Source: a virus | DNA: 26,449 nt | IMG/VR virus record: IMGVR_UViG_3300037635_001418 | Span: 1 to 26,449 of that record | Strand: one strand, 5' to 3' | Shown: positions 1-26,449 of the stretch, piece after piece | Layout of the letters: each line of letters opens with the position of its first letter | Numbering within the stretch: the first letter of the stretch is position 1 | Translations under genes and position numbers: made by a program | The notes under the pieces: generated by a model | Databases searched by the model: none | What the model was told of the DNA's origin: nothing | What the model saw: the letters and a program-made list of their open reading frames with translations, nothing else

Positions 1-426
1 TGTCTTGGACACATATATATTAATAAGCCTTTCTCCCATTTTATCCATAAGATCAGCGGCTTTTCTTAAATCATCTGATTCTCCAACTTCTCCTCCCCAT
101 ACATTATGTATCATATAAAGTGAGTTTTCACTCATTATAACTTCATCAGCAGCTAATGCAACAACACTTGCCATAGATGCAGCTATACCCTCTATACGAG
201 AAGTTACCTTTTGTGGTAATCTGTTTACAGCATCATAGATAGCCAAACCATCTATAACAGAACCACCTGGCGAATTTATTCTTAAAAGAACAGATTTATC
301 TTGTGGAATAGATTTTATTTCATTAATAAAAGATTTGGCATCTACCCCATACATACCTATTTCATCGTAAATCATTACTTCAGCTAGGTTACTTTCAGCA
401 ATGTTTTTTATATTATACCAATTCAT
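1..426 (-). CDS. Head maturation protease, ClpP/S14-like (N-terminal part, cut by window edge)
   Basis: The first 142 codons of a ClpP-fold serine protease read leftward from ATG at 426 and run off the window. Visible motifs are the oxyanion-loop segment INSPGGSV (residues 50-57), GIAASMAS with the candidate catalytic Ser84, and YMIHNVWGG with the candidate catalytic His107; the Asp would lie beyond the edge. In tailed phages such ClpP-like enzymes process the scaffold or capsid during head assembly, so the portal and major capsid genes probably lie to the left. The start codon sits 3 nt after a GTTATATTGT element, suggesting a leaderless late transcript. The phage role rather than a host ClpP role is inferred from the neighbouring phage genes and the sequence divergence from housekeeping ClpP. 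Confidence 0.9.
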   Translation of the reverse strand, partial: MNWYNIKNIAESNLAEVMIYDEIGMYGVDAKSFINEIKSIPQDKSVLLRINSPGGSVIDGLAIYDAVNRLPQKVTSRIEGIAASMASVVALAADEVIMSENSLYMIHNVWGGEVGESDDLRKAADLMDKMGERLINIYVSKT

Positions 427-429
427 ACA

Positions 430-475
430 ACAATATAACAACTAAGTTTTTGTACAGTTTGGAACTTTGTGGAAT
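430..475 (-). promoter_or_regulatory. Late-type promoter-like module upstream of the head protease
   Basis: Read on the minus strand, GTTCCA (465-460) is followed by 18 bp and then TTGTTATATTGT (441-430). The same arrangement occurs at 21685-21650 and 24590-24555. A second copy of the upstream box, ATTCCA, lies at 475-470, ten bp further upstream. The ATG of the protease follows GTTATATTGT after 3 nt. Promoter function is inferred from recurrence, spacing and position. Confidence 0.65.
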
Positions 476-488
476 AAAGTTTATTAAT

Positions 489-531
489 TATAATTTGGAT
501 ATTAAATTTATTGTTCGTTACATTGTAATAC
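489..531 (+). promoter_or_regulatory. Early-type promoter-like module, copy 1
   Basis: A 43-bp segment matches 5541-5583 at 38 positions, with a perfect 19-bp left block containing TTTGG and a perfect GTTACATTGTAATA right block. TTTG (494-497) and TTACATTG (518-525) are separated by 20 bp, as expected for a Bacteroidota -33/-7 promoter. It precedes the first plus-strand gene by about 24 nt and is divergent from the late-type module at 430-475. Confidence 0.65.
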
Positions 532-554
532 TAAACAATTAAAAAAATAAAATT

Positions 555-902
555 ATGAAAGGATTTGATTTTGAAACAAAACTAGCAAATTACAATGTTT
601 CAGTTACCAATGGTGTTTTAAACACTAGCAATTTAGAGGGTGCATTTACTATTAAATGGGATTTTTATACAGAACTAAGAGATTGGGGTGTTAAAGATAT
701 AGGGGTGTATGCCACAAGTATTAAAGGGGTAGTATTTAAAAGTGATGATGAAGTAGAAGAAAGTGAAAGAATTGAGGTAAACTCTGAAGATAAAGGTTGG
801 AAAATAACATCAGACACTTCTGAAATAAAATTCGGACATAGCATACAACCACAAGACATATGGGTTGATTTAAAACGTAAAGAATTTATTGTAAACTTTT
901 AA
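555..902 (+). CDS. Hypothetical early phage protein, 115 aa
   Basis: First gene of the plus-strand operon, directly behind the early promoter-like module. The product is acidic in its second half (a DDEVEESER stretch around residues 64-72), has no Cys, no signal peptide and no membrane segment, and I do not recognise a family. The ATG is preceded by an A-rich stretch without Shine-Dalgarno sequence, normal for Bacteroidota. As the first gene behind the promoter it is probably expressed immediately after infection; a host-takeover or regulatory role is possible but nothing in the sequence proves it. Confidence 0.75.
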   Translation: MKGFDFETKLANYNVSVTNGVLNTSNLEGAFTIKWDFYTELRDWGVKDIGVYATSIKGVVFKSDDEVEESERIEVNSEDKGWKITSDTSEIKFGHSIQPQDIWVDLKRKEFIVNF

Positions 903-904
903 TT

Positions 905-1192
905 ATGAGTGAAGAAAGAAAATTAGTAACCCCTTGCTGTAATGCAGGGTACGAAGATGATACTGTTAGTGCTTGTTGTGAAGCTAAAATATCAGAATCA
1001 GGTTTATGTTATGATTGCAAAGAACACGCAGAGCCTGAAGGCAATGTATGTGATGATTGTGGAGAATGGTGTGATGATATAGACTTAATAGAAGAAACTT
1101 TTGAATGTCGCTTTTGTGGAGAAGAATTGGATGAAGATAAATCGTATTGTTCTCAAGGTTGCCATAAAGCAGATAATACTGAAGGAGTATAA
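905..1192 (+). CDS. Small Cys-rich zinc-ribbon-like protein, 95 aa
   Basis: Thirteen cysteines lie in 95 residues, mostly as CxxC or CC pairs: PCC near residue 10, ACC near 24, CYDC near 34, CDDCGEWC near 49, CRFC near 68 and CSQGC near 82. The pattern suggests two or more zinc-binding ribbons; the protein is also very acidic, which argues against direct non-specific DNA binding and is more compatible with a protein-protein adaptor. It starts 2 nt after the previous stop, so it is co-transcribed. Small zinc-finger proteins of this kind are common and uncharacterised in flavobacterial phages. Confidence 0.8.
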   Translation: MSEERKLVTPCCNAGYEDDTVSACCEAKISESGLCYDCKEHAEPEGNVCDDCGEWCDDIDLIEETFECRFCGEELDEDKSYCSQGCHKADNTEGV

Positions 1193-1211
1193 TAATAACT
1201 AAATTAAATAT

Positions 1212-1391
1212 ATGGGAAAAATGAAAGAAGTGTTTGCTCTACACCAAAAAGAGCTAGATGATTTCAATAAATATTACTCACACTTATATGATATAGCGAT
1301 TTCATTTGATAGAAAACAAGATTTCTATGATTTATATAAGAGTGCAATAACAATTAATAATAAAACAAAAAACAAAAAAAATGGAAAATAA
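1212..1391 (+). CDS. Small hypothetical protein, 59 aa
   Basis: An ATG at 1212 opens a 59-codon frame that ends at 1391, overlapping the start of the next gene by 11 nt. The first part is amphipathic (KEVFALHQKELDDFNKYY) and the end is Lys/Asn-rich (NNKTKNKKNGK). It fills the otherwise empty gap between two genes of a packed operon, which is the main support; the Lys-rich tail comes partly from the A-rich leader of the next gene. No known family is recognised. Confidence 0.6.
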   Translation: MGKMKEVFALHQKELDDFNKYYSHLYDIAISFDRKQDFYDLYKSAITINNKTKNKKNGK

Positions 1392-1776
1392 AACTGCTGA
1401 AACTCAAAAAGATATATTAAGAAGATTATTTATAGCAAATAATTTAGTAAAAGAAGATGTATTTAAACATAAATTTTATACTATTATCACTAGACAAGGC
1501 ATAGATAAGATTATGGCTGCAAATAAAATACAAATCAAGTATGTAACAGAAAAAATATCAGATGACCATAAGTATGTTATTATGAAAGGATTTGGTAAGA
1601 TGGGAGATGAAATAATAGAAGATTATGGAGAATCATCTCCTGCAAATAATTCTAATGCATATCCTGTTGCTATGGCAATGAAAAGAGCTAAATCTAGAAT
1701 TGTTTTATCATTAGCAGGTTTTTATGCACAAGGTTTTTTTGGAGAAGATGAAAGCGATGACTTCAAAAGGAGATAA
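1381..1776 (+). CDS. Possible ssDNA-annealing/recombination-type phage protein, 131 aa
   Basis: An N-terminal helical part (1-30) is followed by an alpha/beta core: a strand-rich segment KIQIKYVTEK (about 49-58), a second strand pair around 65-80, then GESSPANNSNAYPVAMAMKR and a helix to LAGFYAQGFFGEDESDDF. The combination of G-E-x-S-P, a YP-x-x-MA-x-KRA helix and a terminal acidic E-x-x-DDF recalls small phage proteins grouped with Rad52-like annealing proteins, and it sits near the DnaA-like, SSB-like and helicase genes. That assignment is from memory of motif shape and is not secure; a generic replication-accessory role is the safer reading. Confidence 0.7.
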   Translation: MENKTAETQKDILRRLFIANNLVKEDVFKHKFYTIITRQGIDKIMAANKIQIKYVTEKISDDHKYVIMKGFGKMGDEIIEDYGESSPANNSNAYPVAMAMKRAKSRIVLSLAGFYAQGFFGEDESDDFKRR

Positions 1777-2008
1777 AGATTGGATAGATGAGGTTTTAGA
1801 AGATGAGATATGTGGATTGTGGCAAGTTGGTATTATAGAGCAATTACTTATAACTTCTGGGGTAAATTATTTATATGAAAATATTGACTTTAATACATTA
1901 ACAGCAAATGAAGCGGAGAATATCATCAAGGATTTACAGGAGAACAACTGCCCTAAAGATCCTAAAGAACAATATAAAATTATGCAAAGAAAAGGTGTTT
2001 TCAAATAA
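1748..2008 (+). CDS. Hypothetical phage protein, 86 aa
   Basis: Overlaps the previous gene's 3' end. ATG codons at 1748 and 1757 are both possible starts; an earlier one at 1724 would lie deep in the preceding gene. The product is a small, mostly helical acidic protein (WIDEVLEDEICGLW..., then a Leu/Ile-rich helix and a basic end QYKIMQRKGVF). No catalytic motif is visible and I cannot assign a family. The overlap on both sides points to translational coupling inside the early operon. Confidence 0.65.
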   Translation: MKAMTSKGDKDWIDEVLEDEICGLWQVGIIEQLLITSGVNYLYENIDFNTLTANEAENIIKDLQENNCPKDPKEQYKIMQRKGVFK

Positions 2009-2450
2009 GCAACAAAAAATAAGAGCTGTAGAGAAAATTAATAGAGATTTTTTAAATGATATAATACCTATCAATTTTGATAATTATATTCCATTAAGTT
2101 ATTATTATGAATTTTTAAATTTAATGCCATTAAATCTTTGGTGTAAGAATCCTACTTTTTATTGTAATTCAAGATTAACTTGTTGGGATGCTTTAGGTTT
2201 TTTAGGAGAAAAAATACACAAGTCTACCTTAAGAACAAAGTATTTAGAATTATGTTTTTCAAAATTAGATTTAAAAATAACTAAAGTGTTAGATAATGAA
2301 GAACCTTTATTTTATGGTTATAAAAATAATAAAGCAAGATTTTTGGCAGCTATAAAATATTTAGAAGAAAACCTTAAAGAAAGAGAATTAAAATTATTAT
2401 TAATTAAATCAAAAAAATTAAGTGATGAAAGAAATATCTTTGAAGCCTAA
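1995..2450 (+). CDS. Hypothetical phage protein, about 151 aa, GTG start
   Basis: The frame is open from 1908, but the ATG there gives an Arg/Lys-rich stretch that is the shifted reading of the previous gene. GTG at 1995, overlapping the previous stop by 14 nt, is the likely start, because no ATG follows until well inside the conserved-looking part. The protein is rich in aromatic and Leu residues (IPLSYYYEFLNLMPLNLW) with three to four Cys, and ends in a Lys/Leu helix. No family is recognised. It overlaps the DnaA-like gene, so it is probably a replication-module accessory. Confidence 0.6.
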   Translation: MFSNKQQKIRAVEKINRDFLNDIIPINFDNYIPLSYYYEFLNLMPLNLWCKNPTFYCNSRLTCWDALGFLGEKIHKSTLRTKYLELCFSKLDLKITKVLDNEEPLFYGYKNNKARFLAAIKYLEENLKERELKLLLIKSKKLSDERNIFEA

Positions 2451-2841
2451 TGAAGAGGCAATTATACAAATAGTAGAACAAGTATCTAAAACAAATATAG
2501 ATAAGATTAGAAGTCCATACAGAGGATCTGAAGTAACTTTACCAAGAAGCATATTAAGTATTATGTTAAGAGAAGGTGGTGTAACAGCTAAAAGAGTTGG
2601 AGAAATTATAAATAGACATCATGCTTCTATTTTAAAATACTCAAAGGATCACAAGTTTAACATCTTATCTTATCCTGAGTATAAAGATATGTATTTGAAA
2701 GTTCAGGAAGAACATGAAACAGGTTATAGAGGAGCTGAAGTAACTTTAATGCAACAGCAAATAAACGAATTACAATCTTCTATAAGATTAATAAAAAGAA
2801 GAATGATAAAAGCAGGACAAATTAAATTAAATAATAACTAA
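2425..2841 (+). CDS. DnaA domain IV-like DNA-binding protein, 138 aa
   Basis: Residues about 28-95 resemble the C-terminal DNA-binding domain of DnaA: TLPRSILSIMLREGGVTA matches the R-x-x-A-M-Y-L-x-R helix, VGEIINRHHASILKYSKDH matches the IG-x-x-x-GRRDHSTV recognition helix, with HHASI in place of DHSTV. There is no AAA+ ATPase part, so this is a stand-alone origin- or operator-binding protein. A coiled-coil-like tail (QQQINELQSSIRLIKRRM) could mediate dimerisation. ATG 2425 is preceded by GTG 2422; the ATG is preferred. It overlaps the upstream gene and is followed by the SSB-like gene, supporting a role in phage replication initiation. Confidence 0.7.
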   Translation: MKEISLKPNEEAIIQIVEQVSKTNIDKIRSPYRGSEVTLPRSILSIMLREGGVTAKRVGEIINRHHASILKYSKDHKFNILSYPEYKDMYLKVQEEHETGYRGAEVTLMQQQINELQSSIRLIKRRMIKAGQIKLNNN

Positions 2842-2852
2842 AAAAAAGCAAA

Positions 2853-3152
2853 ATGTCAGAAAAAAAGTATGTAAATGGAATCATTATTAAAGAAAAAACT
2901 TTTGATAATGGTGGGACACAGCTTAAGATAAGTCTTAAGACTGATGAAGTAACTGCTCAATTAAAAGAGCTAAATGATAATGGTTGGGTAAATCTAATTA
3001 TATCAAGAAGAAAAGAGCCTTCTGAAACAGGTATAACACATTATTCTTATGTAGATACTTGGAAACCAAAAAAAGCTAGTAGTGGCTCTAAAAACCTACT
3101 AGATAATAAAGATAACATGATGAATGGGGATGCAGATGATTTGCCATTCTAA
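2853..3152 (+). CDS. ssb: Single-stranded DNA-binding-like protein with acidic DDLPF tail, 99 aa
   Basis: The N-terminal 70 residues are strand-rich and could form a small OB-type fold (VNGIIIKEK, TQLKISLKT, VNLIISRRK). They are followed by a low-complexity linker (KKASSGSKN...) and end in GDADDLPF, the hallmark acidic tip through which SSB proteins bind replication and repair partners. This tip plus the neighbouring primase-helicase and DnaA-like genes supports the SSB call; the short core is unusual compared with typical bacterial SSB of 110 or more core residues. It begins 11 nt after the previous stop, and a terminator-like structure follows immediately. Confidence 0.7.
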   Translation: MSEKKYVNGIIIKEKTFDNGGTQLKISLKTDEVTAQLKELNDNGWVNLIISRRKEPSETGITHYSYVDTWKPKKASSGSKNLLDNKDNMMNGDADDLPF

Positions 3153-3162
3153 ATTATAAATT

Positions 3163-3227
3163 AGGGGGGAAGCCAACGACTGGCACTTTATAACAATATT
3201 AAATGTTTTTATTCCCCCCTTTTTTTT
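3163..3227 (+). terminator. Terminator-like branched hairpin with T-tract between SSB and replication gene
   Basis: AGGGGGGAA (3163-3171) can pair with TTCCCCCCT (3212-3220), followed by a run of T to 3227, the form of an intrinsic terminator. The 40-nt loop holds its own hairpin, GCCA (3172-3175) ACGAC TGGC (3181-3184), stacked directly on the outer stem. The G/C content stands out sharply from the surroundings. It may end the upstream early transcript partly, or act as a processed or regulatory RNA element. Confidence 0.65.
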
Positions 3228-3242
3228 ACTAAACAAAACTAA

Positions 3243-3851
3243 ATGAAAGAGAACCCTAATTATTACGCTAATCTACCTGCTGATGTAAGATATAGTGATG
3301 CCATAAATCCTATGGAAAAATTGTTATACGCTGAAATAACTTGTCTATCAAATTTTAAAGGTTATTGTTGGGCTACAAATAAATATTTTGGTAAATTATT
3401 TAAAAGAAATCCTAACAGCATAAGCAGAAATTTATCCAAACTAGCATTATATGGATTTATTAAAATAAAAATGATAAGAACAAAGGATAATAATGTAGAA
3501 ACTAGAATAATAACTCTAGTAAATACCCCTTCACAAAAAAGTATACCCCCCCTTAACAAAAAGGTTAATAATAATACTAATAAAGAAAAGATTATACTTT
3601 TTGAAGAATTTTGGAACAATTATAACTTTAAGAAAAGTAGAAAATTATGTTATGATAAATTTATGAAATTAAGTCTAAAAATTTGTAAGAAATGTGTAGT
3701 TGCAGCAAAGCTTTATTCAGACTCTATAACTGATATAAAGTTTAAAAAACATCCAGGAACTTGGTTAAATCAAGGTTGTTGGGATGATGATATAACAGGT
3801 AATAATCAACAAGGCTTTACAGGAGGAGGCTTTGATAATTTTGTATTTTAA
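3243..3851 (+). CDS. Winged-helix phage replication protein (replisome organiser / helicase loader type), 202 aa
   Basis: Residues about 20-85 form a helix-turn-helix of the kind found in phage replication initiators: MEKLLYAEITCLSNFKGYCW, then NKYFGKLFKRNPNSISRNLS as recognition part, then a wing. After a linker, residues 118-180 (FEEFWNNYNFKKSRKLCYDKF ... HPGTWLNQGCWDDD) match the C-terminal part typical of DnaD/O-like phage proteins, with the conserved P-x-TWLN and W-D signature. A Gly-rich, Phe-ended tail (GGGFDNFVF) closes it. The stop overlaps the start of the primase-helicase gene by one base, consistent with recruiting that helicase to the origin. Exact function (initiator or loader) is inferred. 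Confidence 0.75.
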   Translation: MKENPNYYANLPADVRYSDAINPMEKLLYAEITCLSNFKGYCWATNKYFGKLFKRNPNSISRNLSKLALYGFIKIKMIRTKDNNVETRIITLVNTPSQKSIPPLNKKVNNNTNKEKIILFEEFWNNYNFKKSRKLCYDKFMKLSLKICKKCVVAAKLYSDSITDIKFKKHPGTWLNQGCWDDDITGNNQQGFTGGGFDNFVF

Positions 3852-5545
3852 TGGGATTTTATGAATATGGCATAATAATTAAAAAAAGTTCTGGACAAGT
3901 AAAAACTAAATGTCCAAAATGTTCTGATGATAGAAAAAAGAAATCAGATCCTTGTTTGTCTGTAAATATAGATAATGGCATTTGGAATTGTCATAATTGT
4001 GGATGGAAAGGAGGTTTAAAAAAGAATAATTATATGGAAGAGAAAACTTATGTAGTACCAAAAGAAGTAAATGTAAATCAAGTATATTCTGAAAAGTTTA
4101 TAAAATGGTTTTCTGACAGAGGCATAAGTTCAAAAACTCTTATATCAAATAGAATTGCAGAAGGTATAGAATATATGCCACAATTAGGTAGAGAAGCTAA
4201 GACAATAAATTTTAAATACTTTAGAGATTCTCAATTAATTAATATTAAATATAGAGATGGAGCTAAGAATTTTAAACTAGTAAAAGATGCCGAAAGAATT
4301 ATGTATGGGCTAGATGATTTGCTAGGGAAAAAAGAAGTAATTATTGTAGAAGGCGAAATGGATAAATTAGCTTTTTATGAAGCAGGTTTTAAAAATTGTG
4401 TTTCTGTTCCTAATGGAGCAAGTAACTTAAAAATGGAGTATTTAAAAGATTTATCTGAAAATTTGGATAAAGTATATTTAGCTGTAGACAATGATGAACC
4501 AGGTAGGAAATTGCAAGATGAACTATCAAGAAGAATTGGAAGGGATATATGTTTAAGGGTTTCATATCCTAATGACTGCAAAGATATTAATGATGTATTA
4601 ATTAAACATGGAAAGGAAAGTGTAGCAAAATGTCTAGATGAATCACTAAATTATCCATTAGAAGGCGTGTTAAATGTAAATGATTTTAATATAGATATTG
4701 ATTCACTATATGAAACAGGATTAGAAAGAGGTTGTAGTGTTAAACATAGTACATTTGATAGATTGTTTAGTTTTGCTCCATCACAATTAACTGTAGTAAC
4801 AGGAATACCAACTCATGGTAAAAGTAATTTTTTAGAACATTTAGCTATAAGACTATCTTCTTTACATGGATGGAAGTTTGGAGTTTTTAGCCCTGAACAT
4901 TATCCTATGCAATTACACTTTTCTGTGTTAGCTGAAAAATTAATTGGAAAGTCATTTAGAAAAATTACAAGATATAATAGGATGACTAAAAATGAATTAC
5001 ATTTAGCTAAAGGTTTTATAAAAGAGCATTATCATTGGATTAGACCTAATGGAGATGTATATACTATTGATTCTATATTAAAGACGGCAAAAGCATTAAT
5101 AAGAAGGCATGGTATAAACGCATTAATTATTGATCCTTACAATAAAATTGATGCTAATATAGGAACTCAAAATGAAACTAATTTTATAAATAAATTTTTA
5201 ACAAAACTTACAATATTTAAACAAAAATATGATATACATATATTTTTAGTTGCTCATCCAAGAAAGATGAGTAAAAAAGATAATGGAGAATACGAAATTC
5301 CTAGTCTTTATGATATAGCGGGTTCTGCAAATTTTTACAATCAAGTTGATAATGGTTTTACTGTATATAGAGATTACAAAAATCAACTTACAAAAGTGTT
5401 AGTTCAAAAAGTTAAATTTAGACATATTGGAGAAATTGGAGAGGCTCAGTTTAAATATAATCTACAAAATGGTAGATATAGTGAAGTAGGAGAACACTTA
5501 GATAATGATAGCTACATGATTAACAATCAAAAATCTATGTTATAA
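3851..5545 (+). CDS. Primase-helicase (zinc finger, TOPRIM, DnaB-like helicase), 564 aa
   Basis: A T7 gp4/Twinkle-type bifunctional replication enzyme. The N-terminus has a zinc finger with Cys21, Cys24, Cys47 and Cys50. The TOPRIM domain shows IIVEGEMDKL (Glu167) and AVDNDEPG (Asp213, Asp215). The helicase domain has Walker A GIPTHGKSN (318-326, Lys324-Ser325) and Walker B ALIIDPYNK (Asp428), followed by FLVAHPRK as the H3-like segment. The length is close to the family norm, so both activities may be retained. It would unwind the fork and lay primers, working with the SSB-like and winged-helix proteins just upstream. The early promoter-like module copy 2 overlaps its stop codon. Confidence 0.93.
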   Translation: MGFYEYGIIIKKSSGQVKTKCPKCSDDRKKKSDPCLSVNIDNGIWNCHNCGWKGGLKKNNYMEEKTYVVPKEVNVNQVYSEKFIKWFSDRGISSKTLISNRIAEGIEYMPQLGREAKTINFKYFRDSQLINIKYRDGAKNFKLVKDAERIMYGLDDLLGKKEVIIVEGEMDKLAFYEAGFKNCVSVPNGASNLKMEYLKDLSENLDKVYLAVDNDEPGRKLQDELSRRIGRDICLRVSYPNDCKDINDVLIKHGKESVAKCLDESLNYPLEGVLNVNDFNIDIDSLYETGLERGCSVKHSTFDRLFSFAPSQLTVVTGIPTHGKSNFLEHLAIRLSSLHGWKFGVFSPEHYPMQLHFSVLAEKLIGKSFRKITRYNRMTKNELHLAKGFIKEHYHWIRPNGDVYTIDSILKTAKALIRRHGINALIIDPYNKIDANIGTQNETNFINKFLTKLTIFKQKYDIHIFLVAHPRKMSKKDNGEYEIPSLYDIAGSANFYNQVDNGFTVYRDYKNQLTKVLVQKVKFRHIGEIGEAQFKYNLQNGRYSEVGEHLDNDSYMINNQKSML

Positions 5546-5583
5546 TTTGGATATTAAATAAATTAGTTGTTACATTGTAATAT
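5541..5583 (+). promoter_or_regulatory. Early-type promoter-like module, copy 2 (internal)
   Basis: Matches 489-531 at 38 of 43 positions, including the identical 20-bp spacing between TTTG (5546-5549) and TTACATTG (5570-5577). It overlaps the primase-helicase stop codon and ends at the ATG of the next gene (5582), with only AAT between GTTACATTGT and ATG. It would let the methyltransferase segment be expressed separately. Confidence 0.65.
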
Positions 5584-5764
5584 GACTTGCGAACCTTTTA
5601 TATTAATAACAGTATGTATTTCTTTAGGATTTGCATTGGGAACAATTTTTATAGTTTATCAAACGCATAATGAAATAAAAATGTTAGAAGAAGAGTTAGA
5701 TTATTTTAGAACAAGATACCATGAGTTGTTAAATAATTGGAAAAATAAATATACTGATGATTAA
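5582..5764 (+). CDS. Small membrane protein with coiled coil, 60 aa
   Basis: ATG 5582 is chosen over an in-frame TTG at 5567, because the TTG lies inside the promoter-like element. One hydrophobic segment (residues about 6-26) is followed by a charged helical part (EIKMLEEELDYFRTRYHELLNN) likely to form a coiled coil facing the cytoplasm or periplasm. The architecture is like small phage membrane proteins of unknown role; spanin or superinfection functions cannot be told apart here. Its stop overlaps the methyltransferase start by 8 nt, so the two are coupled. Confidence 0.7.
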   Translation: MTCEPFILITVCISLGFALGTIFIVYQTHNEIKMLEEELDYFRTRYHELLNNWKNKYTDD

Positions 5765-6947
5765 AATAGGAACATTTTTTAGTGGCATAGGAAGTCCAGA
5801 ACAAGCATTAATAAATTTAGATGTAGAGCATGAGGTTACTTTTGCTTGTGAAATAGACAAGTATGCAAGAGAAACATATTTAAAGAATTTCAATCCTAAA
5901 AATATGTATGAAGATATAACTAAATTAGATATGAAAGATTTAGATCCTGTAGATTTATTAGTTTTTGGATTTCCTTGTCAAGCATTTAGTTTAGCAGGTA
6001 GAAGAGGGGGGTTTGATGACACAAGAGGTACTTTGTTTTATGATGCCCTAAGATATTTAATAGAACATAAACCTAAATATTTTATAGGAGAAAATGTAAA
6101 AGGTTTACTAAGTCATGATAATGGAAAAACTTTTAGAACTATTATAGATTGTTTGGCAAAAACAGAAAACAACCAATTTTCTTTAATGCAATTTGATAAT
6201 TTAGGTTATCATATACATTATCAAGTAATGAATACAAGAGATTATGGAGTGCCACAAAATAGAGAAAGAATATTTATTGTAGGAATTAGAGATGATGAAG
6301 ATAATGATTTTAGATTTCCTAAAAATATACCTTTAAAACTTAAATTAAAAGATATTCTAGAGGATAATGTAGATGAAAAATATTTTTTAAGTCAAAGAAT
6401 GGTAGATGGTATTAATAAAAGTAATTTTAGAGAAAGACAACCTATGAGTACAGAAGGTGTTTGTAAAACTTTAAAAGTAGGAGGAGATACTCCTTGCTTT
6501 AAAGATGAAAGAGTGCGAGTTCATAGTTTACATCCAAGAACAAGTAAAACAGGTAAGGGGGGTTCAGGAAGGCTACAGAAAGAAGATGGAACATCATATT
6601 GTTTAGACACAGCTAATTCACAAGCAATAGAAGTAAAAAGTGGTGCTTTAAGGACATTTCCAAGAACTAGTAATCCTGATAAAGATAGAGAAGATGGTAG
6701 AAGTAAAAGATTAGAGCTAAGATCAGATGATGTTGCTAATTCTATAACAACTCATGAATGTGATAGTTTAGTGTATGGGCATAAAAATACTTCTAATATA
6801 AGAAAATTAACACCTATAGAATCTGAAAGACTACAAGGATTTCCTGATAACTTTACTAATGGAGTTAGTGATACTCAAAGGTATAAACAATTAGGTAATA
6901 CAATAACTGTAGATGTAGTGCAATCCGTTATTAAAAATTTAATATAA
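5757..6947 (+). CDS. DNA (cytosine-5) methyltransferase, 396 aa
   Basis: C5-cytosine methyltransferase motifs appear in order: I, FFSGIGSPEQAL (about 7-18, SAM binding); IV, GFPCQAFS with catalytic Cys74; VI, ENVKGL (about 114-119); VIII, QNRERIFIVG (167-176); IX and X, ESERLQGFPDNF and KQLGNTI near the end. Between VIII and IX lies the target-recognition region, which contains two related blocks each starting PRTS (about residues 261 and 302). No restriction endonuclease partner is adjacent, so it is best read as an orphan phage enzyme protecting phage DNA from host restriction. The specificity cannot be read from the sequence. Confidence 0.93.
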   Translation: MIKIGTFFSGIGSPEQALINLDVEHEVTFACEIDKYARETYLKNFNPKNMYEDITKLDMKDLDPVDLLVFGFPCQAFSLAGRRGGFDDTRGTLFYDALRYLIEHKPKYFIGENVKGLLSHDNGKTFRTIIDCLAKTENNQFSLMQFDNLGYHIHYQVMNTRDYGVPQNRERIFIVGIRDDEDNDFRFPKNIPLKLKLKDILEDNVDEKYFLSQRMVDGINKSNFRERQPMSTEGVCKTLKVGGDTPCFKDERVRVHSLHPRTSKTGKGGSGRLQKEDGTSYCLDTANSQAIEVKSGALRTFPRTSNPDKDREDGRSKRLELRSDDVANSITTHECDSLVYGHKNTSNIRKLTPIESERLQGFPDNFTNGVSDTQRYKQLGNTITVDVVQSVIKNLI

Positions 6948-6948
6948 A

Positions 6949-7194
6949 ATGGGTAAACCAATATATAGAGTTCTTGTTGAATATCAATATAGAAATAAAG
7001 GTAAAGGCAACTATATAAAGACACAAATTAAAAGCGATACGATTGATACTTTTGCATTGTCTAAAAATAAAGATGAAATATTTGAACATATAAAATTTAA
7101 AATTTTAAGGCAAATAAAAGCGAAAGATGAAAATGTAAATATTAAAATAACTAACATTAAAATACTAGGACAACATGGCGAAACAAACTATTAA
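6949..7194 (+). CDS. Hypothetical phage protein, 81 aa
   Basis: Starts 1 nt after the methyltransferase stop and overlaps the next gene by 20 nt. The product is basic, with alternating strand and helix potential (YRVLVEYQYRNKGKGNYIKT, then a helix around FEHIKFKILRQI). No Cys clusters, signal peptide or membrane segment are present and no family is recognised. Confidence 0.7.
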   Translation: MGKPIYRVLVEYQYRNKGKGNYIKTQIKSDTIDTFALSKNKDEIFEHIKFKILRQIKAKDENVNIKITNIKILGQHGETNY

Positions 7195-7591
7195 AAGCGA
7201 ATATTATTGGGAAAAAGACAGAAATTTCCCTCAAAATTCTTGTGTAAACCCAAAAATGAAAATGACAAAAGAAGAATTAGGTTTAATTAATAATAACGAT
7301 AGAAAAAAAATTCCTATATATACAGGAGTTTTAAAATACTTTCCGGATGCCATTAAAGAAATAGCAAAGTGTAGTTATGCTGGGCAGTTTCAACATAATC
7401 CAAACAAACCTCTTCATTGGGATCGTAAAAAAAGTGGAGATGAACTAGATGCTTTAACTAGGCATTTAATGGATGCAGGTACTTTTGATAGTGATGGAGT
7501 TAGACATTCTGCAAAGGTGGCCTGGAGAGCTTTAGCTTATTTACAAAAGGAACTAGAAAAAGAAATAAAAAATAGGAATTGCAAATGTTAA
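7175..7591 (+). CDS. dATP/dGTP diphosphohydrolase-like (MazG-related) protein, 138 aa
   Basis: The part from about residue 50 (GVLKYFPDAIKEIAKCSYAG) through LHWDRKKSGDELDALTRHLM to DGVRHSAKVAWRALAYLQKE has the layout of the all-helical dATP/dGTP diphosphohydrolase family of phages: a first helix ending in a YAG/YG turn, a W-x-R motif, a D-A-L-x-RH helix, and a final H-x-A-x-x-AW-x-A-LA helix supplying metal-binding residues. Such enzymes hydrolyse purine dNTPs and tune the nucleotide pool during infection. Related MazZ proteins act in phages that replace A by diaminopurine, but no PurZ is visible here. The call rests on motif shape. Confidence 0.6.
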   Translation: MAKQTIKSEYYWEKDRNFPQNSCVNPKMKMTKEELGLINNNDRKKIPIYTGVLKYFPDAIKEIAKCSYAGQFQHNPNKPLHWDRKKSGDELDALTRHLMDAGTFDSDGVRHSAKVAWRALAYLQKELEKEIKNRNCKC

Positions 7592-7674
7592 AATTTATAT
7601 GTTGGCTTTTTGGATTTGGATATAAAAATAAATTAGATGAAAATTTAAAAAAATATGAAAAGAAAAGAAAATGA
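7585..7674 (+). CDS. Possible tiny protein, 29 aa
   Basis: ATG at 7585 overlaps the previous stop as ATGTTAA and gives a 29-codon frame: a hydrophobic start (LKFICWLFGFGY) followed by a Lys/Glu-rich end. Its stop lies inside the next gene. The coupling arrangement and the otherwise empty gap support it, but at this size coding is not certain. Confidence 0.4.
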   Translation: MLKFICWLFGFGYKNKLDENLKKYEKKRK

Positions 7675-7849
7675 ATCCTACGAGGATTATAAGAATAGAA
7701 GGAAAGAAGAAAATAAAAAAACTAAAAGAAGATTGAAGGGGATAAAAGTTTGGCCAGGAGATTGGGGTACTTATGATTCTAATATACATGGAGCTGTAGA
7801 AACTAGATTAAAATCATTAATGGAAAAAATGAAAAATAAAAATGAGTGA
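7655..7849 (+). CDS. Small basic hypothetical protein, 64 aa
   Basis: Highly charged, mainly Lys/Arg/Glu in the first 30 residues (ESYEDYKNRRKEENKKTKRR), then a distinct segment VWPGDWGTYDSN and a short helix. The charge pattern suggests a nucleic-acid or protein-binding peptide. It overlaps small frames on both sides within the early operon. No family recognised. The complementary frame is a hydrophobic shadow and is not considered real. Confidence 0.6.
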   Translation: MKRKENESYEDYKNRRKEENKKTKRRLKGIKVWPGDWGTYDSNIHGAVETRLKSLMEKMKNKNE

Positions 7850-8006
7850 AGAAAGATTAAGATGTTATCATTGCAAAGATGAAATGAAAGGTTGTAAGTG
7901 TAGAATGAGAAAGGCTAGTGATGGTAATTTAGTTCATGGCACTTGTTTAAATCAATATAATCGTAAATTAGAAATTTTAAAAAAAGAAAAAGATGACAAA
8001 AAATAA
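7842..8006 (+). CDS. Small Cys-containing zinc-finger-like protein, 54 aa
   Basis: ATG at 7842 opens a 54-codon frame ending at 8006. Cysteines lie as RCYHCKDEMKGCKCR followed by HGTC, giving C-x2-C, C-x-C and an H/C pair that could bind one zinc ion. The C-terminus is a Lys-rich helix. It overlaps the upstream stop by 8 nt and the downstream start by 14 nt, which fits the packing of the operon. No specific family is recognised; a small zinc-binding regulator is a reasonable guess. Confidence 0.6.
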   Translation: MSEERLRCYHCKDEMKGCKCRMRKASDGNLVHGTCLNQYNRKLEILKKEKDDKK

Positions 8007-8226
8007 TATCAGAGTCTTTGTGGACCTAGAAGTTACAGGCAACGCAAAAGGAGGTTTGTTTGTAAAAAACGATTTAAAAGACATTATAATAAGAATAGAA
8101 CAGGATAACACACAAAGAGTTGTAGGGATAGTGTATGATGGAACTAAAAACTTAGAAATTTTAACAAAACCTGTAGAGGATTTAAATAAATTAGATATTT
8201 TAAAAGGTATAAAGTCAAATGATTAG
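7993..8226 (+). CDS. Hypothetical phage protein, 77 aa
   Basis: Strand-rich small protein (IRVFVDLEVTG, DIIIRIEQ, RVVGIVYDGT) ending in a short charged helix. It overlaps the zinc-finger-like frame before it and the RusA gene after it by 8 nt. No catalytic motif is visible and no family is recognised. Confidence 0.65.
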   Translation: MTKNNIRVFVDLEVTGNAKGGLFVKNDLKDIIIRIEQDNTQRVVGIVYDGTKNLEILTKPVEDLNKLDILKGIKSND

Positions 8227-8599
8227 ATACCCACTAACAGGAATGGCAAAGCCTAGAATGACTAAGGCTGACACTTGGAAGAAAAGACCTATAGTTTTAA
8301 AGTATTGGGAATATAAAGATAGTATTAAAAATTGGGCTTTTCAAAATAATTTTAGATTAGGAAATGAAATTTATTGCATTTTTCATATACCTATGCCAAA
8401 GTCTTGGAGTTTAAAAAAGAAACAGCAAATGAACTATCAGGATCATCAACAAAGGCCAGATATAGATAATTTACTAAAAGGGTTAATGGATGCCTTGTTA
8501 GAAGAAGATTCCCACATACATACTGTTTATGCAAGAAAAATATGGTCTGAACAAGGTTGTATAGAGTTTTATAAAAAAACTAATCTTTTACTCTCTTAA
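8219..8599 (+). CDS. rusA: RusA-like Holliday junction resolvase, 126 aa
   Basis: The N-terminus has the RusA-type opening (GMAKPRMTKADTWKKRP, Y/W-rich helix), and the core carries RPDIDNLLKGLMDALLEEDS with Asp81 and Asp83 in the family's conserved P-D-x-D-N-x-x-K motif that holds catalytic metal ligands. The length matches the family (about 120 aa). RusA cuts four-way DNA junctions arising during recombination and replication, clearing branched phage DNA before packaging. It is the last gene of the plus-strand operon; its 3' end overlaps the convergent late operon by 20 nt. Confidence 0.85.
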   Translation: MIRYPLTGMAKPRMTKADTWKKRPIVLKYWEYKDSIKNWAFQNNFRLGNEIYCIFHIPMPKSWSLKKKQQMNYQDHQQRPDIDNLLKGLMDALLEEDSHIHTVYARKIWSEQGCIEFYKKTNLLLS

Positions 8600-8903
8600 T
8601 ATTATAATCTTTTTCCCCCTTATATCTTTGTTTATAGATTATATTTCTGCATTGTTTTTCAGTAATATCATGCCTAATAGAAATATCAATAAAAGTATTT
8701 CCTATATGCCCTTCGTTCATAACTATAAACTTATCAAAATCTTGAAACATCATAAAGTTTCTTAATGATTTAGGAGGTATAATCCCATTTTCAATTAAAT
8801 GATATACCAAATCTTTTACTGTAAAATCTTTACCCCATCTTGATTCTGATTGACTTCTAATTATTTCTAAAAAGTCATCAATAACATCTTTTTGATTCGC
8901 CAT
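8580..8903 (-). CDS. Hypothetical phage protein with helix-turn-helix-like end, 107 aa
   Basis: Last gene of the minus-strand late operon. It is mostly helical; residues about 75-97 (ISIRHDITEKQCRNIIYKQR) look like a helix-turn-helix and the tail is basic. A DNA-binding role is possible but unproven, and no family is recognised. It abuts the 78-aa Cys protein, with no gap between them, and its end overlaps the convergent resolvase gene. Confidence 0.7.
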   Translation of the reverse strand: MANQKDVIDDFLEIIRSQSESRWGKDFTVKDLVYHLIENGIIPPKSLRNFMMFQDFDKFIVMNEGHIGNTFIDISIRHDITEKQCRNIIYKQRYKGEKDYNIKRVKD

Positions 8904-9140
8904 CTACTTCCATAATTTTTTTGGGCAATCTATAAAAGATTCATCTATTTTAGTTTTTACTTTTAGGAAACAACCACATTCCCCGCATTTTTCTAAAACT
9001 TTCATTTTTAAAGGATCTTTATAAGAACCACATTTATTACTTCTGCATATTTTCATACGCTTTTCATAAACTTTTTTAGGAGCAAAGTTTAATCCTTCTC
9101 CTATTACTAATTTCCAAAACAATTTTTTTAAATCTTCCAT
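8904..9140 (-). CDS. Small zinc-ribbon-like protein, 78 aa
   Basis: ATG at 9140 is preferred over an in-frame TTG at 9146. Four to five cysteines appear as ICRSNKCGSY, then KCGECGC, then DCPKKLW, a C-x4-C / C-x2-C-x-C / C pattern that is widespread in small proteins beside tail genes of Bacteroidota phages. It lies 22 nt after the tape measure gene. The function is unknown; zinc binding is inferred from the Cys spacing. Confidence 0.75.
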   Translation of the reverse strand: MEDLKKLFWKLVIGEGLNFAPKKVYEKRMKICRSNKCGSYKDPLKMKVLEKCGECGCFLKVKTKIDESFIDCPKKLWK

Positions 9141-9162
9141 GTTCAAATTTGATAAATAATTA

Positions 9163-12100
9163 TTAAAATATACTAGATTGTCCTTCTATGATATTAACAA
9201 CTGATTGTGAACTGCTAATATCAGATTCAGTTACAAACACTTGTTGTGAATTTATAGAGCTACTTATTAAGCCTGCAATATCATTTGCAGTCCAACTTCC
9301 TTTTGCATTATCCATAGTAGAACGCATACCAGGAGTTAGCCCTCCTTGTGCAAATTTCTTGCCATAGCCATTATATGAGTTCATAGCAGAAAGTTGAGGT
9401 CTAAACATTGCTGTACTTTTTTTGTTAATAACAGCTTCTCCCCCTTCTAACTCTACTACTCTACCTCCTGTTTTAAATTTAACTCCACCTCTTTCATGAC
9501 TATTACCATATACCATTCCTCCAGATGCAAATTTTTCTAATGTTCCTTCATTATTGTTGCTAGGTGTAATCCCTCCAAACTTACCTACAAATTGTCTAGA
9601 AGCTATAGCACCAATTTGAGCAGCTACTAATGCAGAAGTTAATGGCACAGCAGCTATAGCTCCAATACCTGTTTGTGCAGTTACTTTAGTTATAGCTAAC
9701 GCACCATTTATTGTTGCCATAACTAAATCATTAGCTTTCTTTAAAACAAATTGTTTTCTTGCAATTTCTCTTAAATCAGCAGCTTTTTGTTCTTCTAAAG
9801 CTCTCATCTTCATGTCTTGTTTCTTTTGCATACCTACTGTATCTAATCCTGCTTTTTCTGCAATTTCTAATTCTCTAGAAAACTTATCTTCTTGTACTTG
9901 TATAGACTTATCAGCTTCTGCTGTTACTCTTTGTGATTCTGCTTCTGCTCTATTAGCAGAAAAATCCATAATTACTCCAGCTATTTGAGAATAAACATCT
10001 TTTATTTTGTTTAATCTATCATCTTGGAGTTTATTCATATCTTCACTAAACTTTTTTTCATTTTCTAATATAGCAAGTTTACCTTCAGCTTCAGTCATAA
10101 CACCAGCTTTAACTTTCATTTTAATTATATTAGTTTGTGTTACAGAATCTTCAGCTAATTGTCTTTGTCTTTCTTCATTGTTTCTAAATATAGATAAAGC
10201 ACCTTCATCTTCCATTTCAAACTTTCTATCATTAAATTCAGATGTGGCATCTAAATTTCTTTGAAAATTATTAGCACTTTGTATATCTATAAGTCTTTGT
10301 TTTTCATCTCCTAATGCAAGTTGTATATCTTTATTTGTATTATATCTTCTCGTTTCTTCTTGATGCATTGCAACTAACATACTTTCTCTTCTCAATATAC
10401 CTTCTGCAGTAGATTCGTTTAATCTTGCCCAACCTGCTGCATCAAGATTTTTTAATACATCATATTTATTTTTATTAGTTTCTATAAATTTTTTGTTTAA
10501 TTTATCTTGATTTGAAGCAGTTCCATCTTGATATGATTTTATGCTTTTTAAATTAGTGTCTATTAATTTTAATTCTTTTTTATACTTATTTATTTTAGCT
10601 TGGAAATTATTTTCAATTTCCATTTTTTCTCTTTCATTAACTTCTACTATAGAGTCAGTTTGTAGCTTTAAAAGTTCTTTAATCCTGTCTTTTGTTGAAT
10701 TAAGTCTATGAACACTAATAGCGGATTTTGTACTTGCTTTACCAGACTTTATTAAAGCAGTGTCCATTTTTTGTAGTTTTTTCCTAAGTTCTTGCACTTG
10801 TATTCCTACTAAATTTAATGCTTCTGCCTCTTTAATGTGTTGTGGTATAGCACCGCCTTGTGTTTCTTTAAATGCCTCTAAATCTCTTCTTGCTTGTGTT
10901 CTTACACTACTTCTATTGCTATCTAGTCTACTTCTAATTTCAGCATATTTAAGTTGTGCATCTAAGCTATCTTTTTCAGCTTGTGCTTCATCAATTTCTG
11001 CAAGTTGTTTTTTCTTAGCTTTATTTAAAAACCTATTTATTTCTTCTTGCGACATTTTTGCTCTTTCAGTATTAGATAATTTTCCTATAGCTCTAAAATC
11101 TTCTAAATCTTTTAAATAACCATCACTAAGTTTTTTTCTGTATGTTTCTTCTTCTCTTGTGTCTAATTTTCTAAACACATGATTAGATTGTTGTTTTTTA
11201 GCAATTAAATCTTGTAAGAGTTTTATTTCTTTTAATAAAGCTTTTTCTTCCCCTTTAGTTTTCTTTTCTCTTTCTTTAATTTCTGCCTCTATTTCTAGCA
11301 AACGTAATTTAGATTGTGCTACAGCAGTAATATTTCTTCTACGATCCTCATCATTCATGTTTTTTGTAGATTCTATATACGCTTCAATAGTTAGCTTTCT
11401 TTTTCTAAGACTTTTTGTTTCTGCTTCTTCTTGCTCAAAAGCTAAATCTATCAATGCTCTTTTTGCGGCTATTTCGCCTCTTTCAGTTTTAGTATCTTTT
11501 ATTAATTTTTGTATAGCAACTAAATCTTTGTTACTAGCAATTTCTGCATCTATAAAACCTATTAATTCAGGATATTCTTGTTTTAGTTTTCTTAAAAGAT
11601 TTACTCTTTCATTATCATTTTCATTTAATTCCATTACACTCTCTATATCTTTATCAAATGATCGGTGTAATCTATCCATTTGCATAACTGCCTCATCTGT
11701 TTCTTCTCCAAGAGTCATCATATATCCTATTAGAGTTCCTATTGCTATAGCTAAAACTCCAACACCTGTACTTGCAATAGCTACTTTTAATCCTTTCATG
11801 GCAGTAGAAGCAGAATATGTGCCTGTAACTAATCCTCTCATAGAAACAGCTAAAAGCCTTACTCCTTTAGCCATTCCCTTAAAACTAAAAGTTTGTGATA
11901 AAGTCATAGCTTTAAGTGCAGCTAAACGAAGAGTAGCCATTCCTAAGATAGCAACTAAAGTATTAAAAGCAAGTTTTATTGTAAACATTGCTCCTTTACT
12001 ATTAGTTAAAGCTTGAATCCATAATGTCAAACTATCTATTGATCCTCTCAAACTATTATTAAACATTTCTCCAATAGCAATTCCTAATCCTTCTGTTGCT

Positions 12101-13209
12101 GACTTTAATAATGTAAAATCTCCTTCTAAATTATCTAATCTAATAGCCGCCATTCTTGTAACTGCTCCCTCTGCATTATTTAAAGTGTCTAAGCTTCCTT
12201 CTAATCCCTCAATATTACCTATTAATGTTAAGAACGCTGGTGCAGAACGCTTATCTAAAAGCTCTGTAGCCTCTGTAAGCCCAAAAGACTCCTCTTTCAT
12301 ACCTCTAAGTGCTTCAATAAATTGAGGCAGTCCTTGCACTGTTTTACCAAGTTTTTTATTTAATGTAGAGTTTGCATCTCCTAACCTCAACATTATATTT
12401 TTTAAAGCATTACCCGCAATAGAACCATGAAGTCCATTGTCTGCAAGTTGTGCCAACATAGCAGAAGTTTCTTCTAAAGTAAATCCAGCGGCTTTGGCCA
12501 CAGGAGCTACGAATTTCATAGATTGTTGAAATCTCTCTAAATTTAAAGCAGAACTTGTAAAAGAAGCACCCATAACATCAACTACAGTTCCTGTATCTCT
12601 AGCATCTAATCCAAAGGCTCTAATTACAGCTCCTGCAGTTTCAGCAGATGACTTTAATGATTCTCCTGTTGCAGCCGCTAAATCTATTGTTCCTGCTTGA
12701 GCTTGTACTATTTCATCAGCTGTAAAACCTAATCTAGCATACTCTTCTTGTAGTTGAGCTACTTGTGTTGCTGTAAACACTGTTGTTCTACCTAATTGCT
12801 CTGCTGATTTTTTTAATTTATTAAATTCTTCATCTGTCGCACCTGAAATAGCTTTTACAGCAGCCATTTGAGATTCAAAATCAGAAAAAGAAGTAATAAC
12901 TCCTCTAATACCACCTATGATGGCCCTAAAAGCAAAAGCAGAAGCTATGGCAATACTTGCAGACTTAAAAATAGCAACCATTCTATTACCCTGTGTGTTC
13001 AGCATCCTAGCTTGAGTGTTAGTTTTCTTTAAGGCAGTAGTGTTTTTATTTAATGCTGTTTGCATTTGCCCTAACTTTTTAGATGTAGCATTATAACCAG
13101 CAGTATTTGCTTTTAATCTTAAAAGAGTTGCGTTTGCTTTTTCTAATTCGCTATTTAATCTTAATAATTGAGTTAAATCTGCTTGAAAATTATATATAGT
13201 AGTTGCCAT
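9163..13209 (-). CDS. Tail tape measure protein (TP901-type), 1348 aa
   Basis: Residues about 1-85 form a coiled coil. A TP901-like core follows at about 110-375 (FSDFESQMAAVKAISGATDE, LGRTTVFTATQVAQLQEEYA, LADNGLHGSIAGNALKNIML), then hydrophobic segments at about 400-500, a long Lys/Glu/Gln coiled-coil region up to about 1130, a second hydrophobic block near 1160-1215, and a C-terminal FASGGMVYGNSHERGGVKF motif common in Bacteroidota tape measures. Tape measures set tail length and pass through the membrane on DNA ejection; at about 1.5 angstrom per residue the tail would be near 200 nm. The gene lies one nt after the 1551-aa tail protein gene, an unusual order. Confidence 0.93.
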   Translation of the reverse strand: MATTIYNFQADLTQLLRLNSELEKANATLLRLKANTAGYNATSKKLGQMQTALNKNTTALKKTNTQARMLNTQGNRMVAIFKSASIAIASAFAFRAIIGGIRGVITSFSDFESQMAAVKAISGATDEEFNKLKKSAEQLGRTTVFTATQVAQLQEEYARLGFTADEIVQAQAGTIDLAAATGESLKSSAETAGAVIRAFGLDARDTGTVVDVMGASFTSSALNLERFQQSMKFVAPVAKAAGFTLEETSAMLAQLADNGLHGSIAGNALKNIMLRLGDANSTLNKKLGKTVQGLPQFIEALRGMKEESFGLTEATELLDKRSAPAFLTLIGNIEGLEGSLDTLNNAEGAVTRMAAIRLDNLEGDFTLLKSATEGLGIAIGEMFNNSLRGSIDSLTLWIQALTNSKGAMFTIKLAFNTLVAILGMATLRLAALKAMTLSQTFSFKGMAKGVRLLAVSMRGLVTGTYSASTAMKGLKVAIASTGVGVLAIAIGTLIGYMMTLGEETDEAVMQMDRLHRSFDKDIESVMELNENDNERVNLLRKLKQEYPELIGFIDAEIASNKDLVAIQKLIKDTKTERGEIAAKRALIDLAFEQEEAETKSLRKRKLTIEAYIESTKNMNDEDRRRNITAVAQSKLRLLEIEAEIKEREKKTKGEEKALLKEIKLLQDLIAKKQQSNHVFRKLDTREEETYRKKLSDGYLKDLEDFRAIGKLSNTERAKMSQEEINRFLNKAKKKQLAEIDEAQAEKDSLDAQLKYAEIRSRLDSNRSSVRTQARRDLEAFKETQGGAIPQHIKEAEALNLVGIQVQELRKKLQKMDTALIKSGKASTKSAISVHRLNSTKDRIKELLKLQTDSIVEVNEREKMEIENNFQAKINKYKKELKLIDTNLKSIKSYQDGTASNQDKLNKKFIETNKNKYDVLKNLDAAGWARLNESTAEGILRRESMLVAMHQEETRRYNTNKDIQLALGDEKQRLIDIQSANNFQRNLDATSEFNDRKFEMEDEGALSIFRNNEERQRQLAEDSVTQTNIIKMKVKAGVMTEAEGKLAILENEKKFSEDMNKLQDDRLNKIKDVYSQIAGVIMDFSANRAEAESQRVTAEADKSIQVQEDKFSRELEIAEKAGLDTVGMQKKQDMKMRALEEQKAADLREIARKQFVLKKANDLVMATINGALAITKVTAQTGIGAIAAVPLTSALVAAQIGAIASRQFVGKFGGITPSNNNEGTLEKFASGGMVYGNSHERGGVKFKTGGRVVELEGGEAVINKKSTAMFRPQLSAMNSYNGYGKKFAQGGLTPGMRSTMDNAKGSWTANDIAGLISSSINSQQVFVTESDISSSQSVVNIIEGQSSIF

Positions 13210-13210
13210 T

Positions 13211-16200
13211 TTATTTGTTTTTCTTTAAGTAAACTTTTTTTATACTTGTTTCTGTTGTACCATCTTCTTTTGTATTTTCTTCTGTAAATACTAAATCATG
13301 AACCACTCCATCTTCTTCTTCTACTATTAAAGAACCACCTTGTACTTGCATTTCTCCACAAGAATCTATTGAAAAAGCAGTGTGTCTATCTTCATTGCTA
13401 GTTCCAATTCCTACAGAAAATATTGCATTTGGAGTTTCTTCATTATAGCTTCCTACTACTGTTTGACTATTATTAGCTATTATGCCATCTCCTATTGCTA
13501 TTCCAGAACCTTTAGTTACATTATTTTTGTTTGTTATTTTCTTTAAAGATTTTCTAGCTGTATTATCTTCTCTTTCTATAGTTCCAAAAGGAATATGTTT
13601 TGTTCCTGTTCCTTTATTAGTTTTTATATTTCCATATTGTACTTTATCTTTATATTCTATTAACTCTACGGTTGTTAAAACCTCTTGATTAGGCTTATAA
13701 TCAGTTATTTTATTAATTGTCCAATATGTAGTAACATTATCTATTTCTAATTTTATAATATCTTTGTAATCAAAAGAAGCTATATCGTTTTGATTTAGAT
13801 TCATTTTACAAGTTCTTAATGCAGCTCCACCATTCATTTTATTATATGCTGTTTTCCAATATTTAGAAAACAAACCTGGACTTACATTTCCTAACCCATC
13901 ATCATAATCTCCCCATGATAAGCAATAAGGATCAATACTATTTCCTTTTTTATAGCCATCAATCCAATCCATAAATGGATATGAATTTTGTATTTGATTA
14001 TTGCTTTCAAAGAAACCCCAATTTCTACATGAAGTTACAGAAGGTTGTGTTTTATCTCCAGAACCATCAGCCTTTACCCCATTAAGTAAGCTATAATAAT
14101 TTACAACTCTTAATTCAGAAGATGGGAACATATTAAAATCAGGTCTATCATCAAAATCTCCATTTATTCTACCTCCTTCTCCCATCCATATTACAGGCAT
14201 TAATGGATTGTTAGTTACAGAACCTCCAGATGAAGTCCAAGTCATATCTCCCCACCCATAAGAATTAGGAGCAAAAGGATGACTAGGTCCATGTTGTCCA
14301 GGATTAGATTGTGTTCCATAATTATTAAATCTCCAAGTAGCAGAAAAAACTTCTGTTCCTAAAAACATTTCTTCTTTTCTAAATTTTTCTTCATTAGTTT
14401 GCGTGTGAGATTTGTAAATATCATAATTATTGTTTTCTCTCCATTCATATAAAGACTCTAACCCCTCATCTCCACTATCTTGATTATATTTCCATGTAAC
14501 TTTTTTAGCTAGTTCTTCTATAATAAATTTATCATTCCAACTTGTTTGGTCTAACTTTTCAGTCCAATCTAAAACTTTTCCTGAACCAAAAAAATCATCA
14601 TAAGGTTCGCACTCAACTATTTTAGTTTGATTATTACTTGTCCATTGTAAATTAAACATTTCTGTAAAACCTTTTATATAATCTATTTGCTTAGTTCCAC
14701 ATTTTAAAACTTCTTCAAAGTTTGTAAATTGTGCTGGTGCTGTTGTACCAGCATCTGGATAACATAATATTTCTAAATTTTCTACATCTTGCCAACAAGC
14801 AAAAATTGAGCTAGAATTTGTTCCTGTTATTTTATAAGAAATAATATCTCCAGCATTTAAGTTTTTTTGAACAGGCATATCAAAAACAGATAACACATCT
14901 TGTGTTGTTTGATGTTGCACAGGCTGTCCACCTTGATAAAACAGTGTTTGTCCATTTAGCAAACAAGTTGCCTTTATTTCTGATCCTGCACTTGCTAAAT
15001 TATGAGAAGTTCTTATACCTCCTTTAAAATTAATTTGATATTGGCCAGTAAAAGGAACTACATATCCATAAGTAGATGATCCACCCCAAGTATTAGTACC
15101 TATACCTGTTACTAAGCTATTTACATCTGTTGTTACATTTAAAACAGGGTACCAGGTTCTACCATAACCACCTGCAGGAATTTTACCTCCAGATTGATAA
15201 TTACCTAAACAAGCATGAGAGCCTGGAAGAGAGGCATGAGCTACATTGTTACCTGAATCTCCAGTCAAAAGTGCAGGATCGGTTTGATAGTAATTAGCTC
15301 CTGAACCAAAAGGATGTACTAATAAAGATGCTGTTATGCTATTCCAAAAATCACTTTTTAAAGTATATCCAGCTTGTCTAAATATTTTTTGTACTACTTT
15401 TTTAGCATAAACTACAGGATGAAAATCATATAAATCTCTTGAATATTTATGTTGACTTGTATTAATTGAAAATCTATGCCAATCTCCATAATTAGCTATT
15501 CCCCAAAAATAATCTTCTGATTGTTTTGCTCCTGAACCCATGACTCCTGCTCTGTCAAAATCATAAGGTTTGTTTTGACTCCAACTATTAATTATATTTT
15601 CTCTGTTTTTTAATTCAGGAACTCTAGGTGCTATAGAAATATCACAAAGCTCTCTATCTCCTATAGCTTGACTCCAATCTATAGTGTCTTCTATTATATG
15701 GCATTTGTAGTAACCTCCTTTACCTGTTACGCCTTGTTCAATACGCATTAAACCTGTAAAAACTATAACTCCATTACTTTTGATTCTAGCTTTCTCCCAA
15801 CTTATTTTTTGCCTTTGAACTCCAACAGCTAACATATTGCCTAATATAGTTTCATTGTTATGACTAGCAGGAATATTAAAAGTTTTACTATAGCCTGCAG
15901 TTCTTTTAGATATGTCGTGTAAATCAGAAGCTTGAAAAGTTAATGATAATGGAACTTTGTTGCTTTCCATAACATCTATTTTTTCCCAATTATAATTATC
16001 TACTTCGTAATCAAATGAACCTCCATAAACATCTCTTATAGTTGTAGTAACATCTGGCTCCATTTTTTTTAGCTTAATAGAATTTATTACTATTGAATGA
16101 TTACCTGAAGAACCTACTTTTTCTGCATCTAATACTTTTATAGAACCATTTGCAAAATAATAATGAGCAGAAGAAAAAGCACCACTTGGAAAACTATTAG

Positions 16201-17866
16201 TCATCCATACCTTACCACTATTTGAGCCATCAGAAGCACCTCCCCAAATATTTGTTTTAGTTAAAGAAGTTAAACAATATGTATATATTCCTGGAGCTGT
16301 TATTGGTTGGCGTGGTGTTGTATTAACTACTCCTGTAGATGATGGAGATTCAAATACAGTTATTTGTGAGTTTACACATGATGCTACATCTATTTCTATT
16401 TCGTAATAATCAACATTACCTTCAAAATCTTTTGAACGCAACCCTAATTCTCCTATAGTATCATAAACACTATGATGGTTTTTTTGTCCTGATTCTCCTT
16501 CGTATGATAATATTCTTGTTTTATCTTCAGCATCAAAATTCCAAGATAAGTTATTACCTTTAGAGTTCCAATTACCACTATGTTGATATGCTGACACATA
16601 CCATTCATAAGTATCAGAGCCAAAGTTGTTTAAATTAGGAACATCTTGTATTAATTGTGAAAGTTGCTCTCCACCTGTGCCTTTTACAATAAGTTTTGAA
16701 TCATCTCCTGTTAAACCAGAAACTATATCAAAAACTAATGTTGAATTTTTTAGTTCTTGACTACTAAGCATATTAGTTTGGTCCAAAAAATACAAACTTC
16801 TTCCTTGCGAGTGTTCATCATTAGGCATTGCATTGTCTGGAGTATATAGTCCTGGAATACCACTAAAATTCATACCAGCATTACCACTCCATTGAAATTG
16901 TGGAGAACTTCCTACTATACCAGATGTATCTACGTTATATAAATTACGAGTACCCATACCTGTAATACAATTACTACTACTTTGTGTTAACCCTAAACCA
17001 ACTCCATCACATAGTTTTGTTTCTAGATCAGCTTGTGTTATTTTTATTTGAATCCATAATTTATCTCCACTTTGTAGAGTAATATTACTATCCCCTAAAG
17101 GAGATTGTTGCGTGTTAGCATCTATAACTCCAAAATTAGATGAAGCACTACCATTGGTAACATTACATGGTGCGTTATAGTTTGTTCCTAAAACATTTGG
17201 AGTACCATTTGAATTTAATTTTTCATAACTTTGATAGCTATTTGTATTTGCTTTATAATGTCTTAATCTTAATCTAAAGCTAATATTATTTGCATTATAA
17301 CTTCCAGGCGTTACTCCATTTGTATAAACTTCAGTAGAAAAACTAACTTTTAAATTATCATAAGGTGCTGTAAAATGATTTCCTGTAGGATTTCCTGATA
17401 CAGTGCTATCTACAAAATTAAAATAATTAGATAAATTTAAAGTGTTGTTAGGATATGAACATGGATTTTGAAATTTTATTGTTTTCCACCCATGTGCTTG
17501 GCTATATACTTCAGATGTGTCTACATCATTAGCAAAAAACACACCTCCAGAAGTAGATACACCTCCACTTAAATCTAATATTAATAATTTATTTCCTCCA
17601 GGATTAAATCTATTAGAAGCATCAGTTTGTAAAGAACAACCTATATTAGCATTACCAATTCCTGTGAAACCACTATAACCACTACCACTATAATAATTAT
17701 GTTTATATGGCAAGTTAGGAGCTTGATCAGTATTACCAACATCTATACACCCATTAAAAGTAACTTCGCTAGTAGTTCCAACTACTTCTTGATAAGTTTG
17801 TGTTGTGCTACCAGACTTTTCTCCTAGTTCTATTATTGTTGTGTTTGGGTGTATATTATTGCTCAT
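13211..17866 (-). CDS. Large tail / receptor-binding structural protein, 1551 aa
   Basis: A very long Asn/Ser/Thr/Gly-rich protein. About residues 1-610 are low in charge and strand-rich, like an adhesive extension. About 640-760 hold a more compact domain (SLTFQASDLHDISKRTAGYS, TFNIPASHNNETILG, GYYKCHIIEDTIDWSQAIG) that is widespread in tail-tip proteins of Bacteroidota phages. Near the C-terminus, GIAIGDGIIANNSQTVVGSY and AIFSVGIGTSNEDRHTAFSI form the 'VVG-x-YN / F-x-VG-x-GTS' repeat known from tail fibres and spikes. It shares its first base with the last of the preceding gene (TAATG). Combined hub and receptor-binding function is inferred. Confidence 0.75.
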   Translation of the reverse strand: MSNNIHPNTTIIELGEKSGSTTQTYQEVVGTTSEVTFNGCIDVGNTDQAPNLPYKHNYYSGSGYSGFTGIGNANIGCSLQTDASNRFNPGGNKLLILDLSGGVSTSGGVFFANDVDTSEVYSQAHGWKTIKFQNPCSYPNNTLNLSNYFNFVDSTVSGNPTGNHFTAPYDNLKVSFSTEVYTNGVTPGSYNANNISFRLRLRHYKANTNSYQSYEKLNSNGTPNVLGTNYNAPCNVTNGSASSNFGVIDANTQQSPLGDSNITLQSGDKLWIQIKITQADLETKLCDGVGLGLTQSSSNCITGMGTRNLYNVDTSGIVGSSPQFQWSGNAGMNFSGIPGLYTPDNAMPNDEHSQGRSLYFLDQTNMLSSQELKNSTLVFDIVSGLTGDDSKLIVKGTGGEQLSQLIQDVPNLNNFGSDTYEWYVSAYQHSGNWNSKGNNLSWNFDAEDKTRILSYEGESGQKNHHSVYDTIGELGLRSKDFEGNVDYYEIEIDVASCVNSQITVFESPSSTGVVNTTPRQPITAPGIYTYCLTSLTKTNIWGGASDGSNSGKVWMTNSFPSGAFSSAHYYFANGSIKVLDAEKVGSSGNHSIVINSIKLKKMEPDVTTTIRDVYGGSFDYEVDNYNWEKIDVMESNKVPLSLTFQASDLHDISKRTAGYSKTFNIPASHNNETILGNMLAVGVQRQKISWEKARIKSNGVIVFTGLMRIEQGVTGKGGYYKCHIIEDTIDWSQAIGDRELCDISIAPRVPELKNRENIINSWSQNKPYDFDRAGVMGSGAKQSEDYFWGIANYGDWHRFSINTSQHKYSRDLYDFHPVVYAKKVVQKIFRQAGYTLKSDFWNSITASLLVHPFGSGANYYQTDPALLTGDSGNNVAHASLPGSHACLGNYQSGGKIPAGGYGRTWYPVLNVTTDVNSLVTGIGTNTWGGSSTYGYVVPFTGQYQINFKGGIRTSHNLASAGSEIKATCLLNGQTLFYQGGQPVQHQTTQDVLSVFDMPVQKNLNAGDIISYKITGTNSSSIFACWQDVENLEILCYPDAGTTAPAQFTNFEEVLKCGTKQIDYIKGFTEMFNLQWTSNNQTKIVECEPYDDFFGSGKVLDWTEKLDQTSWNDKFIIEELAKKVTWKYNQDSGDEGLESLYEWRENNNYDIYKSHTQTNEEKFRKEEMFLGTEVFSATWRFNNYGTQSNPGQHGPSHPFAPNSYGWGDMTWTSSGGSVTNNPLMPVIWMGEGGRINGDFDDRPDFNMFPSSELRVVNYYSLLNGVKADGSGDKTQPSVTSCRNWGFFESNNQIQNSYPFMDWIDGYKKGNSIDPYCLSWGDYDDGLGNVSPGLFSKYWKTAYNKMNGGAALRTCKMNLNQNDIASFDYKDIIKLEIDNVTTYWTINKITDYKPNQEVLTTVELIEYKDKVQYGNIKTNKGTGTKHIPFGTIEREDNTARKSLKKITNKNNVTKGSGIAIGDGIIANNSQTVVGSYNEETPNAIFSVGIGTSNEDRHTAFSIDSCGEMQVQGGSLIVEEEDGVVHDLVFTEENTKEDGTTETSIKKVYLKKNK

Positions 17867-19290
17867 TATCCTCTTTGTTGTGTTCTAGAATTTGCCAATG
17901 TATATTTAAACTCTATATAATTTACATTATTTTCTGTATTATATATTTCATAACTACCAGGCACTATTTGTACTGCTACTAATTGATACTGTTCTTCTTT
18001 TGCTATATCTTTTATTTTTACTTCTACCCAAACTAAAGGACTTGCTATAAGCTCTTGCAACCAAATAGCTTCTTTATTACTTATAGGCTGTGATATTACA
18101 CTATGAGTATCTTCTCTATTTACCCAAAGCTCTTTTTTACCTCTTAATCCTCTAAATGCTGTTGGATTGTATTTTTCATATCTTGTAGATTTAATAGATA
18201 TTGATTTGCTTTCTGTTCCATAGCAATTAAAAAAATCATAACCTCCTAATGAGTTTTTAAAATGAAATCTTGTTCTTTTACAAGCATCTACTCCTTTATT
18301 ATTATCTCTATCTGTATAAGCAACTTTCATCCATCTTGTTTCTGGATTTCCATCTTCATCAAAACCTCCCCATTGATTAGATGAACTAAAAAGCCCTCCA
18401 GATAATGCAACAATATATATTTCACTAGCAATCAAATTGCCTGAAGCATCAACAATTAAATTAGAAGCTACACCATTTTGATTTAAAATAAATTGTTCTA
18501 ACTGTATTGGATGTAAAGGAATTTTATGCATATTTTCAGTATTACTAGGATAAGATATTTGAACAAATCCACCATTTGTTACAAAACCTGTAGTTCCATT
18601 TCTTACAAAGTAAATCATAGAATTATAACCATTTCTTCCATTAAGATAATATAAAGAAGGAGTCATGTTATCACTAATATCTATAGAAACACCATAATTT
18701 GTTGGATGTTTCTGTGTAAAGTCTAATTGTCCACTATCATAAGTATTACTTGATTGATATGGCATATTGGTTAATGGCTTACAAGTTGCTGTACCACCAT
18801 TATTATAATTTTCTCCCAATACATATCTATCTAAATAGTGATATTGCGATATATCTGAATTTTCTTGTTCATTAGTTGTAGTGTCTGTTGATATAAATGA
18901 AGAAGACTCTACAGAATCGCCTAAATCATCAAAAAGCAACCCTTGTGCTGTATTACTATATCTTACAGGCCATATAACTAGCTTAAATTTAGAAGTTTCA
19001 AAATATCCAGGAATTATAAAATTTAAAAATGATAAAATAACTCCCGTACCTGATCCTATATAAGAACGAGTATATTCCATTACATTAAATTCATAAGTAT
19101 TGTTTTCGTTTTTGTATGCATTTATTAAAACACCTGTACTGCTATATGAATTACTTCCATTTAGTGCTACTAATAATTCTGCTCTTAAAAAAGAAACATC
19201 TGAGTCATTGCAGGATAGACTGCATACTATAGGTCTATAAGCCGCATAAAACTTTCTATAAAAATCTTTTATAAATAGTGGTTTTGCCAT
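17866..19290 (-). CDS. Virion structural protein, tail region, 474 aa
   Basis: Strand-rich, Asn/Ser/Tyr-rich protein of structural type with no enzymatic motif. Distinct segments are FYRKFYAAYRPIVCSLSCND near the start, a Gly/Asn-rich middle, and YNPTAFRGLRGKKELWVNRE near residue 385, followed by WLQELIASPLVWVEVKI, a pattern I associate with flavobacterial phage tail proteins. The TAATG junction couples it to the 1551-aa gene, and the two probably form part of the same tail-tip assembly. A major tail protein or distal tail protein is possible. Confidence 0.65.
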   Translation of the reverse strand: MAKPLFIKDFYRKFYAAYRPIVCSLSCNDSDVSFLRAELLVALNGSNSYSSTGVLINAYKNENNTYEFNVMEYTRSYIGSGTGVILSFLNFIIPGYFETSKFKLVIWPVRYSNTAQGLLFDDLGDSVESSSFISTDTTTNEQENSDISQYHYLDRYVLGENYNNGGTATCKPLTNMPYQSSNTYDSGQLDFTQKHPTNYGVSIDISDNMTPSLYYLNGRNGYNSMIYFVRNGTTGFVTNGGFVQISYPSNTENMHKIPLHPIQLEQFILNQNGVASNLIVDASGNLIASEIYIVALSGGLFSSSNQWGGFDEDGNPETRWMKVAYTDRDNNKGVDACKRTRFHFKNSLGGYDFFNCYGTESKSISIKSTRYEKYNPTAFRGLRGKKELWVNREDTHSVISQPISNKEAIWLQELIASPLVWVEVKIKDIAKEEQYQLVAVQIVPGSYEIYNTENNVNYIEFKYTLANSRTQQRG

Positions 19291-19294
19291 TTTG

Positions 19295-19807
19295 TTATAT
19301 TGTTAAATTTAATTTAGCCATTGTGTCTGCTTGTATCGCTAAAATAGTATCTTGTGTTAATATTTCATTTATTTTATCATCTATCTTTTCTTTAACCTCA
19401 TCCATCCATCCAGGATGTTTTACACCAGAGTTATTTGCTTTTTGTGTTTTAGCAATAGCAAAAGCTGCCTTTAATCCTTTTTTATAATTACCACCATAAA
19501 ACTTTTTAGCTGCCCAAATAGCTAATTGAGTTATATATTGACTATCTGTATAATTACCTCCCTTACCTCTAAATGGCACATCAGTATATCCATCATTTAG
19601 AATTAATCCCTCTTCAAATGACTCTAAAGTTAAATTTGCAAGTCCATTATTTTCTTTTATTTGAAATGTTATGCTATCACTTAACAAACCAAAAGTGTTC
19701 ATAGGAGAATTACCTTTTCTACGAACAGTTAGTCTTTTTTTAGCAATTCTTTCAGCAGCTTGTCCTGATCTTTGTACTAATTTTAATATGTTAGATAATC
19801 TACCCAT
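19295..19807 (-). CDS. Tail completion / head-tail joining-like protein, 170 aa
   Basis: A basic N-terminus (LSNILKLVQRSGQAAERIAKKR) and a core with LSDSITFQIKE, LTLESFEEGLILNDGYTDVP and a long C-terminal helix resemble small neck or tail-completion proteins of the HK97 gp10 type, in which a helix is followed by a strand bearing a conserved 'Y-x-x-x-x-xYG'-like turn. The gene is located before the large tail genes, where such proteins are usual. The call is from architecture and place, not from clear identity. Confidence 0.5.
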   Translation of the reverse strand: MGRLSNILKLVQRSGQAAERIAKKRLTVRRKGNSPMNTFGLLSDSITFQIKENNGLANLTLESFEEGLILNDGYTDVPFRGKGGNYTDSQYITQLAIWAAKKFYGGNYKKGLKAAFAIAKTQKANNSGVKHPGWMDEVKEKIDDKINEILTQDTILAIQADTMAKLNLTI

Positions 19808-19808
19808 A

Positions 19809-20393
19809 TTAAGGATTTACTGTTTCATCATCTGGAAAAGAAGGTGGAAAAGTAAACTCATCATCACAAGGCTCACAAGGATCAAAGTCATCTTCAAAAA
19901 ATCCAAAGCAAGGATCTGATGAACTACCTCCACAAGGATCAGTAAATCCTGCTAACACAACTTGTATTGTAAATTGGCATTGTAATGTAACAAGATTATC
20001 ATTAAATGTTCCTTTATCTCTTGATATTCTTATTAAATTTTTTGGAATAGCTTCTTTACATCCTCCTCCTCCTGAAATACCTAAAGCACAACAAGAAATA
20101 AAATTCCAAAACTTTATTTCTAAGTCTGTCATAATTAAATGAACATCATTTAATGTTTGTACCCCTGAAGTATTACTTTTATTATCAGGTCTAGCTAAAA
20201 CTATATCAAAATTCCAAGTTTCTAACTTACCAGATACAAGTGTTGAGGTTGGGTAACTTGCATTAAGATGATCATAGCAAATATTATGATTATTGTTGAT
20301 ATTTGTGTGAGGACCAAATTGAAAGCTACAAAATCCTGCAGATTCTGCACATTCTTTCATTGTGTCTATAATTTTTGTTAAAGTATATTCCAT
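19809..20393 (-). CDS. Hypothetical virion protein with Cys- and acidic-rich tail, 194 aa
   Basis: An N-terminal alpha/beta part (residues 1-155, with a Cys/Gly knot CCALGISGGGGCKE at about 101-114) precedes a tail full of Asp, Phe, Pro and Cys (DPCFGFFEDDFDPCEPCDDE). It resembles small neck or tail terminator proteins by size and place, but no family is recognised. Neighbouring junctions are 1 nt on both sides, so it belongs to the same late transcript. The acidic Cys tail might bind metal or take part in assembly contacts. Confidence 0.65.
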   Translation of the reverse strand: MEYTLTKIIDTMKECAESAGFCSFQFGPHTNINNNHNICYDHLNASYPTSTLVSGKLETWNFDIVLARPDNKSNTSGVQTLNDVHLIMTDLEIKFWNFISCCALGISGGGGCKEAIPKNLIRISRDKGTFNDNLVTLQCQFTIQVVLAGFTDPCGGSSSDPCFGFFEDDFDPCEPCDDEFTFPPSFPDDETVNP

Positions 20394-20394
20394 A

Positions 20395-21242
20395 TTAGCT
20401 AGTTTTCTTGTTTAAATCATTTAATTTCTCTTCATACGAATTACAAGCAGATTTCCAAGATAAATATGTAAATATCTCATATAACTCTGTAATTAACACA
20501 CTTTCCACAGCACTTAGATTGTCTTTTGTAAAAATTCCATCTTTAGCTACATCATAAAGAGAATTTAACCAACCATAACCATCTATTGTGCCTTTTGTTG
20601 CAATTTTTGACTTTCCTTCTCCTCCTTCTCCGTTGAGATTAGGAAATTTAGTGTCAATTTCTGTTCTAACTTGCTCAAAAAAAAACCGACATCCCAAATA
20701 GTTGCCATGTCAAGTTTTTCAAACTTCTTAGCCCTTTCATCTATAAGGGCATCATTTAATTTTTCCTCTTCTCCTTCTTTTTTACATAAAATAGCAATTT
20801 GTCTAGGCAATATTTCTATAATACCATTATCTAACATATTTGCTTGTAATTCTAACTGTTCAGCCTCAATAAATCTACCAAAACTACTTTTAGCCATTAA
20901 ATCTTTAGGTAAATAAAACTTTTCATCGCCTATAGTAAAAGAATCTATATTTATTGGAGTATATTTTTCTCCAACCCAACTTAGCTTACTCATAATGTCA
21001 TTTGCAACATCTAAATCCATCATGCTTATTTCATCTTCTGAAACGCCTAACCAAAAAGACAAAACTTTAGTATTTTGCTTTAAATCATTTAAAGTTTGTT
21101 GATATTCATTATCAGTTTCATCTTCTTTATTAGAAGCTAATTTATCTGATAACCTTACGAAAGCTAAAAACTTTCCATAAGTACATTCTTCCCATGAAGA
21201 TGGAAATGTTACTTTATTGTCGTTTAAAATATATGATTCCAT
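20395..21242 (-). CDS. Predicted -1 frameshift fusion of the tail-chaperone-like gene, about 282 aa
   Basis: Shifting -1 in the T9 run (minus strand 20685-20677) joins the first 188 codons to a 94-codon extension ending at 20395. The extension has a plausible folded sequence (GTIDGYGWLNSLYDVAKDG, VESVLITELYEIFTYLSWKS) but contains no ATG at all; only a TTG at 20697 just before the slip site could start it independently. This is the pattern of a gpG/gpGT-type frameshift. A homopolymer sequencing or assembly error, or a natural indel making one 282-aa gene, would look similar. Confidence 0.6.
20583..21242 (-). CDS. Tail-assembly-chaperone-like protein, short product, 219 aa
   Basis: Reads from ATG 21242. 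The opening FPSSWEECTYGKFLAFVRLS, the middle IDSFTIGDEKFYLPKDLM and the segment ILPRQIAILCKKEGEEEKL followed by KFEKLDMATIWDVGFFLSK follow a layout I associate with tail chaperone-type proteins of Bacteroidota phages. At codons 186-189 (GGT TTT TTT TTG) a T9 run gives a canonical -1 slip site; without slipping translation goes on for about 30 low-complexity residues to the stop at 20583. The fused product is listed separately. In siphophages such pairs coat the tape measure protein before tail tube assembly. Confidence 0.7.
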   Translation of the reverse strand: MESYILNDNKVTFPSSWEECTYGKFLAFVRLSDKLASNKEDETDNEYQQTLNDLKQNTKVLSFWLGVSEDEISMMDLDVANDIMSKLSWVGEKYTPINIDSFTIGDEKFYLPKDLMAKSSFGRFIEAEQLELQANMLDNGIIEILPRQIAILCKKEGEEEKLNDALIDERAKKFEKLDMATIWDVGFFLSKLEQKLTLNFLISTEKEEKESQKLQQKAQ

Positions 21243-21646
21243 TAGTTTAAATTTATTTTATATTCTTTTTCTGTAAATGGATGTATTAATATGCTTTCAT
21301 TTAATTCATCTAACACATCTAAAGTCAAAGATAATAGTTTTTCTTCACAATAATATACATCTTCATTTTGATTTAATTGTAAATTAGCCAAATAACCCTT
21401 TGTGGCCCAATATAAATTGTTAGGCAAAGATACAAACCAATCTCTACGATTAACTAATCCTTCTGAAACATATTTGCTTAATCCATTGTGATAATCTATA
21501 ACATTTAAGACTAAAACTTCATATCCAACATAATCTTCGTTAAAAAAAGTAGAAGAGTCCATTAAATTTTGAACTTTAGTTAAATAATCATTTATTATAA
21601 CAGAATGTCTGTTATTTAAAAAATATATTTCTTCTTTGTACGACAT
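21242..21646 (-). CDS. Hypothetical late protein, 134 aa
   Basis: ATG 21646 is chosen; an in-frame TTG at 21661 lies inside the promoter-like element. The protein is helical and rich in Asn/Leu/Tyr (YEVLVLNVIDYHNGLSKYVS, CEEKLLSLTLDVLDELNES). No family is recognised. It has its own late-type promoter-like module ending 3 nt before the ATG and shares one base with the next gene, so it opens the tail transcript behind the large terminase gene. Confidence 0.7.
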   Translation of the reverse strand: MSYKEEIYFLNNRHSVIINDYLTKVQNLMDSSTFFNEDYVGYEVLVLNVIDYHNGLSKYVSEGLVNRRDWFVSLPNNLYWATKGYLANLQLNQNEDVYYCEEKLLSLTLDVLDELNESILIHPFTEKEYKINLN

Positions 21647-21649
21647 CTT

Positions 21650-21685
21650 ACAATATAACAAATAACCTTTGGAACTTTATGGAAC
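21650..21685 (-). promoter_or_regulatory. Late-type promoter-like module upstream of the tail cluster
   Basis: On the minus strand GTTCCA (21685-21680), 18 bp, TTGTTATATTGT (21661-21650), then AAG and the ATG. A second GTTCCA lies at 21675-21670, ten bp closer. The upstream flank TTTTTGTTCCA is also found at the small terminase module with the same spacing. Confidence 0.65.
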
Positions 21686-21699
21686 AAAAAGTTAGTTTT

Positions 21700-23019
21700 T
21701 TACCTCCAAGCCATAATTCGCTTGTTATTTTTAAACATATATCTCATTCTCATCATTAAAGCATCTGCAAAATCAGGAGAATGTCCTAATACAGCTTTCA
21801 TTTCTTTTTTTGATAAAATAGCGAGTTTATTATCATTATCCATGTTTTTTCTTCTTATAACCTCTAATTCTTCTATAATTTTGTTTCTTAAATCAGTATC
21901 ATTACATTTTATCCAAACATTACCTACATTTATCTGTTCAGCTAACTTATAATAACATTGTGTTTTTAAGTTTTGATAATTTTCTTTATTAAGAGGTTTT
22001 GAATTATTTACAAAAGGTTGGACTCCTTTCATGTAATGTGAGAGATATTGCCCTACTCCATCACTATCAATTATGATGTTTTTCTGTGGTATTTTGTGCG
22101 TATCTGCCAAGTTTCTTATCAATTTCTCCACATTATCAGCAGATGTCTTGTCTTTTGTTACTATTTCCTCAACTATTAACCCATTCCACACACAAATAAC
22201 CAATTTATCACTACCTAATAAGGCAATATCACAAGAAAGATACTTTTCAGAGTTATCTGAAGTAACTTTTGAGTTAGTAAACACATCTAAAACAGCTTCA
22301 TAGTCAAATAGTCTATCTTCTCCTGAATCATACTCCCAATTACCATGTAAAAGCCTTTCCCTTGAAACAGGATCAAGTTTTTTTAGTTGTTCTTCGTAAA
22401 ATTCTGAAATATGAGGGTTGTCAACTAATTTTGCTTGTACAAACTTTTTATGTGTTGGCAAAGTTTCATCTCTATTTTGTTTATAGAAGTCATAAACCCA
22501 ATTTTTTGATGGATTACAACTCATTAACACTTTTGGGCGTAAATTATATTCTGCAAGTTTAAATCTTATCCTAGAAGCCACTACATTTTTTGCTTTTTCA
22601 GTACATTGGTTCACTTCATCAATAAATGCACCAGAAATTTCCAATGAACCAAGTGAATCAAAGTTTGGATCAGCAGGATATTGAAATAAGTCTTTTAAAA
22701 GAATTGTACTGCCATTTTGGAACTCTATGACATTACTTTGGGCATTAAATTTATAAGTTTCTCCTTTTTTAACTCCCCAATCACTACAAACCATAAAAAA
22801 AGAATTTAAAGTAGTTTCTTTTAATGTTTTTAGTGTAGCTCTACCCATTAACCATCTAGTTCCTGGAAAACGAAGGCAAGAATATAAAAGCCATGCAGCT
22901 CCAAAATAAGATTTACCTCCACCAGCACTTCCTCCAAATAAAATTTCGGATGTAGTGTCATCATGTAAATATTCCCAAGCTAGATGTTGCTTTTTTGTTG
23001 GTTTAAAATTTATTTCCAA
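21700..23019 (-). CDS. terL: Terminase large subunit, 439 aa
   Basis: The DNA-packaging motor ATPase and nuclease. Walker A GGSAGGGKS is at residues 29-37; the Walker B-like ISGAFIDEVNQ follows at about 130; the C-terminal RNase H-like nuclease has candidate acidic residues in LSCDIALLG (about 263), IIIDSDGVG (about 318) and SPDFADALMMR (about 418). The length is typical. The apparent start is TTG at 23019, overlapping the 59-aa gene; no ATG occurs before the Walker A motif, so TTG or another rare start must be used. It acts at the portal vertex with the small subunit encoded at 24530. Confidence 0.93.
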   Translation of the reverse strand: MEINFKPTKKQHLAWEYLHDDTTSEILFGGSAGGGKSYFGAAWLLYSCLRFPGTRWLMGRATLKTLKETTLNSFFMVCSDWGVKKGETYKFNAQSNVIEFQNGSTILLKDLFQYPADPNFDSLGSLEISGAFIDEVNQCTEKAKNVVASRIRFKLAEYNLRPKVLMSCNPSKNWVYDFYKQNRDETLPTHKKFVQAKLVDNPHISEFYEEQLKKLDPVSRERLLHGNWEYDSGEDRLFDYEAVLDVFTNSKVTSDNSEKYLSCDIALLGSDKLVICVWNGLIVEEIVTKDKTSADNVEKLIRNLADTHKIPQKNIIIDSDGVGQYLSHYMKGVQPFVNNSKPLNKENYQNLKTQCYYKLAEQINVGNVWIKCNDTDLRNKIIEELEVIRRKNMDNDNKLAILSKKEMKAVLGHSPDFADALMMRMRYMFKNNKRIMAWR

Positions 23020-23189
23020 ATTGCTTTAACAAGACTATATGCTGGTTGTAAAATTAGCTTTTGTAAAATTATATATGCCAATACAGATGGCAAAACACAA
23101 ATTATACAAGATATTGCGAACACATATTCTAATGGGCCTGCATCTTTAGACTTAAAAAGCCCACCTATTGATTTAATTATTTTTTTCAT
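23010..23189 (-). CDS. Small membrane protein, 59 aa
   Basis: ATG at 23189 shares its A with the stop of the previous gene (TAATG), and the frame ends at 23010, overlapping the terminase start by 10 nt. A basic N-terminus (KKIIKSIGGLFKSK) is followed by a hydrophobic stretch at about 23-48 (FAISCIICVLPSVLAYIILQ), then a short amphipathic end. One long or two short membrane passes are possible. Position before the large terminase gene is unusual for a holin, but holin-like or membrane-anchoring roles are possible; no family is recognised. Confidence 0.65.
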   Translation of the reverse strand: MKKIIKSIGGLFKSKDAGPLEYVFAISCIICVLPSVLAYIILQKLILQPAYSLVKAIWK

Positions 23190-23878
23190 TACATATTATT
23201 TATTAAAGTTAGCCAAGCTGAATTTGAAATGCCTGGTATTTTATTTACATACACACCTCCTTCTTGTTTTAAAAGAAAATCACTTTTAAGTGTTTCGTGT
23301 TCTGTTGAAACTGATGTATCTCCACCAGCACCTAAATTAATATCCCCAAAAGCATCTGCATTAGGTATAACATTACTAATTTGTATAGATTTTACTAAAT
23401 CATAATAATTTACTCTTTCAGAATAGCTATTAGAAGTGCTAGATGGAGAATAGTTTTTACCTGCAGTTCTTGCACCTTCTAAAAATGTACCTCCTAAACT
23501 AAATCCTTTTTCTAATACTTTTAATTCTGATAATGTTATATCAGCTACTAATAATGTTTCTACTCTTTTGTTAGAAGTTGTGCCTGACTCTGTAAATACA
23601 TCAAGGTACATATTGAAAGTAGCTTCTTCTGTTTGTTGTATCTTAATATTAGCATCTGGCCTAACAACTAAAGAGTTTTTATCGTTAGACAAAACATCTT
23701 TACCATCTTCTGAGTGTTTGCTTACCGAACCTAGTCTTTGTGTTCTTTTTTGTATATCTTGATCCTTAGTTATTATTCTTAATCTATCTTTGGCAACACC
23801 TAGAGATTCCTTACCTTTTATAATAGGAGATGTAGCCTCTGCTCTTAAAATTACTGTCTTTGTATTAAATTTTGTCAT
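23189..23878 (-). CDS. Hypothetical late protein, 229 aa
   Basis: Not recognised. The protein is hydrophilic and strand-rich: a basic/acidic N-terminal third, a middle with FNMYLDVFTESGTTSNKRVE, and a C-terminal Ser/Gly/Asn-rich part (GINLGAGGDTS-like region near 190). It has no Cys, no signal peptide and no membrane segment. It lies between small and large terminase genes in the late operon, so a packaging, decoration or structural role is possible. The ATG is preceded by a typical A-rich leader. Confidence 0.7.
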   Translation of the reverse strand: MTKFNTKTVILRAEATSPIIKGKESLGVAKDRLRIITKDQDIQKRTQRLGSVSKHSEDGKDVLSNDKNSLVVRPDANIKIQQTEEATFNMYLDVFTESGTTSNKRVETLLVADITLSELKVLEKGFSLGGTFLEGARTAGKNYSPSSTSNSYSERVNYYDLVKSIQISNVIPNADAFGDINLGAGGDTSVSTEHETLKSDFLLKQEGGVYVNKIPGISNSAWLTLINNM

Positions 23879-24014
23879 GTTTTTTTATTTCTAAAGTTTC
23901 CATATTATGTTATTTATTTTTATTATACTTGCACTTATAATTTAACTTAATAATTAAAGATATAAACCTTTAACAAAAGTTATTTTCTTTTGTTTAAGCG
24001 ATGATTAGCACATA
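23879..24014. other. AT-rich gap between small terminase and the 229-aa gene
   Basis: This 136-bp gap is the largest inside the late operon. I see no copy of the late module and no clear hairpin terminator. A weak minus-strand promoter could lie here, but none meets the spacing seen elsewhere. Confidence 0.4.
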
Positions 24015-24530
24015 CTATGTTTTGTCAGAAGGACTCTCATAATTAAATACAAAACTATCTCCACCACTAGTTAAATCAACCCTATCAACAACTATACCTT
24101 TCATCTTTGCAACATCTTGCAATAACAATCTGCATAAATTCAAATCTCCAGACTTATATGACTTACTATATAAATCTTGTAACATGATTTGATGCTTATC
24201 AATCTCATACTCTCTTTCCTCTGAAAATTGCTCTGCAAAACTTTCTAATGCTTTTTTATAATAAATACTAGCCATCCTTCTTTTAATACCCCAATGAGCC
24301 TCACAATATTCCATTATATCTGTATACCTTATACCTCTCAATATTAGCTTTACCACTTCAGTCGTTCTTTTATAACTCACAAGACTTGTTGCCTTACCTG
24401 AACTCTTATTTAAGTCCAAATCACTTGGATTATATTTTGAAACTACTGTGCTAATAATTTTCTCATCTTCTTTTTTTTGCAATAGCTTGGCATTTCTTTT
24501 GTCAGCCCTTTCTTGATCCCTTTTATTCAT
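24015..24530 (-). CDS. terS: Terminase small subunit-like protein, 171 aa
   Basis: A very basic N-terminus (residues 1-25) is followed by a helix-turn-helix part, VVKLILRGIRYTDIMEYCEA with RRMASIYYKKALE as recognition helix (about 61-95), then a long helix region (HQIMLQDLYSKSYKSGDLNL) of oligomerisation type and an acidic end. This is the usual layout of small terminases, which bind the packaging site and hand DNA to the large subunit. It is the first gene of the late operon behind a late-type promoter-like module, and the large terminase lies two genes downstream. Family identity is inferred from layout and context. Confidence 0.7.
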   Translation of the reverse strand: MNKRDQERADKRNAKLLQKKEDEKIISTVVSKYNPSDLDLNKSSGKATSLVSYKRTTEVVKLILRGIRYTDIMEYCEAHWGIKRRMASIYYKKALESFAEQFSEEREYEIDKHQIMLQDLYSKSYKSGDLNLCRLLLQDVAKMKGIVVDRVDLTSGGDSFVFNYESPSDKT

Positions 24531-24554
24531 ATTGTAAAGTTACATTATTTATGC

Positions 24555-24590
24555 ACAATATAACAAATAATAAATAATATAGTTTGGAAC
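24555..24590 (-). promoter_or_regulatory. Late-type promoter-like module upstream of small terminase
   Basis: On the minus strand GTTCCA (24590-24585), 18 bp, TTGTTATATTGT (24566-24555). Unlike the other two late modules the ATG lies about 24 nt further downstream, so this transcript would have a short leader. It is the presumed main start of the late operon. Confidence 0.65.
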
Positions 24591-24900
24591 AAAAATATAT
24601 ATTATGCAGTTGGTGTAATAAAAGTTCAAAATCCGAAAATCTAGTGTGAATATTAGACTACCCCTAAATCACCCCCCAATTACGTAAATCAAAACACTAA
24701 TTTTTTGAGCCTCAAAGTTTTAAAATATTTTAATTTTTTTTAAATTTTTTTACAATTTTTTTTTTTGATCCTCCAGTTTTTGGACGTTTTTTGATTTTTT
24801 TTTGTGTCATCTTGCACCATATCCAAATTAAAATAAGGCTTTTTTAATGTCTTTTTTTGTTGCAATTAGTGTAAAACAACTTTTAAAGATGTAAGACATA
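24591..24900. other. Intergenic, very AT-rich, homopolymer-rich stretch
   Basis: No confident gene. The stretch holds long A/T runs and a few C runs (for example around 24668-24674), a possible 26-codon basic peptide on the minus strand listed separately, and no recognisable RNA. It separates the late operon from the accessory cluster and could hold packaging or replication signals. Confidence 0.5.
24730..24810 (-). pseudogene. Possible 26-aa basic peptide or gene remnant
   Basis: ATG 24810 opens 26 codons whose product begins MTQKKIKKRPKTGGSKKK. The KRPKTGG-x-KK pattern recalls the N-terminus of phage small terminase or related DNA-binding proteins, usually followed by GTPNK, which is absent; the frame instead dissolves into poly-Lys. 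It may be the stub of a decayed gene or only a consequence of A-rich sequence. Confidence 0.25.
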
Positions 24901-25080
24901 GAGCCATAAACAAACGCCCACACCACGCCACGCCACCACACCACCAACCAACGCCACCACCACACTACACAAAGCAAAGAAGCCCAATATCAACGCTTTA
25001 ATATTAACGCCATATTGAGCCAATACAAACAACAACCAACCAACCCCCCACTCACACCAAACAACCCCCCCCAACGCTTT
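24900..25080. repeat. A/C-rich strand-asymmetric block with repeated ACGC motifs
   Basis: The plus strand is almost free of G and T between 24911 and 24960 and shows seven ACGC cores (24914, 24925, 24930, 24951, 24993, 25007, 25074), plus two copies of CAACGCTTTAA (24991-25001 and 25072-25082). Two long frames cross it without an ATG start: a hydrophobic one on the minus strand (25092-24883) and a Gln/Pro/Thr-rich one on the plus strand (24910-25108). Neither is convincing, and the composition is unlike the phage genes around it. Confidence 0.5.
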
Positions 25081-25090
25081 AAAATGAGCC

Positions 25091-25117
25091 AAAAAAAAAC
25101 CCCAAATTAATGGGGCT
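25091..25117 (-). terminator. Intrinsic terminator of the accessory cluster
   Basis: On the minus strand GCCCC (25116-25112), loop ATTAATTT, GGGG (25103-25100) and then nine T (25099-25091). It lies 22 nt after the stop of the 99-aa gene and is the clearest simple terminator in the window. Confidence 0.8.
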
Positions 25118-25138
25118 TTATTTAATGAGCTTTGTTTG

Positions 25139-25438
25139 TTATTCTACTATAAAGGGGGGAGCGTTTGCCTCTAATAGATAAACTTTAAAGCCTTTAAAAT
25201 GCTCTAATATATATTTATGAATATCTAGCCTTGTTTGGGCTTCATTCTCTATATAAGTTAATATATTAAATGAGGTTTGAGCCTCTCCCACATCTACACC
25301 ACCTACAAAGCCAATACTTATAAAATAAGGGTTTTGCGTTAGGGTGTTATTTAAATAATCTTTTAAGGCGTTTATTTTGTTTTGTGCTTTTGGCGTTCTT
25401 GCTTCTCTATTATACAAGATTTTATACTCTAATTTCAT
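25139..25438 (-). CDS. Hypothetical protein, 99 aa
   Basis: A small alpha/beta protein: LEYKILYNRE strand, a helix TPKAQNKINALKDYLNNTL, strands FISIGFVGGVD and TSFNILTYIE, helix and the final strand FKVYLLEANAPPFIVE. No family is recognised. It follows the Gp88-like gene after 38 nt and is closed by the intrinsic terminator, so the two form a short operon. GC-richer codons such as AACGCC set it slightly apart from the phage genes to the left. Confidence 0.7.
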   Translation of the reverse strand: MKLEYKILYNREARTPKAQNKINALKDYLNNTLTQNPYFISIGFVGGVDVGEAQTSFNILTYIENEAQTRLDIHKYILEHFKGFKVYLLEANAPPFIVE

Positions 25439-25476
25439 TTTATTTATTTTTAATTATTAATTGGTTTAATTTTATT

Positions 25477-26082
25477 TTAGTGATATATTAACCCCACTTT
25501 TTTGTTATTCGTTATGGCTAATAAATCATTATTGGATGCGTTGATATATCCACTTTTTATCAAATCATTTAAAGCGTTAGCTCCTTTGAAGATTCTAGCG
25601 TGGCGATGTTTTGAAGTATCAATTTTTTTGTCAAGTTTCCCCCCCTCGCTAAATATTATTTTGACATTTTTAGGAAGTTGCAACCCCTCAAAAAAAGACA
25701 CGCTTTTTGTGTAGGCGTAAAATATAACGTTTGTATTTTCTTTTGCTATTGTTAGCCATTTATCCAAATACTCTTTTGAATAAAAATCGCCACTATCGTG
25801 AATGCGAATATAATTAGCTTTTTTGCGTTTTACTTCTTTACTCATTAGCTCAACGAAATTGGCACCCCTTGAGATATTATATTTATTTTCAAGAGATTTG
25901 AAAACGTTTGGAAATCTTTTGTAGTTTCCTTTTTGAGCGTAGCAAAATTTGATACATTCCTTAGCAAAAGGGCAAACTAATTTCCCTTTACTAGTTTTAT
26001 ATGCACTAATAGAGAAATTATATATTTTTGTGTTATTCTCTAAAGATGTCTTTTTTAATTTTGTGTTTTGTGTTAATAGCAT
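25477..26082 (-). CDS. Phage Gp88-family protein, 201 aa
   Basis: The region YNFSISAYKTSKGKLVCPFA with the Cys motif CPFAKECIKFCYAQKG (about 37-52), then YIRIHDSGDFYSKEYLDKWL (about 92-111) and IFYAYTKSV (about 119-127), matches the 'gene product 88' family found in phages and mobile elements of many bacteria. The motif set (Cys cluster, RIHDSGDF, YTKS) is well conserved but the biochemical function is not established to my knowledge. The Cys cluster suggests metal or Fe-S binding. It lies 9 nt after a 33-aa membrane peptide frame and is followed by the 99-aa gene. Confidence 0.8.
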   Translation of the reverse strand: MLLTQNTKLKKTSLENNTKIYNFSISAYKTSKGKLVCPFAKECIKFCYAQKGNYKRFPNVFKSLENKYNISRGANFVELMSKEVKRKKANYIRIHDSGDFYSKEYLDKWLTIAKENTNVIFYAYTKSVSFFEGLQLPKNVKIIFSEGGKLDKKIDTSKHRHARIFKGANALNDLIKSGYINASNNDLLAITNNKKVGLIYH

Positions 26083-26091
26083 AGTAAAATA

Positions 26092-26193
26092 TTAAAGGTT
26101 AATAAAATATAATATTATCGCAATAGGCAAAGAAGCTAAATAAATAATATTAAATAAATTGATAAGTGTGCTTTTTTTTGTTTCTTGTTTCAT
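26092..26193 (-). CDS. Possible tiny membrane peptide, 33 aa
   Basis: ATG 26193 with an A-rich leader opens a 33-codon frame ending at 26092, just before the Gp88-like start. A charged N-terminus (KQETKKST) is followed by a fully hydrophobic helix (LINLFNIIYLASLPIAIILY). Single-pass membrane peptides are common in phage accessory regions; AT-rich DNA also gives such frames by chance, so the call is tentative. Confidence 0.4.
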   Translation of the reverse strand: MKQETKKSTLINLFNIIYLASLPIAIILYFINL

Positions 26194-26449
26194 TTTGTTT
26201 TTTTTAAATTAATTAAGTTTTGATTGGTTGCAATATATAAAAATTTAACAAATCAAAGTTTTTTTATCTTGTTTTTTTAAATAGTTTTTTGTTATATGTT
26301 ATTAACTCAAAAAATCAAATTATTTTTTTGGCTTTCTTGAGATCTAAATCGCAACAAAAAAAACCACGAAAAAAAGAGGAGAGAAAGAGGTTGCGAATCC
26401 ATATAAAAGAATATCAAGCGTACATTTGAAGATAAGTAGAAAAACAAAA
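26194..26449. other. Non-coding AT-rich right end with a 7-bp inverted repeat
   Basis: I see no gene. TCGCAAC (26349-26355) and GTTGCGA (26390-26396) form a perfect inverted repeat around a purine-rich 34-nt spacer. A TATATTGC element (minus strand 26237-26230) could be a -7 box for the accessory cluster, but no -33 box at the usual spacing is found. Confidence 0.4.

Follow-up and report, generated by a model that had tools for sequence, protein, structure and literature searches.

A putative activator-dependent late promoter in a family of marine, probably flavobacterial phages

Introduction

Which signal starts the late genes of the phage behind IMG/VR record IMGVR_UViG_3300037635_001418, and which protein reads it? 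In the stretch analysed here (positions 1 to 26,449 of that record, 26,449 nucleotides, hereafter the window), a two-part element stands before three genes of the late strand, and an earlier note took it for a phage-specific late promoter. Late-gene switching of Bacteroidota phages seems little described: searches of the open-access literature (subscription journals aside) listed no paper on the subject, and the accessible part of the report on the flavobacterial phage vB_TgeS_JQ (PMC11267871) holds nothing on late promoters. With the element, a regulon could be recognised directly in metagenomic contigs and a role open to experiment assigned to an orphan protein family; it would also test the use of leaderless mRNAs by phages in hosts whose transcripts mostly carry leaders (PMC6847099, accessible part).

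Three copies of the element in the window

The sites and their genes are as follows.

24555..24590 (−): predicted late promoter A (small terminase); TTCC at 24589–24586, −7 box TTATATTG at 24563–24556, start predicted near 24551, which would give a leader of about 20 nt
24015..24530 (−): presumed small terminase, 171 aa, so called from its position before the large terminase and from reading only
21700..23019 (−): large terminase (PHROG 2, E 1.2e-38), which served as motif-blind query
21650..21685 (−): predicted late promoter B; TTCC at 21684–21681 and 21674–21671, −7 box at 21658–21651, predicted start 21646, the A of the ATG
21242..21646 (−): gene B, encoding 134 aa, without a match to any family
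430..474 (−): predicted late promoter C (head protease); TTCC at 474–471 and 464–461, −7 box at 438–431, predicted start 426, the A of the ATG
1..426 (−): head maturation protease (PHROG 133, E 1.4e-54), cut by the window end

The pattern GTTCCA-N18-TTGTTATATTGT has exactly three exact matches in the window (430–465, 21650–21685, and 24555–24590), all on the late (−) strand, which bears out the earlier claim of one element before three late modules, on the same strand and with 18-bp spacing. Site A precedes the small terminase (an ORF with one weak match, to a PHROG whose function is unknown), site B the gene after the large terminase, and site C the head protease. At up to three mismatches the only other match lies at 19268–19303 (+), with three; the resulting four matches compare with 0.12 expected, and four were reached in 0 of 100 shuffles. 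A second TTCC lies exactly 10 bp from the first, downstream at B and upstream at C, so there is more to the left half than a single GTTCCA: the hexamer originally named does match exactly, but as part of a phased TTCC repeat. The ATG of gene B (21646) and that of the protease (426) both begin 3 nt past the final motif base.

Two features of the surrounding DNA may be recorded here. Mechanical ORF calls at 21661 and 441 (−) begin at a TTG within the promoter (MLYCKMSYK… and MLYCCMNWY…), so gene callers may put the starts of gene B and the protease inside the −7 region. Just upstream of site A (24601–24621, −) lies a conserved inverted repeat that resembles DnaA boxes; it reads TTATTACACnnnTGCAYAAT in near phages and TTATGCACATTGTGTAAT in far phages, and the window also encodes a DnaA-C-like protein (2422–2841). 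Rfam and tRNA scans of the stretches submitted gave no matches.

Conservation in near relatives and in a motif-blind sample

A weight matrix was built from 29 distinct 36-mers of near relatives, some of them supplied by the genomes then scored. By this matrix the window, G010, G015, G017, G028, G003, and G012, all near genomes, have exactly three strong sites apiece (36.0–46.3 bits), and the next-best score in these seven is 18.7 bits. No further strong site lay inside a gene in these seven, contrary to the equal intragenic frequency that the earlier note had named as its counter-case, and in the long near relatives, where it had proposed to search, the copies precede the same three genes. Counts over the near genomes are not independent, since several of these genomes nearly duplicate one another (window/G010/G021; G015/G004). 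G037 and G019 each have one strong site plus a weak one (18.8 and 14.7 bits), and G036 has two strong sites and one at 15.7 bits; the five far genomes and phage 11b have no matrix site of at least 8 bits. In G037, G019, G044, G035, and G038 the protease is directly preceded by another coding sequence and not by the promoter.

Scanning viral contigs for the exact motif returned 33 stretches, six of which carry two copies 2.8–2.9 kb apart, matching the A-to-B distance in the window. Among 30 exact-motif records, G013 was set aside because it looks like a chance match with no start codon after it; a reversed-pattern control gave one match in the 30 (G019). By large terminase identity, the cultured relatives are Flavobacterium phage 11b (51%), Cellulophaga phi10:1 (46.5%), and Polaribacter P12002L/S (36%).

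For a sample blind to the motif, 80 loci were chosen from 150 relatives by the large terminase alone, and clustering of the 79 with 3′ flank at 97% nucleotide identity left 49 representatives. In all 49 the terminase is soon followed by a −7-like box and a start codon. Among the 31 with terminase identity of at least 84%, TTCC lies at −38..−35 in 30 and a second TTCC at −28..−25 in 24 (positions are numbered with the last G of the −7 box as −5, after the F. johnsoniae study, so that TTCC at −48 corresponds to a TTCC-to-G length of 44 and TTCC at −38 to one of 34). The other 18 representatives are more distant, and TTCC or TTCT stands at 44 in 16 of them. At site A, the strict form TTCC-N22/23-TATATT was found in 20 of the 23 distinct regions whose TerL identity is at least 84% and in 2 of the 12 below that threshold; a canonical promoter nested in site A was considered and dropped, being present in only 6 of the 23 regions.

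Over 30 full-length representatives (one of the 31 was omitted for its short terminase), TTCC has a mean pairwise identity of 0.98 and the box, itself the anchor of the alignment, one of 0.99, against 0.56 for the spacer and 0.60 for third codon positions of the terminase. That the element is without function, a product of chance or of common descent of the flanking DNA, is hardly credible: the relatives do have common ancestry, but the element occurs at three separate loci, its conservation is far above that of third codon positions and spacer, and the exact spacing recurs at independent sites B and D of the distant group described below. A conserved class of predicted late promoters with an unusual upstream element is, on the sequence comparisons, well supported.

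A shared −7 box and a different upstream element

In F. johnsoniae promoters, according to the accessible part of that study (PMC6847099), T-12, A-11, T-8, T-7, T-6, and G-5 are nearly invariant, the box lies 4 or 5 nt from the start, and the −33 motif is weak in general. Judged against this pattern, the right half of the element reads as a Bacteroidota-type −7 box, the likeness first noticed by the earlier note. The late boxes of near phages have the sequence TATATTG, which lacks one T of TAnnTTTG, and distant C boxes read TAnnTTTTG or similar.

The same note held that the left half is not the usual TTTG, and here the early strand supplies the comparison.

494..525 (+): divergent early promoter, TTTG-N21-TACATTG, with a leader of about 25 nt to the ATG at 555
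5546..5577 (+): second early-strand promoter, TTTG-N21-TACATTG, 4 nt before the ATG at 5582, predicted leaderless

Between the protease and the early operon, the early strand carries TTTG-N19..22-TAnn(T)TTG in 14 of 15 genomes, while columns −36 and −35 of site B are C in all 30 representatives, so that no TTTG fits at the −33 place. Early and late promoters thus have the same kind of box and differ in their upstream element. The late sites appear to share with the Bacteroidota housekeeping (sigma-ABfr) promoter, TTTG/TAnnTTTG, the kind of −7 box, and would share the box-to-start distance expected from F. johnsoniae; they differ from it in that a TTCC repeat replaces the −33 TTTG and the box is often one T shorter (TAnnTTG).

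Helical phasing and a distant group of phages

The left element is a direct repeat of TTCC with a 10-bp period, and in most of the sites tested TTCC lies 44 or 34 nt from the box G, a spacing kept even between phages whose proteins are mostly 25–45% identical. At site C, all eight near genomes have TTCC at both 44 and 34; near B sites use 34 and 24, and near A sites 34. In the five far genomes, site C carries TTCC at 44 and 34 in G034 and G040 (with a third copy at 54 in G034), at 34 in G033, and at neither distance in G031 and G032. Where the box nearest the ATG is taken at site C (near genomes, G034, G040, and G033), the only lengths are 54, 44, 34, and 24. From site to site the repeat is therefore displaced in steps of 10 nt, by whole turns of the helix. 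Site A copies at 44 nt with two mismatches were read by eye in G051, G052, and G055.

A further comparison was opened by one protein of the late strand.

8580..8903 (−): p107, 107 aa, candidate late activator with a C-terminal helix-turn-helix

The protein occurs in both the near and the distant phage group. With p107 as query, at least 435 loci were found in IMG/VR, and 80 were kept as the distant group, whose proteins are mostly 25–45% identical to those of G010, the near twin of the window. In all 77 loci with enough flank, p107 directly precedes the protease promoter and a protease-like start follows p107 within 160 nt; the protease was recognised here by a W[YF] pattern near its start rather than by homology, which was checked in eight distant genomes (39–41%) and four loci. 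Among the distinct p107–protease gaps, TTCC is present in 40 of 41 and the TTCC-to-G length is 44 in 38 of the 39 measured. The eight long distant genomes contain 18 exact TTCCWAAAACTKC operators against 0.07 expected, 17 of them with a TTG ending exactly at 44. Eight of them lie at site C, six at site B (two of these placed there because their leaders are alike), and four at a divergent site D; because operator and spacing were first read from site C, only the copies at B and D count as independent. The exact spacing of the signal across many relatives, often with the signal directly against the first codon, points to what is probably a virus-specific late switch, and the predictions of the earlier promoter reading that sequence could test (the same three genes, no extra sites, the box types) came out as expected.

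Promoter D was located at L408:1310–1425 (−), L424:8682–8797 (+), and ten other loci. Its predicted transcript opens with a conserved hairpin before a gene starting MFKF; the hairpin has 12 pairs, two of which are kept through two-sided changes in 4 of 12 sequences. A 361-aa protein (G010 35385–36470) has 68–71% identity in all eight distant genomes, far above the usual 25–45%, yet is absent from the five far genomes, and was thus likely exchanged between groups.

From these patterns we favour, at a probability of roughly 0.58, an activator-dependent late promoter in this marine, probably flavobacterial phage family. Host RNA polymerase with the Bacteroidota housekeeping sigma would read the −7 box; in place of the missing −33 box, the TTCC direct repeat, with its 10-bp period on one helix face, would be bound by a phage activator that holds the polymerase there, and the late operons would start only once that activator, most likely p107, had been made.

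Two other readings of the repeat bear on its phasing. An alternative sigma factor, host ECF-type or phage-encoded, might read TTCC and box together with no separate activator, and two blocks at a fixed spacing do look sigma-specific. We regard this as improbable, since the late box is of the same kind as that of the early promoter, the TTCC-to-box distance occurs in two registers 10 nt apart, both of which one sigma would hardly accept, and no sigma-like protein was found among the window proteins scanned; one weak sigma-70 match (E 0.016) appeared in 1 of 26 p107 members. TTCC might instead be a repressor site through which ordinary sigma-A promoters, with a weak −33 box, are shut off early. 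The generally weak −33 motif of F. johnsoniae (PMC6847099, accessible part) would favour this, as absence of TTTG then need not mean inactivity, but a repeat upstream of the box, on one helical face and in whole-turn registers, is typical of activators, and TTCC overlaps neither box nor start in any site tested. A repressor is accordingly very improbable.

Predicted leaderless layout

At B and C of near phages the box lies 4–5 nt before the ATG, which predicts leaderless late mRNAs; under the activator-dependent reading, transcripts from near B and C and from distant C would begin on or within 1–2 bases of the start codon. Distances from TTG to ATG at site B in the 49 representatives are 4 (29), 5 (12), 6 (5), and 0–1 nt (3), the last three arising from a second TTG in the gap and being 4 by eye. 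At distant site C, the G-to-ATG distance is 5 nt in 33 of 40 gaps, 6 nt in five, and other in two. Predicted leaders of about 20–28 nt are found at near A, far C, and distant B.

The layout extends beyond these sites. In 14 genomes, −7-like boxes before ORF starts form a spike at 4 nt, with 34 matches from 10 gene families against 1–12 matches at each of the remaining offsets between 0 and 39; in 15 genomes, TAnnTTG stands 4 nt before 19 of 744 starts, against 0.2 expected from internal ATGs. Early- and late-strand genes both contribute to the spike, which means that promoters other than the late ones have this layout too. To our knowledge, Bacteroidota are a phylum without Shine–Dalgarno sequences. 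In the accessible parts of the two studies concerned, leaders exceed 10 nt in 87% of F. johnsoniae transcripts with a probable promoter (PMC6847099), and leaderless genes are given for 1 of 37 Bacteroidetes/Chlorobi genomes, where the authors call their method limited (PMC3160421).

Candidate readers of the TTCC repeat

The choice of p107 as the most likely activator draws on its distribution and on a faint family resemblance. Outside the virion and packaging blocks, the G010 genes present in near, far, and all eight distant genomes are p107 and two encoding proteins of 99 and 130 aa, which we read as SSB-like and ERF-like (these are not database calls). The HTH replication protein, the DnaA-C-like protein, p180, the primase, and RusA do not share the 8/8 occurrence of p107. 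An operator-seeded scan gave 60 stretches, including 26 contigs of at least 24 kb; p107 is present in 12 of the 14 with TA at the box position and in 0 of the 12 without, although six of those 12 p107-bearing contigs were already known through p107. Its place next to the protease may be mere gene order, and as a product of the late strand it could itself be late.

Across 26 sequences p107 retains 48–97% identity, and its model is a helical protein (pLDDT 87.7). It has no match at E ≤ 0.01 among 50,697 phage records, and of 44 pattern matches to p107 relatives in 84,980 host genomes none was confirmed. Its most frequent weak Pfam match is Mor (PF08765; 16 of 26 members, best E 0.0071), and a lower E (0.00029) is reached by Arif-1, an unrelated family that matches five of the 26. 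PF08765 passes the Pfam cut-off for p107 in none of eight genomes (best per-genome E 7e-4), and the same search also matches in 9 of 14 control genomes. Compared with 13 Mor-family sequences, the p107 profile scores 24.4, exceeded by 1 of 300 column-permuted profiles; as the aligned part is the helix-turn-helix, a generic likeness of such folds may suffice. By structure (VIA-align), Mu C (9l0x) ranks tenth, level with other HTH proteins at Z 5.3 over 50 residues, and Foldseek gave no match to the model at E ≤ 0.001, so that neither comparison singles out one family. Two HTH repeats inside p107 were also considered and discarded, its halves aligning over 9 columns only. We regard p107 as the candidate late activator, with weak likeness to Mu Mor/C; its membership of the Mor/C family is not established. 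That p107 founds a large family of Bacteroidota-phage late activators, which would recruit the housekeeping polymerase from turn-shifting TTCC repeats to leaderless starts, we put forward tentatively, a little short of even odds.

The same promoter class could have another reader, such as a sigma-binding protein, an unrecognised early protein, a host regulator, or the protein encoded just before p107, with p107 itself otherwise employed.

8904..9140 (−): p80, cysteine-rich protein of 78 aa

The weakness of the match between p107 and a transcription activator family leaves room for this, the SSB-like and ERF-like proteins are as conserved as p107, and p80 is a cysteine-rich neighbour with the pattern C-x4-C … C-x2-C-x-C … C, its cysteines invariant in 27 sequences; it is a relative of PHROG 13558 (function unknown). 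We nevertheless judge another reader unlikely, though far from negligible: p80 was found in 4 of 8 distant operator-carrying genomes against 8 of 8 for p107, the operator occurs near phage genes only, within what was scanned, and it accompanies p107 in 12 of 14 contigs. By eye, a −7-like box abuts the ATG of p80 in most of the 32 rows.

Two further proteins were rejected as regulators, neither being found in the distant group: p180 (1908–2450; pLDDT 86.9, no PDB match at E ≤ 0.001) and the DnaA-C-like protein (2422–2841; PF08299, E 2.3e-6, under the cut-off). The window also encodes a C5-cytosine DNA methylase (5757–6947, +; PF00145, E 1.9e-78), with relatives in some near genomes only.

Comparison with known phage promoters

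By analogy, the late element would work in layout like the Mu Mor/C or lambda CII promoters. CII promoters carry a TTGC direct repeat with a 10-bp step around −35, on one helical face; a direct repeat with that step near −35 is also found here, with TTCC in place of TTGC, a likeness of layout only. The P2 Ogr and T4 MotA factors redirect host polymerase at promoters lacking a −35 element, from other sites and positions than those seen here, and Ogr is a small cysteine protein encoded after the tail genes, as is p80. At the middle (Mor) and late (C) promoters of Mu, the −10 is kept and a phage activator site replaces the −35, the Mor site being an inverted repeat of 5-bp arms centred at −43.5 (PMC4390567, PMC4461284, accessible parts). 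Here too the box is kept and the upstream element swapped, and the distant-group operator (−48..−35) is centred at −41.5, but phylum, sigma, and sequence differ and the repeat is direct. No dyad-symmetric site takes the place of the −35 in the near or distant sites, although a few mid-clade B sites do show TTCC…GGAA; in L036, L110, L111, L107, and L108, site B has an inverted TTTCC…GGAAT or TTTCC…GAAAG at an unchanged distance from the box.
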